Assembly: GCA_022614805.1 (NCBI GenBank)
Contig: JAKEHY010000022.1
Coordinates: 23,864 to 87,863, forward strand
Length of the DNA stretch: 64,000 bases
Source: Candidatus Zixiibacteriota bacterium
GTDB lineage: Bacteria; Zixibacteria; MSB-5A5; DSPP01
Direction of reading: 5' to 3'
Shown piece by piece: positions 1-64,000 of the stretch. The position numbers and the translations under genes were made by a program. Below the pieces are notes generated by a model, which did no database searches, was not told the origin of the DNA, and saw only the letters and a list, made by a program, of their open reading frames with translations. Positions within the stretch are counted from its first letter, which is position 1, and each line of letters opens with the position of its first letter.

Positions 1-63
1 CCTTTGCCTTCTATGTATCGACCGCCAAACAGGAAAGGTTAACGCATCCTGGACAAAGAGAAA

Positions 64-2658
64 TTGCTTCGCCGGGGATTAGGGGCTTTTGTTTTGGCCG
101 CTGCACTCGCGGCCTACGGGAGAACTGTCGCCCCCACGGTATCCTTCTGGGATTGCGGCGAATTCATCGCCGCCGCCGCCAGTTTGGGCATTCCCCATCC
201 CCCCGGCGCGCCGCTGTACGTGCTGATTGGGCGGATTTTCACCCTGCTGCCGCTGGGGGCCGATGTCGGCCACCGCGTTAACCTGATTTCCGTTATCACG
301 TCGGGTTTCACCGGGCTGGTGGGGTATCTAATTGTTCTCAAACTGTTCGAGCTTTGGAGCTTCGGTGAAAGCCGATTCTGGAAGTACCTGGGAGCTTCCT
401 CGGGGGCCTTGATTATGGCTTTCTCCAGCACCTTCTGGTCTTCCGCCGTCGAAGCGGAGGTGTACGGCTTGTCGATGTTTTTGATGTTGTTGTTGATTTA
501 CCTCACTCTTTGCTGGTACGAGATACGGCAAGCCGCGCTAAAACCGACCCCCGGGCGAACCGCGCCGACCCCGGAAAACGGTATCCATCCCGACCGCTAT
601 CTCATTTTGATTTACTACGTCGGCCTTCTTTCGGTGGCCGTGCATATGACCACCTTCCTGGTAATGCCTCTGATTTTTTCTTTCGTACTCTGGGCCGACC
701 CCCAGAAACGCTCCGATTTCCGTTTCTGGGTCGCCGGCGGCTCGCTTTTGATTATTTTGGCCGTGGTCGAACCCTTTCTCATTGCCGCCGGCCTGACCCT
801 TTTGGTTAGCGGCATTGTTTACTTCCTCTACGGCCGCAAGATCGCTCCCTGGCGGCTTTCCTTTCTGCTTGCGGCCTTCGGGCTTTTGGGTTTCTCTTCT
901 CAACTATATATCCCCATTCGCTCCCTGCAAAATCCCCCCATAGACGAGAACAACCCGGAAAATTGGGACCGTTTCAACGATTTTCTGGAGCGCAAGCAGT
1001 ACGGGCAGGAAAACATGCTCGTCCGGGCTTTGACCCGCCGGGGGAAATGGGAAAGCCAGCTCGGCCGCTACCCCCGGATGGGCTTTTGGGGTTTCTTCGA
1101 GAAACAGTACGGCAGGGGAGGTTGGGCTTTTGCGCCGATTTTCCTAATTGGCCTGGCTGGATTGTTCTTGCCCTTCAAACGGGACAAAAAAAGCGCCCTT
1201 TTCCTTTTAGCCATTGCCCTGGCCGGCACGGTCGGGCTGGTTTTTTATATGAACTTCGCCGACGGCACCCGGATGGACAGCTACGGCGAGGCCGGGCTGG
1301 AGGTGCGCGACCGGGATTATTTTTGGACTCCCGGCTTTGTGGTTTTCTCCCTGGCCGTCGGCGCCGGTCTGGGTTTTTTGGGGAGCTTGCTTTCAGCCGA
1401 AGGAGCCCGCCGGAGGTTGAACTCTTCCCTGCGCACGGCGCTCGCGGGGCTGGTGGTGCTGGCAGCGGTGGCAATCCCGGCTTCGGCCTTTAAGACTAAT
1501 TCCATCCGTAATTCCCGAGCCGGCAACTTCCTGCCGTACGATTACGCCTACAACCTGTTGGCTTCGTGCGATAAAGATGCCCTCCTTTTTACCAATGGCG
1601 ACAACGACACTTTCCCTCTCTGGTGCCTGCAAGAGGCCTACGGCTTCCGCAAGGACGTCCGGGTCATAAACTTGAGCCTGATTAACACCGATTGGTACAT
1701 TCTGCAGCTGAAAAACCAGATGGGGGTGCCGATTTCATTGGCCGACAGCCAGATTGCAATGAAAGAGCTTCCTCTGCCGGGAACCGGTCAGACTTTTCCC
1801 CGGCCGGAGCATCCCTATTTTGACCGGCGACGCGGTCTTTCCCATTACCTGATGCCCATCCAGCTGGAAGACCAACTCTTGCGCGTGCAGGATTTTATGG
1901 TCGAAGAGGTCGTCTTGACCAACGATTTCAAATACCCCCTCTTTTTCTCCCGTACGGTCCCGGGCTCGGCCCGCGTCGGTCTGGACGCCAATTTGACGAC
2001 CGAAGCGATGGTTTTGCGGCTCGTTCCGGAAAGAAGGGAAAACCGCTTTGATTTTGAACGCACCGAAAAGCTGTTGTGGGAGCTCTTTCGTTTCCGGAAC
2101 TTTGCCAACCCGGAAATCACACTGGACGACAACGACGTCGGAATGATGATTGTCTATCCGGAAGTGGCCCTCGAGCTGTACGAGAAACACCTCCAAAAAA
2201 AGGATTCCTCCGATGCCTGGAAGCATCTCGAACGCTCCGCCGAAAAATTCCCCTTCTATCCCCGCGCCGCGGTCACGCTTCACAATTATTATAAATCCAG
2301 GGGAGAAACCGAAAAAGCAAAACAGGTGGCCGAACGTTCCCGCCTGCATCTCGAACGGGCGGCCCGCCGCTCGGAAGACAATCCGCTCTGGTGGATGTTT
2401 TTGTCCAACCTGTACCAGCTGGAGGGAAAAAAACCGGAGGCCTATCGGGCCATCCGGACCGCTTGGGAGTTGAACCGCGCGGAGGATTACATCTTCCGCA
2501 CCTACCTCCAGTATGCCCTGGCGGACCGGCGGACCGACCTCGTCGTCCAGCTGGCCAACGATTGGCTGGAAAATCATCCTGACGACCCATTCGCCCGGCA
2601 GGTTTTGACCCAGTTCGGCGGTCTCCCCCCTCGGCTGCCGGCTTTGCCGTCCCAATAA
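64..2658 (+). CDS. DUF2723 (TMEM260-like) membrane glycosyltransferase-type protein with TPR-like tail
   Basis: This is an 864-residue polytopic membrane protein. The N-terminal block WDCGEFIAAAASLGIPHPPG (about residues 29-48) is the hallmark of DUF2723, a family related to GT-C glycosyltransferases (eukaryotic TMEM260 is an O-mannosyltransferase); the acidic DCGE is the likely catalytic region by analogy. About ten hydrophobic segments follow to about residue 470, then a soluble region with helical repeats (about 720-850) resembling TPRs. TTG at 64 is the first ordinary start, but AGGAAAGG (31-38) lies 7 bases before an in-frame ATC at 46 that would give MLDKEKLLRR, so the true start may be the non-standard ATC, or CTG at 49. 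Substrate is unknown. It stands alone upstream of an EamA transporter. Confidence 0.85.
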   Translation: MLRRGLGAFVLAAALAAYGRTVAPTVSFWDCGEFIAAAASLGIPHPPGAPLYVLIGRIFTLLPLGADVGHRVNLISVITSGFTGLVGYLIVLKLFELWSFGESRFWKYLGASSGALIMAFSSTFWSSAVEAEVYGLSMFLMLLLIYLTLCWYEIRQAALKPTPGRTAPTPENGIHPDRYLILIYYVGLLSVAVHMTTFLVMPLIFSFVLWADPQKRSDFRFWVAGGSLLIILAVVEPFLIAAGLTLLVSGIVYFLYGRKIAPWRLSFLLAAFGLLGFSSQLYIPIRSLQNPPIDENNPENWDRFNDFLERKQYGQENMLVRALTRRGKWESQLGRYPRMGFWGFFEKQYGRGGWAFAPIFLIGLAGLFLPFKRDKKSALFLLAIALAGTVGLVFYMNFADGTRMDSYGEAGLEVRDRDYFWTPGFVVFSLAVGAGLGFLGSLLSAEGARRRLNSSLRTALAGLVVLAAVAIPASAFKTNSIRNSRAGNFLPYDYAYNLLASCDKDALLFTNGDNDTFPLWCLQEAYGFRKDVRVINLSLINTDWYILQLKNQMGVPISLADSQIAMKELPLPGTGQTFPRPEHPYFDRRRGLSHYLMPIQLEDQLLRVQDFMVEEVVLTNDFKYPLFFSRTVPGSARVGLDANLTTEAMVLRLVPERRENRFDFERTEKLLWELFRFRNFANPEITLDDNDVGMMIVYPEVALELYEKHLQKKDSSDAWKHLERSAEKFPFYPRAAVTLHNYYKSRGETEKAKQVAERSRLHLERAARRSEDNPLWWMFLSNLYQLEGKKPEAYRAIRTAWELNRAEDYIFRTYLQYALADRRTDLVVQLANDWLENHPDDPFARQVLTQFGGLPPRLPALPSQ

Positions 2659-2751
2659 GCAGGAATGCGCGAAAACCGGGAGTCGGAACGGACGGCCCCT
2701 TTTCCGCATTTTCTCTAAGGAAGGAATGAAGCCTAACGGAGTGGAGTCTCA

Positions 2752-3636
2752 ATGACCTTTCTGGCCATCGTCTTGATGTGCCTTATCTGGGGCTTGACCT
2801 GGGTGGCGATAAAAATCGGGCTGGAGGACCTTCCCCCCTTTCTTTCCGCCGGTGTCCGTTTCGTCATCGCTTCCGCGCTCCTTTGGCCGGCCATCCTCCT
2901 TCGCCGGGTTCCCCTTCCAAAAACCTGGCCGGAACTGCGCAGCATTTTAGTTCCGGGATTCTATTTCTACTCCATAAACTATGCCTTGGTCTATTGGGGA
3001 GAGCAGTTCATCGGCGCCGGTCTGGCCGCCATACTTTTTGCTTCCATCCCGTTTGTAGTCGCCCTTATGGCCCACTATATGCTCGTCAATGAAAAAATAA
3101 CCTATTCCAAGCTGTTGGGCCTGTCCGTCGGTTTTATCGGAATCGTCGTAGTATTTTACGGCGGCCTGCACTTCGGCCCGAAAAGTTACTGGGGCATGCT
3201 GGCACTTTTAGGTTGCAGTCTTTCCTGCGCCTACGCCAATATCTTGGTCAAGCGTGACCTGCATCATACCGACCCGATGCTCGCCACGGCCATTCAGATG
3301 ACTTTGGGGGCCGTCTCTCTTTTGGGCTTTGGAATGCTGGCCGAAAGTTGGAAAAATTTCCATTTAACCCCCCGGGCGGTCGGCTCCCTTTTATACCTTT
3401 CCATCTTCGGTTCGGCGGTCGCCTTTAGTCTCTACTTTTGGGCTCTGAAAAAAACCGAAGCGACCAAACTCTCCTCAATCGCCTTCGTGACCCCCTTAGT
3501 CGCCCTCGTGGGGGGGCATTTGATTTTGGACGAACCGGTATCTGGACGGCTGGCCGCCGGCTCTTTATTGGTATTGGCGGGGATTTTGATAATCAACTAC
3601 TTCCCGGCGCTCAAAAGGAGACCTCCCGCTACTTAA
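2752..3636 (+). CDS. EamA/DMT-superfamily metabolite transporter
   Basis: The 294-residue protein has ten predicted membrane segments arranged as two EamA repeats (about residues 3-135 and 147-285). The first opens with the typical MCLIWGLTWVAIKIGLEDLP, and the second ends with a glycine-rich helix and a short basic tail. Members export or import small metabolites (amino acids, nucleosides, drugs); the sequence does not reveal the substrate. The ATG is preceded by GGAGTGGAG at a good Shine-Dalgarno distance. Its 3' end overlaps by 4 bases the end of the convergent patatin-BamA gene, so no terminator separates the two. Confidence 0.85.
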   Translation: MTFLAIVLMCLIWGLTWVAIKIGLEDLPPFLSAGVRFVIASALLWPAILLRRVPLPKTWPELRSILVPGFYFYSINYALVYWGEQFIGAGLAAILFASIPFVVALMAHYMLVNEKITYSKLLGLSVGFIGIVVVFYGGLHFGPKSYWGMLALLGCSLSCAYANILVKRDLHHTDPMLATAIQMTLGAVSLLGFGMLAESWKNFHLTPRAVGSLLYLSIFGSAVAFSLYFWALKKTEATKLSSIAFVTPLVALVGGHLILDEPVSGRLAAGSLLVLAGILIINYFPALKRRPPAT

Positions 3637-6215
3637 AAATCGTAGCCGACCGAAAAATAAAATCGCCTCCCGTCCAGGTTGGAATGCGCCCAGCCGACGC
3701 CCGCCGGCCCGATGGGGGTGGCGATTTCGAGTTCTCCCAGAACGCCGTAAAAGAAATTCCGCAGGTCAAACTCTTCCGCCGCAGTCCAGCGCTTCTGCAA
3801 ATCCCAGCGAATGGAAGAATAGACGGACCCCCAAAGCCTTGCGCGCAGGCCGGTGCCGAGGACTAAAAACTGCCGGGCCACGAACCCGCGCGCCGGACTT
3901 CCGGCAAAAAAGTCTTTTCCGCCCAGCCGGAAAAACTCCGGCTCCGGCAGGGCGCCGGAGGAAAGCCCGGCGCTGACCTGCGGCTCGAAAAAAAGCCGCT
4001 TCCCGACCGGCAGAAAATGGGAAAAAAAGGCCTGGGCTTTCCGATAGTTCAAATTTCCCCCCAAAAAGTCGGAGGCGGTGGAAAGCGTGACTACGTTGTA
4101 GGCCCCCCGCCGGGGAAAGGGGTTTTGGTCGCGCGTATCCACCACGGAGCGAAGTGAAAGGGAGCGGAGTTTGTAAAGCTGCCCGTTGTACGTTTCGTGG
4201 CCGTAAACGAAATTCTCCGCCCGGACCTCGAGCGAAACGGCCCCCAGACGGTAAATCTGCTGCCCCAAGGACCAGAAAGCCCCCCAGCGCCTCTCCCGGT
4301 AGGGCCGAAAAACCTCAAAATCGGAGTAGCTTCGCCAGCGCTCCCGGTACAAAAAGGCTCCCAGCCGCGAGGTGAGATAGGTTTTGAAAATACGGTCGGT
4401 TTTCAAAGCCGCCTCATACAGCTGCCGGCGCACCCCGTACTGCAGGCGGGTCTTGAACTCGGTGCCGGTGCCGAACAAATTGCCGTCCAGAAAATCGACG
4501 AACCCTTCCGATTCGAAATCGGTCTGGTAATGCGCTCCCAGCCGCACTTGCTCATAGTTTTTTTCCTTCAGCACCAGTTTCAAAACCGGCCCGCCTGCCC
4601 CTGGTTCCAAAAGGGCTGAAACCCGTTCAAAAAGCCCGGTGGCATACACGTCGGTGACGCCGCGGGCGACTTTTTCCGGGCTGAAGAGCATCCCCTCCCG
4701 TAGGGGAAAATTCTGCATCACCACCCAGCTTTTCGTGCGCCGGTTTCCTTCCAGGGCCACCCGTTCGATTTTCGCCTCCCGAAGATGGAACGTCAGCCGG
4801 CCCGATGCCTCCAGCCACTCCGGCCGGGGACTTTCCAAAAGGTTGAAGCCGCGCCCCCGATATTTTTCCTCCAATTTTTGACACGCTCCCGAAAGCTGGC
4901 GGTAATTCAGCCTCCCGCCCGGCGGCAGGGAAACGATGGCCGCCAGTTCGGCGGCGGAAAAAACCGTGTTCCCGCTGAAAGCCACTTCCCTTACCGCCGG
5001 CGCCTCCACGCCCCGCACGCTCAAAATTCTTTTCGCCGAATCATACTCCGCCGAAAGGCGCGCATACACCCCGCTCGCCAGAAGCGAATCGAGCCGTTCC
5101 ACCAGCCCGTCAATCGAAAGAGATTCGGAAGCCGGAAGGGACAACGCTTTTTCCATTTCTTCCGTCGACTCAACCCGGTTCACATGGATTTTTCCGGCGG
5201 CGACCGGCGTACGTTTTCCCAAAAGTTGTAAGATGCCCTCTTTCTTCCCCAAGGCCGCCCGGTATCCCAGCTCATAAAGCCGGGTGGCCAGCGCGAAATC
5301 ACGGGAACTAAAAGTGCTCAAATCCGGCACGATGACCAAATCGGCCGCCGCCAGTTCCTTTCTTTTCCTTTCCAGTGTCAATATGGTGGTGGCCTGGTCA
5401 ATCACATCGAGGGGCGTTTGCAACTCCCCCGCCTTCAAAAGGGAAGCGGAGGTGTTGACGGCGATGACGAAATCCGCCCCCATTTTTCTTGTCAGCCCCA
5501 CCGGGACGGGAACCAAAAGCCCGCCGTCCACCAAAAGCCTTCCCCCCTTTTCCAAAGGAACGAAAGCCAAGGGGGCCCCCAAGGTGGCCCGCAGCGCTTC
5601 CGCCAAATCTCCGGAGGAGAAAATCACCGTGTCGCCGGAAAGCAAATCCACCGAAAGCGTGCGAAAGGGAACCGGTAGCCGGTCAAAGTCAAAGCCGGCC
5701 TTCAAATTGACCGCCGCGGTAAGGTCGGTGAAAAGATTGGAAACCTTCTGCCCGGAGGTCACCGCCAGCGGAATGTCCGGCTTCAAACCCTCAAACCGGA
5801 TGGAGAGAAAATGACTTTCGTTCCCCTCCTTTTGAGTGGAAAAAAGGGTGCTGCGCCTGGGACGGTCGCGGAAAAGCTCCCCCCAGTCGATTCCCATCAC
5901 AATCCGCTCCAGTTCCTGCGGGGAGTAGCCGCAGGCGTAAAGTCCCCCAATAACGCCTCCAATCGAGGTTCCGGCGACAGCGTCCACTCGGACGCCCATT
6001 TCCTCCAACGCCCTCAAAACGCCGATTTGAGCGAACCCGCGCGCCCCACCCCCCGAAAGCGCCAGGCCGACTTTGGGCCCACGGGAACGGCCGTCGAGCA
6101 CTTCTCTGAAATTATCAACCCCCACGCTCCGGTCGTAATGAAATGAAGCGGAAAAAACGGGCGAGCAAACGAAAAACCCGAAGATAACCAGGCGGCCTAA
6201 GTGTCGTTGGTCCAT
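3633..6215 (-). CDS. Patatin-like phospholipase fused to POTRA and BamA-type outer-membrane barrel (PlpD-like)
   Basis: This is a predicted exported lipase of 860 residues. After a signal peptide (1-22) comes a patatin domain with the oxyanion loop GGGARG (55-60), nucleophile motif GTSIG (Ser84) and DGG (near 225, LLVDGGLLVP) that completes the Ser-Asp dyad. A POTRA-like region follows (about 380-530, e.g. VREVAFSGNTVFS), then a C-terminal half rich in alternating aromatic strands typical of the BamA/Omp85 barrel, ending in aromatic GYDF. The architecture matches type Vd autotransporters such as PlpD. The reading frame opens 47 codons earlier, but the methionine at 6215 directly before the signal peptide is the better start, with AGG about 10 bases upstream. 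Confidence 0.85.
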   Translation of the reverse strand: MDQRHLGRLVIFGFFVCSPVFSASFHYDRSVGVDNFREVLDGRSRGPKVGLALSGGGARGFAQIGVLRALEEMGVRVDAVAGTSIGGVIGGLYACGYSPQELERIVMGIDWGELFRDRPRRSTLFSTQKEGNESHFLSIRFEGLKPDIPLAVTSGQKVSNLFTDLTAAVNLKAGFDFDRLPVPFRTLSVDLLSGDTVIFSSGDLAEALRATLGAPLAFVPLEKGGRLLVDGGLLVPVPVGLTRKMGADFVIAVNTSASLLKAGELQTPLDVIDQATTILTLERKRKELAAADLVIVPDLSTFSSRDFALATRLYELGYRAALGKKEGILQLLGKRTPVAAGKIHVNRVESTEEMEKALSLPASESLSIDGLVERLDSLLASGVYARLSAEYDSAKRILSVRGVEAPAVREVAFSGNTVFSAAELAAIVSLPPGGRLNYRQLSGACQKLEEKYRGRGFNLLESPRPEWLEASGRLTFHLREAKIERVALEGNRRTKSWVVMQNFPLREGMLFSPEKVARGVTDVYATGLFERVSALLEPGAGGPVLKLVLKEKNYEQVRLGAHYQTDFESEGFVDFLDGNLFGTGTEFKTRLQYGVRRQLYEAALKTDRIFKTYLTSRLGAFLYRERWRSYSDFEVFRPYRERRWGAFWSLGQQIYRLGAVSLEVRAENFVYGHETYNGQLYKLRSLSLRSVVDTRDQNPFPRRGAYNVVTLSTASDFLGGNLNYRKAQAFFSHFLPVGKRLFFEPQVSAGLSSGALPEPEFFRLGGKDFFAGSPARGFVARQFLVLGTGLRARLWGSVYSSIRWDLQKRWTAAEEFDLRNFFYGVLGELEIATPIGPAGVGWAHSNLDGRRFYFSVGYDF

Positions 6216-6399
6216 AAGTAAACCTAAATAATTTCGTTTTCCGCTAAAAAAGCAAGCCCGGTCGGTCCCTGTCTGGGGAGGGAGTCGGGCTAAACGGTTC
6301 CGTGTTTTAACACGACCACGGCAGCCGCGGCTTTGGTCGCGGAAAATAACTGGCACTGACGGGTCAACTGCCAGGAATACAAATTCGTATATTCTCCCC

Positions 6400-7170
6400 G
6401 TGGCGACCCGAAAACAAAAGAAAGTGCTTCGTCAAGCTCTTTTCAAGAAAACCCGCAAAAAGGCAAATTTCTTCGTGGTGGAAGGGGAACGCCACCTTTC
6501 CGAGCTTTTGCAGAGCGACTGGAAAATCCTTAAAATCTTCGCTACGCCGCAAAAAGCGAAAAAAATAAAATCGCTGATTCCCTTGGAAAGCGCCGCGGAA
6601 GTGGAAGAAATCTCCTCGAAGAAATTGACTGAACTGGCCCAAACCGAAACCCCGTCCGGCGTTTTGGCGCTGGTGGAAAAGCGAAGCTTTGCGTTGGATG
6701 CGGTGGCGGCCGAAAAAAGGGTTCTGATTTTGGACAACCTGCGCGACCCGGGCAACGTCGGCACGCTCTTGCGCACGGCCCGTTCACTCGGCTGGAGCGG
6801 GGTCGTGCTATTGAAAGGCACCGTCGAACTGTATTCTCCCAAAGTCGTCCGCTCCACCGCCGGCGCCCTGTTTCACCTGAAAATTGTCGAAGGCATCACC
6901 GCCGGAGAAACCCTAAACATCCTTAAAAAAGTTGGTTTCACCGTTTGGGTTGCCGATTCCCATTCCGGCGTTCCTCCGGAAGCGTGTAGGGGTTTGATTA
7001 ATCAAACCCCTACAAAATTGGCCCTGGTCATCGGCAGCGAAGCTTCCGGCGTGTCACAAGCGCTGTTGTCCCAAGCGGACCAATTCGTCAGAATCCCTCT
7101 TTCCGAAGGGGCGGAAAGCCTGAACGCCTCCGTCTCCGGCGGAATTTTGATGTGCCTGTTGCGAACGTAA
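6400..7170 (+). CDS. TrmH/SpoU-family RNA 2'-O-methyltransferase
   Basis: This 256-residue protein is a SPOUT enzyme that transfers a methyl group from S-adenosylmethionine to a ribose 2'-OH in rRNA or tRNA. An N-terminal substrate-binding domain (about 5-95) precedes the three SPOUT motifs: LRDPGNVGTLLRTARSLG (about 112-130), LALVIGSEASGVS (about 206-218) and IPLSEGAESLNASVSGG (about 232-248). Residues about 196-205 (RGLINQTPT region) are encoded by a perfect palindrome that also occurs in an intergenic region of this window; relatives lack this segment, so it looks like an in-frame repeat insertion. The start is GTG; a TATATT box (6388-6393) lies 6 bases before it, suggesting a leaderless message. 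Whether it is RlmB, TrmH or another subclass cannot be told. Confidence 0.85.
   Translation: MATRKQKKVLRQALFKKTRKKANFFVVEGERHLSELLQSDWKILKIFATPQKAKKIKSLIPLESAAEVEEISSKKLTELAQTETPSGVLALVEKRSFALDAVAAEKRVLILDNLRDPGNVGTLLRTARSLGWSGVVLLKGTVELYSPKVVRSTAGALFHLKIVEGITAGETLNILKKVGFTVWVADSHSGVPPEACRGLINQTPTKLALVIGSEASGVSQALLSQADQFVRIPLSEGAESLNASVSGGILMCLLRT
6985..7014. repeat. Perfect 30-bp palindrome inside trmH-like gene (GTAGGGG family)
   Basis: The arm TGTAGGGGTTTGATT is followed directly by its exact reverse complement. The inner 28 bases are identical to an intergenic copy at 53599-53626. Of the three frames only one is free of stops, and that is the frame used by the host gene. Confidence 0.95.
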
Positions 7171-7174
7171 CCTT

Positions 7175-7834
7175 TTAAAGGTTCCTCGGAGGGAAATTCC
7201 CTTGCGTCTCTTTTCTCCTCGCCAGTATCGGTTTCAGGTGGTGGTGAAGATACCAGGCGATGCCCAAAAGTATCAATACCGCCACGGCGTAGTCGAATTT
7301 GTGCAGGTACTGCCCGATGGTGTTCCAGTTCTGCCCCAGTTTTACGCCGATGTAGGTTAAAAGCCAGCACCAGGGAATGGCGCCGATGAAGGAGTAAATG
7401 GCAAACGGCCAGAACTTCATCCGGGAAATGCCGGCCGGCAGGGAAATGAAGGTTCGGACAATGGGGAGCATCCGGGAGATGAACACGGCGGCATTGCCGA
7501 AGCGGGCGAAAAACCGGTCGGCGTTGTTCAAGTCCCGTTCGGAGAAGAGAATGTACTTTCCCCACCGGATGACTGCCGGCCGCCCGCCGTGGTAGCCAAT
7601 CCAGTAGGTGGCGACCGAACCGATTAAGTTGCCGAAGGCCCCCGCCAAAGTCGCCCCCCAGATGGAAAAGCGTCCCTCGTGAACCAGAAACCCGGCAAAC
7701 GGCATTATTATTTCCGACGGCAGGGGAATGCAGGCCGACTCAATGGCCATAAACAAACAGACGATGGGATAGCCGCCGGCGGAAATGGCCGAGGTGACCC
7801 ACCCGGCCAATACTTCCAGAATTTTCGTTATCAT
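7175..7834 (-). CDS. DedA-family (SNARE-associated/VTT domain) membrane protein
   Basis: This 219-residue polytopic protein has the DedA/VTT signature: the N-terminal amphipathic segment with ESACIPLPSEIIMPFAGF, GNLIGSVATYWIGYHGGRP, and the re-entrant block SRMLPIVRTFISLPAGISRM (about 117-136). DedA proteins support envelope homeostasis; several flip undecaprenyl phosphate or phosphatidylethanolamine, so such a role is plausible but not shown here. Its ATG overlaps the stop of the upstream CorC-like gene by four bases (ATGA), so the two are probably cotranslated. It converges on the trmH-like gene with only four bases between the stops. Confidence 0.88.
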   Translation of the reverse strand: MITKILEVLAGWVTSAISAGGYPIVCLFMAIESACIPLPSEIIMPFAGFLVHEGRFSIWGATLAGAFGNLIGSVATYWIGYHGGRPAVIRWGKYILFSERDLNNADRFFARFGNAAVFISRMLPIVRTFISLPAGISRMKFWPFAIYSFIGAIPWCWLLTYIGVKLGQNWNTIGQYLHKFDYAVAVLILLGIAWYLHHHLKPILARRKETQGNFPPRNL

Positions 7835-9114
7835 TTCTTCCTTTCTACTTCAAGGATGAGCAACCGGTGCCCCCGTTTCTCTTTGACGGTGAATTCCAGC
7901 TCCCGGTACGAAATTTTTTCCTCCACGGAGGGAATCCGCCCCAACTGGTCGATTAAAAATCCTCCCAGCGTTTCATATTCCTCGCTGGGGAGGGAAGCTC
8001 CAAAAATGGAATTGAATTTCTCCGGCCGCATCCGCGCCGTCACGGTGGCCCGATTCGTATCCTGCCAGAGGATTTCCTCCCGCTCGGCGTCGTACTCGTC
8101 CTGAATTTCCCCCACGATTTCTTCGATGATGTCCTCGAGGGTAATCAGCCCGGCGGTCCCCCCGTACTCGTCCAGAACGATGGCCAGATGAATTTGTTTG
8201 CGCTGGAAATCGGCCAACAGCTCCCGCACTTTTTTGGTTTCCGGCACGAAGTAGGGCGGGCGCAGTATGTCTTCCAGAATCACCAGCTCGGCGTTCAAAA
8301 GCAGGTTGATGATGTCCTTGGTGTGGATGATTCCGACGACATGGTCCAAATCCCCCCTGTAAACCGGGACCCGCGAGTATCCCTCTTCCGCCACGAACTG
8401 CAAAAGCTTTTGTCTCGGGGTGGAGATTTCGATGGCCACGATATCCGTCCGGGGGGTCATCGCCTTTTTGACCGGCGTGTCGGTGAACTGGAAAACGGAG
8501 TAAATCATCGCCTCCTCCATTTTCTCGAAGATCCCCAGCCGGCTCCCTTCCGAAACGAGATGTTTGATTTCCTCCTCCGTCACGAACGGCGCTTTGGCCT
8601 CTTCCTTAAAGCCCAGAAGTTTTAAAATTGCACGCGTGGAGGCGGTCAAAAGCTTGACCGCCGGGAGCGCGAAAAGATAGAACAACTGCACCGGCCGGGC
8701 CACCTGCATGGCGAACCGTTCCGGGTGATACAAGGCCAGCATCTTGGGCAAAAGCTCGCCAAAGAGGAGCGAAAGAAAGGAGATGGCCAAAGCCACGAGT
8801 CCGATGGCTACCGTTTTGGTGACGCCGGAGATGGGGGCCGCCAGCCGGGTTTCCAGCTCTTCGATTACGGTGGCCCCCCCCAAAACACCCGCCAGCATCC
8901 CGACCAAGGTGATGGCCACCTGCACGGTGGCCAAAAACTTGCCGGGGTCCTCCTGCAGCTGCAAGACCCGTTTGGCGTTGACGTCCCCTTTATTGGCAGC
9001 CGAGCGCAGCCGCGCCCGCCGGGCCGAAACCAGGGAAATTTCGGCGGCGGCAAAAAAGCCGTTCACCAACACCAAACCGACGATAATGACGATCTCGAGA
9101 AGAACGGATTCCAT
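7831..9114 (-). CDS. HlyC/CorC-family transporter-like protein (DUF21 + CBS pair + CorC domain)
   Basis: The 427-residue protein has the full CNNM/CorC layout: a DUF21 membrane domain (about 1-190, four helices), a CBS pair (about 205-330, including MTPRTDIVAIE and DEYGGTAGLITLEDIIEEIVGEI) and the C-terminal CorC_HlyC domain (about 345-425). Relatives are magnesium or cobalt efflux proteins controlled by nucleotide binding to the CBS pair. DEYGGTAGL..EDIIEE is highly conserved in the family. It is followed by the translationally coupled DedA gene. The ATG lacks a clear Shine-Dalgarno, while TATTAT lies about 8 bases upstream, again compatible with a very short leader. Confidence 0.9.
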   Translation of the reverse strand: MESVLLEIVIIVGLVLVNGFFAAAEISLVSARRARLRSAANKGDVNAKRVLQLQEDPGKFLATVQVAITLVGMLAGVLGGATVIEELETRLAAPISGVTKTVAIGLVALAISFLSLLFGELLPKMLALYHPERFAMQVARPVQLFYLFALPAVKLLTASTRAILKLLGFKEEAKAPFVTEEEIKHLVSEGSRLGIFEKMEEAMIYSVFQFTDTPVKKAMTPRTDIVAIEISTPRQKLLQFVAEEGYSRVPVYRGDLDHVVGIIHTKDIINLLLNAELVILEDILRPPYFVPETKKVRELLADFQRKQIHLAIVLDEYGGTAGLITLEDIIEEIVGEIQDEYDAEREEILWQDTNRATVTARMRPEKFNSIFGASLPSEEYETLGGFLIDQLGRIPSVEEKISYRELEFTVKEKRGHRLLILEVERKK

Positions 9115-9167
9115 TCCAAGGGATAATAAAAAAATCCCCGCCCCCCGGCACAGCTTTTTTTAACCCC

Positions 9168-11672
9168 CTATGAGTTTTGGGCAGTGGAAACCTTTAAGTT
9201 TCCACCTTTCTTGCGGCGCCTAAAATACAAAACCCCTTCCACCAAGAAGGTCGAAAAGAGGGCCACGGCTAAAACCTTCAGCCAGTCCTGGAAATGGATG
9301 GGGGCCAACTGCATCGCTTGGGCCATCGGGGGTAAGTAGATGAAAGACAATAGCACACTTATGGTTAGAACCCTTGTTATCCAGAAAAAGTGGTTTTTCA
9401 AAGCGATGGTCACACCCTTTCGCGAAAGCTCGATGGTCACGAGAAAGACTTCCGCAATGACAAGACTAGCGACCGCCATCCCGCGAGCCCCGGCGGCCAA
9501 TGCGCCGGAAGCCAGTTCATACCAGTACAACCCCAAAACCGCCAGCCCGATGGAAAGTCCGGTCAATACCGAAATGGTCAGTTCCGAAGCCGGCAGAATG
9601 GGGCGGTTCGGGTCAAGCGGCGGCTTTTTCATCGCTTCCGGGTCTCCTCTGTCGGCCTCAAAAACCAAAGCGACGGTCGGATGCATAATCAGCTCCAGCC
9701 AGATGATGACCACTGGTAAAAGCAAGAGGGGCAAACCTAAAAGGGGCACGGCTACTGCCAGAAAAACAATCGGCGTATGGAAGGTGATAAGGTAGCGGAA
9801 GGCCTTTTCAATTTTGGAAAAAATCTGCCGCCCCTCCTTCACCGCCTCCACAATGGTCTGAAAGTTGTCGTCCAAAAGCACCATCGTGGCCGCCTCCCGG
9901 GCCACTTCCGTGCCGCGCACTCCCATCGCCACACCGATGTGTGCTTCCTTCAAAGCCAGGGCATCATTGATGCCGTCGCCGGTCATCGCCACGATTTCCC
10001 CCCGCTTTTTCAATGCCGCCACCAGCCGGTGCTTGTGATGGGGCAAAACACGGGCGAAGATGTTGGCTCGTGAAGCCCGGCGGGAAAATTCCTCCTCATT
10101 CAACTTTTCCAGTTCTAGTCCGGTCACAATCTGGTCATCCTCGTGCTCCAACCCAACCGTTTCGGCGATATGGTGGGCTGTCAAGGGATGGTCGCCGGTG
10201 ACCATAACCACCCGAACTCCTGCCTGGCGGCATTCGGCAGCCGCGCGAGCTACCTCCGGCCTTGGCGGGTCAGAAAAACCCACCACCCCGAGGCAGGCCA
10301 GATGCCTTTCGTTTTCCTCCCGGCTTTCGGAAAAAACCGGAAGTTGTCCAAAGGCAACGGCAATCACCCGCATTCCGGTGTTCGCCAGCTTTTCATTCTC
10401 TTCTTGAAGTTTTTTCCTCCCTTCGCCATTCCCCTCGCACCGTGCCAGAATCCCCTCAACGGCCCCCTTGGCGCAGATGACAAACCCGCCGGCGGAGCTC
10501 CGCCAGACGTGGGACATATACTTTCCCTTGACATTGAAGGGATAATCCCGCACCAGCTTCCACTCGTCAAAAATTTCCTTCGGTTCAATGCCGTGTTCCC
10601 GGGCATGGGCGACCAACTCTTTTTCCAATTGGTCGGTCGGATTGGGCTCGCAGGCCATAACGATGGTCTTCCAGAAAAGCTCGTCATTCTCCCCTTCCGG
10701 ATGTTCTGCCACCGTAAGCTTTCCTTCCGTCAAGGTCCCGGTTTTGTCGGCGCAGATGACGGTGGTTGCCCCCAAGGTTTCGACGCCGGCCATCCGCCGA
10801 ATCAATGTTTTTTTTCGGGCCAGTCGGAAAACCCCCATCGTCAAATACAAGGTAAAAACGACCGGAAACTCTTCCGGCACGGCGGCGATCGCCAAACTGA
10901 CGGCGAAGAGAAACGACCTCCCCCAGCCGGAACCCCGGTAAAACTCGATGGCAAAAACCAGAAGACAGACAAAAACCGCCCAAGCCAAAAGCCGAACCAC
11001 CAGTCGGTCGATTTTTTTCTGCAGGGGGGTGCGCTCTTCTTTGATTTCGGTCAGAAGGTGGCCGATTTGACCGTAACGAGTTTCTCTCCCCGTTGCCGTA
11101 ACGTGGGCTTTCCCCTGTCCCGACAGAACCGATGTTCCCGCATACACGTTGGATGATTCCATGCCGGACGAATCCTTCGGTACGGGAATCGACTCTCCGG
11201 TCAAAGGAGATTCATCCATTTCGACATTGTTGGACTCCGCAAGCACGCCGTCCACCGGCAAAATGTCCCCTTCTTTCATAACTAAGACATCTCCCGGCAC
11301 CAACGTTTCGGACTGGACAACTTTTTCGACGCCATCCCGGACGACGAGGGCGGTCGGGGCGGTCAACTCCCGAATTTTCTTCAACGCCCGGCCCGTGCGC
11401 GCCTCCAAGGCCAAATCAACTGCGAGTATGGGAACGATGGAACCGACCAAGACCCAGCCGTCGCGGATTTCGCCCAACAGGAAATAGACCAAAGCGGCCA
11501 AAAGCAAAAGCAGAACCATCGGGTCGGCCAAACTTTTCAGCCCGTGTAAAAGCGCGGCAAACGGCGATTTGGGAATGAGAATGTTCGGCCCGAATTTCAA
11601 AAGTTGCTTTTTGGCCTCGTTGGAAGAAAGCCCAATACGGGGATCGGTCTCGAAAAGAAGCGTATCCGCCAT
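9168..11672 (-). CDS. P-type cation ATPase (type II/III, Ca2+ or H+ pump-like)
   Basis: This 834-residue P-type ATPase has every catalytic motif: actuator loop LTGES, phosphorylation site CADKTGTLTEG (Asp309), VMVTGDHPLTA, and hinge GDGINDALALKEAHIGVAMG. About eight to ten membrane helices flank the soluble domains. The N-terminal cation-ATPase domain is short, and membrane helix 4 contains AAVPEEFPVV (PEE-P), as in PMA1-like and SERCA-like pumps. Ion specificity (Ca2+, H+ or Mg2+) cannot be fixed by eye. The gene is single; a TTGACA/TAATTA promoter upstream places the start point almost on the ATG. Confidence 0.9.
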   Translation of the reverse strand: MADTLLFETDPRIGLSSNEAKKQLLKFGPNILIPKSPFAALLHGLKSLADPMVLLLLLAALVYFLLGEIRDGWVLVGSIVPILAVDLALEARTGRALKKIRELTAPTALVVRDGVEKVVQSETLVPGDVLVMKEGDILPVDGVLAESNNVEMDESPLTGESIPVPKDSSGMESSNVYAGTSVLSGQGKAHVTATGRETRYGQIGHLLTEIKEERTPLQKKIDRLVVRLLAWAVFVCLLVFAIEFYRGSGWGRSFLFAVSLAIAAVPEEFPVVFTLYLTMGVFRLARKKTLIRRMAGVETLGATTVICADKTGTLTEGKLTVAEHPEGENDELFWKTIVMACEPNPTDQLEKELVAHAREHGIEPKEIFDEWKLVRDYPFNVKGKYMSHVWRSSAGGFVICAKGAVEGILARCEGNGEGRKKLQEENEKLANTGMRVIAVAFGQLPVFSESREENERHLACLGVVGFSDPPRPEVARAAAECRQAGVRVVMVTGDHPLTAHHIAETVGLEHEDDQIVTGLELEKLNEEEFSRRASRANIFARVLPHHKHRLVAALKKRGEIVAMTGDGINDALALKEAHIGVAMGVRGTEVAREAATMVLLDDNFQTIVEAVKEGRQIFSKIEKAFRYLITFHTPIVFLAVAVPLLGLPLLLLPVVIIWLELIMHPTVALVFEADRGDPEAMKKPPLDPNRPILPASELTISVLTGLSIGLAVLGLYWYELASGALAAGARGMAVASLVIAEVFLVTIELSRKGVTIALKNHFFWITRVLTISVLLSFIYLPPMAQAMQLAPIHFQDWLKVLAVALFSTFLVEGVLYFRRRKKGGNLKVSTAQNS

Positions 11673-11680
11673 TGAAAAGC

Positions 11681-11709
11681 TAATTAGATATTAGCCGGAA
11701 GCTTGTCAA
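11681..11709 (-). promoter_or_regulatory. Predicted sigma-70-type promoter of the P-type ATPase gene
   Basis: On the minus strand TTGACA (11704-11709) is followed after 17 bases by TAATTA (11681-11686). The ATG begins 8 bases beyond the -10 box, so the transcript would have almost no leader. Confidence 0.45.
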
Positions 11710-11781
11710 GAAAAAGCTTGCGGCTTCGATCAAGAACTGCCAAGGTTGACTTTTACAATCAATTTTTAGATTTTCGCCCGA

Positions 11782-12429
11782 GTGGAAAAATCGGGTTTAA
11801 GCCGACGGATTTTTGAAAAAATACGCCGGCTGTTTTTGGCCGGGCTTTTGGTGGTCGTTCCCATCATCGTCACCTTTCTCATTTTGCGCCTCTTGTTCCG
11901 CGCCGTCGACGGGCTTTTGGCTCCGGTTATAACCCAGTTGACCGGCCGCGACCTGCCTGGCATCGGGCTTTTGGCCACCATCGTAATCGTATTTTTGGCC
12001 GGTTTTTTCATCTCCTCCGTTTTCGGCTCGCGGCTCTATTCCATAGGAGAAGTTTTGTTCATCAAAACCCCCTTGGTGCGCACGGTCTATGGCGGCGCAA
12101 AACAGCTGATGGAGTCCATGTTTTTGCCCACGGGAAAAGCCTTCAAACAGGTGGTCCTGGTCGAATACCCCCGAAAAAACGGCTGGGCTATCGGCTTTGT
12201 CGGCGGCGAGTTGGTCGTAAACGGAAAACCCCTGATTTCGGTATTCGTTCCCTCCACCCCTACCCCTTTCACCGGCTTTGTGATCAACTATCCGTCGGAA
12301 GAAGTCATCCCGCTTTCGATTTCGGTGGAGGAAGGGGTAAAATTCGTCGTCTCCGGCGGCATTGTGGCGCCGGAGAAACTGAAAGCGGCCGGCGCGGGGC
12401 CGGTGGAACCTTTGGGAAAATTGGCGTGA
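11782..12429 (+). CDS. DUF502 family membrane protein
   Basis: The 215-residue protein begins with a basic stretch and two membrane helices (about 17-40 and 63-85), then the conserved DUF502 core: TPLVRTVYGGAKQLMES, a YPRKNGWAIGFV segment and VPSTPTPFTGFVINYPSEEVIPL. The family is widespread in bacteria and has no firmly established biochemical role. The GTG start has no clear ribosome site; TTGACT and TAGATT lie upstream at roughly promoter spacing. It overlaps the PTS-EIIA/CBS gene by four bases and heads a three-gene operon with that protein and a CaCA-like transporter, suggesting a joint membrane or ion-related job (inference). Confidence 0.85.
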   Translation: MEKSGLSRRIFEKIRRLFLAGLLVVVPIIVTFLILRLLFRAVDGLLAPVITQLTGRDLPGIGLLATIVIVFLAGFFISSVFGSRLYSIGEVLFIKTPLVRTVYGGAKQLMESMFLPTGKAFKQVVLVEYPRKNGWAIGFVGGELVVNGKPLISVFVPSTPTPFTGFVINYPSEEVIPLSISVEEGVKFVVSGGIVAPEKLKAAGAGPVEPLGKLA

Positions 12430-13328
12430 AATTGGGCGACCTCTTGAGTCCGGAACTGGTCCTCTGCAACCTTTCCGCCTCCACCAAAAAAGAGGCGATT
12501 GCCGAGATGTTGAAAAAAATCGGCGAAAGGTACGACCATCTGGACACCGATTTGCTTTTGGAATCGGTGATGGAGCGGGAGGAGGTGGAGCCGACCAACC
12601 TGGGACGGGGTTTTGCCTTTCCCCATTCCCGCACGGAAGCGGTGAAGGAGATGATTTTCTCCCTGGCCATCTCGCGGGCCGGCGTTCCCGACAAAACCCC
12701 GGACCAAAAACCGGTCAACGTGATATGTCTGTTTCTGACTCCCCGCAATATGACCCGGCTTTACTTGCAGGCTTTTTCCGCCCTCGCCACCTTCGCCCGC
12801 AAGCCGGGCACTTTGGAGATGATTCTGTCCGCAAAAACGGTTCCCGAACTCATCGCCGTTTTCTCCAAAAGCGGCATTCTGGTTCGGCGGGAACTGGTGG
12901 CCAGGGATATAATGCACCGAAATCTGATAACGGTCCCGCCGGAAGCGACCCTGAAAGAGATTGCCAATCTGCTCTTTAAGCATAAAATTCCGGGAATGCC
13001 GGTGGTGGACAAAGCCGGCCGGGTGTTGGGTGAGGTGACCGAAAAGGAATTGATTACGGCGGCGGTTTCACCCGAATACCGCAAGGCCAAAAAGACCAAA
13101 AAGATTCTGCCCGACCCGTTTGAAACGCTGGTTTCCAAGGAGGACGACATCACGGCGCGCGACTTGATGTCCAAAAAATTCGTGACCGCTTCGGAGGCAA
13201 TGCCCGTGACCGAACTGGCTTACCGGATGCTGGACAACAACGTCCGCCGGGTGGAAATTTTAAAGAACGGCAAACTGGTCGGCATCGTCCTCCGCTCCGA
13301 TATCGTCGGCAAAATCATCCGCGGGTGA
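12426..13328 (+). CDS. PTS EIIA (fructose/Ntr type) domain fused to a CBS-domain pair
   Basis: The 300-residue cytoplasmic protein joins an EIIA domain of the PtsN/fructose type (about 1-145) to two CBS domains (about 155-215 and 238-298). The phospho-acceptor histidine is visible in GRGFAFPHSRT (His67). CBS repeats read as ARDIMHRNLITVPPEATL and ARDLMSKKFVTASEAM. EIIA-Ntr proteins act as phosphorylation-dependent regulators, often of ion transport, and CBS pairs sense adenine nucleotides or ions. The GTG start lies within the 3' end of the DUF502 gene, and a CaCA-like exchanger follows 7 bases after the stop, so it may regulate that exchanger. No HPr or EI gene is present in the window. Confidence 0.88.
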   Translation: MKLGDLLSPELVLCNLSASTKKEAIAEMLKKIGERYDHLDTDLLLESVMEREEVEPTNLGRGFAFPHSRTEAVKEMIFSLAISRAGVPDKTPDQKPVNVICLFLTPRNMTRLYLQAFSALATFARKPGTLEMILSAKTVPELIAVFSKSGILVRRELVARDIMHRNLITVPPEATLKEIANLLFKHKIPGMPVVDKAGRVLGEVTEKELITAAVSPEYRKAKKTKKILPDPFETLVSKEDDITARDLMSKKFVTASEAMPVTELAYRMLDNNVRRVEILKNGKLVGIVLRSDIVGKIIRG

Positions 13329-13335
13329 GGGGACC

Positions 13336-14520
13336 ATAAAAGCGCTCTACAAGCTCCAATCCCTGGCCATCTTTACCGCTACGGAATCGCACGCCCAAGC
13401 TTGGTCGGCCTTCTATACCTTTCCATCCATCGTCTTTGCCGCCATTTTGATTGCCTGGGGGGCCGAATCGGCCCAGGTGATTGTTTCGCAGGGGCTGGCT
13501 TTGGCCGTTCTGGCTTGGTTGCAGACCTCCCCGGAGTTTATGGTGGAGGGGGTCATTGCTTGGCAGCAGGATATCAGTTTGATGACTGCCAATTTCACCG
13601 GTGCTTTGCGGCTTTTGGTCGGCTTTGCCTGGCCGATGGTCTACTTCACCGCCTTCTTCAGCGGCCGCAAAAAGGGGCTGAATTACGAAATCAAATTGGA
13701 CGGCGAAGATTCCGCCCCGGTGGTCGGCATTCTGCTCCCCGCCTGCTACGTCCTTTTCATCGCCACCAAGGCCTCCCTCAACCTAATCGACGCCGGCGTG
13801 TTGTTGGCGCTGTACGGCGCCTACCTTTTCGTTTTGAACCGCTTTCCGGCCAAGCATGAAGACCACGCCGCCGATATGGAGAGAATCCCCCGCTGGATTC
13901 TGTCCCATCGCAAGCCGGTGCGCAACATCCTCATTCTTTCCTGCTTCGTGGTCGGAGGAACGTTGGTTATTCTTCTGGCCGAGCCGTTTGTGGAGAGTTT
14001 GAAGGCGCTGGCCCTGGTTTTGGGCGTACAGACCTACTTTTTCGTGCAATGGGTGGCGCCGTTTCTGTCCGAGTTCCCGGAGTTCGTTTCCGCCTTTTAC
14101 TGGGCTCGCACGGTGAAAAAAGCGGCAATGTCCTTGATGAACACGGTCTCCTCCGTGATTGCCGAGCTGACCTTGCTGGTGGCCTTGATTCCCATCGTAT
14201 ACTCCTTTTCTCGCGGCGAGGTCTCCTCCGTTCCGTTCGATTACGAGCACCGGCTGGAAATTTATTTGACCGTTGTCCAGTCACTCCTCGGTTTTCTATT
14301 TCTGGTCAATATGCGCTTCAGTTTTTACGAAGCGGTCGGACTTTTTTCCCTCTGGTTTTTCCAGTTTCTTTTCCCGCATACCCACCGGGAAGTGATTCTG
14401 GTTTACCTTTTCTGGATATTGATTGAAACGATTAAGATTTTTCTGGGCCGCCGTAGGCTGGCCGCCTTTCCCATCTTTTTCGAACTCTGGCGGAAACATA
14501 TTCTGAAAAGTCACAACTAA
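13336..14520 (+). CDS. CaCA-like (Na+/Ca2+ exchanger superfamily) membrane protein
   Basis: This is a polytopic protein of about ten helices with two related blocks, LAWLQTSPEFMVEGVIAW and APFLSEFPEFVSAFYW, each a P-E-F core followed by an asparagine-containing helix. They resemble the two alpha repeats (G-S/T-S-x-PE) of cation/Ca2+ exchangers. A soluble loop (about residues 165-185) lies between the halves. The first normal start (TTG 13447) would cut through the first helix; the frame stays open upstream, and GAGG sits 5 bases before ATA at 13336, giving MKALYKLQSLAIF, so I place the start there (394 residues). It follows the EIIA-CBS gene by 7 bases. Transported ion is unknown. Confidence 0.7.
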   Translation: MKALYKLQSLAIFTATESHAQAWSAFYTFPSIVFAAILIAWGAESAQVIVSQGLALAVLAWLQTSPEFMVEGVIAWQQDISLMTANFTGALRLLVGFAWPMVYFTAFFSGRKKGLNYEIKLDGEDSAPVVGILLPACYVLFIATKASLNLIDAGVLLALYGAYLFVLNRFPAKHEDHAADMERIPRWILSHRKPVRNILILSCFVVGGTLVILLAEPFVESLKALALVLGVQTYFFVQWVAPFLSEFPEFVSAFYWARTVKKAAMSLMNTVSSVIAELTLLVALIPIVYSFSRGEVSSVPFDYEHRLEIYLTVVQSLLGFLFLVNMRFSFYEAVGLFSLWFFQFLFPHTHREVILVYLFWILIETIKIFLGRRRLAAFPIFFELWRKHILKSHN

Positions 14521-15288
14521 CCCCCTCTTTCATACCCCGAACCTTCTGTCGAAATTGTACGTCCGGTCCCCAACGGATGAGCCGGGTCGTAAAGGGAAAC
14601 CGTCAGGAACAGATTGCTTATGACCTCAATCAGCTGTATTGTTGCCAGACAAAGGCAACAGACTATGCGATGGCTGGCGCAGTCATTGACCCCATTATCC
14701 GGCTCCCACCTTTGGCCGCGGTCTCAATCCCTCTCCTTACGGGGAGGAAATAAAGTCGGCGGCTGGCGGTTGGAGGGGAGCTTGATGAAGAGGTTTTCCA
14801 ATGGGAAACTCCCGGTTTCAAGGTTGACCGGCACTTTTTTCGCCGAATTTGGTTCAATTCGGCGGAAATTCGCCGACAGCCCGAAGGGGAAACCTGCTTT
14901 TCGGTCGCTAAGACATTGATTCAAAATGAATTAGCGCGGTTTGAGGCGAATGGAAACCAGGCACGATTTTTGTCTACTTTCCTTCGGGTAAACGTGTGTA
15001 GAGAGCCGGTATTTTCGAGAAATGTTACGCTTGGCTGTGTGCTTGCCGTGACTTCAAGTCAATCCACCCGGCAAGTCGGATTGACCTTCCCGGTCATTCC
15101 CGTGCAGGGAGATTCAACGACAGGGAAAAGTTGAAGGTAAGGGCCAGATTCTCTCCACAAACACTCCAAAGTCCAATGTAAACCATTTTTTCGGTCCCGG
15201 ACAGCCGGCACATAGTTTTTCCAACAACCACTCGAAAGCCCGCCTCAAAGGAGGGTTTATACTCTTCGGCGTTGGACGTTTAATAAGA
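14521..15288 (+). other. 768-bp intergenic region, no supported gene
   Basis: I see no convincing gene here. A 58-codon frame from ATG 14577 to 14753 (MSRVVKGNRQEQIAYDLNQL...) and a longer one at 14614-14919 have no ribosome site and no recognisable domain. GGAGGG at 15248 is too far from the next start (15289) to serve it. The region may hold the promoter of the downstream secreted protein. Confidence 0.4.
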
Positions 15289-17646
15289 ATGCAACAAGAT
15301 ATACGAGGAAAACCGGCGCTAACGATACTTCTCATCCTGCTGTCAGCTTCACCCGGCTTTGCCTTCCAGCCGCTTTTTGACACTTGGATGAGCTATGATG
15401 TAGGGAGTAGTCCTTACTATACCTGCGCGGCCGATTTGGACGGGGACGGGGACCCGGATTTGGCCGTGGCAATTAGTGGCAGCCACTCCGTTTCAATCTT
15501 GAAGAACAGCGGGGACGGGACTCTTGCCGCCAAAGTTGACTACGGAACCGGGGGCGGCCCTCGCTTTGTTTTTGCTTCCGATTTGGATGGGGACGGGGAT
15601 TCGGATTTGGCCGTGGCGAATTATGGCAGCAAAAACGTCTCGGTCTTGAAAAACAACGGGGACGGGACTTTTGCCGCCAAAGTTGACTATGGAACCGGAG
15701 GTGGCCCTACCTCCGTTTTCTCCGCCGATTTGGACGGGGACGGCGATGGGGATTTGGCCGTTGCGAATTACGATAGCAACACCATCTCGGTCTTGAAAAA
15801 CAACGGGGACGGGACTTTTTCCCCCAAGATTGATTACGGGCTCGGGGGCCACCCCCTCTCTGTTATCGCCTCCGATTTGGACGGGGACGGGGATTTAGAT
15901 TTGGCCGAGGTGAACGACCGCGGCCTCACCGTTTTTGACGACAGCGTCTCGGTCTTGAAAAACAACGGCGATGGGACTTTTGCTCCCAAGATTAAATACG
16001 GAACCGGGAGCGGCCCTTCCTCCGTCTTTGCCTCCGATTTGGATGGGGACGGAGATTCGGATCTGGCCGTGGCGAATTTTAACGGCAACAGCGTCTCGGT
16101 CTTAAAAAATAACGGCGACGGGACTTTTGCCGCCAGGCGCGACTACGGGGCAGGGAGAGGCCCGCGCTCCGTTTTTGCCTCCGACTTGGATGGGGACGGG
16201 GATTTGGATCTGGCCGTGGCAAATTTTACCAGCAACACCATCTCGGTTTTGAAAAACATCGGAGACGGCACTTTTGCCGCCAAATTTGACTATGGAACCG
16301 GGGGAGGCCCGCGCTCCGTTTTTGCCTCCGATTTGGACAGGGACGGGGATTTGGATTTGGCCGTGGCGAATTTTAACAGCAACAGCGTCTCGGCTCTGAA
16401 GAACAACGGGGACGGGACTCTTGCCGTCAACGATGACTACGGGGTGGGAAGCGGCCCTACCTCCGTATTAGCCTCCGATTTGGACGGGGACGGGGATGGC
16501 GACTTGGCCGTGGTCAATCAGGGCGGCAGCAACGTATCGGTCCTGAAGAACAACGGGGACGGGGCTTTTGGCGCCAAGTTTGACTACGGCGTGGGAAACT
16601 TCCCGAGCGACGTCTTCGCCTCCGATTTGGACGGGGACGGGGATGGTGACCTGGCCGTGGCCAATCAGGGCGGCAGCAACGTATCGGTCCTGAAGAACAA
16701 CGGGGACGGAACTTTCGCCGCCAAAGTTGACTACGGCGTGGGAAGTTTCCCGAGTGACATCTTCGCCTCCGATTTGGACGGCGACGGGGATTGGGATTTG
16801 GCCGTGGCCAATCTGGCAGGCAACACCGTGTCGGTCTTGAAGAACAACGGGGACGGGACTTTTGCCGCCAACGATGAATACGGTGTAGGAAGCGGTCCTA
16901 TTTCTGTTTTTGCCTCCGATTTGGATGGAGATGGGGACCGGGATTTGGCCGTGGCAAATTACATCAACAACACCGTCTCGGTATCGAAAAACAACGGGGA
17001 CGGAACTTTCGCCGCCAAACTTGACTACGGAGCCGGGTTAAGCCCCATCTCTGTTTTTGCCTCCGATTTGGACGGCGACGGAGATCGGGATTTGGCCGTG
17101 GGAAACGTTGATGGCGACAACATTTCGGTTTTGGAAAACAACGGGGACGGAACTTTCGCCGCCAAACTTGACTACGGAACCGGGTTAAGCCCCACCTCCG
17201 TTTTTGCCTCCGATTTGGACGGGGACGGAGATCAGGATTTAGTCGTAGCAAACAGTAAAGCCAGCGCCGTCTCGGTCTTGGAGAACAAAGGGGACGGAAC
17301 TTTTGCCGTCAAGGTTGACTACGGAACCGGGTTAAGCCCTACCTCCGTTTTTGCCTCCGATTTGGACGGGGACGGGGACCGGGATTTGGTTGTGACAAAG
17401 ACTAATAGCGACACAGTTTCGGTTTTAAGAAACCTGTCTGATATCTGCGCAATCGATAGAGGAGACATGAATGACGACGGCGGCTTGTCGCTGACGGATA
17501 TAGTCATAATGTTAAACTGCGTGTTTCTGGAAGAGGGAAACTGCGGCCCCTGCTTGGCCGACGTCAACTGCAGCGCGAACTTGTCTGCGGCTGATGTCGT
17601 GTGGGAAATTTACGCCGTGTTCTCGAAAATTCCATTTCCATGCTGA
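15289..17646 (+). CDS. Secreted FG-GAP/VCBS repeat protein with C-terminal dockerin domain
   Basis: This 785-residue exported protein has a signal peptide (about 1-25, LTILLILLSASPGFAF). It then carries fourteen tandem repeats of about 49 residues with consensus VFASDLDGDGD.DLAVAN and SVLKNNGDGTFAAK.DYG, the calcium-binding FG-GAP/VCBS motif that folds as integrin-like beta-propeller blades. Unit 3 is longer by five residues. The C-terminus (about 725-785) is a type I dockerin: GDMNDDGGLSLTDIVIMLN and DVNCSANLSAADVVWEI, two Ca-binding loops followed by helices. Such proteins are common at the surface of FCB-group bacteria. Fourteen blades would suit two seven-bladed propellers (inference). 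No operon partner is evident; two further dockerin proteins lie 1-5 kb downstream. Confidence 0.9.
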   Translation: MQQDIRGKPALTILLILLSASPGFAFQPLFDTWMSYDVGSSPYYTCAADLDGDGDPDLAVAISGSHSVSILKNSGDGTLAAKVDYGTGGGPRFVFASDLDGDGDSDLAVANYGSKNVSVLKNNGDGTFAAKVDYGTGGGPTSVFSADLDGDGDGDLAVANYDSNTISVLKNNGDGTFSPKIDYGLGGHPLSVIASDLDGDGDLDLAEVNDRGLTVFDDSVSVLKNNGDGTFAPKIKYGTGSGPSSVFASDLDGDGDSDLAVANFNGNSVSVLKNNGDGTFAARRDYGAGRGPRSVFASDLDGDGDLDLAVANFTSNTISVLKNIGDGTFAAKFDYGTGGGPRSVFASDLDRDGDLDLAVANFNSNSVSALKNNGDGTLAVNDDYGVGSGPTSVLASDLDGDGDGDLAVVNQGGSNVSVLKNNGDGAFGAKFDYGVGNFPSDVFASDLDGDGDGDLAVANQGGSNVSVLKNNGDGTFAAKVDYGVGSFPSDIFASDLDGDGDWDLAVANLAGNTVSVLKNNGDGTFAANDEYGVGSGPISVFASDLDGDGDRDLAVANYINNTVSVSKNNGDGTFAAKLDYGAGLSPISVFASDLDGDGDRDLAVGNVDGDNISVLENNGDGTFAAKLDYGTGLSPTSVFASDLDGDGDQDLVVANSKASAVSVLENKGDGTFAVKVDYGTGLSPTSVFASDLDGDGDRDLVVTKTNSDTVSVLRNLSDICAIDRGDMNDDGGLSLTDIVIMLNCVFLEEGNCGPCLADVNCSANLSAADVVWEIYAVFSKIPFPC
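15424..17433 (+). repeat. Fourteen tandem ~147-bp repeats within the FG-GAP gene
   Basis: The units are in frame and average 147 bp (49 codons). Neighbouring copies are very similar at DNA level; for example the two consecutive units around 16500-16740 both encode NQGGSNVSVLKNNGDG. This indicates recent unit duplication or conversion. Confidence 0.9.
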
Positions 17647-17850
17647 AGTGGAAGAGATACGCTATCCCCAGCTTTGACGAAACAAAGGCTGCGACGGCCT
17701 GCCGTATATTATCCGATTGAATGGCAAGGGGTTGCGGCGCGGTTCGATTTTTTAAACTTTTTTGGGCAAATTTGCGTTAAATTATAGTTGAAGGCCCGGG
17801 TGGAGCTTTGAATTAAACCGGAAAAACCTTCAGGAGGTAGATAAACGAAA

Positions 17851-18705
17851 ATGAACTCGTTCAAAACATTCTTTCTTTTCACCCTTTTGACCCTGCTTTT
17901 GGTGGCGATTGGCGGCTACTTCGGCGGCCAGCAGGGAATGATATTCGCCTTTGTCTTTGCCGGGCTCTTGAACTTTTTCGCCTACTGGTTTTCAGACAAG
18001 ATGGCTTTGGCGATGTACGGGGCCAAAAAAGTGGAGGAAGCCGACCTTCCCCAAACCGAAAAGGACCGGCTTGTGCGCATCACCCGCGAACTGGCCCAAT
18101 CGGCCCGTTTGCCGATGCCCAAGGTGTATGTCATTCCCTCCCCCCAGCCGAACGCTTTTGCCACCGGCCGGAACCCCGAGCACGCTTCTGTGGCGGCGAC
18201 GAAGGGGATCCTGCAGCTTTTGAGTGACGACGAGTTGGCCGGGGTGATGGCCCATGAGCTGGCCCACGTCAAAAACCGCGATATTCTGATTGCCAGCGTG
18301 GCCGCCACCATCGCCGGGGCGATTATGATTTTGTCCCGAAGCGCGATGTTCTTCGGCGGCGGCCGGGACAACAACCGCGGCGGCAATCCCATCGTGATGA
18401 TTTTGCTTCTGATTCTGGCTCCGATTGCGGCAATGCTCGTGCAGATGGCGATTTCCCGGCAGCGCGAATTCGGAGCGGATGAGGGAGGAGCCAGAATTTC
18501 GCACAAGCCTTTGGCCCTGGCCGAGGCGTTGAAGAAGCTGCACAGCGGGGTCCAACGCCTGCCGATGCAAAACGCCAACCCCGCCACCGCCCATATGTTC
18601 ATCGTCGCCCCCTTTTCCGGCAAGCAGGCGTTGAGACTTTTCTCCACTCACCCGCCCGTGGAAGAGCGCATTGCCCGGCTGTATGAGTTGGCCAAGCATA
18701 TGTAA
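17851..18705 (+). CDS. htpX: HtpX-family membrane zinc metalloprotease
   Basis: The 284-residue M48 protease has two N-terminal membrane helices (about 5-45), the zinc motif HELAH (His135, Glu136, His139, in [13 protein letters not shown]), two more helices, and the third zinc ligand region REFGADEGG (about 205-213). The C-terminus ends with [13 protein letters not shown], conserved in HtpX. The enzyme degrades misfolded inner-membrane proteins together with FtsH in model bacteria. An excellent ribosome site (AGGAGGTAG) precedes the ATG. A strong intrinsic terminator follows at 18743, so it is monocistronic. Confidence 0.95.
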
Positions 18706-18715
18706 CACCGTCAGC

Positions 18716-18735
18716 AGGCGAAATTAATTTCGCCT
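18716..18735. repeat. 20-bp perfect palindrome (GTAGGGG-family variant)
   Basis: AGGCGAAATT followed by its reverse complement, with flanks GC and AC, matches the outer arms of the GTAGG...CCTAC family except for one base. It lies between the htpX stop and its terminator. Confidence 0.7.
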
Positions 18736-18742
18736 ACAGAGG

Positions 18743-18773
18743 AAAAAAGCGGGCCGCAAGGCCCGCTTTTTTA
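18743..18773 (+). terminator. Intrinsic terminator after htpX
   Basis: GCGGGCC-gcaa-GGCCCGC hairpin (18749-18766) is flanked by A6 before and T6 after, so it could work in both directions. Confidence 0.9.
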
Positions 18774-18919
18774 TTGGGTAAAATCTCTTCAAACGCTCTC
18801 CTAAATCGCAACGTATGAATAATCGAAAGACAACAATTGGGAAAACAGCAAAAAAAGTACTAAGTCCATAGGGAGGTATCATTAAGCCTTTTTGCCAAAA
18901 AGTCGCTCAAGAGCGTTCA

Positions 18920-20821
18920 TTGCTTCTGGTTGCGGCTAATGAAAAGAGAACTGCGAAAAACTTCAGTTGTGGGCTTTGGGGTTTGAAAGGGGGATGTAAA
19001 AGGTTACATTTCCTATACCTGCTTTTCTTCCTTTTGGCAAGCACGGCATTTGGAACAGAGCGGGACGGGATAAAAGTGTTGTCTGAAGGAATCGGTAGTC
19101 CCCGGTTTGTCTCCCTTCGCAGTCTGGCAGCGGCCGCCGATAGCTGCGATACCATAAATTATGCCTGCAATCTCACCTTTTTCCATCCGGTTCCGGACGG
19201 CTTTGGGAACATTGAAGAAGGGATGCGTTTTGATAATGCCGGGCCAAACCCGGTATCGTTGAAACGGGTGCAGGTTCTGCTTTACAACTGGCCGGGCAGT
19301 TCCACGGACACCACCAGCAATTGCGTGATAAACGTTTACGCAAATGCCAGCCCGGACAGCATCCCGGGGGCGCTTTTGGGCAGCATTACCATTCCGAATC
19401 ACGTTCTTATCGGTGCCAACTGGCCCCCTAACGGCGTCCTTCAGGTGGGGGTCGATTTTTCGCCAAACAATCTTACCTTCGACCCCAACGCCCGCTACCA
19501 TATCGGCGTGGAGTCAAACGGTCCCGGGGAACTTAACGTGCTTTTGGATAACGGAAATCCTTGTGCTTCCAATCGGTGGGTGGAGGAGGATGCCTTCGGC
19601 TGGCATGTGGTAAACGGGGCCTTTCCGGGCAATCCCTATAACGTGCACATTTACGCGGAAGCCTGTGCGGCCAACCCCAATCAGCCGCCCGTAATTGTCA
19701 ACTGCCCACCTGTCGATACGGTCAACCTTGGTGAAACTGTTACTTATCAATTTCAAGCCCAAGATGACGGCCTTCCCGGCGGGCCGCTAATCTGGCGGAA
19801 ACTGTATGGGCCGGGTTCATTGGATTCACTTACAGGGCAGTTTTTTTGGATACCCCAAGTTGAAGATGCGAGATTTGGTGCAGTGGAAGTGGCAGTTAAC
19901 GATGGGGAGTTGTTTTCCGAGCCCTGTTGGGCTTTTTTCGACCTTAAAATAGACGACTGCAACCAAAATGGTATAGCCGACTCTATTGACATCGGAACTG
20001 GGACAAGCCGGGACTGCGATACGTCTGGGATACCGGACGAGTGTGAATTTAGATTTGTCGCGGGGGATGTGGATTCTTCGTCACAGGTTGACCTCGCAGA
20101 TGTTCAATATCTGGCGGATTACATTTTTAAATCGGGGCTCTGTCCGGATGGGAGTGGCTACAGTGGCGACGTAAATTGCTCGCGGTCGGTAGGTCTGGCA
20201 GACGTAGTTTACCTTGCAAAATACGTCTTCCAGGGCGGTCCTGAACCCTGTGATGCTTGCCAAATCGCCTACCCGACGTTGGCCGGTCTTTGCCTCGGCT
20301 ATCAAGATAAATCAACGCTGTATTTAGACCCCATAGACACCGGGCCAAGTGGCCAGAATATTGACATTACAGTCGACGACGACTTCTACGTCTTCCAAGG
20401 TGCCCACGAATTCACAAATGTTAAAGAGCTGATAGAAGCAATTTGCAAAAAGAAGGAGAAGCTAAAACGTCAAATCAGAGTTCTGGTAGATACCCATGGG
20501 ATAAAGGAAGGCGGGACCATATTAGTCGGGACCGCCGAACCCAAAGATGCGAAAGGTGGGACTGGTGATAATGGCGACTTTGCCGGTGTCACTAAGCTTG
20601 ATAAAGACAACGCCCAAGCTTTTGCCGACAAGATAAAGGACAAAGTGGAGACTATAACCTTCGTTGCCTGCAATGCTGCCAAAGGGGAAGACGGAGCGGC
20701 ACTCCTGGAAGCGATGGGTAGCGCAGAACTCACGGTATGGATGTTTGATGGGGTGGTCTGTAGCAGCGCCAAAGGTTTCGCCCCTGAAAAAGATTCAAAT
20801 ATGAAGTGTGATGCGGACTAA
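18920..20821 (+). CDS. Secreted multidomain protein: beta-sandwich, Ig-like, dockerin and C-terminal caspase-like domain
   Basis: The 633-residue protein has an N-terminal hydrophobic export segment (LHFLYLLFFLLASTAFG, about 29-45). A beta-rich domain follows (about 70-250), then a cadherin/Ig-like stretch (about 255-345), a Ca-binding linker DCNQNGIADSID, and a dockerin (about 370-440: GDVDSSSQVDLADVQYLADY, GDVNCSRSVGLADVVYL). The last 190 residues contain VLVDTHGIKEGG and VETITFVACNAAKGEDG, an H-G ... A-C-N pattern like the His/Cys dyad of clan CD cysteine peptidases or DUF4347-type domains; this is inference from motifs. The start is uncertain: TTG 18920 gives a long basic n-region, and TTG 18983 would give a more normal signal peptide. 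A similar dockerin protein follows. Confidence 0.75.
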   Translation: MLLVAANEKRTAKNFSCGLWGLKGGCKRLHFLYLLFFLLASTAFGTERDGIKVLSEGIGSPRFVSLRSLAAAADSCDTINYACNLTFFHPVPDGFGNIEEGMRFDNAGPNPVSLKRVQVLLYNWPGSSTDTTSNCVINVYANASPDSIPGALLGSITIPNHVLIGANWPPNGVLQVGVDFSPNNLTFDPNARYHIGVESNGPGELNVLLDNGNPCASNRWVEEDAFGWHVVNGAFPGNPYNVHIYAEACAANPNQPPVIVNCPPVDTVNLGETVTYQFQAQDDGLPGGPLIWRKLYGPGSLDSLTGQFFWIPQVEDARFGAVEVAVNDGELFSEPCWAFFDLKIDDCNQNGIADSIDIGTGTSRDCDTSGIPDECEFRFVAGDVDSSSQVDLADVQYLADYIFKSGLCPDGSGYSGDVNCSRSVGLADVVYLAKYVFQGGPEPCDACQIAYPTLAGLCLGYQDKSTLYLDPIDTGPSGQNIDITVDDDFYVFQGAHEFTNVKELIEAICKKKEKLKRQIRVLVDTHGIKEGGTILVGTAEPKDAKGGTGDNGDFAGVTKLDKDNAQAFADKIKDKVETITFVACNAAKGEDGAALLEAMGSAELTVWMFDGVVCSSAKGFAPEKDSNMKCDAD

Positions 20822-20901
20822 CAGTGCACTCGACGTACCGACGTGGCATGGGGCCACCGACAAATGGCTAATGGTCACGTGTGCCTAAGAAGGTGGGGAT
20901 A

Positions 20902-21660
20902 ATGAGACTATCCAGAGTAGCTGCGATGATGGCATTGAGTTTGGGGTTAGTGGAAGTTCCCTGTAAAGCCCAAAGCGCGATTGATACGGTTCGGTTTACG
21001 GATGTCTCCTTCTTCGATAGCACGGTAGAGTGGAATATCTGCGATGCCTCCTCCGGAGTCGTTTCGGTATCTTTGTATAATGATGAATGGCTTGCAGGGA
21101 TTGTGGTACCCTTTCAGTTTAGCGACACAATCGTTAATATAGATTCTATTTCTTTCGCGGCATCGCGCGTTTCAAGCTCTTTGGGTCCAACTGGCACTCT
21201 CCTTCCTGACCTCCGAAGTGGTATCATCGGTTTTGTTGATATTAATCCGCCCGAGTTCGATAGCCTTGCCCCAGGGGACGGATTGATAGCGAGAATTTAC
21301 TTTACTCAAAGGTCTGGCGTCGGAAACTTTCCAAGTACAATTGGTATCGACACAACGGCCTCACTTAACGCGGCCGCACTGGAGGTCGTTACGCCCGAAC
21401 CACTAGCGAGTACCGTGGTGTCGAAACCCGCATTCATTCATCCGGTAGCCTTCAGGGGCGATATGAACGCCAGCGGCAATTATTCGGCCGCCGACATCGT
21501 TGCGGAAATCAACTGCGTCTTCTCTCAAACGGGAAATTGCTACTTCTGCTATGCAGACATCAACTGCAGTGGAAACTTGTCCGCGGCGGACATCGTGCTT
21601 TTGATTGGCCGGGTCTTTAACGAAGTGTGCGGCCCCACCTGGTGCGGCCCCTGCCCGTAG
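20902..21660 (+). CDS. Secreted protein with cohesin-like domain and C-terminal dockerin
   Basis: The 252-residue exported protein has a signal peptide (about 1-23). A beta-sandwich (about 35-165) with VSVSLYNDEWLAGIVVPFQF, GIIGFVDINPPEFDSLAPGD and GLIARIYFTQRSG follows the pattern of cohesin-like domains. The C-terminus (about 190-250) is a dockerin: GDMNASGNYSAADIVAEINC and DINCSGNLSAADIVLLIGRVF. Having both halves of a cohesin-dockerin pair in one chain suggests multimerisation or anchoring of the neighbouring dockerin proteins, which is inference. The frame opens at GTG 20881, but AAGGTGGGG just before ATG 20902 favours that start. Confidence 0.8.
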   Translation: MRLSRVAAMMALSLGLVEVPCKAQSAIDTVRFTDVSFFDSTVEWNICDASSGVVSVSLYNDEWLAGIVVPFQFSDTIVNIDSISFAASRVSSSLGPTGTLLPDLRSGIIGFVDINPPEFDSLAPGDGLIARIYFTQRSGVGNFPSTIGIDTTASLNAAALEVVTPEPLASTVVSKPAFIHPVAFRGDMNASGNYSAADIVAEINCVFSQTGNCYFCYADINCSGNLSAADIVLLIGRVFNEVCGPTWCGPCP

Positions 21661-21714
21661 CTTCGGCCACCTGCATCGCTAAAGACAAAAGGGCAACGAG
21701 GAGGCCGGTTTTTT

Positions 21715-21840
21715 TCATTTCCGTTCTTTTCTGATTTTCTGAAAGCGGATTTTTCCGCAGGAAGGACATTTCCACTTCCGGTTTTTGTGGAAACTTCGCC
21801 GCTCCTCCCGCATCGGCCCTCCGCAGCGCGGGCAGGTCAT
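21715..21840 (-). CDS. Small zinc-ribbon protein (41 residues)
   Basis: This short frame encodes 41 residues with two CPxCG knuckles, MTCPRCGGPM and KWKCPSCGKIRF, 20 residues apart, and a strongly basic tail (KIRKERK). It reads like a stand-alone zinc ribbon that may bind nucleic acid. The cysteine spacing is unlikely by chance, but there is no clear Shine-Dalgarno; a GTAGGGG palindrome lies 12 bases upstream. A second start (ATGA overlap at 21718) opens a 33-residue signal-peptide-like frame MKKTGLLVALLSLAMQVAEA that runs into the end of the opposite gene; I do not call it. Confidence 0.55.
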   Translation of the reverse strand: MTCPRCGGPMREERRSFHKNRKWKCPSCGKIRFQKIRKERK

Positions 21841-21851
21841 TGGATTGCAAT

Positions 21852-21881
21852 TGTAGGGGCGGTTCGTGAACCGCCCTTACA
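21852..21881. repeat. GTAGGGG-family palindrome (core GGTTC-GT-GAACC)
   Basis: Arms TGTAGGGGCGGTTC and GAACCGCCCTTACA pair with one G-T wobble around a 2-base loop. It lies between the DUF6754 operon end and the zinc-ribbon frame and could act as a hairpin in RNA. Confidence 0.85.
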
Positions 21882-21898
21882 CAAAAAAAAGAAAAAGC

Positions 21899-22492
21899 TC
21901 ACTTTATTAGTCCAAGAAAATCCCCAAAGAGAAATTCCAGCCGTCCAATCAACAAAGAAATGCGGGACATCACCGTGTTGCCAAAGGTGGCGCCGAAGAA
22001 AATCATCAAATACCAGGTGCCGATGGTGGCCAGCTTCCCCCACCAGCCCTTATGCTCACGGGAGAAGAAAAAGTAAACGAGGGTCGTTATGACTCCAACA
22101 AGGATGAAAATGTTGGCGGCTGAATTGAGCGGTTTCATGGTGGCCGAGAGTTGAACCAGAATGCGGGCTTGCAGAAGGGCCGGAACGGCGACCCCGGCAC
22201 CCGCGCCGATGATTAATGCCAGAGGAATCCGGGAGGCGGGGCGGGTTTTTTCGGTCAAACGGCCCAGGATAAGAATTATCAAAATGAATGGAACAACCAC
22301 CCACCAGTCCCCGGCTTGTAACGGCTCCAAAACCTTCGGAACGAGCGTTCCCTGGACGGCAATCACGGTAAAATAACCGGCGGAAAGCCCCACCAAAAGA
22401 TGCTCGGCCAAGCGGAAGAAAGGATTTTCGCGATAGAGGAAGCTGAAAATGGCCAAAGTGAGAATGGCGGCGGCGAAATTCCCGGCCGTCAT
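21899..22492 (-). CDS. Uncharacterised polytopic membrane protein, last gene of the DUF6754-like operon
   Basis: This protein of about 197 residues has five or six membrane helices, a conserved-looking opening (NFAAAILTLAIFSFLYRENPFFRLAEH) and a helix-turn with GLSAGYFTVIAVQG. I recognise no named function. The start at 22492 gives a four-base ATGA overlap with the upstream gene, matching every other junction in this operon; the frame also opens at 22510. It is the fifth and last gene of the coupled set, and a GTAGGGG palindrome follows its stop. Confidence 0.75.
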   Translation of the reverse strand: MTAGNFAAAILTLAIFSFLYRENPFFRLAEHLLVGLSAGYFTVIAVQGTLVPKVLEPLQAGDWWVVVPFILIILILGRLTEKTRPASRIPLALIIGAGAGVAVPALLQARILVQLSATMKPLNSAANIFILVGVITTLVYFFFSREHKGWWGKLATIGTWYLMIFFGATFGNTVMSRISLLIGRLEFLFGDFLGLIK

Positions 22493-23286
22493 TTCTTTCT
22501 CCCCCACCAATAAGCCGCGTTTCCCCCCAGAATCAAGAGTAAAATCACGGCGTGCGCCATCGATTGGGCGTCCATGCTGCGGATGGCCGCTCCCGGTTTG
22601 TCCAAGAGCCGTTCGTAGTCGGCCGCCCCCTTTAGACCGTTGACCAGCCCCGAGAGCTGGCCGGAGGCGTAAAGGGGCATATAGCTGGCGACCATCACGG
22701 CCGTCAGCATGGCGGACACCCGCGCGTGGTAGCGGGTGTAGGCGTAATCCACCCAGGCATATCCCAGATCCCCGTCCGCCACCGAAACCACCAGGGCGAT
22801 TTGAGAATAGTTGAAAACCTCTTTTAAGAGCGGAAGCTCGGAAGTGGTTTTACCGTAATAGTCGCGTGGAAAAACGTTGGTTATGCTTTCTCCCATACCT
22901 AAAATGGCTGCCTGAAACTGCGGGCGGAAGCCCAAAAAAACCCAATCCTGGCCGTATTTTTTTCCGTATTCCTCCGCCACGAGCGACAAAACCTGGTTGC
23001 CGATGGCCGTTCCTTCGGCAAAAAGGGACAATCCGATGATTTTGACGTCGCGGGAAAAAAGATGGCGCGCCAGGACGGTGGCCAGGGGGCGCACTTCGGC
23101 AACGGTGGAGGCTTCGTGGTCAAAGGAAACCATCACCACCGAACCGGCCGGGATGGAGTCGATCAAGGCCTTGAACTTTACCGCCTCCGGCGATACCCGG
23201 TCGGAAATGTTCAAAGGATGCAAAAGCGGAAAAGTGACGGCGGCAAAAACGGCCAAAAAAGCGAACGCGCGGCGCGGCAGTCTCAT
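22489..23286 (-). CDS. Uncharacterised membrane-anchored alpha/beta protein (DUF6754 operon)
   Basis: The 265-residue protein has an N-terminal membrane helix (about 7-24), a large alpha/beta domain (about 40-225) and a C-terminal helix (about 240-260). The domain opens with IPAGSVVMVSFDHEASTVAE and ends with SGQLSGLVNGLKGAADYERL, then MDAQSMAHAVILLLILGGN. I recall proteins with a 'SGQL.GL..GLKGAAEYE' ending next to DUF6754 genes in other uncultured bacteria, but their function is not known to me. That ending resembles AAGGSLSGDQEVLGSIVAQD in the DUF6754-like protein, so the two may be distant relatives. Start and stop overlap the neighbours by four bases each. Confidence 0.75.
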   Translation of the reverse strand: MRLPRRAFAFLAVFAAVTFPLLHPLNISDRVSPEAVKFKALIDSIPAGSVVMVSFDHEASTVAEVRPLATVLARHLFSRDVKIIGLSLFAEGTAIGNQVLSLVAEEYGKKYGQDWVFLGFRPQFQAAILGMGESITNVFPRDYYGKTTSELPLLKEVFNYSQIALVVSVADGDLGYAWVDYAYTRYHARVSAMLTAVMVASYMPLYASGQLSGLVNGLKGAADYERLLDKPGAAIRSMDAQSMAHAVILLLILGGNAAYWWGRKK

Positions 23287-23780
23287 ACCCGGCCGGAGGC
23301 CATCCCGCTCTCCTTGGAAGGGAGGTAGGTGTAGTGAAAATGCACGGCCTTCCAGCCCGTAGGGGTCGAACGGAAAAGCTCGGATGCCTTGCCGGAGCGC
23401 TCGAAAGGCTTCTCCCCCATTTTTCCTTTTTCGATGAAATGATAGGTCGCCAGAACCCAGCCCCCCTCCCAGGCGGTGAACTTTTCCTGCAGGACGGAGC
23501 GCTCATCCAGGGTGGCCTCGTCAAAAAAGTTCTCCAAAAGGGCAATGAAGTTCCGTTTGTTGTCGATGCGGTAGGGGGAATCCAGAAAGGCGGAGAAATC
23601 GTCCGCCAGGGCCGCCGAAATGACCTTCAGCTCCTTGGCCCGGTAAGCGCCGGAGAGGGAAAAAACGAGATTTTTTACGTCTTCCGTCTCCTTTTCATGC
23701 TTCGGCCCTTTTTGCTTCAAAAGCAAATAGGCCAGATACCCGGATAAAAGCGCGAATAGAACGACTAAAATCCAGCTCAT
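23283..23780 (-). CDS. Membrane-anchored NTF2/SnoaL-like protein (DUF6754 operon)
   Basis: The 165-residue protein has a single N-terminal membrane helix (about 2-20), a basic linker and a small alpha+beta domain (about 30-155). The domain starts with helices around FSLSGAYRAKELKVISAAL and ends with strands GWVLATYHFIEKGK and GWKAVHFHYTYLP, as in NTF2/SnoaL-like cone folds. That assignment is by pattern only. Such domains often serve as binding scaffolds. It is embedded third in the five-gene coupled operon, with ATGA overlaps on both sides. Confidence 0.65.
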   Translation of the reverse strand: MSWILVVLFALLSGYLAYLLLKQKGPKHEKETEDVKNLVFSLSGAYRAKELKVISAALADDFSAFLDSPYRIDNKRNFIALLENFFDEATLDERSVLQEKFTAWEGGWVLATYHFIEKGKMGEKPFERSGKASELFRSTPTGWKAVHFHYTYLPSKESGMASGRV

Positions 23781-24391
23781 ACTTTCCTCCCGAAAAAGCC
23801 CCGTTCAATTCCTAAAATCACCCGCAGCGAGGTCGCCACGGAACCCAGCCCGATGCCGATGAGTATCCCCCGGCGGGCCGCCACGCTGGGGATGTCCAAA
23901 AGGGCCTGGGACCAGGCCGGAAAATCAAAATAAAGTTTGGTGCCGATGGGAACCCGCCCCAGCATCACGATGGCCGCCGAGACCAGAAGCAAAAATGCCG
24001 GCAGCGAGCGGGCCCGGAAGCCGCGGAAGGCGGCCGAGGCGACAAAGAAGGCCAGAAGCGAAAAGACGGTGGACTGCATCGGCACCTGCATATTGTTAAA
24101 GAGCCAGAAAAAAACCGAGCTCTCTCCCGTCCCCCAAAAGGCGGCCACGGGCATAGCCACAAGACCGGCAACCGTAACCAGACTGTATCCCCAGCCGGAG
24201 CTTAGCGTGCTCACCTTTCTCAAGTGTTGCAAACCCAGGGCGATGACCCCGACTAAAAGCGAGGAAAGATAAATCACCTGCATCCAGTCCAGCACTTTCC
24301 GATACGCCCCCCCCACAACCGGAATGAAAAACTGAAAGAGCATAAAAACCCCGAAGCTCAAGGTTATCCAGAAAACCAGTCGCCGGGTCAT
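23777..24391 (-). CDS. Uncharacterised six-helix membrane protein (DUF6754 operon)
   Basis: The 204-residue protein has about six membrane helices and no large soluble domain. Recognisable blocks are FFIPVVGGAYRKVLDWMQVI near the N-terminus, FWLFNNMQVPMQSTVFSLLA in the middle and the C-terminal RRGILIGIGLGSVATSLRVI, which ends in ERGFFGRKV. I do not know a named family with confidence. It lies second in the operon between the DUF6754-like protein and the NTF2-like protein, with four-base overlaps, so it probably forms part of one membrane complex with them. Confidence 0.7.
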   Translation of the reverse strand: MTRRLVFWITLSFGVFMLFQFFIPVVGGAYRKVLDWMQVIYLSSLLVGVIALGLQHLRKVSTLSSGWGYSLVTVAGLVAMPVAAFWGTGESSVFFWLFNNMQVPMQSTVFSLLAFFVASAAFRGFRARSLPAFLLLVSAAIVMLGRVPIGTKLYFDFPAWSQALLDIPSVAARRGILIGIGLGSVATSLRVILGIERGFFGRKV

Positions 24392-25164
24392 AGGCGGGAG
24401 GCCAGGTTAAAGGTGGTGAAAGTCGCCAGGATGGCGCCGACCAGCAAAAGCAGAATCACGGCCGCCTTCAGCCAGTCCTGGGCGACGATGGAACCCAACA
24501 CCTCCTGGTCGCCGGAAAGGGAACCCCCGGCGGCGAAGAGCTCCTCCCCTATCAGCGTGTAGTCGCAGGCGACCAGAAAGAAAGCCAGTTGGATGGTGGA
24601 ATCGGTGGCGGCGATTTGGATGGCCCCCTGGGCAAAGCCGGTTTCGGCTAAAATGAGCGACTCCCCCTCAAAGGTGCCGAAATACAAAGTAGCCGCCGGC
24701 TTCAAGCGCTCCATCAAGCCGGAGGCGTGGGCCGTGTAGCCAAACTGGCTTTTGGTGACGAAGAAAACGTTTTCCGGTTTGTACGCTTCGGGGTGCCCGG
24801 CCTTGCTGGCAGCTTCCGAGACTACTTCCTGCGCCACGGTGGCGACCACCGGGTCGTTGTTGGGATAAAAAAGCGGCGTGCCGTACTGGGCGGTCTTGTA
24901 GGCCACTTCGCCAAGGACGGACAAAGCCGCCAAAGTCGCCATCCGGTCGATTTCCCCCGTGCCGGAAGTGAAAAAGACAGGTTTTCCCATTTCGGTCGCC
25001 CGGCCGATGGCCTCCTCGATGGCCGAAGCGCCGGGCAGGGCGCGGATTTTGAAGCTTTTCCCCTTTCGTTTCAAAAGAAAAACCCCAAGGAGAGCAGCCG
25101 CAACGCACAGGAACGCAATTAAAACCGGTATTTTTTCGGCGGGCAACCAGATGAGGGTGTTCAT
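24388..25164 (-). CDS. DUF6754-like membrane protein, first gene of five-gene operon
   Basis: The 258-residue protein has membrane helices at the N-terminus (about 9-30) and C-terminus (about 229-252) around a soluble domain. SAIEEAIGRATEMGKPVFFT, LYFGTFEGESLILAETGFAQ and ACDYTLIGEELFAAGGSLSG agree with my recollection of DUF6754, a family of unknown function. The reading frame extends 34 codons upstream, but ATG 25164 is the natural start just before the helix; TTGACA and TAGCTT sit so that transcription would begin a few bases before it. It leads an operon of five genes joined by ATGA overlaps. Confidence 0.75.
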   Translation of the reverse strand: MNTLIWLPAEKIPVLIAFLCVAAALLGVFLLKRKGKSFKIRALPGASAIEEAIGRATEMGKPVFFTSGTGEIDRMATLAALSVLGEVAYKTAQYGTPLFYPNNDPVVATVAQEVVSEAASKAGHPEAYKPENVFFVTKSQFGYTAHASGLMERLKPAATLYFGTFEGESLILAETGFAQGAIQIAATDSTIQLAFFLVACDYTLIGEELFAAGGSLSGDQEVLGSIVAQDWLKAAVILLLLVGAILATFTTFNLASRL

Positions 25165-25175
25165 CGGTTGGCCGT

Positions 25176-25203
25176 AAGCTACGCCCGCCAAAACTTTTGT
25201 CAA
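25176..25203 (-). promoter_or_regulatory. Candidate promoter of the DUF6754-like operon
   Basis: Minus-strand TTGACA (25198-25203), 16-base spacer, TAGCTT (25176-25181; only half matching the consensus). The ATG begins 11 bases after the -10 box, and there is no Shine-Dalgarno, so the message may be leaderless. Confidence 0.3.
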
Positions 25204-25229
25204 GGAAAAACCTCGCGTCTGCGTTTTTT

Positions 25230-25297
25230 GTAGGGGCCCAACACCGTTGTGCCCGTCCCTCTCCACGGTGTGGAAAGGGACCGCCGGGTGAGGCGAT
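25230..25297. repeat. Composite repeat: GTAGGGG palindrome plus pyrimidine/purine hairpin
   Basis: GTAGGGGCCCAACA...TTGTGCCC (25230-25254) is followed directly by CCCTCTCCAC...GTGGAAAGGGA and a GGGTGAGG tail, the same two-part layout seen at 54490, 55461 and 55639. It lies upstream of the ABC binding-protein gene and may be part of its leader. Confidence 0.7.
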
Positions 25298-25338
25298 TAA
25301 AGTTGACATTGAAGCAGCGCAAGATTTTATTCTCGCCG

Positions 25339-26547
25339 ATGCGAAACTTCGCTCTCTTCGCGATACTTCTGATTTCCTCCTGTTCCAAAAGAGAGACCGG
25401 CACTCTGACTTGGTGGCAGTTCTGGACCGACCCGCAGACCAAGCCGCTCGTAGCCGAGCTCGTCGTCAAATTTGAAAAAGAAAACCCCGGCGCCAAAGTG
25501 GAGGTGACCGACCTGACCTGGGCCGATGGGCACGAAAAAATCACGGTCGCCTTTTCCGCCGGCCAGCCGCCGGACGTTTTAGAGCTCGGGTCGGACTGGA
25601 TTTACGAATACGCCTCCAACAAGCTTCTTCTCAATCTAACTTCCAAGACTGACAGCTTGAAAAAGGATTTGGTATTCTGGCAACCCGCGCTGCTGGGGGA
25701 AAAAACTTTCGCCGTTCCCTGGATTTTGGGAACCCGGGTGATGTTTTACAACCTCAACCTGCTAAAAAAGGCCGGGCTGGACGATGTGCCGGCCGCCTGG
25801 AACCAGCTGGCGCAACTGAACCAAAAAATGGCAAAATTCAAACCGAAAACTTATGGTTTCGGAGCCAACGCTTCCGAGCGCCACCGCTTGTACAAAAAGT
25901 TTCTCCCTTTCTTCTGGAGCGCCGGAGCCCGGATTTTTTCGGCCGATGGCAAAATCTGCCTGCTCAACTCGCCGGAAGGGGTAAAAGCGCTGGAATATTA
26001 CGCCGACTTGTGCCAGGATGCCTTGCTGGCCACGCAGGCCAATCTGGACGACGCCTTTCTGCAGGGAAAAGTGGCGGGGGTGATTTCCGGCGATTGGCTG
26101 CTGAAAAAGTTGAAAAATGCGCCCCCGAAATTCGATTATACGACCGATTTGATGCCTTCATCCGACGGGAAACTGCCGAACCGGACCTCCTTCGCCGGCG
26201 GCGAATTTCTGGCCGTTCCCGCCAAGTCAAAGAAAAGGGAGCTGGCCTGGCGATTCGTGCAGTTTTTGGTGCGGCCGGACAATCAGGTCTATTTTTGTCG
26301 GAACGCCGTGATACCGACCCCTTCTTCTGTGGCCGCGCAGGCGGATACCTTTTTCCTTTCCGACCCCAATTACAGAACCTTTATCGAGCAGCTGCAGCTG
26401 GCCCAGAGCCCCCCTCCCCACCCTCACTGGGTGGAAATCGAGCAGGCCATTGAAGAAGCGGTGGAGCAGGCGATGTACAAGAAAAAAACGCCCAAAGCAG
26501 CGTTGGATGAAGCCGCCAACAAAATAAACGCTCTTTTACGAACTTAA
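25339..26547 (+). CDS. Sugar-type ABC transporter solute-binding lipoprotein
   Basis: The 402-residue binding protein (family 1, MalE/UgpB-like) begins with a lipoprotein signal MRNFALFAILLISSCSK, with lipobox cysteine at about 15. The mature chain has TLTWWQFWTDPQTKPLVAEL, FEKENPGAKVEV and PPDVLELGSDWIYEY, typical of carbohydrate-binding family members, and LAWRFVQFLVRPDNQ near the C-terminus. It delivers a carbohydrate or polyol to the two permeases downstream. The frame opens at 25249 within a repeat, but the methionine before the signal peptide is the right start. It is followed by a DUF4234 gene and the permeases; no ATPase gene is present. Confidence 0.88.
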   Translation: MRNFALFAILLISSCSKRETGTLTWWQFWTDPQTKPLVAELVVKFEKENPGAKVEVTDLTWADGHEKITVAFSAGQPPDVLELGSDWIYEYASNKLLLNLTSKTDSLKKDLVFWQPALLGEKTFAVPWILGTRVMFYNLNLLKKAGLDDVPAAWNQLAQLNQKMAKFKPKTYGFGANASERHRLYKKFLPFFWSAGARIFSADGKICLLNSPEGVKALEYYADLCQDALLATQANLDDAFLQGKVAGVISGDWLLKKLKNAPPKFDYTTDLMPSSDGKLPNRTSFAGGEFLAVPAKSKKRELAWRFVQFLVRPDNQVYFCRNAVIPTPSSVAAQADTFFLSDPNYRTFIEQLQLAQSPPPHPHWVEIEQAIEEAVEQAMYKKKTPKAALDEAANKINALLRT

Positions 26548-26558
26548 GGGAGGCACGT

Positions 26559-26900
26559 ATGGAGAACGGCGTAAAGTACAGAAATATGTGGGCGCAAGTG
26601 GGTTTGGTCATCATCACTTTGGGGATTTACGTCTTCTACTGGTTTTATCAAACCGCCAAGGAGCTGAAGTTCCTTGCCAACGACCCGAACGCCAGCCCCG
26701 GCTTGTGGACGGTCCTGCTTTTTATTCCCTTCGGCGCCCTTTATTCCTACTACAAGTATGGGGAGCTTTTTCAGGCGGTCAGCGCGGAAAAACTGAACCG
26801 CTGGATAATTTTTATCTTGTGGATTGTCTTTTCGCCGGCGGTCTGGTTCATCGTGCAGACGGAGCTTAACCGCCGGGCCACCTATAACCGTCCCAGTTAG
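26559..26900 (+). CDS. DUF4234-like small membrane protein
   Basis: The 113-residue protein has three predicted helices and the DUF4234 opening RNMWAQVGLVIITLGIYVFY (about 8-27), followed by WFYQTAKELKFL. The family has no known function. It is inserted between the ABC binding protein and the permease genes, 11 bases after the former and only a few before the latter, with AGGGAGG ahead of its ATG, so it is cotranscribed with the importer. Whether it takes part in transport is unknown. Confidence 0.8.
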   Translation: MENGVKYRNMWAQVGLVIITLGIYVFYWFYQTAKELKFLANDPNASPGLWTVLLFIPFGALYSYYKYGELFQAVSAEKLNRWIIFILWIVFSPAVWFIVQTELNRRATYNRPS

Positions 26901-26906
26901 CCTTTG

Positions 26907-27794
26907 ATGGCCCAAACCAAGGCCGGATTTCTTCTTCCCCTCCCCTGGACGCTGACCCTTCTTGTCATCTGGATATTCCCCCTGCTTTGGTCACTGGTGC
27001 TGGCCTTTGCGGATTACAACCTCCTCTCGGGAGAGTTGGAATGGATTGGCACGGAGAACTTCAAAAGACTTTTCAGCGACCCGAACTTCCTGCAGGCGCT
27101 TAAAAACACCTTCGTTTTCGTAATAGGCACCCTCCCCTTCACCACCCTTTTCGCCCTGCTTCTGGCGATGGCCCTAAACCGGCCGGTCTGGGGGAAGAAT
27201 TTCTTTAAGGCTGCCTTTTTCATCCCCACCATCACTTCGCTGGTGGTGGTAGCCCTGATATTCACCCAGCTTTATTCGGAGGGAAGCTGGCTGTACCGAT
27301 TTTTAGGACGATTCTTCAATCTCCCATCCGGCGGGTTCTTGCTTTCGGAAAAAGCTGCCTTGCCCTCGATAATGATAATGGATATCTGGGCCGCCATCGG
27401 CTATTACATCCTGCTTTTCTTGGTCGCCCTGCAAAACGTGCCGCAGGAGCTGTACGAAGCGGCCCGTGTGGAGGGGGCCGGCCCCTGGCAGACCTTCTGG
27501 GCGGTCACTTTTCCCTCCATCAAGCCGATGCTTTTTTTCATCGTCACCCTGAACACTATCAAATCGTTCCAGGTATTTACCGAGGTTTTCGTAATGACCA
27601 AGGGGGGCCCGCTCGGCTCGACGGCAACCGCCGTCTATTTCATCTACGAGGAGGGGCTGCACCGCTTCAAAATGGGCTACGCCTCGGCCGCCGCCTATCT
27701 TCTGTTTGGAATAATAGCCCTCTTTTCCTATTTCCTGTTTAAGAGTTTCAAATCGGAAGCGGAGGTCTTGACTCCGGCACAGACGAAGGCTTGA
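26907..27794 (+). CDS. Sugar ABC transporter permease (MalF/UgpA-like)
   Basis: This 295-residue inner-membrane permease has six helices. The cytoplasmic EAA loop that contacts the ATPase is visible as YEAARVEGAGPWQTFWAVTF (about 190-209) with the conserved glycine. FKRLFSDPNFLQALKNTFVF is typical of the UgpA/MalF class. The ATG at 26907 directly follows the DUF4234 gene. Its TGA overlaps the next permease start by one base (TGATG), showing translational coupling. The importer must rely on an ATPase encoded elsewhere, as MsmX-type shared ATPases do in other bacteria (inference). Confidence 0.9.
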   Translation: MAQTKAGFLLPLPWTLTLLVIWIFPLLWSLVLAFADYNLLSGELEWIGTENFKRLFSDPNFLQALKNTFVFVIGTLPFTTLFALLLAMALNRPVWGKNFFKAAFFIPTITSLVVVALIFTQLYSEGSWLYRFLGRFFNLPSGGFLLSEKAALPSIMIMDIWAAIGYYILLFLVALQNVPQELYEAARVEGAGPWQTFWAVTFPSIKPMLFFIVTLNTIKSFQVFTEVFVMTKGGPLGSTATAVYFIYEEGLHRFKMGYASAAAYLLFGIIALFSYFLFKSFKSEAEVLTPAQTKA

Positions 27795-28567
27795 TGCGCT
27801 CCTCCCTCCTTCCGACTTTTCTGCTCCTGACCATCCTTGCCATAATTTTCCTTTTCCCTTTCTTCTGGATGTTTTACGTCGCCTGCTCCCCCGGCTGGAC
27901 GCTGGATAACTTCAGAGACGTGCTGGGGCAAAAGATTTTTTCGCGGGCCTTTCTGAATTCGGTTTTCGTCACCGGCGTGATAACGCTCGGTAATCTGGTC
28001 TTTGCCCTGCTCGCCGGTTATGGTCTCGCCCGCTATTCTTCCCTCTCCAATCGATTTCTGTTCGTCTCGATTCTGGCCGTTCTGGCCGTGCCGACGCACG
28101 TGGTGATAATCCCTCTTTTCCTATTGGTCCGAAGCCTCGGCTGGTACGACACCTACTGGGCTTTGATTATTCCCTTTCTCGTTTCCCCCCTCGGGATTTT
28201 GCTTTTGCGGCAGTACATCCTTTCGCTGCCGGTGGAACTGGAGGAAGCCGCCCGGCTGGATGGCGCGGGAGAATTACGAATCATCTTCTCCATCGTTGCC
28301 CCACTGGCCAAGCCGGCCCTGGCGGCTCTGGCGATTCAATCTTTCTGGGTCAACTGGAACAATTTCCTCTTTCCCTTCCTGTTCACATCATCGGAGAACC
28401 TCCGAGTCCTGCCCGTGGCCTTGGCAATGTATCAAAGCTATCAGGCCATCGACTGGCCCCATCTGTTTGCCGCCTCGGCCGTGGCCACCATCCCGGTCCT
28501 TTTGGTTTTTATGGTTTTGCAGAAACAGATTATTGCCGGGCTGACCGCCGGCGCGCTGAAACAATGA
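27794..28567 (+). CDS. Sugar ABC transporter permease (MalG/UgpE-like)
   Basis: The 257-residue permease has six helices and the EAA loop LEEAARLDGAGELRIIFSIV (about 150-169). FFWMFYVACSPG near the N-terminus and the C-terminal FMVLQKQIIAGLTAGALKQ are characteristic of MalG/UgpE proteins. It pairs with the upstream permease, whose stop overlaps its ATG. A GTAGGGG palindrome 24 bases after the stop overlaps the end of the convergent amidase gene and may serve as a terminator-like hairpin for both. Confidence 0.9.
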   Translation: MRSSLLPTFLLLTILAIIFLFPFFWMFYVACSPGWTLDNFRDVLGQKIFSRAFLNSVFVTGVITLGNLVFALLAGYGLARYSSLSNRFLFVSILAVLAVPTHVVIIPLFLLVRSLGWYDTYWALIIPFLVSPLGILLLRQYILSLPVELEEAARLDGAGELRIIFSIVAPLAKPALAALAIQSFWVNWNNFLFPFLFTSSENLRVLPVALAMYQSYQAIDWPHLFAASAVATIPVLLVFMVLQKQIIAGLTAGALKQ

Positions 28568-28590
28568 CTCCTAAATAAAATCGTAGAGGG

Positions 28591-28617
28591 GTAGGGGCTC
28601 AATATATCGAGCCCTAC
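28591..28617. repeat. GTAGGGG-family palindrome (AT core), overlapping a stop codon
   Basis: GTAGGG-G-CTC and GAG-CCCTAC arms enclose AATATATC. The TAG stop of the amidase gene (28614-28616) lies within the right arm. Confidence 0.8.
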
Positions 28618-30479
28618 TTCTTGGTGCTCAACCGCAAATAATCGGCAATCCCGTCCGCAATCGCCTTCGCCGCTTTTTTGTGAAACTGTTTGGAGCGGAG
28701 CATCTCCTCCTGCCGGGGAATCATCATAAAGACCGCCTCACACAAAATGGCGGGATACTGGGGCGGGCGGACGACGACGAAGTTGCCGAAATATAACCCC
28801 TGGTCCCGCAGGCGCGTGGCTTTCAATAGCTGCCGATGGACGGCGCGGGCCAACTCTTGGGAATGAACGTGATAGTAATAGACCGAGGTGCCGTTGTTGA
28901 CGAACGGGTTCACGCCATCCGGGTGGGCGTTGTTGTGGATGGAAACGAACAGGTCGGCTTCGGCCGCTTTGGCAATCTGGGGGCGGTCGTACAGGGCAAC
29001 CGCTTCGGTCCCCTTGCGGGTCAAAACCACCTTCGCCCTCCGGCTTTCCAATATCTTTTTTAATTCCAGGGCAATCAACAAATTCGCCTCCCGTTCCTCC
29101 AACCCGGTCGGCCCTTTGGCGCCGGTCTCGGCGGGGGTGTTGGTGTGTCCCGCATCCACCGCGATGGTAAGCCCTTTCAGCCAGGCCCCCTTGGCGGGCG
29201 GCTTTTTGACCAGAAACACGAGGTTGTTCCCCTCAAAGAAGGCATCGTAGCCCCACAAAGCCGCCGAACGCAAATCGACGTCGGCCCGAAAAATGTCCGT
29301 TTCCGGCTGGGACCAGCGGACGTTCCGAATCAGGTCGGTGGCATTATCGTAGCGAATCCAGTCGGCCCGGGTTTGGGCGCCGAAGACAAAAAGGGAAAGC
29401 CGGGCCAAAACGGGGTCCTCCTCCACCCGAAAGGCCATTTTGCGGGAAGTGGTGAAGACGATTTTCACCCATTTGGTGCTGTCGTAGGTGCGTATGTAAG
29501 AAACCGAACCGGGCGGAAGAACGCTTCCCGGCGGCAGCTCGGTTACCAGCGTATCCGGCGCCCAGACCGACTGTGTTTCCGCCAATTTGAGCTTGACGTA
29601 ACGCCCAATCCGGGCGGAAAGGTAGGCGCGGATTCCCTTCGGCTGAAAGACGGCGACGTAGCCCGCATTGGGGGCGCTGCGCAGAACCGAAACGGAATCA
29701 TCCAGTTCGGCCACCCTCGGAACGAGCGGGTTCCAGACGGTAAGCGTCGCCCGCAAGGTCTCGGCGGCACAGCGGGTCATACTGGCCAGGCCGACAACGG
29801 GAGGGAAAAGACGGGGCTCCATTTGCGGAAGGAGGCAGCCGGTATCGCTTTTGGTCAGGTAAACGGCAATCCGGGAACCCTCCAACTTTTTTTCCGGCAC
29901 CCGCAGGACTCCGGTGTAAAAGCCGGAGCCGGTGGACTCCGGCAGATTTCCTTCTCCCAAAAGGACGTTCCCGGAATCATTTCGAGATGGCAGGACCGTC
30001 TCGGCCATGGGAAACTCCCCCTCCAGGCCGGCAACGGTGAAAAATGCGGAAAGCCCGGGCGTGCCCGAAAAAGAGAGGGTGACCAGTTCCCCCGGATAGG
30101 TGAAAATCGAATCGGTCGGCGTGCTGGAGCCATAGCGGATGGCCAAACTGTCGGGCGGTATCGGCCGGGGCTTGGGGGAAACGAAAACCGGCCAATCGAA
30201 CGCGACTTTTTGACCGTTCTTCTCCGCTTCCAGCCGGTAATAAAAATTTCCTTCCGCCACCGGCAGAAAAGCCAAAAACCCGCCGGTTTTATAAACTTCG
30301 ACCGGCGTGCCGTTGATGGTCAGTTTGGCGCCGGGGGTAACCGAGCCGAAAATGAAGTTGGAATCGACCGGTGGAATGACCTGCATCGTTTCGGGATAAA
30401 CGACTTTAATGAGCAATTCTTCGGCGTGAAGTGGAACACAAAAAAGAATCGCCCCAAAGAGAAAAACATGCTTTTTCAT
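28614..30479 (-). CDS. Exported N-acetylmuramoyl-L-alanine amidase (Amidase_3, AmiC-like)
   Basis: The 621-residue exported enzyme cleaves the amide bond between N-acetylmuramic acid and L-alanine. A signal peptide (1-18) is followed by a long region of beta-domains (about 20-425), including an AMIN-like part. The catalytic Amidase_3 domain (about 435-618) has zinc ligands in VDAGHTN, the glutamate of TGLEEREANL and the histidine of FVSIHNNAHPDG, and catalytic Glu in LCEAVFM. It is the last gene of the peptidoglycan operon; its ATG overlaps the stop of the epimerase gene (ATGA). The N-terminal half is much longer than in E. coli AmiC. Confidence 0.9.
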   Translation of the reverse strand: MKKHVFLFGAILFCVPLHAEELLIKVVYPETMQVIPPVDSNFIFGSVTPGAKLTINGTPVEVYKTGGFLAFLPVAEGNFYYRLEAEKNGQKVAFDWPVFVSPKPRPIPPDSLAIRYGSSTPTDSIFTYPGELVTLSFSGTPGLSAFFTVAGLEGEFPMAETVLPSRNDSGNVLLGEGNLPESTGSGFYTGVLRVPEKKLEGSRIAVYLTKSDTGCLLPQMEPRLFPPVVGLASMTRCAAETLRATLTVWNPLVPRVAELDDSVSVLRSAPNAGYVAVFQPKGIRAYLSARIGRYVKLKLAETQSVWAPDTLVTELPPGSVLPPGSVSYIRTYDSTKWVKIVFTTSRKMAFRVEEDPVLARLSLFVFGAQTRADWIRYDNATDLIRNVRWSQPETDIFRADVDLRSAALWGYDAFFEGNNLVFLVKKPPAKGAWLKGLTIAVDAGHTNTPAETGAKGPTGLEEREANLLIALELKKILESRRAKVVLTRKGTEAVALYDRPQIAKAAEADLFVSIHNNAHPDGVNPFVNNGTSVYYYHVHSQELARAVHRQLLKATRLRDQGLYFGNFVVVRPPQYPAILCEAVFMMIPRQEEMLRSKQFHKKAAKAIADGIADYLRLSTKK

Positions 30480-31477
30480 TTCCGGCTCACTCCCAGCCCA
30501 AAGCCGGTGGGGAGCTGCCAGCTTCCGGCGGAAAGAACCAACCCTTCATATGGGTCGTTGGTGACCAAAAGATTCCCATCCAGGTCAATATAATCGCAAA
30601 CCGAAGCGAAATGACAGCCGGCGGCGATGCCGACTGTGGATTCCACCATACAGCCCAGCATCACCCCCATCCCCATACCCCGGGCCAGATAGGCGGCCTC
30701 CAGAGCCGGCTTGATGCCTCCCATTTTCTGGATTTTCAAAACCACGCCGGCGACCAATCCTTTGAACTTCTTTAAATCCTCGGCCGTGATTGCCGATTCA
30801 TCCACCCAGACGGGCAAAGCCGCTTGCCTGGACAATTGACGATACCCCTCAAAGTCATCCTTGGCCAGCGGTTGTTCGACAAACTCGACCCCCAATTTTT
30901 TCAGCTCTTTTATTTTTTCCACGGCCTCGTCCAATTTCCACCCCCCGTTGGCATCGACGCGGATGGCTTGAGTGCTAACCCGGCGAACGGTTTCGACCCG
31001 CTCCAGGTCCCCTTCCACCCCCACTTTCAGTTTCAAAGCCGAAAATTCGGAAGCCTCTTTGGCCCGCGCCGCCATCTCTTCGGGGGAGGCCAAGGCAATC
31101 GTCATCGAGGTTTTAATGGCCGCCGGTTTGGAAAGGCCGAGAAAAGCATAAAGCGGGCGGCCGAGCGACCGGGCCGAATGGTCGAGCAGGGCCATCTCGA
31201 GTGCGGCTTGGGCCGATTTGACGCCGCCGGCCAGCTCTTCGACCAGACGGCGGTTTTTCTCGAAGGCATAAGGATTTTCCGAGAGTTTTCCCTCCGCCTG
31301 TTCAAAGACGGCAAGGACTTTTTCGCGCGTTTCGCCGTAATAAGCGGAATACGAAGCCTCGCCGACCCCTTGGCCGAAGCGAACGAAGATGGTTTTCCGC
31401 TCCTCGATGACGGAACGGGAAATGCGGAAGGGATATTTAAGTTTGAGCGGGAAGGATTCCCATTCCAACTGCTTCAC
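30476..31477 (-). CDS. Dipeptide epimerase (L-Ala-D/L-Glu epimerase, enolase superfamily)
   Basis: The 333-residue enzyme belongs to the muconate-lactonising/mandelate-racemase group. Catalytic and metal-binding residues are visible: ALKLKVGV (K-x-K), IRVDANGGW (Asp), FVEQPLAKDD (Glu), VWVDESAITAEDL (Asp/Glu) and VVLKIQKMGGI (Lys). The layout matches L-Ala-D/L-Glu epimerases (YcjG/YkfB), which let the cell use the murein dipeptide L-Ala-D-Glu. The neighbours (LD-carboxypeptidase, NlpC/P60, amidase) strongly support this specificity. Four-base overlaps occur on both sides. Confidence 0.9.
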   Translation of the reverse strand: MKQLEWESFPLKLKYPFRISRSVIEERKTIFVRFGQGVGEASYSAYYGETREKVLAVFEQAEGKLSENPYAFEKNRRLVEELAGGVKSAQAALEMALLDHSARSLGRPLYAFLGLSKPAAIKTSMTIALASPEEMAARAKEASEFSALKLKVGVEGDLERVETVRRVSTQAIRVDANGGWKLDEAVEKIKELKKLGVEFVEQPLAKDDFEGYRQLSRQAALPVWVDESAITAEDLKKFKGLVAGVVLKIQKMGGIKPALEAAYLARGMGMGVMLGCMVESTVGIAAGCHFASVCDYIDLDGNLLVTNDPYEGLVLSAGSWQLPTGFGLGVSRK

Positions 31478-32400
31478 ACCACTCCCCCTTCTTGTAAAAT
31501 CAAGCTCCCCTTTCCGGAGTCCAGGACGGCTTGAACCCCCAATGGTAGGGTGAATATGTTGCCGGAATGTCCGAAGGGAAAACCGAGCGCCACCGGAAAG
31601 GGCGCCCGGCCGAAGAAGTCCTCAAAAATTCTTCTCAAAGGCATCCGGACGCCGGGTCGCGGCGACCGCTCGCAATCCTTGAAATCGGCCAATATCAAAC
31701 CGGCTATCTGGTCGAATACCCTGGCCAGGCGAAGCTGGGCCAAATAGCCGTCGATGCGGTGCGGGTATTCCCCGACATCTTCGAGAAAGAGAATCGCTCC
31801 CTTGAAAGAAGGCTGGTAGGGCGTGCCGAAAAGCTTGACGATTAAAGACAAATTCCCCCCCAGAAGCGGCCCGGCCGCAACTCCGCGACGCATAAATCGG
31901 GGCCGCAGATTTTTTGGAAAGGGAACTTTGCCAGCGGGCATTTTGGAGGAAAGCATACGCAGCAGATTCTGCCGGTTATAGGCCGTGCCGAAATCGGCCG
32001 CCATCGGGCCGTGAAAAGAAGACAAGCCGGTCTTTTTGTAAAGGGCCAGGTGTATGGCGGTGATGTCCGAAAAACCGACGAAAATTTTGGGGTGCCGGTG
32101 GACGAAATCAAAATCGATTTTATCCAGCATACGCAAGGCGCCGTAACCGCCCCGGGCGCAGATTACGGCATCCACTTCGGGGTCGGCAAAGGCCCGGTTG
32201 AAAAGCCGGGCCCGCACAAAGTCCGGCCCGGAAAGGAAGCCGTATTTCTGTTTTGGGGATAAAAAAAGCCTGACCTTAAAACCGGTTTTTGCGAGCCATT
32301 TCAACCCCCGTCGCAGCCGGGCGTCCTTTGCCCATGAGGAAGGCGCGATGATGCCGATGGTGGCGCCGGGAAAAAGAGCCTTGGGCTTTAATAATTTCAT
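31474..32400 (-). CDS. LD-carboxypeptidase (peptidase S66, LdcA/MccF family)
   Basis: The 308-residue cytoplasmic serine peptidase removes the terminal D-alanine from murein tetrapeptides during recycling. Family landmarks are GIIAPSSWAKD at the N-terminus, ICARGGYGALRMLDKID, the nucleophile region VGFSDITAIHLAL (Ser), FLEDVGEYPHRIDGYL (Glu) and GFPFGHSGNIFTLPLGV (His), which form the Ser-Glu-His triad. It overlaps its neighbours by four bases at each end within the peptidoglycan recycling operon. Confidence 0.9.
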   Translation of the reverse strand: MKLLKPKALFPGATIGIIAPSSWAKDARLRRGLKWLAKTGFKVRLFLSPKQKYGFLSGPDFVRARLFNRAFADPEVDAVICARGGYGALRMLDKIDFDFVHRHPKIFVGFSDITAIHLALYKKTGLSSFHGPMAADFGTAYNRQNLLRMLSSKMPAGKVPFPKNLRPRFMRRGVAAGPLLGGNLSLIVKLFGTPYQPSFKGAILFLEDVGEYPHRIDGYLAQLRLARVFDQIAGLILADFKDCERSPRPGVRMPLRRIFEDFFGRAPFPVALGFPFGHSGNIFTLPLGVQAVLDSGKGSLILQEGGVV

Positions 32401-33161
32401 ACGATCCGCTTGACACAGGTCAGCTTCTCGATAACCGGATTGTAATTCTTGTCCGATTTTCGGATGGAGTCCAGCGTTACGCCGCCCCCGCGCAAATTGG
32501 CGTGCAGGATTTTATTCCGGCCGGCAAAGAGGGCCACGTGGCCGGGGAAAAAGAAAAAATCCCCCGGCTTGGCTTTTTCGACAGGAATTTCCTCTCCGAT
32601 TTTTATCTGTTGAGATGTATCGCGGGGAATCTTCTTGCCGAAATAGTCAAACAGAGTGAACAAAAAGCCGGAGCAGTCGAATCCGAAGGGGGAAATGCCG
32701 CCCCAGAGATACGGAGTTCCGAAAAACTCCATCCCTTTCCTTGTTAAATCTCCAATGGAAAAACGAACCTTATCGGGTTCAATTAACCCCTCCTTCTTGA
32801 CCCACCCCAAAATTTTTTCATTGGAGCCGGCCGAAACCCAGCTTCCGGATTGACGGAATGCTCGAACGCGCGTATTGAAAGTTAAAACCGAGATTTTCAT
32901 TTTACGGTCGGCGGCGTAAACGGGCAAAAATGGGACTTTAACTTTCAAGTTTTTGTCTGAAACGGGCATTGAAGCCGGGTAAATCAGATGTTTTTTTTGC
33001 ATCCAACCAGTATAGCCGTCCGGAAGTACAGCTGAAATATGGTCATCTCTTTCCTCCCCCAATTCGACGGGGGTGTTGAATAATGCCTGACTCACCCGCT
33101 CCGACCGGAAGCTCGGCTCCCGCCGCAAATCGGCGACCGGTATGTTCACTACTCCGCGCAT
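32397..33161 (-). CDS. NlpC/P60 endopeptidase with SH3-like domains (YkfC-like)
   Basis: The 254-residue protein carries two bacterial SH3-like domains (about 3-60 and 70-125) and a C-terminal NlpC/P60 cysteine peptidase. The catalytic cysteine is in GFDCSGFLFTLFDYFG, the histidine in GHVALFAGRNKILHAN, followed by the third polar residue region. YkfC-type enzymes cut between gamma-D-Glu and the diamino acid, releasing L-Ala-D-Glu, the substrate of the epimerase two genes downstream. No signal peptide is visible, consistent with cytoplasmic recycling. Its ATG overlaps the alr stop by one base (TAATG). Confidence 0.9.
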   Translation of the reverse strand: MRGVVNIPVADLRREPSFRSERVSQALFNTPVELGEERDDHISAVLPDGYTGWMQKKHLIYPASMPVSDKNLKVKVPFLPVYAADRKMKISVLTFNTRVRAFRQSGSWVSAGSNEKILGWVKKEGLIEPDKVRFSIGDLTRKGMEFFGTPYLWGGISPFGFDCSGFLFTLFDYFGKKIPRDTSQQIKIGEEIPVEKAKPGDFFFFPGHVALFAGRNKILHANLRGGGVTLDSIRKSDKNYNPVIEKLTCVKRIV

Positions 33162-34324
33162 TATGCGAATCCCAATTTACGCGCCATCTTGCCGGTGTAT
33201 TCAATGGGCAAACGGACCCCCATTCTCGTGATAATTTCGTAGGGCGAAGTCCCAATCCAGCCCGCCAAATCCTCTGCGGTTATTTTTTCCGCTCCCATCT
33301 CTCCCATTAAAACCACCCGGTCGCCGGCCCGCACCCTTGGAACTTCGGTAACGTCGACCATTATGGCATCCATTGCAATCCGTCCCACCACCGGGGCCCG
33401 TTTCCCCCGCACCAAAACCCACCCCTTGTTTCCCAGATGCCGGGGATAGCCGTCCGAAAACCCGAGTGGAAGGGTGGCGATAAGCCGTTCACTTGACGCC
33501 CCAAATTCCCGCCCGTAGCCGACCGTCTCCCCAGGCCCGATGGTTTTCAACTGGGCAATCCGGCTCTCCAAAAACATCACCGGTTTGGCCGGCAGGGAGC
33601 CTCCCGCTGCCGTCCGGGAAGGATAGCCGAAAAGCAAAACGCCGACCCGCACTAGATTGAAATACCCCTCCGGCAAATCCAGAACCGCGCCGCTGTTGGC
33701 CAGACTGGTGTAGCGGGGATAAATTCCGGCCTTCTCGAAAAGTGCCCGAGCATCCTTCAATCGCTGAACCTGCAGTCGGGCGAATTCAATGTCCTCTTCG
33801 CTGGCGGTCGCGAGATGGGAGGAAAGCTCCCACAGTAGAGCCCCCCGGTGACGTAAAAGGGATTGAGTCAGGCGCACGGCCTCCTCCGCCGAAACTCCGT
33901 ATCGGTTCAAACCGGTCTCGATTTTAACCGCAAACGGGATTCTCTTTCGGCGCAGTTTTTTGGAGGCCCGGACGTACGCCCGGGCGAATTTCTCGTCGAT
34001 TACGGTCGGAATCAAATCGTGGCGGACAAAAAACTCCGCCCGTTCGGGGAAATCGGGATATAAAACGGAAATCGGAACGTCGATTCCGGTCTTGCGCAAA
34101 ACGATTCCCTCCTCGACCAGGGCCACGCCGAGGAAATTTGCACCGGCAACCAGGGCCGCCTTCGCCACTGGCAGAGCCCCGTGACCGTAACCGTCCGCCT
34201 TGACCACGGCCATCAAACCAACTTCCCGGCCGAGCCGTTTTTTGAGCAAACGGACGTTTTGCGCCAGCCGGTCCAGGTCAATTTTCAAAAAACTCGGCCG
34301 GAGGAAGCGGTTCTTTCTCTCCAT
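33161..34324 (-). CDS. alr: Alanine racemase
   Basis: This 387-residue PLP enzyme interconverts L- and D-alanine for peptidoglycan. The PLP lysine lies in LMAVVKADGYGHGALP (about 38), the catalytic tyrosine region is GETVGYGREFGAS (about 260), and GRIAMDAIMVDVTEVP closes the active site. The frame opens ten codons earlier, but ATG 34324 overlaps the PBP4 stop by one base (TAATG), matching the coupling style of this operon. It probably supplies or recovers D-alanine freed by the adjacent PBP4 and LD-carboxypeptidase. Confidence 0.93.
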   Translation of the reverse strand: MERKNRFLRPSFLKIDLDRLAQNVRLLKKRLGREVGLMAVVKADGYGHGALPVAKAALVAGANFLGVALVEEGIVLRKTGIDVPISVLYPDFPERAEFFVRHDLIPTVIDEKFARAYVRASKKLRRKRIPFAVKIETGLNRYGVSAEEAVRLTQSLLRHRGALLWELSSHLATASEEDIEFARLQVQRLKDARALFEKAGIYPRYTSLANSGAVLDLPEGYFNLVRVGVLLFGYPSRTAAGGSLPAKPVMFLESRIAQLKTIGPGETVGYGREFGASSERLIATLPLGFSDGYPRHLGNKGWVLVRGKRAPVVGRIAMDAIMVDVTEVPRVRAGDRVVLMGEMGAEKITAEDLAGWIGTSPYEIITRMGVRLPIEYTGKMARKLGFA

Positions 34325-35760
34325 TACGGAAGCTGGCGGGCCGCCGCCAGGCAAAGCCGGTCCACGGCGTCATCGATGGTGCGGATGTTCAGTTTCCGTC
34401 CGTTGACCAGAACCGAAAAGCAGTACAGCTTGCCGCTTTGGGATTTGAAGTAACCGGAAAGCGTGCGGGCGCCGGAAATCCAGCCGGTCTTGACCCGGAA
34501 GTTGTCGGAAAGGGCATCCCCTTTTTTCCGGTTTTTCACGGACTTGTCCAATCCCGGAATGGCCATCGATTCGTAGTAATGGGAAAAGTGAGGGGAGTCA
34601 TACATATTCCGCAACAGCTTGATAAAGCCGGCCGCCGTAAAGCGGTTTTTGGCCGAAAGCCCGCTGCCGTCCACCAGATAGAAATCCCCCGTGGAAAGCC
34701 CGGCGTTCAGCAGAAAATTGCGCACAGCCTCCAATCCGGCGTCGAAACTTCCCTTCCCTTCGATTTCCTTCCCCAGCGTGCGCACCAACTGCTCGGCGTA
34801 AAAGTTCTGGCTGTTCTTGTTGACCACTTTGAGAATGTTGGCAAGCGGGTCGGAGCGCCAGACGAACAGTTTTTTTAAGCTATCCTCAACCAGCCCCGAT
34901 TTTTCCCAGTACATCGCGCCAGAGGCCACCGGAATCCCCTTCCGTTTCCAGATTTCCCGGGCGGTGTGGGCCAGATAAAAAGCCGGCTCGTGCACGGAAA
35001 CGTAATCCGTCCGGCCGGTATCGGAAATCGGGATTCTGCCGAAGAAAGTGACCGTGTTGGTTCCCGGCTTGCGGCGGTAATCCTCGTCTAACGTGTATTT
35101 GCTCCTCCGCGGCCCGGTGCGGGAACGGTTGACGGCCTTCAGGTAGCCGAAATCCGGCTCCAGAATGATGCGGGCCGGCGCCCCTACCTTTCGCGCGGGA
35201 TAAAACCGCACAAAAACGCAGTTGTCTTCAAAGGATAAAGCCGACGTCTGGGCCGCATACCAGAAGGAAAGTTCGCGGGCCGGCCAGCTTTCCACCAGGT
35301 TTGGCCCCTCAAAATAGCGGTTGTCCAAAACGAGGCGGCCGATTTTTTTGACCCCCCGCGCGGCCAAAGAATCGGCCCAGAATTCCAGGATTTCGTAAGG
35401 AGACGGCCGGTCCCGCCCGGAGATGGAGGGGTCCCCCGTGCCCCGGATGATCAGAACGGAGACGGAGGAATCTCCTTCTTCTTCCCTTTTGACCCAAAAG
35501 GAGGTCTCAAAGCGGAAATCCGGTTTCAGATAATGCAGGGCCGCCGCCGAGGTGGCCAGCTTGGCGTTGGAGGCGGGAATCAAGGGAACGGTCAGGTTTT
35601 TGGAATAGACCGAAACCCCTTCCGAAAGGGAATAGAAGGCGGCCGCGACTTTGGCCGTCCGGAAGGTGGCGGAGGAGAAAATGGTGTCGGCCAAAGCCGA
35701 AAAGCTCTGGGCCTTGAGCTCTCCCGTTATCAAAAGGAAGGCAAAAAGAAGTTTTCTCAA
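34324..35760 (-). CDS. dacB: D-alanyl-D-alanine carboxypeptidase/endopeptidase (PBP4, DacB; peptidase S13)
   Basis: The 478-residue exported penicillin-binding protein has an N-terminal signal sequence (LRKLLFAFLLITGELKAQS). Active-site motifs are SNAK (S-x-x-K, in IPASNAKLATSAAAL), the SxN-type motif in VDGSGLSAKNRFT and KTG in FRVKTGWISGARTLSG. S13 enzymes trim or cut D-Ala-containing crosslinks. The start is taken as TTG 35760, overlapping the aminotransferase stop (TTTGA), because the longer frame would place a charged 14-residue tail before the signal. It is followed by alr with a TAATG overlap. Confidence 0.9.
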   Translation of the reverse strand: MRKLLFAFLLITGELKAQSFSALADTIFSSATFRTAKVAAAFYSLSEGVSVYSKNLTVPLIPASNAKLATSAAALHYLKPDFRFETSFWVKREEEGDSSVSVLIIRGTGDPSISGRDRPSPYEILEFWADSLAARGVKKIGRLVLDNRYFEGPNLVESWPARELSFWYAAQTSALSFEDNCVFVRFYPARKVGAPARIILEPDFGYLKAVNRSRTGPRRSKYTLDEDYRRKPGTNTVTFFGRIPISDTGRTDYVSVHEPAFYLAHTAREIWKRKGIPVASGAMYWEKSGLVEDSLKKLFVWRSDPLANILKVVNKNSQNFYAEQLVRTLGKEIEGKGSFDAGLEAVRNFLLNAGLSTGDFYLVDGSGLSAKNRFTAAGFIKLLRNMYDSPHFSHYYESMAIPGLDKSVKNRKKGDALSDNFRVKTGWISGARTLSGYFKSQSGKLYCFSVLVNGRKLNIRTIDDAVDRLCLAAARQLP

Positions 35761-36935
35761 ACTTTTTCGAGGGCGGTTTTGATTTTCTCCAAAGCCCGGC
35801 AAATGTTTTCCTGCGAATTGGCGTAGGAGAAACGGATGTATCCTTCGCCGAATCGTCCGAAGGCGGTTCCGGAAAGACAGGCGACCCCGGCCCCTTCCAA
35901 TAAGTAATCGGCCATTTCCCTGGAAGATTTGCCGAATTTTTTTATGGAGGGAAACACGTAAAAAGCCCCCTGCGGCTCCGTGATCGAAAGACGCGGAATT
36001 TGCTTCAGGCCGGAAACGATTAGGTCCCGCCGGGCTTTGAACTCCGCCACCATCTTATCCACCTCATCCTGCGGGCCGGAGAGAGCCGCTTCAATGGCTT
36101 TCTGCCCGAAGCCGGAGGTGCAGGAAAAATCGTTGATGGCCAGTTTGGTGACCGCCTGCGCCAACGCATCCGGCATTGCGCCAAATCCCAGCCGCCAGCC
36201 GGTCATCGCGTACGCCTTGGACATTCCGTCCAGAACGATGGTGCGTTCCGCCATTCCGGGAAAGGAAGCGATGGAAATATGCGTTCCGCTGTACAAGCCG
36301 CGCGAATAAATCTCATCCGACAGAACCCAGATATCCTCCCGGTTTTTGATGACCTCAAAAATTCCCTCCAACTCTTTTTTACCCAAAACCGTGCCGGTCG
36401 GATTGTGCGGGGAGTTTAGAATCAGCATTCGGGTTTTATTGGTGAGTAACTTTTTCAACCTCTCCCCCTCCATTCGGAAGCCGTTCTGCTCCTCAAGTGG
36501 ATACGGCACGGCTTTGCCGCCGACGAAGTTGACCGCCGACTCGTAGATGGGGAACCCCGGGTTGGGATAAATCACCTCGTTCCCCGTTTCAATCAAAGCC
36601 AGAATCGATAAAAACATAATCGGCTTGGCTCCCGGGGTGATCACAATGTTTTCCGGCTTAAAGGGGACGCCTATTTTTTTGGAGAGATGGTCGGCAACGA
36701 CTTTCCGAACTTCCGGCAGCCCCGCCGCCGGAGTGTAGTGGGTAAAGCCGGCATCCATCGCCTTTTGAGCGGCCTTGCGGATGAACTCCGGCGTGTCGAA
36801 ATCCGGCTCCCCGATTTCGAGATGGATGATTTCCCTTCCGGAGGCTTCCAAGGCCCGCGCCCGCGCCAGAACTTCAAAAGCGGTCTCCGTTCCCAGCCGG
36901 GACATCCGTTCGGCTAATCGCAGCTTGGCTCCCAA
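35757..36935 (-). CDS. PLP-dependent class I aminotransferase (aspartate aminotransferase-like)
   Basis: The 392-residue enzyme is a fold-type I class I/II aminotransferase. The PLP lysine is in LDGMSKAYAMTGWRLGF (about 238); other family marks are LEIGEPDFDTPEFI, ILNSPHNPTGTVL and IRFSYANS near the C-terminus (Arg binding the substrate carboxylate). Subfamily Ib aspartate/aromatic aminotransferases match best, though the exact amino acid is uncertain. It starts with TTG behind GGAGAG. As the first gene of the operon with PBP4 and alr it may feed amino acids to wall synthesis (inference). Confidence 0.85.
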   Translation of the reverse strand: MGAKLRLAERMSRLGTETAFEVLARARALEASGREIIHLEIGEPDFDTPEFIRKAAQKAMDAGFTHYTPAAGLPEVRKVVADHLSKKIGVPFKPENIVITPGAKPIMFLSILALIETGNEVIYPNPGFPIYESAVNFVGGKAVPYPLEEQNGFRMEGERLKKLLTNKTRMLILNSPHNPTGTVLGKKELEGIFEVIKNREDIWVLSDEIYSRGLYSGTHISIASFPGMAERTIVLDGMSKAYAMTGWRLGFGAMPDALAQAVTKLAINDFSCTSGFGQKAIEAALSGPQDEVDKMVAEFKARRDLIVSGLKQIPRLSITEPQGAFYVFPSIKKFGKSSREMADYLLEGAGVACLSGTAFGRFGEGYIRFSYANSQENICRALEKIKTALEKV

Positions 36936-36953
36936 GGTCTCTCCATCTCTTCC

Positions 36954-37838
36954 TTACGCCGTTGCGGCCGGCCCGGTTGCCGGGAGCCGGTCTCGCATCC
37001 TCCAGAAGATATAGCCGGCTATAATGGACACAATAGCCAAAGCCGCTCCGAACTCATCGATGAAATACTTCGTTTTGCCAGTATCCGCCGTCAGGGGGGT
37101 GAAGATCTCCTGCACGAAAAGGTTATGGCTGGCGTGTAAAAATGCTCCCGTCCATAAGTTTCCTGACTTCAACCGCATCCATGCAAAAATGAAGCTCATT
37201 CCCAAAACCATGACCGTAAAACAAAATAAACGATACCAGGTTGGCGTGTATGTGTTGTATTTCAGAAATAGTAAAAGTGGATAATGCCACATTGCCCATA
37301 CAGTACCGCTAAGCAAAGCTGTCGTAGTAAAAGACGTGGCCTTTGCCAGCTCTGGTACCAAAAAACCCCGCCACCCGATTTCTTCTCCCAAAGCAAAACC
37401 GGTGTTACGGATGATGCCAAGCGTTCCCGTTAAAATCACCATTAAAAATAGGACCAAACCGGCCGGCAACCCTTCCCAGCGGAAATCCTGCACCGCGGAC
37501 TGCACGAACTCCGGATTGTAGAATCCTCCCAATCCAGAGAGCCAGACCGCCAGGTATGCAACCAGTGCGTAGGCCAATGGAATTAGATAGCTGGCAATTT
37601 GATATTTTGTCTTTCCCCATCCCCAACCCAGTTCGGAAATGCTTTTTCCGCACAATTTGCAGGTAATTAATGCCGCCACGCCGGGGCACCACATAAGCCC
37701 AAGAACATAGTTTATCCGCCCAGAGGCGCCAGAACCAGTTGTGCTAATTAATAAATAATAAAAAACTGCACTAAGCCCAAAGTTGATAAGAAGAAAAATT
37801 AAGATCCTTTTCCAAATTATCTTGTTCGTTTCCTCCAT
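36954..37838 (-). CDS. CPBP-family (CAAX-type) intramembrane protease
   Basis: The 294-residue polytopic protein has the CPBP/Abi motifs: ALGEEIGWRGFLVPEL (EExxxR), WAMWHYPLLL (second motif with His) and FLHASHNLFVQ (third, His-Asn). The family includes CAAX prenyl endopeptidases and bacteriocin-immunity proteins; the target here is unknown. GAGGGG precedes the ATG. Base composition is more AT-rich than the neighbours, hinting at acquisition. It ends 19 bases before the aminotransferase start and could be cotranscribed with the peptidoglycan operon. Confidence 0.85.
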   Translation of the reverse strand: MEETNKIIWKRILIFLLINFGLSAVFYYLLISTTGSGASGRINYVLGLMWCPGVAALITCKLCGKSISELGWGWGKTKYQIASYLIPLAYALVAYLAVWLSGLGGFYNPEFVQSAVQDFRWEGLPAGLVLFLMVILTGTLGIIRNTGFALGEEIGWRGFLVPELAKATSFTTTALLSGTVWAMWHYPLLLFLKYNTYTPTWYRLFCFTVMVLGMSFIFAWMRLKSGNLWTGAFLHASHNLFVQEIFTPLTADTGKTKYFIDEFGAALAIVSIIAGYIFWRMRDRLPATGPAATA

Positions 37839-37856
37839 CGGTTCCCCTCCGTCACG

Positions 37857-37888
37857 CTAAAAAAAATACCCCGCTCAAGGACGGGGCT
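37857..37888 (-). terminator. Intrinsic terminator downstream of the transketolase operon
   Basis: On the minus strand CCCCG-tccttgag-CGGGG is followed by TATTTTTTTT. It lies just before the CPBP gene and would end the transketolase transcript. Confidence 0.75.
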
Positions 37889-37918
37889 GCCTTCACGATT
37901 ATCCACGGGCCTCAACTT

Positions 37919-37981
37919 CTCCTGTCCCCCTTGACAAGGGGGACAGACCCCGACTCACAGTCGGGGTCAGGGGGTCTAAGA
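37919..37981. repeat. CCCCCTT..AAGGGGG..AGGGGGT family repeat
   Basis: CTGTCCCCCTT-GAC-AAGGGGGACAG is followed by CCCCGACT-cac-AGTCGGGG and a CAGGGGGT tail: two hairpins in a row, matching the layout of copies at 55562, 57945 and 58569. Confidence 0.8.
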
Positions 37982-37997
37982 ATCGTTCGCCGATAAA

Positions 37998-38963
37998 CTA
38001 CTTCCCATTCCCCCTGTGGTCTCTTCGCCGCAAGGCCTTTCTGGCTTTTTCGACGATATTGGTCGATTTCATCCCGAAGGCGACCAAAAGCTCCTCCGGC
38101 TTGCCGGACTGGCCGAACCGGTCCCACATCGCCACCATCTCCACCGGCACGGGATGGTACCAGGCGGTAACCTGCGCCACGGCCGCGCCCAGCCCGCCGT
38201 AGATTTGGTGCTCCTCGGCCGTGACCAGAGAGCCGCAGTCACGCGCGGCCTGGATGATAATTCCCTCGTCCAGTGGCTTGAGTGTATGCATATTGATGAC
38301 CCGCGCCTCCACTCTGTCTTCGCGCGCCAGAACCTCCGCCGCTTCCAATGCCTCATAAACCATAATCCCGCAGCCGATAATGGCCAAATCCTTCCCCTCC
38401 CGCATCACCAGCGCTTTGCCGAACTCAAAGGGAGTATTCTCGTCCGTGACGACCGGCACGTCCTCCCGCCCCATCCGCAGATAGCAGGGCCCCCAAATCT
38501 CCGCTATCGCCAAAGTCGCCTTCTTGGTTTCCCAATAATCGCACGGGCAAACCACCTTCATATTCGGCAGCGAGCGCATAATGGCGAACTCTTCCAAGGC
38601 CTGATGGGTGGCGCCGTCCGGCCCCACCGAAATTCCGCCGTGCGCCCCGCCGATTTTGACGTTCAGGTTGGAATAACAGGTGGTCACCCGAATCATATCC
38701 AAATCCCGGCAGGCGGCAAAAGCGCCGTAGGTGGCGAAAAAAGGAATTTTGCCGGTGAGGGAAAGCCCCGCCGCCACGTTGGACATATTCTGCTCCGCCA
38801 CCCCCATCTGGAAAAAGCGCTGGGGAAATTTCTGGGCGAAAAAGTGCACCATCGTGGAGGAGGCCAAATCGCCGACTAAAACCACGACGTTCGGATTGGT
38901 CTCCCCCAGCTCCGCCAAGGCATGTCCGAACCCTTCGCGGGTTTTTTTCATTTGCACAGGCAT
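37998..38963 (-). CDS. Transketolase, C-terminal subunit
   Basis: The 321-residue protein corresponds to the pyrimidine-binding and C-terminal domains of transketolase. Landmarks are REGFGHALAELGETNPNVVV, the catalytic-site glutamate region QMGVAEQNMSNVAAGLS, FATYGAFAACRDLDMIR and GGLGAAVAQV. Together with the upstream N-terminal subunit it forms a split enzyme, as in many archaea and bacteria, moving two-carbon units in the pentose phosphate pathway. The start is set at 38963 where ATG overlaps the upstream TAA (TAATG); the open frame extends further but that would overlap the partner gene. Confidence 0.9.
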   Translation of the reverse strand: MPVQMKKTREGFGHALAELGETNPNVVVLVGDLASSTMVHFFAQKFPQRFFQMGVAEQNMSNVAAGLSLTGKIPFFATYGAFAACRDLDMIRVTTCYSNLNVKIGGAHGGISVGPDGATHQALEEFAIMRSLPNMKVVCPCDYWETKKATLAIAEIWGPCYLRMGREDVPVVTDENTPFEFGKALVMREGKDLAIIGCGIMVYEALEAAEVLAREDRVEARVINMHTLKPLDEGIIIQAARDCGSLVTAEEHQIYGGLGAAVAQVTAWYHPVPVEMVAMWDRFGQSGKPEELLVAFGMKSTNIVEKARKALRRRDHRGNGK

Positions 38964-39871
38964 TAAGCCAGAACTCCCGCCGGCTTTTGCGGATACGCCG
39001 GCTCGGTGGAAGTTGCCAGATGATTGTGCCACTCGTCAAAAGTGGTGCCGAGTTCGGCCAATGCTTTCTCCGCCTGCTCTTTCGTAGGCGGCTTGCCGTG
39101 CCACTCGTATTTATCGTGCATAAAGGAAACCCCCTGCCCCATTATGGTATGGGCCAGAATAACGGTCGGCTTCCCCTTGGTATGGCGGGCTTCATCCAAA
39201 GCCCCCAGGATTTCCTCAAAGTTGTGCCCGTCCACTTCGATGACGTGCCAGCGAAAGGCCCGGTATTTATCCGCCAGGGGAGAGATTCCCATTATATCCT
39301 CCACCCGGCCGTCGATTTGGGCCTGGTTGTAGTCGATGAGGCCGCAGAGATTATCCAATTTGTAATGTCCGGCCGACATCGCCGCCTCCCAGATGGCCCC
39401 TTCCTGCTGTTCCCCGTCGGACATTAAAGCATAGATGCGGCGGGAATGGCCGTCCAGACGGGAACCGAGCGCCGCGCCGACGGCAATCGAAAGCCCCTGG
39501 CCGAGCGAGCCGGAGGAAACCTCCACGCCGGGGGTGTCGAGGGAAGAAGGATGTCCCTGCAAATGCCCGTCGAATTGGCGGAATTTGAGCAGGTCGCATT
39601 TCGGGAAAAAACCGGCCTCGGCCAAAAGCGAATAATGGACGGGGGTGACGTGGCCGAAAGACCAGAACCACATATCCCGCCCCTCCCACTTGGGATGGCG
39701 CGGGTCAAAGGTCAATTCGTGAAAAAACAAAGTTGTGCCGACGTCGGCAAAGGAAAGCGGCCCGCCGGTATGCCCCGATTTGGCCGGCACCAGCATCGTG
39801 ATGATATCCCGCCGGATTTCCAGCGCCTTCTGCTTCAGTTCGAGTATCGAAAGATTATACGGATTCGCCAA
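38963..39871 (-). CDS. Transketolase, N-terminal subunit
   Basis: The 302-residue thiamine-diphosphate-binding subunit has SGHTGGPLSFADVGTTLFF (about 35-53), SGSLGQGLSIAVGAALG (about 121-137) and MSDGEQQEGAIWEAAMSAGH, the GDG-equivalent motif that binds Mg-ThDP (here SDGE in place of GDGE), then YNQAQIDG. It forms one enzyme with the downstream C-terminal subunit. It starts with TTG behind GGAG. A GTAGGGG palindrome lies 24 bases upstream of the start. Confidence 0.9.
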   Translation of the reverse strand: MANPYNLSILELKQKALEIRRDIITMLVPAKSGHTGGPLSFADVGTTLFFHELTFDPRHPKWEGRDMWFWSFGHVTPVHYSLLAEAGFFPKCDLLKFRQFDGHLQGHPSSLDTPGVEVSSGSLGQGLSIAVGAALGSRLDGHSRRIYALMSDGEQQEGAIWEAAMSAGHYKLDNLCGLIDYNQAQIDGRVEDIMGISPLADKYRAFRWHVIEVDGHNFEEILGALDEARHTKGKPTVILAHTIMGQGVSFMHDKYEWHGKPPTKEQAEKALAELGTTFDEWHNHLATSTEPAYPQKPAGVLA

Positions 39872-39894
39872 AGCTGCTCCTTTTCGCCATCACT

Positions 39895-39920
39895 GTAGGG
39901 GCACAATATATTGTGCCCTT
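39895..39920. repeat. GTAGGGG-family palindrome (core ACAATATATTGT)
   Basis: GTAGGGGCACAATATATTGTG-CCCTT; the inner 20 bases (39899-39918) are a perfect palindrome. Confidence 0.85.
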
Positions 39921-40061
39921 GCCATTCCAAAAACGGGCAATATACCTTGCCTCCCTTTGCTGTCAAATCCTCTCACCCTCTCAAGATAATAATTTTAAAA
40001 ATGCAATCCAAGCCCCATTTGTGAAAAAAATCACAGAGGGAAGATTGTCCCCAACAATGAA

Positions 40062-40748
40062 TCATAAAATTTGGATTAAAAAGATTGTCCATCGTTTCTC
40101 AGCAACCCGATGCGACTTTAACACGACTGAAAATGAAGAAAAGGCCTCTTGTTTTTTCCCCCATAGTTTCTTAACCGAACTACGTTCCTCCTTAAGGTAA
40201 TCTTCCTCAAAATGGATTTTTGAAGGTGTCTGTTGCCCAAAAAGATCTTCAAGCCATTTCCTCTCCTTAACTGCTAGGTATTTCTTCCAACCTAATGCGT
40301 CAAATGCCACCAAAACATATCGATTTTTCGGAATTTCCTTAGCCACCGATAACCTCCACATATCCATTAATAACTTCCCTACATTTTCAACTTTTGTGAC
40401 AGTACCTTTCCCTGTTATACGAAAGCATTTTGCCTCGACAGCAAGTCCAGAGAATTTATCATCCTTTTCCACTAACAAGTCTAGCTTTAGTCTTTCCTTT
40501 GAATCTTGCGATTTTGTACTCGTGCGCTCGTCATACGGCAAATTTATATAGGCTTGTTGGAGCCAATCAGTTATTGAGGTCATGCCTATAGATTGGTAAA
40601 GGCAGATTAAAAAATGTGTCAATAAGGTTTGTTCGGTAATTCGAGAAAGTTGATTACTTTTCTCGACGACACTTGGGTATTGGTCCATAACTAGTTTCAA
40701 GGAATCCATAGCTTCTTCAAGGATAGTATCAAGATCGTTCAATGGCAC
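40062..40748 (-). CDS. Orphan PD-(D/E)XK nuclease-like hypothetical protein
   Basis: This 228-residue soluble protein has no clear family assignment. LKLDLLVEKDDKFSGLAVEAKCF (about residues 87-109) contains a D-(x)n-E-x-K pattern in a beta-hairpin-like setting, as in PD-(D/E)XK restriction-type nucleases; the N-terminal half is helical. It is AT-rich, with codon use unlike the flanking coaE and transketolase genes, suggesting recent transfer. The start may be GTG 40748 or, better spaced from GAGG, TTG 40742. No methylase, helicase or toxin partner is next to it. It ends in an apparently empty stretch before the transketolase genes. Confidence 0.6.
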   Translation of the reverse strand: MPLNDLDTILEEAMDSLKLVMDQYPSVVEKSNQLSRITEQTLLTHFLICLYQSIGMTSITDWLQQAYINLPYDERTSTKSQDSKERLKLDLLVEKDDKFSGLAVEAKCFRITGKGTVTKVENVGKLLMDMWRLSVAKEIPKNRYVLVAFDALGWKKYLAVKERKWLEDLFGQQTPSKIHFEEDYLKEERSSVKKLWGKKQEAFSSFSVVLKSHRVAEKRWTIFLIQIL

Positions 40749-40757
40749 CTCGGAACC

Positions 40758-41354
40758 CTACAGTGAAACCGACTTCTCCCAAATCCTTCGGGCGTTTTTC
40801 TCCAAATCAGCCACACTGCCATCATTCACCAAAACTCCATCCGAAACCCGCCGCCTTTGTTTGTAAGGCATTTGAGAAGAGATACGCCGCAGGGCCTGCG
40901 CGCGGGAAAACCCCTTGGCCAAGAGGCGTTTCAACTGGATTTTTTTGGGAGCGTGCACCATCAGCAAAAAGTCAAGTTTGACGGGGATTCTCCACTCGGC
41001 TAAAAGCGCGGCATCTATGACAATGGCTTTGCATTTTTTCTTCCGGGTACGGGCGGCTTCTTTTTTGAGCAGTGCCAAAAGCGGAGGATGAACGATGCGG
41101 TTGAAACGGGCAAGAGTTTTTTTATTGGCAAAGACTCTCGGCCCCAAAACTTTGCGGTTGATTTCTCCCTTGGAGAGAACGTCTGCACCGAATAAAGCTG
41201 CAAGCTTTTTCTGGACAGATATGTTCTGCAAAACCTGCCAGCCGAGCTCATCCCCGGAAATGATGCAAGCGCCCCACCTTTTGAAAAAAATGGCGACCGT
41301 GGTTTTGCCGGAGGCGATTCCCCCGGTCAGGCCGATGACGGGGACTTTGGCTAT
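40758..41354 (-). CDS. coaE: Dephospho-CoA kinase, apparent ATA start
   Basis: The 198-residue enzyme phosphorylates dephospho-CoA, the last step of CoA synthesis. The P-loop reads IGLTGGIASGKTTVAIFF (about 8-25), followed by ISGDELGWQVLQ and IVIDAALLAEW, and a lid region. An ordinary start (TTG 41231) would delete the P-loop. The frame is open upstream, and GGAGG sits 7 bases before ATA at 41354, giving MAKVPVIGLTGG; this ATA also overlaps the polA stop (ATAG), in the coupling style of the rest of the window. Length then matches the family. CTG at 41372 is a poorer alternative. Confidence 0.85.
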   Translation of the reverse strand: MAKVPVIGLTGGIASGKTTVAIFFKRWGACIISGDELGWQVLQNISVQKKLAALFGADVLSKGEINRKVLGPRVFANKKTLARFNRIVHPPLLALLKKEAARTRKKKCKAIVIDAALLAEWRIPVKLDFLLMVHAPKKIQLKRLLAKGFSRAQALRRISSQMPYKQRRRVSDGVLVNDGSVADLEKNARRIWEKSVSL

Positions 41355-44041
41355 GCCTTTGCCTCCAGCCAGTTCGGCCCGACTCCGACGTCCACCTTCA
41401 AAGGAACTTTCAACTTGATGACCCCCTCCATTTTCTCCTTCACCATTTCCTTCACCCAGTCCAACTCCGAGCGGTGCGCGTCGAAAACCAATTCATCGTG
41501 AACTTGCAGAATCATCTTGGACTTTTTCCCCACCATTTCGGCATCCACGGCAATCATCGCCGCTTTGATGACGTCTGCCGCCGAGCCCTGCAGCGGGGTG
41601 TTGATGGCCGTCCGCTCGGCAAAGCTCCGCAGTTGAAAGTTTTCGGAATTGATTTCCGGAATGAAGCGCCGCCGCCCCATCAAGGTGGTGACGAATCCCT
41701 CCTCCCGCGCCTGGGCAATGGCCTTTTGCTGAAATTCCTTCACTCCCGGATAGCGGGCGAAATAGGTTTCCATAAATAGCTTGGCGTCCTTGGGGTCCAT
41801 TTCGGTCTGCTGCGCCAGCCCATAGGCCGACCCGCCGTAAACGATGGAAAAATTGGCGATTTTCGCCACCCGCCTCTGTTCGGGGTTGATTTTGTCCGGG
41901 AGAACGCCAAAAACCTCCGCCGCCGTGCGGGCGTGAATGTCTTCATCCCGGTGAAAGGCTGCTATCATCGCCTCATCTTCCGCATAGTGGGCCAAAAGTC
42001 GCAGCTCGATTTGGGAATAGTCGGCGGATAAAATTTGATAATCCGGCCCGGAGGGAACAAACGCCTTGCGGATTTCCCCTCCCCGCTCGGTGCGGATGGG
42101 AATGTTTTGCAGATTCGGCTCCACCGACGAAAGCCGCCCGGTGGCGGCGATGGTCTGGTTGTAAGAGGTGTGCAGTCGTCCCGTCGAAGATTTGACGGAG
42201 GCCGGCAAAGCATCCACGTAGGTCGATTTCAGCTTGAAAAGGGAACGGTACTCCAAAAGCAGCCGGGGAAGTTCATGCTCCTTGGCCAACTCCTCCAAAA
42301 CGCCGACGTCGGTGGACAAAGCGGTCTTTTTGGCCGTCTTGCGTTTGGACTTGAGCCGCAGTTCTTCAAATAGAACCTTCCCCAACTGCTGGGGAGAGTT
42401 GATGTTGAATTCATGCCCGGCCAAATCACAAATCTTGGCCGCCAGCCGGTTCAAATCCCTTTGCAGTTCGGCCGACATCTCCGTCAGAAGCCCGGTATCC
42501 AGCTTTACGCCGTTGGCCTCCACCCGCACCAGAACCGGAATCAAGGGGGCCTCGATATTCCAATACAGTTCTTCCAACTTCGCTTCCTTTAATTTTGGAG
42601 CCAAAGCCACCTCCAACCGCAGGGTGAAATCGGCGTCCTCGGCCGAGTATTCAGTCGCTTGGGCGATGTTTGTTTCCGCGAACGACTTCTGTTTCTTGCC
42701 GGAGCCGATTAAATCGGAAATCGGAATCATTTTGTGGTTGAAATATTTCAAAGCCATGAAATCCAGCCCGTGCTGGCGGCTGGTGGGGTCCAAAAGATAG
42801 GAAGCCAGCATCGTGTCAAACAGCCGGTTTTTTATCTCCCCCCCGGCCCGCCGCATCACCTGATAATCATATTTGATGTTCTGCCCCACCATTGTGAGCG
42901 CCGGATTGGATAACACCGGCTGTAAAACGGAGAGCGCCTCCTTTAGGGAAAGATTCTTCCCTTCCCGGTGCCCCACCGGAACGTAAAAAGCCTCTTTCTC
43001 CCGGACGGCCAAAGAAAGGCCGACCAGCTCGGCCTCCAGCGGGTCCAAAGCGGTGGTCTCGGTGTCAAAGCCGAACTTTTTCTCTTTCTCGATCCATTCC
43101 ACCAGTCCCTTCAAGGCGGACAGAGTCTCGACCGTTTCGTAGCGGACTTTCTCCTTCTTCTCCGGCAGTTCCCCCACGAATTTCAAAAGGGCGCGAAATT
43201 CCATCCCGATGAAAAAATCCTTCAATTCGACCGGGTCGAAGGGGCGCCGCTCGAAATCCTCTAATTTCCAGTCAAACGGCACATTCGTGTCGATGGTCAC
43301 CAGCTGACGGGACAAGATAGCGCTCTCTTTATGAGTCAGCACGTTCTCCCGCAGCTTTTCTTTCTTGATGGAGCCGGCTTTTTCTAAAAGCTTTTCGGCG
43401 CTGCCGTATTCCTTTATCAAATCAATTGCCGTCTTGGGCCCCACGCCGGGAATGCCGGGAACGTTGTCGGAAGTGTCCCCCATCAAGGATAGAAGGTCGA
43501 TGATTCGTTCCGGCGGCACCCCCATTTTTTGCTCCACCCCGCCCTCGTCCAAAAATTCCATCTCCTCTCCCCCCTTCTGCGGCACCATCATCACGATGCC
43601 GTCCCCCACCAGCTGCATAAAATCCTTGTCCCCCGCCACGATGACGGTCCGCACCTTCTTTTTGGACGCTTCGAGGGCAATGGTGCCGATAAGGTCGTCA
43701 GCCTCGTAACCGTCCCGTTCGACCAAAGGCAGATTCATCTTTTCCACCAGTTCCCGGATTTTGGGCAGTTGGGTGACCATATCCTCCGGCATCTTCAGCC
43801 GGGTCGATTTGTATTCCGGATAAATTTTATGCCGGAAGGTGGGGGCCTTGGTGTCGAAAACCACCGCCAGATAGTCCGGTTTCTGCTCGTTTAGGATTTT
43901 AAAAAGGGAGTTGGCGAAGCCGAAAACGGCCGAGGTATTCTCCCCGCGCGAGTTGATTAAGGGGTTGCGGATGAAGGCAAAGTAGGAGCGGTAGGCCAGA
44001 GCCGAGCCGTCCACCAAAAAAAGCCGGGGGCGCTTCTCCAT
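41351..44041 (-). CDS. polA: DNA polymerase I
   Basis: The 896-residue polymerase has all three domains. The 5'-nuclease domain (about 1-290) contains LFLVDGSALAYRSYFAF and GVGPKTAIDLIKEYGSAE. The 3'-5' exonuclease domain (about 300-490) has FGFDTETTALDPLE with the catalytic D-x-E intact, so proofreading is likely active. The polymerase domain (about 520-896) shows DYSQIELRLLAHY, RRVAKIANFSIVYGGSAYGL and LQVHDELVF. The start is ATG 44041 (MEKRPRL), with TATATT 7 bases upstream suggesting a leaderless transcript. coaE follows, overlapping by four bases. Confidence 0.95.
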   Translation of the reverse strand: MEKRPRLFLVDGSALAYRSYFAFIRNPLINSRGENTSAVFGFANSLFKILNEQKPDYLAVVFDTKAPTFRHKIYPEYKSTRLKMPEDMVTQLPKIRELVEKMNLPLVERDGYEADDLIGTIALEASKKKVRTVIVAGDKDFMQLVGDGIVMMVPQKGGEEMEFLDEGGVEQKMGVPPERIIDLLSLMGDTSDNVPGIPGVGPKTAIDLIKEYGSAEKLLEKAGSIKKEKLRENVLTHKESAILSRQLVTIDTNVPFDWKLEDFERRPFDPVELKDFFIGMEFRALLKFVGELPEKKEKVRYETVETLSALKGLVEWIEKEKKFGFDTETTALDPLEAELVGLSLAVREKEAFYVPVGHREGKNLSLKEALSVLQPVLSNPALTMVGQNIKYDYQVMRRAGGEIKNRLFDTMLASYLLDPTSRQHGLDFMALKYFNHKMIPISDLIGSGKKQKSFAETNIAQATEYSAEDADFTLRLEVALAPKLKEAKLEELYWNIEAPLIPVLVRVEANGVKLDTGLLTEMSAELQRDLNRLAAKICDLAGHEFNINSPQQLGKVLFEELRLKSKRKTAKKTALSTDVGVLEELAKEHELPRLLLEYRSLFKLKSTYVDALPASVKSSTGRLHTSYNQTIAATGRLSSVEPNLQNIPIRTERGGEIRKAFVPSGPDYQILSADYSQIELRLLAHYAEDEAMIAAFHRDEDIHARTAAEVFGVLPDKINPEQRRVAKIANFSIVYGGSAYGLAQQTEMDPKDAKLFMETYFARYPGVKEFQQKAIAQAREEGFVTTLMGRRRFIPEINSENFQLRSFAERTAINTPLQGSAADVIKAAMIAVDAEMVGKKSKMILQVHDELVFDAHRSELDWVKEMVKEKMEGVIKLKVPLKVDVGVGPNWLEAKA

Positions 44042-44076
44042 CCAGGCCAATATAAGAAAAATGCCTTCCGAAAAGA

Positions 44077-44107
44077 AAAAAGCCGCCCGGAACGGGCGGT
44101 TTTTTTA
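44077..44107. terminator. Bidirectional intrinsic terminator
   Basis: CCGCCCG-gaa-CGGGCGG (44083-44099) is flanked by A6 and T7. It ends the short minus-strand gene at 44127 and insulates polA. Confidence 0.85.
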
Positions 44108-44126
44108 AAACTTGTCGAGGAAAAAC

Positions 44127-44318
44127 CTACGGATTTACCAGCGATTTGCGGGCCGGGCCGGGAGGATTGGTCTTTTGAAACTCGTTCAGCTTTTGCACGG
44201 CTTCGTCCATCCGCTTGATTTTGCGGTGGGCCTCGTCCAATTTTTCATTAACCTTGATCACCGCATACGCCAAAGCGATGACCGAAAGCGCAATCGCAAC
44301 CGAGGTGACGTCACCCAT
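44127..44318 (-). CDS. Small membrane protein with coiled-coil tail
   Basis: The 63-residue protein has one membrane helix (about 4-22, VTSVAIALSVIALAYAVI) followed by a charged amphipathic helix (EKLDEAHRKIKRMDEAVQKL) that could form a coiled coil, and a proline-rich end. I do not recognise a family. A strong ribosome site (AAAGGAGAG) directly precedes the ATG and a good terminator follows, so it is likely a real single-gene unit. Confidence 0.7.
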   Translation of the reverse strand: MGDVTSVAIALSVIALAYAVIKVNEKLDEAHRKIKRMDEAVQKLNEFQKTNPPGPARKSLVNP

Positions 44319-44528
44319 TCTCTCTCCTTTTATTGACCCCTCAATCCAATCATCGGCCGCCCCGGCGGTTTCCTTAACCCGAAAAAGGCGGATGGTGACT
44401 GCGCGAGCCGCCCCAATCGGGCTAAACTCAAGGGGATTTTTAGCCGTAGTGGAAGAATGAGGATGATAAAAACTCCGTCCGCTTCAAAAGTTCCTGTCGG
44501 GGGTCAATTTATGGCCAAAACCGGGCCG

Positions 44529-44570
44529 GTCAACTTTTTAGTTGACAGAACGGCCAAAAAGATGTAAATA
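44529..44570 (+). promoter_or_regulatory. Promoter of the sugar transferase gene with inverted repeat over -35
   Basis: TTGACA (44542-44547), 17-base spacer, TAAATA (44565-44570); the ATG is 9 bases further on. GTCAACT-tttt-AGTTGAC (44529-44546) overlaps the -35 box and could be an operator. Confidence 0.55.
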
Positions 44571-44579
44571 TTGTAGCCT

Positions 44580-45272
44580 ATGCCGCGATGGCTGGATGCC
44601 GCCTTGGCCGTTTTTTTCCTCATACTGACTGCCCCCTTGTGGCTCTTTTTGATTCTCTGGATTAAGCTGGACAGCCGCGGCCCCGCTTTTTTCCGCCAGT
44701 TGCGGGTCGGAAAGGAAGGGCGGCTTTTCTGGCTGTGGAAATTCCGCGGAATGGTGGAAAACGGCTCCAACGGCAACGGCTACCATTCCAACATCACGGT
44801 CAAAAACGACCCGCGGGTCTCCCGCGCGGGCCGTTTTCTGCGGGCCACCAAAATGGACGAACTCCCCCAGTTGATTAACATCTTGAAGGGGGAAATGACC
44901 TTTGTCGGCCCCCGGCCGGAAGTGCCTGAAATGATACAAAAATATCCGCCCCGCGCCCTGGACGTGCTGACCTTCAAACCCGGTCTCACCTGCCCGGGAA
45001 CCCTTACCTATGTCTTGCAGATGGAGCAATACCTCCCCGCCAACGGAGAGGCGGAGGAATTCTATTTGAAAAACCTGGTGGAAAAAAAGGCCCGGCTGGA
45101 CCTGATGTATTTGCAGAAGCGGGACGTCGCTACCGACCTGCGCTTGATATTCGTTTCCACCCCCTGGGCGATTGCCAAGCGGGTCAGCCGCCAGCTTTTC
45201 CGGCCGCCCAAAAAGCTTTCGCTTCCGCTGGAAGTGCCCGAACCCCGCCTCGAAGAAAAAGTTTCCGCCTAA
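44580..45272 (+). CDS. Bacterial sugar transferase (undecaprenyl-phosphate sugar-1-phosphate transferase type)
   Basis: The 230-residue protein has an N-terminal membrane helix (about 3-25) and the conserved core of this family: DSRGPAFFRQLRVGKEGRLF, LWKFRGMVENG, TKMDELPQLINILKGEMTFV and GPRPEVPEMI. Such enzymes start lipid-linked oligosaccharide or exopolysaccharide synthesis by placing a sugar phosphate on undecaprenyl phosphate. It lacks the extra N-terminal helices of WcaJ and so resembles the short monotopic PglC class. No other glycan genes are adjacent. The consensus-like promoter lies right at the start codon. It converges on an outer-membrane protein gene. Confidence 0.9.
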   Translation: MPRWLDAALAVFFLILTAPLWLFLILWIKLDSRGPAFFRQLRVGKEGRLFWLWKFRGMVENGSNGNGYHSNITVKNDPRVSRAGRFLRATKMDELPQLINILKGEMTFVGPRPEVPEMIQKYPPRALDVLTFKPGLTCPGTLTYVLQMEQYLPANGEAEEFYLKNLVEKKARLDLMYLQKRDVATDLRLIFVSTPWAIAKRVSRQLFRPPKKLSLPLEVPEPRLEEKVSA

Positions 45273-46111
45273 AACGATTCCACGTAAATCAGCCGCAGCT
45301 CCCGGCCGAAGCTCCCCACCCCGGTGCGGTTTTGAAACATATCCCTGAAATCCGCCTCCAGCCACAAATTCTCGGAAAAAAGCCAGCGCACGCCCAAATT
45401 CAAATACCCCCAGCCCCTCCCGAACTGCTTTTGGTTTTTGTCGTCGTCGAAGGCAAAGTCATATTCCGCCAGCAAAGCGACGTAGTTGGAAATGCGGGTG
45501 TCCTGGCCGATGAAAAAACTGGGGCTTTGGTCGCCGTCCTTTTCCCCTTCAAACGGGTTGTAATTTACCCCTCCGTGAAAGCCGGCCGCCAGCCCCGACA
45601 GGCTGTAGGTTTTGGTGGCGACGGCGAAAAAACCTTTTGATTTGATGAGGTAGCGGTCCAGGCTGTCGATGTAAGGGCCGAACCCCTGCCGCTCGTACCC
45701 CAGGGCAACCGCTGGCATGTACCAGTTCTCGTCGAAAATTTTGTACTTGGCGAAAAACTCCACCCGCGGGTTCCACTCGGGCGGCTCGTCGCTGACCAGG
45801 TTCTGGGCCCCGTAGGCGATGCCGAACATAAACCGGCTGAAAACACCGACGTTTAACGCCAGTTGCGCCCCGCCGGAGGGGTAAACCCGGCCGTCCACTT
45901 CGAAAACTCCCCGCGGCAGGCTGGACGCGGTGGGAGCGTCAATGACCCGCCGGGGCTCCAGCAAATTGGTGCGCGGGTAGCGCTCGGACGGCGAATCTAT
46001 CCTTTTGGTGTCGGCCCGGCTGCCGTTGGGAAAGCAAAGGAAAACCAGAGCGGCTGAAGCGAAAATTCCCCCCCAAATCCTATTTTGGTACCGGCGCGCC
46101 TTCATTTTCAT
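45269..46111 (-). CDS. Predicted outer-membrane beta-barrel protein
   Basis: The 280-residue exported protein has a signal peptide (about 1-30, cleaved near GSRADT) and then many alternating amphipathic strands with aromatic residues (FMFGIAYGAQNL, WGYLNLGVRWLF, WLEADFRDMFQ), ending in aromatic FGRELRLIYVESF as outer-membrane barrels do. VIDAPTASSLPRGVFEVDGR after the mature start recalls YjbH-like exopolysaccharide-associated proteins, a weak resemblance. The ATG 46111 is preceded by GAGGAGGG. The neighbouring sugar transferase makes a link to surface polysaccharide possible. Confidence 0.7.
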   Translation of the reverse strand: MKMKARRYQNRIWGGIFASAALVFLCFPNGSRADTKRIDSPSERYPRTNLLEPRRVIDAPTASSLPRGVFEVDGRVYPSGGAQLALNVGVFSRFMFGIAYGAQNLVSDEPPEWNPRVEFFAKYKIFDENWYMPAVALGYERQGFGPYIDSLDRYLIKSKGFFAVATKTYSLSGLAAGFHGGVNYNPFEGEKDGDQSPSFFIGQDTRISNYVALLAEYDFAFDDDKNQKQFGRGWGYLNLGVRWLFSENLWLEADFRDMFQNRTGVGSFGRELRLIYVESF

Positions 46112-46225
46112 CCCTCCTCGCCTTAAAGCGATGCTTAAATAGAAGCGCCCGAACCGGTTTGTCAACAAAAATTTAAGCTTGTGAAAAAAATATTTTCTCC
46201 CCCAAAGTGGAGACGGTCAAAAAAC

Positions 46226-46897
46226 CTACTCCACTCGCCGATAGAGCCGCTTTGTCCGGATATACCGCTCCACCCCCTCCGGAACCAGGTAGCGGACGCT
46301 CTGCCCGACCCGAATGCGCCGACGCAAATCGGTGGATGAAATTTCCAGCCGGGGATTGGAAAGCCAGTAGGCACGCTCCATCCAGACGGGGACTTTTTCA
46401 CTTGTTCCGAGCGTTGTCGAGGAATCCGTCCGGGGGCGGTGGGCAAAGACCGGCGTGGCCATTGAAAAAACTTTTTCCGGCTCCTTCCAGGAGCGCAGTT
46501 CCGATAAATTGTCCGACCCCAAAAGCAGGAAAAACCGGGTCTTCGGATGTTTTTTTCGCAAAAGCGGCAAAGTCTCCACCGTGTAGGAAACCCCTCCCTT
46601 TTCTTTTTCGATGGTCAAAACCTTGAAACGGGGATTTACCAAAACGGCCAGCCGAACCATCTCCAGCCGGTGCCGGAAAGAAGTTATCCGCCGTCCCTGT
46701 TTGTGGGGCGGCCGCAAAGCGGGGAGAAACCAGACCTCGTCTAATTTTAATTCCTCCAGGGCGCTTTGGGCCAAAACGAGATGGGCCTGGTGGGGCGGGT
46801 CGAAAGTCCCTCCCAAAAGCCCGATTTTGTTGAAAACCCCGAGCGACTTGTCCCGGCTGAAATGGAGGGAAGCCGGGGGGCGGCGGGCTTTGGGCAT
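46226..46897 (-). CDS. nadD: Nicotinate-nucleotide adenylyltransferase containing two repeat-derived segments
   Basis: The 223-residue enzyme makes nicotinate adenine dinucleotide in NAD synthesis. The nucleotidyltransferase motif is IGLLGGTFDPPHQAHL (about 25-40, H-x-x-H), with LGSDNLSEL and the C-terminal LEISSTDLRRRIR (ISSTxxR). About 24 residues precede the first strand where relatives have 2-4; these (ASLHFSRDKS) are encoded by a copy of the CCCGAGCG.AGTCGAGGG repeat. A second copy encodes SSTTLGTSEK in the variable middle. The ATG directly follows the bamD stop (TAAATG), so the extension appears translated. It ends the ftsK-lolA-SLT-bamD operon. Confidence 0.9.
   Translation of the reverse strand: MPKARRPPASLHFSRDKSLGVFNKIGLLGGTFDPPHQAHLVLAQSALEELKLDEVWFLPALRPPHKQGRRITSFRHRLEMVRLAVLVNPRFKVLTIEKEKGGVSYTVETLPLLRKKHPKTRFFLLLGSDNLSELRSWKEPEKVFSMATPVFAHRPRTDSSTTLGTSEKVPVWMERAYWLSNPRLEISSTDLRRRIRVGQSVRYLVPEGVERYIRTKRLYRRVE
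46401..46425. repeat. CCCGAGCG.AGTCGAGGG-type repeat inside nadD
   Basis: CTTGTTCCGAGCGTTGTCGA compares with CTTGTCCCGAGCGAAGTCGA at 55595 and 58637 (17 of 20 by eye), in frame within the gene. Confidence 0.65.
46844..46872. repeat. Second repeat copy encoding the nadD N-terminal extension
   Basis: Compared with the 29-base element at 58633-58661 about 24 positions match, including CGACTTGTCCCG and GAGGGAAG. In the nadD frame it reads ASLHFSRDKS; the intergenic copies in the same frame read ASLDFARDKS. Confidence 0.65.
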
Positions 46898-47674
46898 TTA
46901 CTTTTTGGCGGCTTCGAGGGCGGCTAAATCAGAGTTTTTTTTTAGCCTTTCCCGCACCTCGCCGGAATGCTTGTGGCCGGGATAGAGGGACAAAAAGGCC
47001 TCGTATTTGGCGCGTGCTTCGGCGAACTTTTTTTCTTTTTCCAAGGACAGGGCAAAAAGGTACAGCGCTTCCGCTCCGAAGTTGGACTCGCCATACTCGT
47101 CGATGACCCCCTGCAAATAAATCCGGGCCGCCGTATAGTCTCCCATTTTGAAATACAGACGGCCGATGGAAAAATCCTTCTTGGCCAGCCGGTCCAGAGC
47201 CATTGCCAGAAGCGCCCGGGCCGAATCGGCATAGGCGCAGCCGGCCCATTCTTCGAGAAAGCCGCGCAACGCCTCCACCGCCGCGGCGGCATCCTTCTGG
47301 TCGTAGGCCGGATTTTTGGGGGCCAGGAGAAATTGAGAGTAATGGGTGTAATATTCCGCTTGGCAGGCCAGGGGGCTGGAGGGAAAATTCCGGTTGATTT
47401 TTCTGAACTCCTCCGCCGCCAGAATGAACAGCTCCTGCCGAAAGTAGGTGACGCCCAGCATAAACTGGGCCGTGTCGATGGCCGGATGGCCGGGATAGTT
47501 CAAAATCATCTTGGACAGCTCGGACGAGGCCTTGGCCCACTTTTTCTTTTCGAAAAGCTGCCGGCAGCGGGTCATCTGCTCCGGCGCCGGCAAAACCGCT
47601 TCCTCTTTTTCATCCCGGGCGCCTCCGCAACCCAAGGCCAGCAAAAGCAAAAAAAGAAGGGTAAGCGGCCTCAA
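46898..47674 (-). CDS. bamD: Outer-membrane assembly lipoprotein BamD-like
   Basis: The 258-residue lipoprotein has a lipobox (LLLLALGCGG, Cys16) followed by five TPR-like repeats, as in BamD/YfiO, which works with BamA to insert outer-membrane proteins. TPR landmarks include KKWAKASSELSKMILNYPGH, FRQELFILAAEEFRKINRNF and FAEARAKYEAFLSLYPGHKH. It lies between the lytic transglycosylase and nadD genes in an envelope operon, with 3 bases before it and none after. No BamA gene of the standard type is in the window, although the patatin fusion at 3.6 kb carries a BamA-like barrel. Confidence 0.88.
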   Translation of the reverse strand: MRPLTLLFLLLLALGCGGARDEKEEAVLPAPEQMTRCRQLFEKKKWAKASSELSKMILNYPGHPAIDTAQFMLGVTYFRQELFILAAEEFRKINRNFPSSPLACQAEYYTHYSQFLLAPKNPAYDQKDAAAAVEALRGFLEEWAGCAYADSARALLAMALDRLAKKDFSIGRLYFKMGDYTAARIYLQGVIDEYGESNFGAEALYLFALSLEKEKKFAEARAKYEAFLSLYPGHKHSGEVRERLKKNSDLAALEAAKK

Positions 47675-47677
47675 TCC

Positions 47678-48472
47678 CTATCCTTCCGCCAGAACCGGAT
47701 ACCGGCGCGCCAGCCGCCCGTACTGGGCTTTCACTTTTCCGGAAAAATCTTGGGGAAGAGGGGTCCCGGCGGCCAGCCAGCGGGCCACCTGTTCCTCCCC
47801 GTAATTGTAGGCGGTCAACGTCGCATCAATCTCTTTGAACCTTCTGCCCAACTCCCAGAGATAATACCCGGCCAAATTGATGTTCGTTTCCGGCTCGTGC
47901 AAACGCTCGAGGGCCTCCCACGACAGCCGGTGGCGCAAAATGATTCCGAACGCCACCGACGGTTTGACCTGCAGCAAGCCCACCGCCCCCTTCTCGGAAA
48001 CCGCCCCGTTTTTAAACGAGCTTTCGGTCATAATCAAAGCAAAAATCCAGAGGGGCGAAACCTCCAAATTCTGCGACCAGTTCCAGACCGCCTGGGCGAT
48101 TTTCTCTTTCTCCGGCAGGGAAAAACCATAGGAAAGCTCCTCCACCGTGCGGAAGGTCTCCAGCCGCAACTCCAGCTCCCGGATGCGCCCCTCGTTGATT
48201 AAAAGCTTCCGTTCCAGCCCGATTCGCCCGTAAATCAAAAAACCCAATGCCGCGGTCTCCAGCAAATAGACCGCCAGACCGAAAAAGAAAACCGGCAGCG
48301 GGAGCCGCAGCAGCCGGCGCCTTTTCTTTTTGGGGAAAGCCGGACGGACGGAAAAAACCGCTTCCGCCGTCTGTCCGATTTTGTCTTTCACCCGTCCGAT
48401 ACGCATAGGCTTTTTATCCAGAGGCCAAAGAGGCTCCCCCCCATTATAGGTCGGTAATCCGGCCCCGTCCAT
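47678..48472 (-). CDS. Membrane-anchored lytic transglycosylase (SLT domain)
   Basis: This protein of up to 264 residues has one membrane helix (about 56-78) and a C-terminal Slt-type lysozyme-like domain (about 125-250). The catalytic glutamate is in FALIMTESSFKNGAVSEKGAVG, followed by GLLQVKPSVAFGI and LTAYNYGEEQVARW. Such enzymes cleave the glycan strand to 1,6-anhydromuramic acid. The start could be 48472, immediately after lolA, or 48406 (MRIGRVKD), which gives a shorter cytoplasmic tail. It sits between lolA and bamD. Confidence 0.85.
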   Translation of the reverse strand: MDGAGLPTYNGGEPLWPLDKKPMRIGRVKDKIGQTAEAVFSVRPAFPKKKRRRLLRLPLPVFFFGLAVYLLETAALGFLIYGRIGLERKLLINEGRIRELELRLETFRTVEELSYGFSLPEKEKIAQAVWNWSQNLEVSPLWIFALIMTESSFKNGAVSEKGAVGLLQVKPSVAFGIILRHRLSWEALERLHEPETNINLAGYYLWELGRRFKEIDATLTAYNYGEEQVARWLAAGTPLPQDFSGKVKAQYGRLARRYPVLAEG

Positions 48473-48475
48473 TCA

Positions 48476-49093
48476 CTAAAGCGAAAGGTCGGTCACCTTC
48501 ACGCCGGCCGGTACTTCAAAGGCGAACTTTTTGGGGTTTATTTTGAGGTTTCGGGCGGTGCGCAAAAATTTCACCGTCACCGAATCCCCCGCCTCCTCCC
48601 AGCTCATCGAGCTGATAAGAAAGCTTTTGGGATGAAAGGCCAAAACCACCGGCGCTCCGGCCGCGTCCCGGGCTTTCGGCACCAGCCGCAAAACGACGGA
48701 GCCGGAGTTTTGCTTCACCAGTTCCCCCCGGAATTCCCTTTTCAACCGGTCTAAAATTTCCTTGGGGCGGAAAGGCGTTTGCGCCCGCGCCCGTTTCTGT
48801 TTTTGGACTTCCTTTTCAGAGGGGGAATACACCCACAGGTAGGCCCCGTCGTACACTTCCACCCGGCCGGGGACAGCCAGCCGCCAGCGCCCCGCATCCG
48901 CCCAGAACTCCCCCCGCCAGATTTCCGCTTTCTTGAAAACCGCGTGCACGGTTTTTTGCTCAAAGCGGACGTACAGCCGTTCGGCTTCGTCGTAGTGCCG
49001 GTAGAGCCGGTCCAGCCATTCGCCGGACGTGGCCGCGCCCGTGCCGCCGGCAGCGGTCAAAAACAAAATCGAAGCCAAAAACGCCTTTTTCAT
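48476..49093 (-). CDS. lolA: LolA-like periplasmic lipoprotein carrier
   Basis: The 205-residue exported protein has a signal peptide (1-20) and the LolA/LolB fold pattern: helix EWLDRLYRHYDEAERLYVRF, strands FWADAGRWRLAVPGRVEVYD, GAYLWVYSPSEKEVQKQKR and C-terminal FAFEVPAGVKVTDLSL. LolA shuttles lipoproteins from the LolCDE transporter to the outer membrane. The frame opens earlier within ftsK, but ATG 49093 lies one base after the ftsK stop (TGAgATG) and starts the signal peptide. In many genomes lolA directly follows ftsK, as here. Confidence 0.88.
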   Translation of the reverse strand: MKKAFLASILFLTAAGGTGAATSGEWLDRLYRHYDEAERLYVRFEQKTVHAVFKKAEIWRGEFWADAGRWRLAVPGRVEVYDGAYLWVYSPSEKEVQKQKRARAQTPFRPKEILDRLKREFRGELVKQNSGSVVLRLVPKARDAAGAPVVLAFHPKSFLISSMSWEEAGDSVTVKFLRTARNLKINPKKFAFEVPAGVKVTDLSL

Positions 49094-49094
49094 C

Positions 49095-51563
49095 TCAATT
49101 CGCCGACCCGAGCGGGGCCGCCCCCTTTTCGAGATAATCCTTCCCCACCAGAACTTCGCGCGCCTTGGAGCCGTCATACGGCCCCACGATGCCGGCCGCC
49201 TCCAGCTGGTCGATGAGCCGGGCGGCCCGCTGGTAGCCGATTCCCAATCGACGCTGCAAAAGCGAAACCGAGCCCTGCCGGTGGCGCACCACCAACTCAA
49301 TGGCCTGGCGGAAAAGGTCGTCGGGCTGATCGTCGTTCTCCTCCTCATCCAGTTCGGCCTCCGGCGTCACCACAAAGTTATCCATCGGCGGCACCTCGTA
49401 GTTTTGAGCTTTGAGGAATCCGACCAGCCCTTCCGTCTCCGCGCCGGAGATGAAGGCCCCGTGAATCCGCTCCGCCTCCGGCCGGCCGGTGTACATAAAG
49501 AGCATGTCGCCGGAGCCCAAAAGCTTCTCCGCCCCGTTGGCGTCCAGGATGGTGCGGGAATCCACCTTGGAGGCAACCTGAAAGGCGATGCGGGAGGAAA
49601 AGTTGGCCTTGATTAAACCGGTGATGACGTCCACGGACGGCCTTTGCGTGGCCAAAACGAGGTGAATGCCGACCGCCCGCGCCATCTGCGCCAGCCGGGT
49701 GATTAACGTCTCCGTGCGGGTGGAAACGGTGGACATCATCAAATCCGCCAGCTCGTCCACCACCAGGACCAAGTACGGCAGCCGCTCGGCCGCCTTCTTT
49801 TTCCGGTTGTAATCCTCGATGTTCCGCACGGAAGCCTTGGCCAAGGCCCGGTAGCGCTCCTCCATTTCGACGACGGCGTCCGCCAAAACCTTTTCGGCTA
49901 TCCGGGGCGAGGTCACCACGGCCCGCTCCAGGTGCGGGATGCCGGAGTAAACCGAAAGCTCCAGCATTTTCGGGTCGATGAAAATGAAGCGCAGCTCGGC
50001 CGGGTGTTTGCGGTAAAGCAGGCTGGTAATCAGGGCGTTCAGACAGACGCTTTTGCCGCTGCCGGTGGCCCCCGCGATTAAAAGATGCGGCATTCTGGCC
50101 AGATCGTGGGCGACCGGCTCCCCCGAAATCGACTTTCCGAAGGCCATTGGCAGCCGCATCGACTCATTTGCAAAGGCACTTGAAGCCAGAATTTCCTTTA
50201 AATAAACGGTCTGGGGGTTCGGGTTGGGAACCTCGATGCCGACCGCCGCCTTCCCCGGGATGGGAGCGACCACGCGGATTCGCTTGGCCTGCAGGGCCAG
50301 GGCCAAATCATCCGCCAAAGAGACTATCTGGTTGATTTTCACCCCCGCCGCCGGTTTGAACTCGAAGCGGGTGATGATAGGTCCGGGGTGGGCTTCAATC
50401 TGGTCTTCAACCGCCACCCCGAAGGTCGCCAAAGTCTTTTCCAAAGTGTCCGAAAGCCGCCCGATTTCTTCCCGGCTTATGCCGCGCGGGCCCGCCGGCG
50501 GGTCCGCCAAAAGGGCGAGGGATGGATATTCATACTTCCCCAGATCCGGGTCGTGGGTTTTGACGACTTTAAGCGTGTCGGAAAGTTCTTTGAAAAAGCT
50601 TTCTTGATGAACGGGGATCCCCCCGCCGGCCGGTTTTTTCTTCGCTGCTTCCGCCGGCCGCTCCATCTCCCCTCCCTCTGACGAAGCCGCCGGTTCCACC
50701 GGCGCCGTTTGGGGCCAGTCCCGCTGGCGGGTTCGGTCAATCTCCACCTTGCCGAAATCTTTAAGCTTTCCCCATAATGTTTTCAAGCCCGATTCCTTCT
50801 TTTGAGCGGGAACCGGACGACCCCTCCCGAAGCTGGTCGAGGGAACCGGCCGCTCGCCCGGCACGGACGAGCTTGCCGTAGAACCCGTCCCAAAGCCGGG
50901 CGAAGGCTCCATTTTGGCCTTGGCGGTTGGAAAACGGACGGTGGGGAGGGAGGGTTTCCCCCATTTGAGGTTCAAAAGCCGCGGCTTAAACAAAATAAGG
51001 AGAGCCAGCGCTAAAACCAGCAAAAACACCACCGCGCCGACCGGTCCGATGAGGGCCGAAAGAAAAGCGGCGGTGGCGAAGGAAAAATGTCCGCCGAAGG
51101 AGGGGGTGCCGTCAAACTCGTACGCTTCCTGGTGCAAAACGGTGTCGACCATAACGGCAAAAAGAACATAATAGGCGGCCAACGGCAAAACTTTGAAGTA
51201 GAGCCGGCTCCAATTCTTTTTAAGAAAAAGCTGGCTGCCGAGCACCAGCGCGAAAACGCCCAAAACGAATGCAAAAAACCCGGTCTGTGCGTAAAAATTG
51301 TACGCCAGCCAGGCCCCCAAGATTCCGGCCTTGTTGACGGTGACCACTTCCGCGGGATGGAAAAGTGCCCCGAAGGAGAAGCGGGGGAGTTTTTGGTTGT
51401 CGGACGCCTCGTAGGTGGCCAGAGAAATGAGCAACAAAAGCCCGAAGAAAACCCCCAAAAGCCCCAGAACCTCCCAGCGGAAAAGGGGGGCAAAGAGGCG
51501 CCCGATTCTGGCGCTGTTTTCCCTGGTCTTTCTGAAGAATCCTTTTCTGCTTTTTTCAGGCAT
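49095..51563 (-). CDS. ftsK: DNA translocase FtsK/SpoIIIE
   Basis: The 822-residue protein has four membrane helices (about 28-195), a variable basic/proline-rich linker (about 200-320), the alpha/beta motor with Walker A GATGSGKSVCLNALI and Walker B LVLVVDELADLMM, and a C-terminal gamma winged helix (about 750-815, GIGYQRAARLIDQLEAAGIV) that reads KOPS-type DNA signs. It pumps chromosome termini through the septum. Part of the linker (PVPSTSFGRGRPVP) is encoded by DNA resembling the dispersed CCCGAGCG.AGTCGAGGG repeat. It leads the lolA-SLT-bamD-nadD operon. Confidence 0.95.
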   Translation of the reverse strand: MPEKSRKGFFRKTRENSARIGRLFAPLFRWEVLGLLGVFFGLLLLISLATYEASDNQKLPRFSFGALFHPAEVVTVNKAGILGAWLAYNFYAQTGFFAFVLGVFALVLGSQLFLKKNWSRLYFKVLPLAAYYVLFAVMVDTVLHQEAYEFDGTPSFGGHFSFATAAFLSALIGPVGAVVFLLVLALALLILFKPRLLNLKWGKPSLPTVRFPTAKAKMEPSPGFGTGSTASSSVPGERPVPSTSFGRGRPVPAQKKESGLKTLWGKLKDFGKVEIDRTRQRDWPQTAPVEPAASSEGGEMERPAEAAKKKPAGGGIPVHQESFFKELSDTLKVVKTHDPDLGKYEYPSLALLADPPAGPRGISREEIGRLSDTLEKTLATFGVAVEDQIEAHPGPIITRFEFKPAAGVKINQIVSLADDLALALQAKRIRVVAPIPGKAAVGIEVPNPNPQTVYLKEILASSAFANESMRLPMAFGKSISGEPVAHDLARMPHLLIAGATGSGKSVCLNALITSLLYRKHPAELRFIFIDPKMLELSVYSGIPHLERAVVTSPRIAEKVLADAVVEMEERYRALAKASVRNIEDYNRKKKAAERLPYLVLVVDELADLMMSTVSTRTETLITRLAQMARAVGIHLVLATQRPSVDVITGLIKANFSSRIAFQVASKVDSRTILDANGAEKLLGSGDMLFMYTGRPEAERIHGAFISGAETEGLVGFLKAQNYEVPPMDNFVVTPEAELDEEENDDQPDDLFRQAIELVVRHRQGSVSLLQRRLGIGYQRAARLIDQLEAAGIVGPYDGSKAREVLVGKDYLEKGAAPLGSAN

Positions 51564-51777
51564 AAATATTATACGGAGCTAAACAGCCCCACGCTGACGA
51601 GATGTCGAGCCTTCCCCATTCCCTCTCGAATGTAACACCCGTTACTATTTTCGTCAATTAAAATTGGCCTCTTTAGAGACCAAAATCCGGGGGAAAAATC
51701 GCTCGTCAAGGATGGACCGCCGCGAATGATAAATGAGGGGTGGATGGACAATAATCCCGCCCTTGAAACCGCTCAAA

Positions 51778-53502
51778 TTACTTCAAAAACCCGTCGTAAT
51801 TTTCCAAAGTCAGCCGCAGTTCCGCGGGCTGGGTGTCCAGCGTTTTGGCGATGAGGGCGTGGCTTTTCAAAACCGCCTCCCGCTTGTCCTTCAATTTTTT
51901 GTCGTTCTGTAAAATGGTGTTCAGGCTGTAGCACCCCGCCGCCTGGTGCATCACCCGGAAAAGCTCGAACTCCTGATAGAGCGTGTCCGGTTTCCCGTCC
52001 GTGGCGGTATACAAATCGTAATACGAGCCGCCCAGCTTCCCGCCGTTTTGCAGTTCGATGCGGTCGATGAAAGCTTTTTCTTCGGAATCATCCACGGCCC
52101 GGTAGGCGTTGTAGGCAATCTCTCTTTTTTTGTCCGGCGTTTCGCCGATTAACAGCTTGGCCATAAAAAGCGAAAGCGGCAGGGATAAGAGAACGTCACT
52201 GGAGTTGAAATCCCGCTTCAAAAGCATAATGTTCGCCAGCCGCACCGGCTCCATCGGGTTGGAAAAGACCCGGTCTTCGCCAAAGACTTTTTTGATGTCC
52301 AGCATCGCCCGGGCGTTGTCAAAGGCGTACAACCGGGCGACCAGTTGGGACAAACGCTCCGGCTCGATGGAGCGGAAATATTTTTTCAGCTCGCCCTCTT
52401 CCAGATTCTGCAGCCGATTGACAATGCCGGCCACCGTTTCCCTTTCCGCCTCCATAAAAGCCGGCATTACTTCGGGGCAGTTTTCCAGCTTCGATTGCAG
52501 AATCGGATAGGCGGTCTCGGCAAAGCTTTCCACCAGGTTGGAGCGCAGATAAAAAACTTTTTCGGAGGTGTAGGCGTGCGCCTCTATCGGTTGGGAAAAA
52601 TCGATGTTGGCCAGCTTCGCTTTGACCATTTCTCCCTTCAAATTCATTCCGGAAATTTCCGTATCCGTTTTGGAACGATTCTCCTCCAGCCAGCGGTACA
52701 CTTGGAAGCCGACGGCAACTTCTCTCCCGGAAACAGTGATTTTCATCGGGCAGATGAGATTTCCGTTCTTCAGCCGGTAGGCGTAGCGGACGTACACCCA
52801 GTCGTCGGAGTGGAACCGGGAACCCGGCGTCCCCATCAGCCCGTAGGAGGAGGTCGATTTCCCCGTCCCGGTCGGCGCAATGTAGAGAATTCCTTTTTTA
52901 TTCCGCTCCACACACGCCCCGTGAATGGAATGAATGCCGAACTCCTCCGCGAGTACGCGCCCGACCGCCCCCAAAACCCAACTTTTCAACTGGCCGTAGT
53001 AGGAGGTGTTGAAAAAAACGATGGTGTTCTGTTTTCGGCTGTAGTAGGCCGCTTCTTCTTCGTTTTCAACACCTCCGAAGGCATAAACCATTATTTTCGG
53101 CTCCGCCGGCGGCTTCTGCCCGGTCAGGTTTTCCCATTCGGAAACGGAATACCAGTTGTCCATCCAGTAATCGAAAAGATGTTGGGAGTTTGTGACCGCC
53201 CGTACCCGAATGCCGTGAATGATTACGTCATGCCGGAGGGGATTCTGCGGCTGGGATTGGCGGATGGCCCCCTCCACGGAAGCCAAAAGCTTTTCCAATT
53301 TCCCCGGCGTTTTGTCCACCACCTTGTCGTGGAGTTTGGTCCGCCCCTTGGTTCGGGTGACCGAGTTGGAAGCCCCTATCGGTGCTCCCGCCCATTCCAC
53401 CGCCGAAGCAAAAGGCGGCGGATTAAACGTGTATTTTACTTCCTCTTTAGGTTTGACCACCCCGCTTGCTTTCACGCCAATCTCTGCCTGCACGTCCGGC
53501 AT
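51778..53502 (-). CDS. Large P-loop protein of the HPr kinase/PEP carboxykinase type
   Basis: The 574-residue protein has an N-terminal region of unknown type (1-180) and a nucleotide-binding core: GIHSIHGACVERNKKG, then P-loop IAPTGTGKSTSSYGL (Lys215), followed by SRFHSDDWVYVRY. The gap between the P-loop and the paired aspartates matches HPr kinase and ATP-PEP carboxykinase. HPrK-like kinases phosphorylate HPr or other substrates, but this chain is far longer than HPrK and lacks clear PEPCK substrate motifs. The helical C-terminal half is unassigned. GGAGG 5 bases before ATG 53502 favours that start over 53514. Confidence 0.6.
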   Translation of the reverse strand: MPDVQAEIGVKASGVVKPKEEVKYTFNPPPFASAVEWAGAPIGASNSVTRTKGRTKLHDKVVDKTPGKLEKLLASVEGAIRQSQPQNPLRHDVIIHGIRVRAVTNSQHLFDYWMDNWYSVSEWENLTGQKPPAEPKIMVYAFGGVENEEEAAYYSRKQNTIVFFNTSYYGQLKSWVLGAVGRVLAEEFGIHSIHGACVERNKKGILYIAPTGTGKSTSSYGLMGTPGSRFHSDDWVYVRYAYRLKNGNLICPMKITVSGREVAVGFQVYRWLEENRSKTDTEISGMNLKGEMVKAKLANIDFSQPIEAHAYTSEKVFYLRSNLVESFAETAYPILQSKLENCPEVMPAFMEAERETVAGIVNRLQNLEEGELKKYFRSIEPERLSQLVARLYAFDNARAMLDIKKVFGEDRVFSNPMEPVRLANIMLLKRDFNSSDVLLSLPLSLFMAKLLIGETPDKKREIAYNAYRAVDDSEEKAFIDRIELQNGGKLGGSYYDLYTATDGKPDTLYQEFELFRVMHQAAGCYSLNTILQNDKKLKDKREAVLKSHALIAKTLDTQPAELRLTLENYDGFLK

Positions 53503-53598
53503 TTTCTCCTCCATATTCGCATTTCAAAACGACAAAAACGAAAATTACCCAATCGGTGCCAAATCCGCAAGCCCGCCAATTGCCTTTAAAATGTCTTT

Positions 53599-53626
53599 GT
53601 AGGGGTTTGATTAATCAAACCCCTAC
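53599..53626. repeat. GTAGGGG-family palindrome identical to the one inside trmH
   Basis: GTAGGGGTTTGATT followed by its reverse complement; all 28 bases equal 6986-7013, about 46.6 kb away. Confidence 0.95.
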
Positions 53627-53630
53627 TAAA

Positions 53631-54464
53631 TTAATAATTAAAAACCTGGTCCAGCTTCCCCTGTTTCCGGGCGATGTATTCAATCCCGCGGTTGATAAGA
53701 ACCGAAAGAACAATCGAGAGAAGGGTGGTCATTGCCAAAATCAAAAGCAGTTTTTCATCCGACCAGGAAGCAAAAATTTTTGAAACCGGCTCCGCCATCA
53801 TCCCTCTTCTTAACGCTTCTAACCAATAAGTGATGGGAAAAGCGAGTGCTGCCGGCTCCATCCAGTCCGGCAGAACCTCGATGGGAAAAACCGCCCCGGA
53901 AACGAGGTAGAAAACCCCCGCCGTCCCCTCGGTCATAAAAAATCCGTGCCGCGCCGTCAACAACGTCAACGAAGCGAGGGCGATTCCCAAAGCAATCGTG
54001 GCGATGATGCCCAAAGGAAAACTCAAAATCATAAGCGGCCAATGCCCGAAGACAAGCTTGAGGTCGAAAATCCACACCCCCATAACCACCGTGACGATTA
54101 CCGCAAGTGTGGTGATGACGAGCTTGGGGATGCACCGTCCCAGCATATAAAAGTAGGTGACAATGGGGGCGAGATAGATGTACTTCAACATCTCGTACCG
54201 CTCCCTGTCCTCGTGGATGACAATGCCCACCCCCGCCAAAACGTTGGCCGTGTACATAAAGAAAGCGTTACCCAAATAGATGTAAGCGAACAATGCCGTC
54301 GAGATTTGCCCGCCCGCGACCACTTTGTACATCAGAACGAGAATCAAAGTGGAAAAAATCGGCCGAGTGATGGCGTAGGCGATGAAGGTGAACGGCTCCG
54401 CCCAGTTCGCCTCAATCTGCCAGCCCAGCCATCCGGCCGTCTTTATAGTCCGCCAAAGACCCAT
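53631..54464 (-). CDS. ABC-2 type transporter permease (second)
   Basis: The 277-residue protein has six membrane helices in the ABC-2 pattern: a cytoplasmic N-terminal helix (WRTIKTAGWLGWQIEANWAE), membrane segments from about 27, and the conserved YLVSGAVFPIEVLPDWMEPA loop between helices 5 and 6. ABC-2 permeases export drugs, lipids or polysaccharide. GAGGGG precedes the ATG. It probably pairs with the permease gene upstream as a heterodimer driven by the ATPase at 55874; a composite repeat separates the two permease genes. The substrate is unknown. Confidence 0.85.
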   Translation of the reverse strand: MGLWRTIKTAGWLGWQIEANWAEPFTFIAYAITRPIFSTLILVLMYKVVAGGQISTALFAYIYLGNAFFMYTANVLAGVGIVIHEDRERYEMLKYIYLAPIVTYFYMLGRCIPKLVITTLAVIVTVVMGVWIFDLKLVFGHWPLMILSFPLGIIATIALGIALASLTLLTARHGFFMTEGTAGVFYLVSGAVFPIEVLPDWMEPAALAFPITYWLEALRRGMMAEPVSKIFASWSDEKLLLILAMTTLLSIVLSVLINRGIEYIARKQGKLDQVFNY

Positions 54465-54489
54465 ATTATTTATTCCCCTCTGTTTTTCC

Positions 54490-54552
54490 GTAGGGGCGAA
54501 CGGCGTTCGCCCTCTCCCCTCTCCACTCGGTGGAGAGGGGTCGGGGGTGAGG
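54490..54552. repeat. Composite repeat: GTAGGGG palindrome plus CCCCTCTCCAC hairpin
   Basis: GTAGGGGCGAAC-ggc-GTTCGCCC (54490-54512) is followed by CCCCTCTCCA-ctcgg-TGGAGAGGGG and a GGGGGTGAGGT tail. Confidence 0.9.
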
Positions 54553-54554
54553 TG

Positions 54555-55373
54555 TCACTGCCACCGCAACGTCAACCGCCCCTCTTTTTTCCCCAAATTT
54601 TCCATCTTCAAAAGGGCTTTGTTCGCCAGCCATAGAAATACAACCGAAAGAACTGCCAGAATCAGAATCTCCCACCCAATCGGCAAGAAGGCGTGCGTCC
54701 GTCCGGCTTCAAAAAACAACTGCCGCATCGCGTCGATGCCCAAGGTCAAGGGAATGAGCGAGGCGATGGTGCCGAGGGTGAATCCGAACGATTTTATCGG
54801 AAAATAAAAACCCGAAAAAACGTAAATGGGTTCCTGCAGCAAAGTCGAAATCTGCCAGGCGTCCCGCCCGAACATCAAAAAAACGGAGGAGGCCAGCATC
54901 CCCAGCCCGTAGAGCGCAACCATACAGAGCAAAAAGACCAAAACCAAAAGCGGCCAGGAAGAGGGCACCATCGTCACGTCAAAAAGCCAGATGCCGCCAA
55001 GGAGAATTACCACCGCCCGCGTAGTGGACATGAAAAGCCCGCCGAGCGCCATCCCTAACAAAATCGACATCCGCGAAATCGGCGCGATCAGATACAGCTC
55101 CAAATTTCCGGTTTCCTTTTCCCAGTAAAACTGCGAGGCCATCGACCAGAGCACGTTCAGCCAGTAGGCGGTCATAATCCCGCCCAAGATGACGAACCCG
55201 GTGAACTCCTTCGGTGCGCCGAGCGCCCGATAGACAAAAACGTAGGTCGCCACCGCCAGAAGCGGCATCATGATTTCAAAAAGTATCCACGACGGCTCCC
55301 GCTGCGCGCCGACGACGCGCACGTACGCCCTCCCCCAAATCGCCCGCAGGTTGGTTTTAAGCTCCGTCTTCAT
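54555..55373 (-). CDS. ABC-2 type transporter permease (first)
   Basis: The 272-residue protein has six membrane helices. RAYVRVVGAQREPSWILFEI is the cytoplasmic N-terminal helix, and QFYWEKETGNLELYLIAPIS is the coupling segment that contacts the ATPase. YVFSGFYFPIKSFG before the last helix matches the ABC-2 loop. It is similar in design to the permease downstream, so a heterodimer is likely. The gene is separated from its ATPase by 500 bases of repeats and a relic of another ATPase gene. Confidence 0.85.
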   Translation of the reverse strand: MKTELKTNLRAIWGRAYVRVVGAQREPSWILFEIMMPLLAVATYVFVYRALGAPKEFTGFVILGGIMTAYWLNVLWSMASQFYWEKETGNLELYLIAPISRMSILLGMALGGLFMSTTRAVVILLGGIWLFDVTMVPSSWPLLVLVFLLCMVALYGLGMLASSVFLMFGRDAWQISTLLQEPIYVFSGFYFPIKSFGFTLGTIASLIPLTLGIDAMRQLFFEAGRTHAFLPIGWEILILAVLSVVFLWLANKALLKMENLGKKEGRLTLRWQ

Positions 55374-55392
55374 CTAATTTTTCTCTGTCTTT

Positions 55393-55432
55393 GTAGGGGC
55401 AGGTCTTGCTTGCCCCGAGCGCAGTCGAGGGG
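55393..55432. repeat. GTAGGGG palindrome merged with CCCGAGCG.AGTCGAGGG element
   Basis: GTAGGGGCAGG...CTTGCCCC runs directly into CCCCGAGCGCAGTCGAGGGG, then GTGCCTGCCC, which can pair back with GGGGCAGG. Confidence 0.75.
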
Positions 55433-55460
55433 TGCCTGCCCGCTTTTATGTTTCGTTTTT

Positions 55461-55523
55461 GTAGGGGCGCATTGCATGCGCCCTTCCCCTTCCCGTATCG
55501 GGAAGGGGTCAGGGGTTAGGTCA
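55461..55523. repeat. Composite repeat: GTAGGGG palindrome plus CCCTTCCCG hairpin
   Basis: GTAGGGGCGCAT-tgc-ATGCGCCC is followed by TTCCCCTTCCCG-tat-CGGGAAGGGG and a CAGGGGTTAGGTCA tail. Confidence 0.9.
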
Positions 55524-55528
55524 TCTTT

Positions 55529-55632
55529 GTAGAGGCAGACCTCCGTGTCTGCCCTGTCTTTTCTGTCCCCCTTACCAAGGGGGACGAGGTCCGACTTGTC
55601 CCGAGCGAAGTCGAGGGAAGCACCGGAGGGGG
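55529..55632. repeat. GTAGAGG palindrome followed by CCCCCTT..AAGGGGG element with inserted CCCGAGCG repeat
   Basis: GTAGAGGCAGAC...GTCTGCCC (55529-55554), then CTGTCCCCCTTACC-AAGGGGGACGAGG (55560-55586), in which CGACTTGTCCCGAGCGAAGT...GAGGGAAG is nested before the CCGGAGGGGGT end. Confidence 0.85.
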
Positions 55633-55638
55633 TGTTTC

Positions 55639-55734
55639 GTAGGAGCACAACACTGTTGTGCCCTTCCTCCCTCTCTGTTTTACGAAGAGGGGGCCAGAGG
55701 GCTTGCCCCGAACGTAGTCGGGGGGTGAGGTCAT
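55639..55734. repeat. Composite repeat with nested CCCGAACGTAGTCGGGG element
   Basis: GTAGGAGCACAAC-act-GTTGTGC is followed by a CCTCCCTCTC...GAGGGGGCCAGAGGG hairpin; CTTGCCCCGAACGTAGTCGG interrupts it before GGGTGAGGTCAT. Confidence 0.8.
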
Positions 55735-55802
55735 CCCCCATTTTCCCCCAATCCCCTCCCCACCAGCGCTACAAAAACATCCTCCAGCGACGGCTCCCGT
55801 TC
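55731..55802 (-). pseudogene. Relic of the 3' end of a second ABC ATPase gene
   Basis: The minus strand encodes EREPSLEDVFVALVGRGLGE and then NGG-stop, nearly the same as the end of the intact ATPase at 55874 (REPSLEDVFVALVGRGLSEN, GT-stop). Most DNA differences are synonymous (GCG/GCA, CTG/CTT, GTG/GTC, GGG/GGA, AGG/CGA), so it derives from a diverged paralogue that was once under coding selection, not from a fresh duplication. The rest of that gene is missing and repeats adjoin both sides. Confidence 0.75.
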
Positions 55803-55809
55803 CATCTCC

Positions 55810-55860
55810 CCTGTCATTCCGAGCAAAGCGAGGAATCTGGGTGGCGGGGTGCAGGGTCAT
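55810..55860. repeat. ATTCCGAGC-AAAGCGAGGAAT element
   Basis: CTGTCATTCCGAGCAAAGCG and AGGAATCTGGGTGGCGGG form the common bacterial 'CHSEQSEES'-type dispersed repeat, inserted next to the ATPase relic. Confidence 0.7.
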
Positions 55861-55873
55861 CTTTTCCGCGACC

Positions 55874-56857
55874 TTAAGTTCCGTTCTCACTCAATCCTCG
55901 TCCGACAAGTGCTACAAAAACGTCCTCCAGCGACGGCTCCCGCTTGGAAAGCGAGCGAATCTTCGACCCCGAATGCTCCACTAACTTCGTCACCTTGGAA
56001 ATTCCCGCCTCATCCTTCAAAATGATTTTCAAAACCGTTTTCTCCTCGGCGTGCTTGTGCTCGAAGGCAAAGTTCACCACCTCCGGAATTTCGGAAAACT
56101 TTTCCAGATGGTCGGTCAATAAATCCACGTCCAATTGGTAGATGGCATCCTGCTGCAGTTTGCGCTTCAAGGCCGAAGGCGTGTCGCATTCCAGAACCTG
56201 GCCGCGGTCGATAATCGCCACTCGGTCGCAAAGCTCATCCGCCTCTGCCATATAGTGGGTAGTGAGTAAAAGCGTGCGGTCGGTTTTTTCCTTCATCCAT
56301 TCCTTGATGAAAGCCCGCACCTCCCGCGCAATCTGCACGTCCAGCCCCAAAGTCGGCTCGTCCAGAAACAAAATTTTCGGGTCGGGGACGAACCCCCGGA
56401 TGATGTTCATCTTCTGCCGCATCCCGGTGGAAAGCTTGCCGACTTTCGTCTTGGCGAATTCCCAAAGCCCGAATTTTTTCAGCATAAAGTCAATCCGCTC
56501 CAGCGCGAGCTTGGACGGCACGCCGTAGAATTGCGAAAACATCCACAAATTTTCCCGCACGTTTAGAATTCCGTAGCCGGAATGCTCCCCGCCGGAGACC
56601 ATATTGATGCGTTTGCGCACCTCTTCCGGGTGCGCGGCCACGTCCACGCCATCCACGAATGCCTTGCCGGAGGAGGGCAGAAGCAGGGTGGATAAAATTT
56701 TGATGAGCGTGGTCTTCCCCGCGCCGTTCGGGCCAAGAAGGCCGAAAAGCTCCCCCGGCCGGATTTCGATATCCACCCCGGCCAGAGCCACCGTTTCGGC
56801 CTCTTTTTTGGTGCGGAAGACCCGCTTTAAATTTTCAGTTTTAACCGCCAAGTTCAT
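55874..56857 (-). CDS. ABC transporter ATP-binding protein (ABC-2 exporter, drug/lipid type)
   Basis: The 327-residue ATPase has Walker A GLLGPNGAGKTTLIKIL (about 38-54), Q-loop region VSGGEHSGYGI, signature KLSTGMRQKMNIIRGF, Walker B KILFLDEPTLGLDVQIA and switch histidine LTTHYMAE. A C-terminal extension (about 225-327) like that of DrrA/NodI-type exporters ends with REPSLEDVFVALVGRG. It energises the two ABC-2 permeases encoded downstream. A promoter-like pair and a terminator-like hairpin lie in its 5' region (57115-56997), which hints at attenuation. Confidence 0.92.
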   Translation of the reverse strand: MNLAVKTENLKRVFRTKKEAETVALAGVDIEIRPGELFGLLGPNGAGKTTLIKILSTLLLPSSGKAFVDGVDVAAHPEEVRKRINMVSGGEHSGYGILNVRENLWMFSQFYGVPSKLALERIDFMLKKFGLWEFAKTKVGKLSTGMRQKMNIIRGFVPDPKILFLDEPTLGLDVQIAREVRAFIKEWMKEKTDRTLLLTTHYMAEADELCDRVAIIDRGQVLECDTPSALKRKLQQDAIYQLDVDLLTDHLEKFSEIPEVVNFAFEHKHAEEKTVLKIILKDEAGISKVTKLVEHSGSKIRSLSKREPSLEDVFVALVGRGLSENGT

Positions 56858-56940
56858 TTCCTTTATCCCGAGGGCTTCCCTAATTGGGGGAAACCGAGGG
56901 ACTAAACAGTTATGGGGGAGCTCCGCTCCCGAACCGCCCG

Positions 56941-56985
56941 CCTTCCCCCTTCCCGCTTCGGGAAGGGGGCCAGGGGGTTAGGTTC
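56941..56985. repeat. CCTTCCCCCTTCCCG hairpin repeat
   Basis: CCCCCTTCCCG-ctt-CGGGAAGGGGG followed by CCAGGGGGTTAGGT; same type as 55481 but without the GTAGGGG half. Confidence 0.85.
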
Positions 56986-56996
56986 ACCCATAAACA

Positions 56997-57031
56997 CAAA
57001 AAAAGCCGCATCCCCGACGTCGGGGCGCGGC
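56997..57031 (-). terminator. Terminator-like hairpin in the ABC operon leader
   Basis: On the minus strand GCCGC-g-CCCCGACGTCGGGG-a-TGCGGC is followed by seven T. It lies between the predicted promoter and the ATPase ATG. Confidence 0.75.
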
Positions 57032-57087
57032 CCAAAAAGTCGAGTTTCTCCGTCAGTTATTTTCCGTCAAAATTTTCATTCGAGGCA

Positions 57088-57115
57088 AAGATACACTTAA
57101 ACCCGCCACTGTCAA
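57088..57115 (-). promoter_or_regulatory. Predicted promoter upstream of the ABC ATPase
   Basis: Minus-strand TTGACA (57110-57115), 16-base spacer, TATCTT (57088-57093). Transcription would start near 57081, about 50 bases before the hairpin at 57031. Confidence 0.5.
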
Positions 57116-57196
57116 GCCAAACCTATGTCATCACGCCTCTCATTGATTACCTACCTGCTAAGACGTATATTCGCGACAAAATGAGAAAGATAGAAG

Positions 57197-57880
57197 ATGA
57201 GTTCTGATAACGAAAAAATTAAATGGACAGATAAGGCTTCCGTAGCTCTATCATTTTCTGCACTTCTTTCATCCATATGTGTGGCTTGGATCGCTTTAAA
57301 CCTCACTTGTAGCCAACAAAAATGGCAAGAAACAATCAGACGGAATGAAATCGCGCCAGACATTCAATTATCAGCGGAAACAGGACTTGACCAGAAAACA
57401 CTTGAGCGAGCAACTATAGTTTTTGAAAACATCGGACGAGGCACCGCCCAAAATATAATGGTCTGGATCAGATATTTAGATACTATCAGAATTGCGGTAA
57501 TTCAGGAGTTTATTCCACTAAACGGGGGGCCAGAGCAAAACTATATTAAACCAAATGAAAAATTGAAATTCTTTGTTGACTTAGTCAATATCTTGGGGGA
57601 AGAATATCCTAAGAAAACCCTGAATGAAAAAATAGAAATTGTACCCCGTTTAAGTTGGACTTTCTATTTTTCTTACTTCGATATTGACGGAAACGAAAAA
57701 CTGTTAGTTACAACGGTTAATCCCGCCGGAATTGGTGCAGGAATCATACTCCACACAGGCGCAGAAACACTCGACTCAATCTTTCTATCACTGCCTCCCT
57801 CACGGAAGCATATTTATGAAGAGAAAGACATCGATATAAGAGATGAATTTGGTTTGGTTAAAAAGGAACTAATTGAATAA
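57197..57880 (+). CDS. AT-rich hypothetical membrane-anchored protein
   Basis: The 227-residue protein has one membrane helix near the N-terminus (about 16-36, VALSFSALLSSICVAWIALN) and an extracytoplasmic or cytoplasmic beta-rich domain (about 55-200). I recognise no family. The gene is markedly AT-rich relative to its neighbours, uses codons such as ATA and AGA often, and is bordered by repeat clusters, all signs of an acquired gene. Similar single-helix proteins of unknown function are common in accessory islands. The ribosome site (AGATAGAAG) is weak. Confidence 0.6.
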   Translation: MSSDNEKIKWTDKASVALSFSALLSSICVAWIALNLTCSQQKWQETIRRNEIAPDIQLSAETGLDQKTLERATIVFENIGRGTAQNIMVWIRYLDTIRIAVIQEFIPLNGGPEQNYIKPNEKLKFFVDLVNILGEEYPKKTLNEKIEIVPRLSWTFYFSYFDIDGNEKLLVTTVNPAGIGAGIILHTGAETLDSIFLSLPPSRKHIYEEKDIDIRDEFGLVKKELIE

Positions 57881-57944
57881 TCAACTATTTTTGTTAAAGA
57901 ACTTAAATATTCCGCTTACTCCACCACCCCCGACAGCCTAAATC

Positions 57945-58003
57945 ACCCCCTCCGGCCTTTCAGGCCTCGTCCCCCTTGTCAAAGGGGACAAAAAAAACAA
58001 AAC
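57945..58003. repeat. Outer left inverted repeat around the DUF559 gene
   Basis: ACCCCCTCCGGCC...GGCCTCGTCCCCCTTGTC and AAAGGGGACA-A7-CAAAAC. Its reverse complement matches 58569-58674 apart from nested insertions. Confidence 0.75.
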
Positions 58004-58046
58004 GCTCTTCTGTCCCCTTGTGTTTAAGAGGGACGGCAGGGGGTAA
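58004..58046. repeat. CCCCTT..AAGAGGGA..AGGGGGT repeat, middle copy
   Basis: CTGTCCCCTTGTGTTTAAGA-GGGACGGCAGGGGGT; same family as the flanking inverted repeats and in the same orientation as 58049-58086. Confidence 0.7.
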
Positions 58047-58048
58047 CG

Positions 58049-58086
58049 ATTTTGTCCCCCTGTACTTAAGGGGGACTATAGGGGGT
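58049..58086. repeat. Inner left inverted repeat (38 bp) of the DUF559 unit
   Basis: ATTTTGTCCCCCTGT-ac-TTAAGGGGGACTATAGGGGG-T; matches the reverse complement of 58528-58565 at 36 of 38 positions. Confidence 0.9.
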
Positions 58087-58134
58087 TGTTCGCCCCTTGA
58101 TAAATGAGAGTTGCGGAAGATATATTTCGCACGA

Positions 58135-58548
58135 ATGACCAAAATCTACAACAAGTCCGCCGAGAAACAGAAACGAAGCCGGCTTCGAAATCAAATGTCG
58201 CCGGCAGAAGCCATTCTCTGGTCGAAGCTTTCGAAAAGGCAGGTTTTGGGATTTAAGTTCCGCCGTCAATACGGCGTCGGGTCGTATGTTTTGGATTTCT
58301 TCTGCCCGGACGCAAAATTGGCGATTGAGGTTGACGGCGACAGCCACTTTCAAGAAGATGCCGCCGAATACGATGGAAAAAGGCAGGCCGCCATTGAAAA
58401 ATTGGGAATCCATTTTTTGCGGTTCACCAATCAGGAAATTCGTAAAAATCTTTTTGACGTCCTGAAAACGATAACGGAGACGGTTGGAAAAACCGGAAAA
58501 CAGGCGGGGCGGAAAGCGAGGCAAAACACCCCCTATAGTCCCCCTTAA
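58135..58548 (+). CDS. DUF559 (Vsr/MutH-like PD-(D/E)XK) endonuclease-like protein inside inverted repeats
   Basis: The 137-residue protein is a DUF559 member, related to very-short-patch-repair endonucleases. Key blocks are QMSPAEAILWSKLSKRQVLG, FKFRRQYGVGSYVLDFFCPD (catalytic Asp), KLAIEVDGDSHFQ (E-x-D core) and LGIHFLRFTNQEIRKN. The last residues (TPYSPP-stop) are encoded by the inner right inverted repeat. The 480-bp core lies between near-identical 38-bp inverted repeats, nested in larger ones, like a mobile unit. The start could be ATG 58135 or TTG 58111. DNA cleavage specificity is unknown. Confidence 0.85.
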   Translation: MTKIYNKSAEKQKRSRLRNQMSPAEAILWSKLSKRQVLGFKFRRQYGVGSYVLDFFCPDAKLAIEVDGDSHFQEDAAEYDGKRQAAIEKLGIHFLRFTNQEIRKNLFDVLKTITETVGKTGKQAGRKARQNTPYSPP

Positions 58549-58565
58549 ACACAGGGGGACAAAAT
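58528..58565. repeat. Inner right inverted repeat (38 bp) of the DUF559 unit
   Basis: ACCCCCTATAGTCCCCCTTA and ACACAGGGGGACAAAAT; contains the TAA stop (58546-58548) of the DUF559 gene. Confidence 0.9.
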
Positions 58566-58568
58566 ATT

Positions 58569-58674
58569 GTTTTGTTTTTCTGTCCCCCTTAACAAGCCTG
58601 CCCCGAGCATAGCCGAGGGAGGGGACGAGGCCCGACTTGTCCCGAGCGAAGTCGAGGGAAGGGTCGGAGGGGGT
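58569..58674. repeat. Outer right inverted repeat with two nested insertions
   Basis: GTTTTGTTTTTCTGTCCCCC...GGGGACGAGGCC...GGAGGGGGT matches the reverse complement of 57945-58003, but CCTGCCCCGAGCATAGCCGA and CGACTTGTCCCGAGCGAAGT type elements are inserted. Confidence 0.75.
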
Positions 58675-58837
58675 AGTATTCCAAGCGGGACGAGACCCGA
58701 AAGATCGAAGGGTAGTATTTCAATGACTTAATCCTTTCGCCCCCTTGAGCTTGCCAATTCGACCCATCTACTCCTCTTCACTAAAAAACCCCCTTTTTCC
58801 TGCCGATTAATAAGGATATACGGTAAAAGGAGACCCT

Positions 58838-59080
58838 ATGAAGAATAAACGTAATCAGCAAACGGCTGAAATAACCCCAAAAGCGACTGCAACTATGCCC
58901 CACTTGGTGGAAATCCAAGGGCTTTTGGATTCACTGACGGCAAAATTGGAATCGCTGCCCGGAGGCCAGGGCCGCGCGATTTGGAAAAACGTCATCCACA
59001 CCGTGCGGGATGACGTGAAAAAGTATGAACAGAAGCTTTTAGAGAACCTCCCGCCGATGTCCACCGTCGAGCGGGTGTAA
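58838..59080 (+). CDS. Small hypothetical protein (80 residues)
   Basis: The 80-residue soluble protein is mainly helical, with PHLVEIQGLLDSLTAKLESL and IWKNVIHTVRDDVKKYEQKL as two amphipathic helices joined by a glycine-rich turn. I recognise no family. AAAAGGAG lies at ideal distance before the ATG, which supports a real gene. It is located between a repeat cluster and the convergent tRNA-Thr gene. No function is proposed. Confidence 0.65.
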   Translation: MKNKRNQQTAEITPKATATMPHLVEIQGLLDSLTAKLESLPGGQGRAIWKNVIHTVRDDVKKYEQKLLENLPPMSTVERV

Positions 59081-59105
59081 TCGCCGAACTTGAAAGTAAC
59101 AAAAA

Positions 59106-59178
59106 AGCCGCCGAGCGGGTTTGAACCGCTGACCTGCTGATTACGAATCAGCTGCTCTACCAGCTGAGCTACGGCGGC
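59106..59178 (-). tRNA. tRNA-Thr (anticodon CGT)
   Basis: The minus strand folds into a full cloverleaf: acceptor GCCGCCG/CGGCGGC, D arm GCTC...GAGC, anticodon stem GCTGA/TCAGC with loop TTCGTAA (anticodon CGT, reads ACG), and T arm AGCGG-TTCAAAC-CCGCT. The discriminator is T and CCA is not encoded; six T follow at once, so the gene carries its own terminator-like end. Confidence 0.95.
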
Positions 59179-59303
59179 GTTGAAACGAAAAATACGCCCC
59201 GTCCAAAATTTAGCAAGCAGAGTTTAATTTTGGGAAACTCGATTTTTCTTCCCCTTGAGGGGAGGGATTAAGGGTGGGGTCAATCCCAGTTGGCAAAACG
59301 AAA

Positions 59304-59933
59304 TCAATCCTTCCACCGAAAATGATGCAAAACAAGCCATAGGAACAGGCAATCATCCTCCGAAGGCCGCCCGGTGAACCCCCGCCAGGCGCGGAAGTGG
59401 TGGATGGCAAAGGGAACGCCGTCCGCGTTGACTTTATCGGAAACGATGCCGATGTGGTTTGGCTTCCCGTTCCCCATAATGTCCCAGACGATGATATCAC
59501 CCGGCTGATACAAGCGGGGTGCATCCTCTTTTGAACCGACCGGCAGAACTTCAGCGTGGCGGCGGAAGAAAACAACCAGGTTGCGCGTGCGGCGGTGGTC
59601 GATATTGGAATCTGGCGTGGAAATGCCGTATGACGCGGGGGATTTTTTGATGTCTTCAAAAACCAATTTCTGCAGGTCACTCGAATTATCCGAGGCGAAT
59701 CGGAAGGCGCGGATGACCATATCCACGCAGGCCCCCCATTGCCAACCGGGGTCGCCGAGCGGGTATTTCATCCGCACATAGCGGTTGTCATAAACCGGCG
59801 CGCGGGAGACGGAAACCCGCCCCCCTTCCACCAGTTTTTCTCCAAACCCTTTTTCGGCCGCCGTCGCAGGCGGAAAAACAAAATAAATGAACAAAAGCAA
59901 AACGGCAAAACCCATTCGGTCAAAGACAGTCAA
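59304..59933 (-). CDS. DUF1287 family exported protein
   Basis: The 209-residue exported protein has a signal peptide (about 1-26) and the DUF1287 core: YVRMKYPLGDPGWQWGACVD (Cys), VIRAFRFASDNSSDLQKLVF, NIDHRRTRNLVVFF, YQPGDIIVWDI and HIGIVSD. The Cys and His blocks recall NlpC/P60-like cysteine hydrolases, and the family may act on the cell wall; this is inference. TTG 59933 is chosen because GGGAGG lies 6 bases before it. It is not obviously part of an operon. Confidence 0.88.
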   Translation of the reverse strand: MTVFDRMGFAVLLLFIYFVFPPATAAEKGFGEKLVEGGRVSVSRAPVYDNRYVRMKYPLGDPGWQWGACVDMVIRAFRFASDNSSDLQKLVFEDIKKSPASYGISTPDSNIDHRRTRNLVVFFRRHAEVLPVGSKEDAPRLYQPGDIIVWDIMGNGKPNHIGIVSDKVNADGVPFAIHHFRAWRGFTGRPSEDDCLFLWLVLHHFRWKD

Positions 59934-60034
59934 GTTTTCCTCCCAATAATTATACAGGAGAGATTTAAATTATGCGGGAGATGCTTTGGAAAGAATTAAG
60001 CCGGAAAAACGAACGCGGCTGATTTCGTTGAAAC

Positions 60035-60265
60035 TTAAATCTCGCGGGCCTTCAGCCGGAGCTTGAGCCCCTGGTAAAAATCATCCCAATAATCGGGCGG
60101 ATGCTCAAAGACCAGGGCCTCCCGGACGGTTTCGTCCACCGCCTTCAGTTCTTCGTAAGCGCTTTTACAGTCCGGACATCGGGCCAGGTGCCGTTGGACG
60201 GCCCCTTCCGGCCTTCCGGCCGGGTCGTGGCGGGCCAGTTTTTCCACCACCTCGCGGCATTCCAT
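60035..60265 (-). CDS. Anti-sigma factor-like zinc-finger protein
   Basis: The 76-residue cytoplasmic protein has the zinc-binding anti-sigma pattern: MECREVVEKL at the N-terminus, then VQRHLARCPDCKSAYEEL (H-x3-C-x2-C). It has no membrane helix, so it would be a soluble anti-sigma or a regulator like ChrR/RsrA. It starts 11 bases after the ECF sigma gene stops, so the two form an operon and it most likely controls that sigma factor. The C-terminal third is helical and charged. Confidence 0.85.
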   Translation of the reverse strand: MECREVVEKLARHDPAGRPEGAVQRHLARCPDCKSAYEELKAVDETVREALVFEHPPDYWDDFYQGLKLRLKAREI

Positions 60266-60276
60266 TTACGCCTCCT

Positions 60277-60933
60277 TTACTTCTTCTTCTGCGCACCGGC
60301 CGCCTTCAGCCGGCGAACCAACTCCCCCCGCAGCCGGGTGCGGGCCCGGTGCAGGTACCAGCGCACCGTGACCGGGGGCATATTCATAATCGTGGCGACT
60401 TCGGCTATCTCCAGCCCCTCCATATCCCGCAAAACGAAAATCGAGCGCTGCTTGGGGCTCAACACCTCCAAAGCCTTTTTTATTCGGTCGGTCGCATCCT
60501 TGCGGAAGTACACCGCCTCCGGCGTGCGTCCCGCCTCCGCCGGTCGGGCTTCCGCCTCCTCCAAATCCTCGTGGCGGTGCTTCTTGTAGCGCCGCCAGTA
60601 ATCGATGGCCGCATTGACGGTGATGCGGTAGAGCCAGGTGGAAAACCTCTTTTTCGGGTCGAAGCGCTTGAGGTTGTAAAAGGTCTTGACGAAAACGATT
60701 TGCGAAATGTCCTTGGCGTCCTCATAGTCGCCGACCATTTTGAAGGCCAGCCCCGCCACCTGGGTTTTATACCGCTCCACCAGTTCCCGAAAGGCGGCCT
60801 CGTCTTTTTCCTTCACCCGGGCAATGAGCGCCAAAACCTGCGGGTCTTCGGAAAATCCGTTTCCCTCTTTCGAAAACCGCTCGTCCGCTTCGGGTCCCTC
60901 TTTCCTCGGGATAAATCCGTCTTCTTTAAGCAT
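60277..60933 (-). CDS. ECF-type RNA polymerase sigma factor
   Basis: The 218-residue sigma-70-family factor has region 2 (about 45-110, AFRELVERYKTQVAGLAFKM, ISQIVFVKTFYNLKRFDPKK, FSTWLYRITVNAAIDYWRRY) and region 4 (about 155-208, LSPKQRSIFVLRDMEGLEIA, EVATIMNMPPVTVRWYLHRA). The linker is somewhat longer than usual. ECF factors respond to envelope or other stress and are held by a cognate anti-sigma, here the zinc-finger protein encoded next. A -35/-10 of its own class could not be identified. Confidence 0.93.
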   Translation of the reverse strand: MLKEDGFIPRKEGPEADERFSKEGNGFSEDPQVLALIARVKEKDEAAFRELVERYKTQVAGLAFKMVGDYEDAKDISQIVFVKTFYNLKRFDPKKRFSTWLYRITVNAAIDYWRRYKKHRHEDLEEAEARPAEAGRTPEAVYFRKDATDRIKKALEVLSPKQRSIFVLRDMEGLEIAEVATIMNMPPVTVRWYLHRARTRLRGELVRRLKAAGAQKKK

Positions 60934-60953
60934 ACGCAGAAAACTGGCCGTTG

Positions 60954-61862
60954 TTAGGGATTTTCATGCAGGGTTGGAACGGAGCAAGCCTTCCCCTCCG
61001 CCGCACAGCAGGCGCACTCGAACTGGAAGGTGGCGTGGTGGATTCCGAACCGGCTGGCCAAAAGCCGGTTCAACTCATCCAGCGTCTTTTGCGCCGCGTG
61101 GGTGTTTTCGGTTTCCACCACCACGTGGGCGGAAAGGGCCGGCAGGCTGGTGGAGATGTTCCAGACGTGCAAATCGTGCAAGTCCAAAACGCCGGGCGAG
61201 GAGCGTATGGCGGCTTCCACCTGCGCAAGCTCGACCCCCTTCGGCACCCCTTCGAGCAGAATGTTCCCCGCCTCCTTCAAAACCCGCACGGCGCCGAAGA
61301 AAATCAAAAGGGCGATGAAAATCGAGCAGGCCGGGTCGAACCAGACCAGGCCCCAGATTTGAATCACGACGGCGCTGGCGACCACGCCGACCGAGCCGAG
61401 CAGGTCTCCCAGAACGTGCAGCCAGGCGGCTTTTAGATTCAAACTTTCATACCGGTGGCTTTCCAAAAGATAGGCCATATAGACGTTCCCTAAAAGACCG
61501 ACGGCGGCGAAGCCCAAAAGCGGCCCGGCCTTAATCGAATGCGGATTTTGAAAACGGTTCCACGCCTCCCAAAGAATCAGCCCGCAGATGACCAAAAGGG
61601 AGACGGCGTTGACCATCGCCGCCAGCTCTTCCGCCCGACGATAGCCGTAGGTTTTGGTTTCAGTGGTGGCCAAAGTGGCGAGGTAAGCGGCGTACAAAGC
61701 CAGAAGCAAAGCCAGCAAATCGGCCAACAAATGGCCGGAGTCGGAAAGCAAAGCCAGGCTGCCGGTGTACAGCCCGCCGGTGACCTCGAGGGCGAACAAC
61801 GCCAGAACGACAAAAACCGCTTTTTTTAAGCGCAAAAGCGCGCCCACATCGGAACGCTTCAT
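60954..61862 (-). CDS. Cation diffusion facilitator (CDF) metal efflux transporter
   Basis: The 302-residue transporter has six membrane helices and the CDF metal site: SDSGHLLADLLALL (H-x3-D in helix 2) and LHVLGDLLGSVGVV (H-x3-D in helix 5), which fits zinc transport. The cytoplasmic domain (about 210-290) has LHDLHVWNISTSLPALSAHV. The C-terminal tail is rich in Cys and His (FQFECACCAAEGKACSV), perhaps a metal sensor. It matches the CzcD/ZitB class. It follows the ECF sigma gene on the same strand only from the opposite side, so no operon is evident. Confidence 0.92.
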   Translation of the reverse strand: MKRSDVGALLRLKKAVFVVLALFALEVTGGLYTGSLALLSDSGHLLADLLALLLALYAAYLATLATTETKTYGYRRAEELAAMVNAVSLLVICGLILWEAWNRFQNPHSIKAGPLLGFAAVGLLGNVYMAYLLESHRYESLNLKAAWLHVLGDLLGSVGVVASAVVIQIWGLVWFDPACSIFIALLIFFGAVRVLKEAGNILLEGVPKGVELAQVEAAIRSSPGVLDLHDLHVWNISTSLPALSAHVVVETENTHAAQKTLDELNRLLASRFGIHHATFQFECACCAAEGKACSVPTLHENP

Positions 61863-61916
61863 CTAAACCTGTCGGAAGTATAACCTCAAAAAACGAAAAA
61901 GCAAAATGGAATTGGA

Positions 61917-61947
61917 AAACAAAAGGGGCGGGCCTTTCGCCCGCCCC
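61917..61947 (-). terminator. Intrinsic terminator of the tail-fibre-like gene
   Basis: On the minus strand GGGGCGGGC-gaaag-GCCCGCCCC is followed by TTTTGTTTT. Confidence 0.85.
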
Positions 61948-61985
61948 TTGCTTTGTTGCCGAAGAGTCGAATCCGCTCCTTGATT

Positions 61986-64000
61986 CTATCGCTCGGTTTC
62001 GGCCATTTCGGAGGAGGCGCTCTTCAAGACGATGTTTTTCAATTCGTCGATTTGCTTTTGCTGTTTCAGGATGATTTCCTGAAGCCCTTCCAGCGTTTGG
62101 GCCACCGTGGAAGGATTGCTCCGCACGAAGTTGCCGAAGAGGACCGAGATTTTCTTGTGCTTGCGCCCGCCAACCATCTCGTTAACGGCTGACCAATCCA
62201 CCGCCTCCGCTGCCCGGGCCACAATGTGGCCGATGGGATATTTTCCCTCATCATCCTTCATCGCGTGACCGGGAGTGGAGGAGGAAATCAAATAATCGCC
62301 GGGCTGGATGTTTTGGCCTTCATCCACGACCCACATATCGCCGTTGCCAACGGCCATAACCAAGTGCGGATTTTCCGGGCCGGCCGGTTTAGACGGCTCT
62401 CCGAGCGCAAGATAGGAACCGAGGCAAGCTGGGTCGTTGGGAATACTTGAACGCTTAACCCCGTAGATAATTTCCGATTTGGGATTATCGTGCGAGTTCC
62501 GGTTAAAGCCGGTGAGCGAGACCAGTTCCCCCCGCTCTATTGCTTCCTCCGTCCAGCCGTAGTGCGAACCGGTGAAGGCATTGTAGGAGACAGTTGTACC
62601 TGAAACTGAAATGTTTCCTTCATTAACGCCATCTTGATAAAGACCTACTATGGGGCCATCGCTGGTAGTCCGGTTAAAACCGGCGGCATTAAAACCAGGA
62701 GCTTCGACGGCCAAGCGACCGAGTATAGTGTTGGTCGTTCCGATGCCGACAGTGCCTTCAACCAAAAGGCCGTTGGCCGGAGCCGCACTGGTTCCGGAGT
62801 AACCGGCACCGATGGCGGCTCCGCCTTCCACATCTAACTTGTTCGCGGGGCTGCTCGTCCCGAGGCCGACATTGCCTGAACTAGTGATGTGTACCCTGTC
62901 GAGACCTGCCGTGCCCAATCGCAGGGCATCGGTCGCATTGCTGTAGTTTATGTAACCGGCATACGCACTGGCGTTGTCGCCGAAGCTTATACGTCCGCTA
63001 CCAGCCGTGCCCCCGATAACATTGACGGAGGCGATATCCACGGATGCGGCGTTGTTGTTGACCACCAGCCCTTCGTTAAGCAAATCGCCCGGCAGTCCTT
63101 GGCCGCTTCCTCTGTTGACGTGCAGCCTGGCCGATGGGCCGGTCGTTCCGATGCCGACGTCGCCAGTGCTTGAGATGTGCATCCTATTGAGACCTCCCGT
63201 GCCAACTTGCATTGCATCGGTTGCGTTACTGTATGCAACATAACCGGCATACGCACTGGCGTTGTCGCCGAAGCTTATGCGGCCGCTTCCGGCAGTGCCC
63301 CCGATAACATTGACGGAGGCGATATCCACGGATGCGGCGTTGTTGTTGACCACCAGCCCTTCGTCAAGCAAATCGCCCGGCAGCCCTTGGCCGCTTCCTC
63401 TGTTGACCTGTAGTTTGGCCGATGGGGCGTTTGTCCCGATGCCGACGTTGCCGTTCACATCGTTGATAAACATCCGGGTCGTTCCGGTTGGGGCTTGTAA
63501 CGTGAGCGGGCTGTTACTGGAGAGAAAGTTGGAAAAAACCGTGTCCCCTTTGATGCTTCCGACTACTTCCAGTTTTTTGTTGGGGCCAGTGGTTCCGATA
63601 CCGACATTGCCGTTGTTGGCGACCGATAATCTTACCTGCGCCGCCGTCCGCAAACTTATTGTTCCGGACGGCCTGTTATTTCCGATTGTCATGTTGCTGC
63701 CGCCGCCAGGGCCGGCGACTACAATGTGTGCAGTCCCATCACCAAAACTTATCCGCTCCTGGGCCGCTGCTCCGGCATTAGGATTTTCAATTGTTATGCC
63801 TACGCCGGCGTTTGCATCCCTGTAAAGGTGAAGCAGGTTGTTTGGTAGAGCGGTTCCTATGCCCACACTGTCGCCACTGTTGTTCAGGCGAACAAAGTTG
63901 CCGTCATCCGTCCAGCCGCTGGGGGTGGCCCCTTGGTCAACGGCCGTAACCACCGAGCCGTCCTGATTGATGGCCCTGATGAATGAGCCGGGTGCCGCGA
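61986..64000 (-). CDS. Partial: tail-fibre/adhesin-like repeat protein with coiled-coil C-terminus
   Basis: At least 671 residues; the 5' end lies beyond the window (the frame is open to 64000: APGSFIRAINQDGSVVTAVD). It holds six VGIGT..P...L.V motifs, the beta-prism-like repeat of phage tail spikes and bacterial surface fibres. Two 96-residue units (NRGSGQGLPGDLL, VNNNAASVDIASVNVIGGTA) are almost identical. After SHYGWTEEAIERGELVSLTG comes a domain that vaguely resembles autoproteolytic tail-spike chaperone domains, then a coiled coil (LEGLQEIILKQQKQIDELKN). A strong terminator follows. Probably secreted and trimeric (inference). Confidence 0.75.
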   Translation of the reverse strand, partial: AAPGSFIRAINQDGSVVTAVDQGATPSGWTDDGNFVRLNNSGDSVGIGTALPNNLLHLYRDANAGVGITIENPNAGAAAQERISFGDGTAHIVVAGPGGGSNMTIGNNRPSGTISLRTAAQVRLSVANNGNVGIGTTGPNKKLEVVGSIKGDTVFSNFLSSNSPLTLQAPTGTTRMFINDVNGNVGIGTNAPSAKLQVNRGSGQGLPGDLLDEGLVVNNNAASVDIASVNVIGGTAGSGRISFGDNASAYAGYVAYSNATDAMQVGTGGLNRMHISSTGDVGIGTTGPSARLHVNRGSGQGLPGDLLNEGLVVNNNAASVDIASVNVIGGTAGSGRISFGDNASAYAGYINYSNATDALRLGTAGLDRVHITSSGNVGLGTSSPANKLDVEGGAAIGAGYSGTSAAPANGLLVEGTVGIGTTNTILGRLAVEAPGFNAAGFNRTTSDGPIVGLYQDGVNEGNISVSGTTVSYNAFTGSHYGWTEEAIERGELVSLTGFNRNSHDNPKSEIIYGVKRSSIPNDPACLGSYLALGEPSKPAGPENPHLVMAVGNGDMWVVDEGQNIQPGDYLISSSTPGHAMKDDEGKYPIGHIVARAAEAVDWSAVNEMVGGRKHKKISVLFGNFVRSNPSTVAQTLEGLQEIILKQQKQIDELKNIVLKSASSEMAETER
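62866..63441 (-). repeat. Two 288-bp tandem copies inside the tail-fibre-like gene
   Basis: The copies are offset by exactly 288 bases (for example TAACCGGCATACGCACTGGC at 62953 and 63241). A central stretch of about 110 bases is nearly identical while the ends differ, which suggests gene conversion between units. Confidence 0.9.

Follow-up and report, generated by a model that had tools for sequence, protein, structure and literature searches.

Does a short nuclease gene that lies between nested inverted repeats form a mobile unit together with those repeats? The question is raised by a locus in a stretch of 64,000 nucleotides from a Candidatus Zixiibacteriota bacterium (the whole of this stretch is referred to as the window), in which a gene for a DUF559 protein is enclosed by two pairs of such repeats. 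DUF559 is a very common nuclease family and, to our knowledge, no role has been agreed for it. A sequence-only reading of the locus had proposed that the gene and its repeats stand in a relation like that of REP sequences and their RAYT transposase. This proposal is supported by the repeats that flank DUF559 genes in many phyla, by the way repeat copy number tracks the gene and by the existence of element-free sites. The reading that we favour, with reasonable though not strong confidence, is of a mobile unit similar in operation to REP/RAYT, in which the enzyme is a homing-type nuclease and the repeats are triplex-forming, its recognition, cutting and repair steps being inferred.

Organization of the element

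The DUF559 gene (58111-58548, + strand) encodes 145 residues from a TTG start, with an alternative ATG at 58135, and is surrounded by repeat units in the order <U1 U2> U3> gene <U4 U5>. The inner left unit, U3 (58049-58086, + strand), consists of the hairpin CCCCCTGTACTTAAGGGGG and a foot, TAGGGGGT; its purine arm AAGGGGG and its foot GGGGGTT obey the triplex mirror rule described below. The inner right unit, U4 (58528-58565, - strand), is an inverted copy of U3 that matches it at 36 of 38 positions, as the sequence-only reading had stated, and the further claim that this repeat supplies the end of the gene holds as well, since the C-terminal residues TPYSPP and the TAA stop codon (58546-58548) are both encoded within U4. 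When extended, the U3/U4 pair covers 46 nt at 89% and is the strongest inverted pair of the window. Outside it, U1 (57945-57993, - strand) is formed from a foot, a GGCC hairpin and a GTCCCCCTT/AAAGGGGAC hairpin and is of the same class as the dispersed solo copies. U2 (58008-58044, + strand), with the hairpin GTCCCCTT..AAGAGGGAC and the foot CAGGGGGT, lies head to head with U1. The outer right unit, U5 (58575-58674, + strand, the start being approximate), again belongs to the U1 class. The larger enclosing pair that had been reported is real and its left unit is intact, but the right unit is less tidy than described, as a foreign palindrome (CCCGAGC..GTCGAGGG) breaks it twice, at about 58597-58620 and 58634-58661.

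Most copies of the repeat are solo and far from the gene. The core palindrome, GTCCCCCTTnnnAAGGGGGAC, occurs in the window's genome in 14 exact copies and six with one mismatch. The two solo copies reported at 37919 and 55560 were found again. The first (placed here at 37923-37976, + strand) has no gene and contains a hairpin, a second hairpin, ACCCCGACTcacAGTCGGGGT, and the foot CAGGGGGT; in the other (55560-55633, + strand) the foreign palindrome of U5 is inserted between hairpin and foot. The genome also contains another DUF559 gene, whose flanking inverted repeats (CACCTCATCCCCGGCCCTTCTCC..GGAGAAGGG) differ in sequence from those described above.

A second dispersed palindrome, CTTCCCTCGACTTCGCTCGGGACAAGT, is found repeatedly between hairpin and foot, both in the window (58597-58661, 55580-55620 and 46832-46885) and among the compared loci, where five cases were recorded. 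Members of one repeat family are here nested, as insertions, inside units of another. An open reading frame of 227 residues without a Pfam match (57197-57880) adjoins the element. Elsewhere in the window a perfect palindrome, GTAGGGGTTTGATTAATCAAACCCCTAC, occurs twice in almost the same form at a distance of 46.6 kb (6985-7019 and 53598-53632). There are also at least 12 tandem copies of a 147-nt unit with 65-83% identity (15339-17417), probably a repeat protein, and two 288-nt direct repeats side by side that are 86% identical (62848-63423).

The encoded nuclease

In a profile search the window protein matched only the DUF559 (PF04480, 102.8 bits) and MTES_1575 families, and no transposase domain was found in the unit. 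Its structure was predicted with a pLDDT of 85.7. The solved structures closest to this model are NGO0050, a gonococcal DUF559 protein (Z 17.3), I-Bth0305I (Z 13.2), which also gave a profile match (E 5.8e-5), and Vsr (Z 11). Residues E33, D62, H79 and D88 are invariant in 40 homologues and form, in that order, the EDxHD set, beside which lies a basic set (R26, K49, R52, R91 and R104; 40 sequences). On the evidence of the predicted model, the window protein is a PD-(D/E)XK nuclease with the Vsr/EDxHD homing-endonuclease fold, and its catalytic residues are conserved. DUF559 has been named as an EDxHD homing-endonuclease family in a single sentence (PMC9403480). Caulobacter VsrA, the only DUF559 protein with a functional study, was read there as a Vsr-like mismatch-repair enzyme (PMC12907096).

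Association of DUF559 genes with inverted repeats

The arrangement is not confined to the window. Flanking inverted repeats were counted as strong at a score of at least 15 in a set of 79 loci from species genomes, with 77 testable genes, which covers Cyanobacteriota, Chloroflexota, Pseudomonadota, Planctomycetota, Bacteroidota, Spirochaetota, Patescibacteria and others. Strong repeats flank 66% of the 77 DUF559 genes; for 2,176 sliding control positions within these loci the figure is 0.46%. An independent, profile-sampled set from the cyanobacterial phylum gave 80% of 40 genes, compared with 2.5% when the outer flanks of those genes were scored instead. In the window's phylum PF04480 is present in 28 of 110 genomes, and strong inverted repeats flank the gene at about 16 of 24 good loci. 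About a third of the DUF559 genes in the 77-gene multi-phylum set have no recognisable flanking repeats. Several genomes are multi-copy, with repeat types that differ between the gene copies (Brevundimonas has 7-9 copies).

The sequence-only reading had named what would refute it, namely DUF559 genes of relatives without the repeats and repeats distributed independently of the gene; the outcome was the opposite, as most genomes in many phyla have inverted hairpin repeats around the gene and repeat copy number follows its presence in two phyla (see below). The reading had expected CCCCCTT..AAGGGGG to be the flanking repeat. That sequence proved to be one class among several, and the conserved feature is instead a hairpin with a mirror-image foot. 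Repeats of a strength equal to those of the window occur at 0.5% of control positions, so they are not fortuitous. Chance or an annotation artefact, for which only the low complexity of G/C-rich hairpins could be argued, is scarcely conceivable, being ruled out by the sliding-position and outer-flank controls and by shuffles. That gene and repeats constitute one evolved unit can be held with high confidence.

The mirror-image foot of the repeats

The units differ in sequence and share an anatomy, in which a purine hairpin is followed downstream by a G-rich foot, with a second hairpin between the two in some classes. The foot mirrors the purine arm of the hairpin, with A read as either A or T. 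Examples are AGAGGGG and GGGGTGT, AAGGAGGGGG and GGGGGTGGTT, GGGCGGAGA and AGAGGCGGG, and in the window AAGGGGG and GGGGGTT. This is the rule for a foot that folds back as a third strand, giving an intrastrand purine-motif triplex (G*G, A*A or T*A). The rule was observed to be met perfectly by 84% of 58 units, compared with 21% when the flank of another locus was substituted and 1.1% after shuffling (p 9e-11), and was replicated in a second set (p 3e-6). In the same phylum as this second set, repeats that flank RAYT genes failed the rule, although only seven units were available. The ability to form the fold is thus kept across divergent elements, which argues that the fold itself matters.

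Two other descriptions of the repeats were discarded. A foot that is a direct copy of the arm was beaten by the mirror image by 29 to 4 in asymmetric arms, and no Rfam match near threshold was found that would make the repeat a known RNA family.

Co-occurrence of gene and repeats

One hairpin class, CCCTCTCC..GGAGAGGG (pattern CCCTCTCCn2-10GGAGAGGG), was counted genome by genome. Among the 110 genomes of the window's phylum, the median was 14 copies in those with a strong DUF559 gene (n=23) and 0 in those without (n=87); at least two copies were present in 18/23 and 16/87, respectively (Fisher p 1.5e-7). Among 117 genomes of the cyanobacterial phylum the medians were 6 with the gene (n=60) and 0 without it (n=57), and at least five copies were present in 33/60 and 5/57 (Fisher p 5e-8). 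Neither test was corrected for phylogeny. In both phyla, then, repeat copy number follows the presence of the gene (Fisher p about 1e-7 each). The repeats of the 16/87 gene-less genomes can be due to loss or to incomplete assembly, and can also be a sign of independence. In Xanthomonas the gene occupies one conserved locus in 16 of 20 genomes. Two small genomes that lack it there have two flank matches only and no repeat copy, whereas the others have 23-103 matches.

These counts bear on the possibility that another enzyme, either RAYT or the host replication and repair machinery, spreads the repeats, with DUF559 as mere cargo between repeats that are hot spots of insertion or recombination. 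This is unlikely, though it retains some weight: some genomes without DUF559 have the repeats, the Y1 transposase (RAYT, PF01797) is nearly universal in the window's phylum (99/110 genomes), and the insertion history given below resembles recombinational replacement more than clean transposition. The association is nevertheless specific to DUF559, given its rarity at other positions in the same loci, and the RAYTs of the same genomes have different hairpins, for which the mirror rule failed. Repeat counts are explained by the presence of DUF559 and cannot be accounted for by that of RAYT, because RAYT is almost constant. With so even a distribution and with unrelated hairpins, RAYT was rejected as the mobiliser, and a unit made of DUF559 and its repeats remains the preferred reading.

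When repeat class was mapped onto the protein tree, the classes clustered overall (27 changes compared with 36.8 after shuffling, 0/200), but the window's own class did not (7 changes compared with 6.8). The specificity of enzyme for repeat is therefore weak, and it is also confounded by host kinship; no claim of protein-repeat co-evolution is made.

Sites with and without the element

The sequence-only reading had proposed a search for empty sites in close strains, and element-free sites were observed in Planktothrix, in Shinella and in the window's own genus. In Planktothrix rubescens the element lies in frame inside a DNA-methylase gene, which forms an open frame of 1,208 residues. The methylase gene of a sister genome is uninterrupted (959 residues in the stretch read), and the junction differs by about 13 codons. 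In Sinorhizobium the element is bounded on each side by a complete 131-bp head-to-head repeat pair ending TGCCCCTCACCC..GGGTGAGGGGCA. The entire unit is absent from the corresponding site in Shinella, where divergence of the flanks blurs the comparison. At the syntenic site of a genome of the window's own genus there is an intact gene of 318 residues, which we take to be DUF4350-like in the absence of a profile hit. The window has in its place the element and the last nine codons of that gene (57911-57938, - strand; 96% match to G006:C23:13737-13764). As only these codons are left, the left edge of the element can be placed at 57939-57945, at U1.

No clean target-site duplication was seen at the element-free sites of Planktothrix and Sinorhizobium/Shinella. 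At the Planktothrix and same-genus sites the local DNA was partly replaced, so that neither is a clean insertion. Insertion with replacement of local DNA fits break repair and not a clean transposase. An empty site in Xanthomonas was set aside, its intergenic DNA being too diverged for the edges to be placed.

The same sites can be set against a quite different role, in which DUF559, as a repair nuclease of the Vsr or SbcCD type, clears hairpin or triplex DNA and is needed by repeat-rich genomes. The Vsr-like fold would suit such a role, as would the action of Caulobacter VsrA in a DNA-damage context (PMC12907096). A repair gene, however, need not sit inside inverted copies of its substrate in genome after genome, need not reach the copy numbers seen in Brevundimonas and need not be inserted in frame in another gene, and this role appears very improbable beside that of a mobile unit.

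In many cyanobacteria (eight genomes recorded besides P. rubescens), DUF559 domains were also noted within long open frames of 1,000-1,500 residues. In the case that was checked, the insertion is in frame and the recipient is a gene for a DUF1156-type adenine methylase; DUF559 is also found near DUF1156/DUF499 genes on plasmids of Synechocystis and PCC 7002. Such repeated capture by one kind of DNA-modification gene may not be chance. The 131-bp head-to-head pairs of Sinorhizobium, recorded at three loci, have 12-bp perfect inverted ends and may, we presume, be the old RIME elements of rhizobia.

The PIT/TMECO repeats and ycjD of Escherichia coli

One of the classes that flank DUF559 genes is the TMECO/PIT repeat, CCCTCTCCC-loop-GGGAGAGGG-NNN-GGGTGAGGG. 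This repeat has 23 copies in E. coli K-12 and is present in more than 260 bacterial genomes; it forms a triplex in vitro and was tied to local instability, no stable triplex was found in E. coli cells, and no mobility gene was found by the authors (Holder et al. 2015; PMC4666352). The sole DUF559 gene of E. coli K-12 is ycjD. TMECO no. 9 (1,351,204-1,351,239; PMC4666352 Table 1) lies 168 bp from ycjD, and a degenerate copy overlaps its 3' end. The gene is one of presence or absence, its locus being present in 3,333 of 5,375 genomes. In the examined genomes without ycjD an efflux operon takes its place, reported as eefRABCD and as lost at least twice in ycjD-bearing lineages (PMC12817139); strains that lack ycjD consequently do not offer a clean empty site. 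Separately, a 92-bp stretch with a TMECO copy between perfect 8-bp direct repeats (AACCGTGT) is found at pstB-pstA of E. coli and is missing from many strains (L253, L255). The 8-bp repeat is a candidate target-site duplication, or the absence may be a slippage deletion.

A short gene with hairpins on either side could also be no more than an expression cassette, in which the hairpins merely terminate transcription or protect the mRNA of a selfish nuclease gene, and a set of 100 palindrome copies in Enterobacter 638 was guessed by its authors to be terminators (PMC2869309). Earlier tests, however, found neither promoter nor terminator activity for PIT/TMECO (cited by PMC4666352), the mirror match of foot to arm would be useless in a terminator, and the copies are mostly solo and distant from the gene. 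Very little credence can be given to such a cassette, and mobility of the unit is again preferred.

A possible mechanism of spread

In the mechanism that is envisaged, the G-rich foot of each unit would fold back as a third strand, either directly or past a second hairpin. The nuclease would most likely recognise the folded repeat when it is single-stranded, as on the lagging-strand template, and would cut at or beside it. During repair of the break, repeat units, or at times the gene with a repeat on either side, might then be copied or captured at new sites, where part of the local DNA would often be replaced. The solo and paired repeats would be non-autonomous offspring, as REPs are of RAYTs. 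The enzyme would thus act as a hydrolytic homing-type nuclease and not as a transposase. A nuclease of the DUF559 kind cuts, and we know of no strand-transfer chemistry for it, from which it is inferred that spread must run via repair. Repeat recognition, cutting of the repeat and break repair as the route of spread are all inferences. In the absence of cutting or binding data, it is somewhat probable that the nuclease drives the spread of the repeats. That it reads the triplex fold, for which there are likewise no binding data, is a tentative suggestion that could well prove wrong. Action of the nuclease on the repeat, with reading of this fold, would nevertheless be the most parsimonious account. 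Recurrence of the association in many bacterial phyla suggests that DUF559 is the long-missing partner that spreads common triplex-forming repeats. The broadest form of the proposal, that DUF559 with intrastrand-triplex repeats is a bacteria-wide, RAYT-independent mobile class whose enzyme reads the triplex, and that YcjD mobilises PIT/TMECO, remains conjectural, although it deserves serious consideration.

Comparison with known systems

The unit differs from a DDE insertion sequence or MITE in having neither a transposase domain nor a clean target-site duplication. A homing endonuclease spreads only its own gene, to a single allelic site, and the action of Vsr is bound up with Dcm methylation and the nicking of mismatches. 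By fold, the closest functional relatives are the EDxHD homing endonucleases (I-Bth0305I; Taylor et al. 2011), with which E, D, H and D are conserved, but the DUF559 gene is flanked by dispersed inverted repeats with tens of solo copies. Vsr is similar in fold, and both Caulobacter VsrA (PMC12907096) and E. coli YcjD are DUF559 proteins; no repeats have been described for any of the three.

What spreads triplex-forming G/C-rich repeats, which are linked to genome instability, was unknown (PMC4666352). TMECO/PIT is one of the DUF559-flanking classes and meets the same criterion of a hairpin purine arm with a mirror third strand, but no gene had previously been linked to it. Within those parts of the literature on DUF559, ycjD, repeat sequences and intrastrand triplexes that were available, no link between DUF559 and the repeats was found. 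The repeat and the nuclease fold were known separately; the link to DUF559 and the repeat classes other than TMECO/PIT are new here. Joining repeat and nuclease gives each a function, and E. coli K-12, in which one gene (ycjD) and 23 mapped repeats are available, allows that function to be tested.

The REP/RAYT system (GTAG REPs, REPtrons and REPINs; PMC3733652, PMC8266576) is similar in its short palindromic repeats dispersed singly and as head-to-head pairs, in its one protein gene per unit between inverted repeats and in its non-autonomous copies throughout the host. It differs in its enzyme, since a RAYT is a Y1 HUH transposase (PF01797), a criterion not met by the PD-(D/E)XK/EDxHD nuclease of the window. 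Moreover, the DUF559 units listed carry no GTAG tag, and their repeats combine a hairpin with a mirror foot, a rule that is broken by RAYT repeats of the same phylum. The CGTC REPs, for which no transposase is said to exist (PMC3733652), differ in their stem, with A/T first pairs and a CCA tail, and were not equated with the DUF559 repeats. If the proposal is correct, YcjD would explain the origin of the PIT/TMECO repeats, unexplained since their description, and DUF559 would be a candidate nuclease family that recognises intrastrand triplex DNA. The units would then represent a second REP-like system beside RAYT, one that differs from it in enzyme chemistry and in DNA fold.
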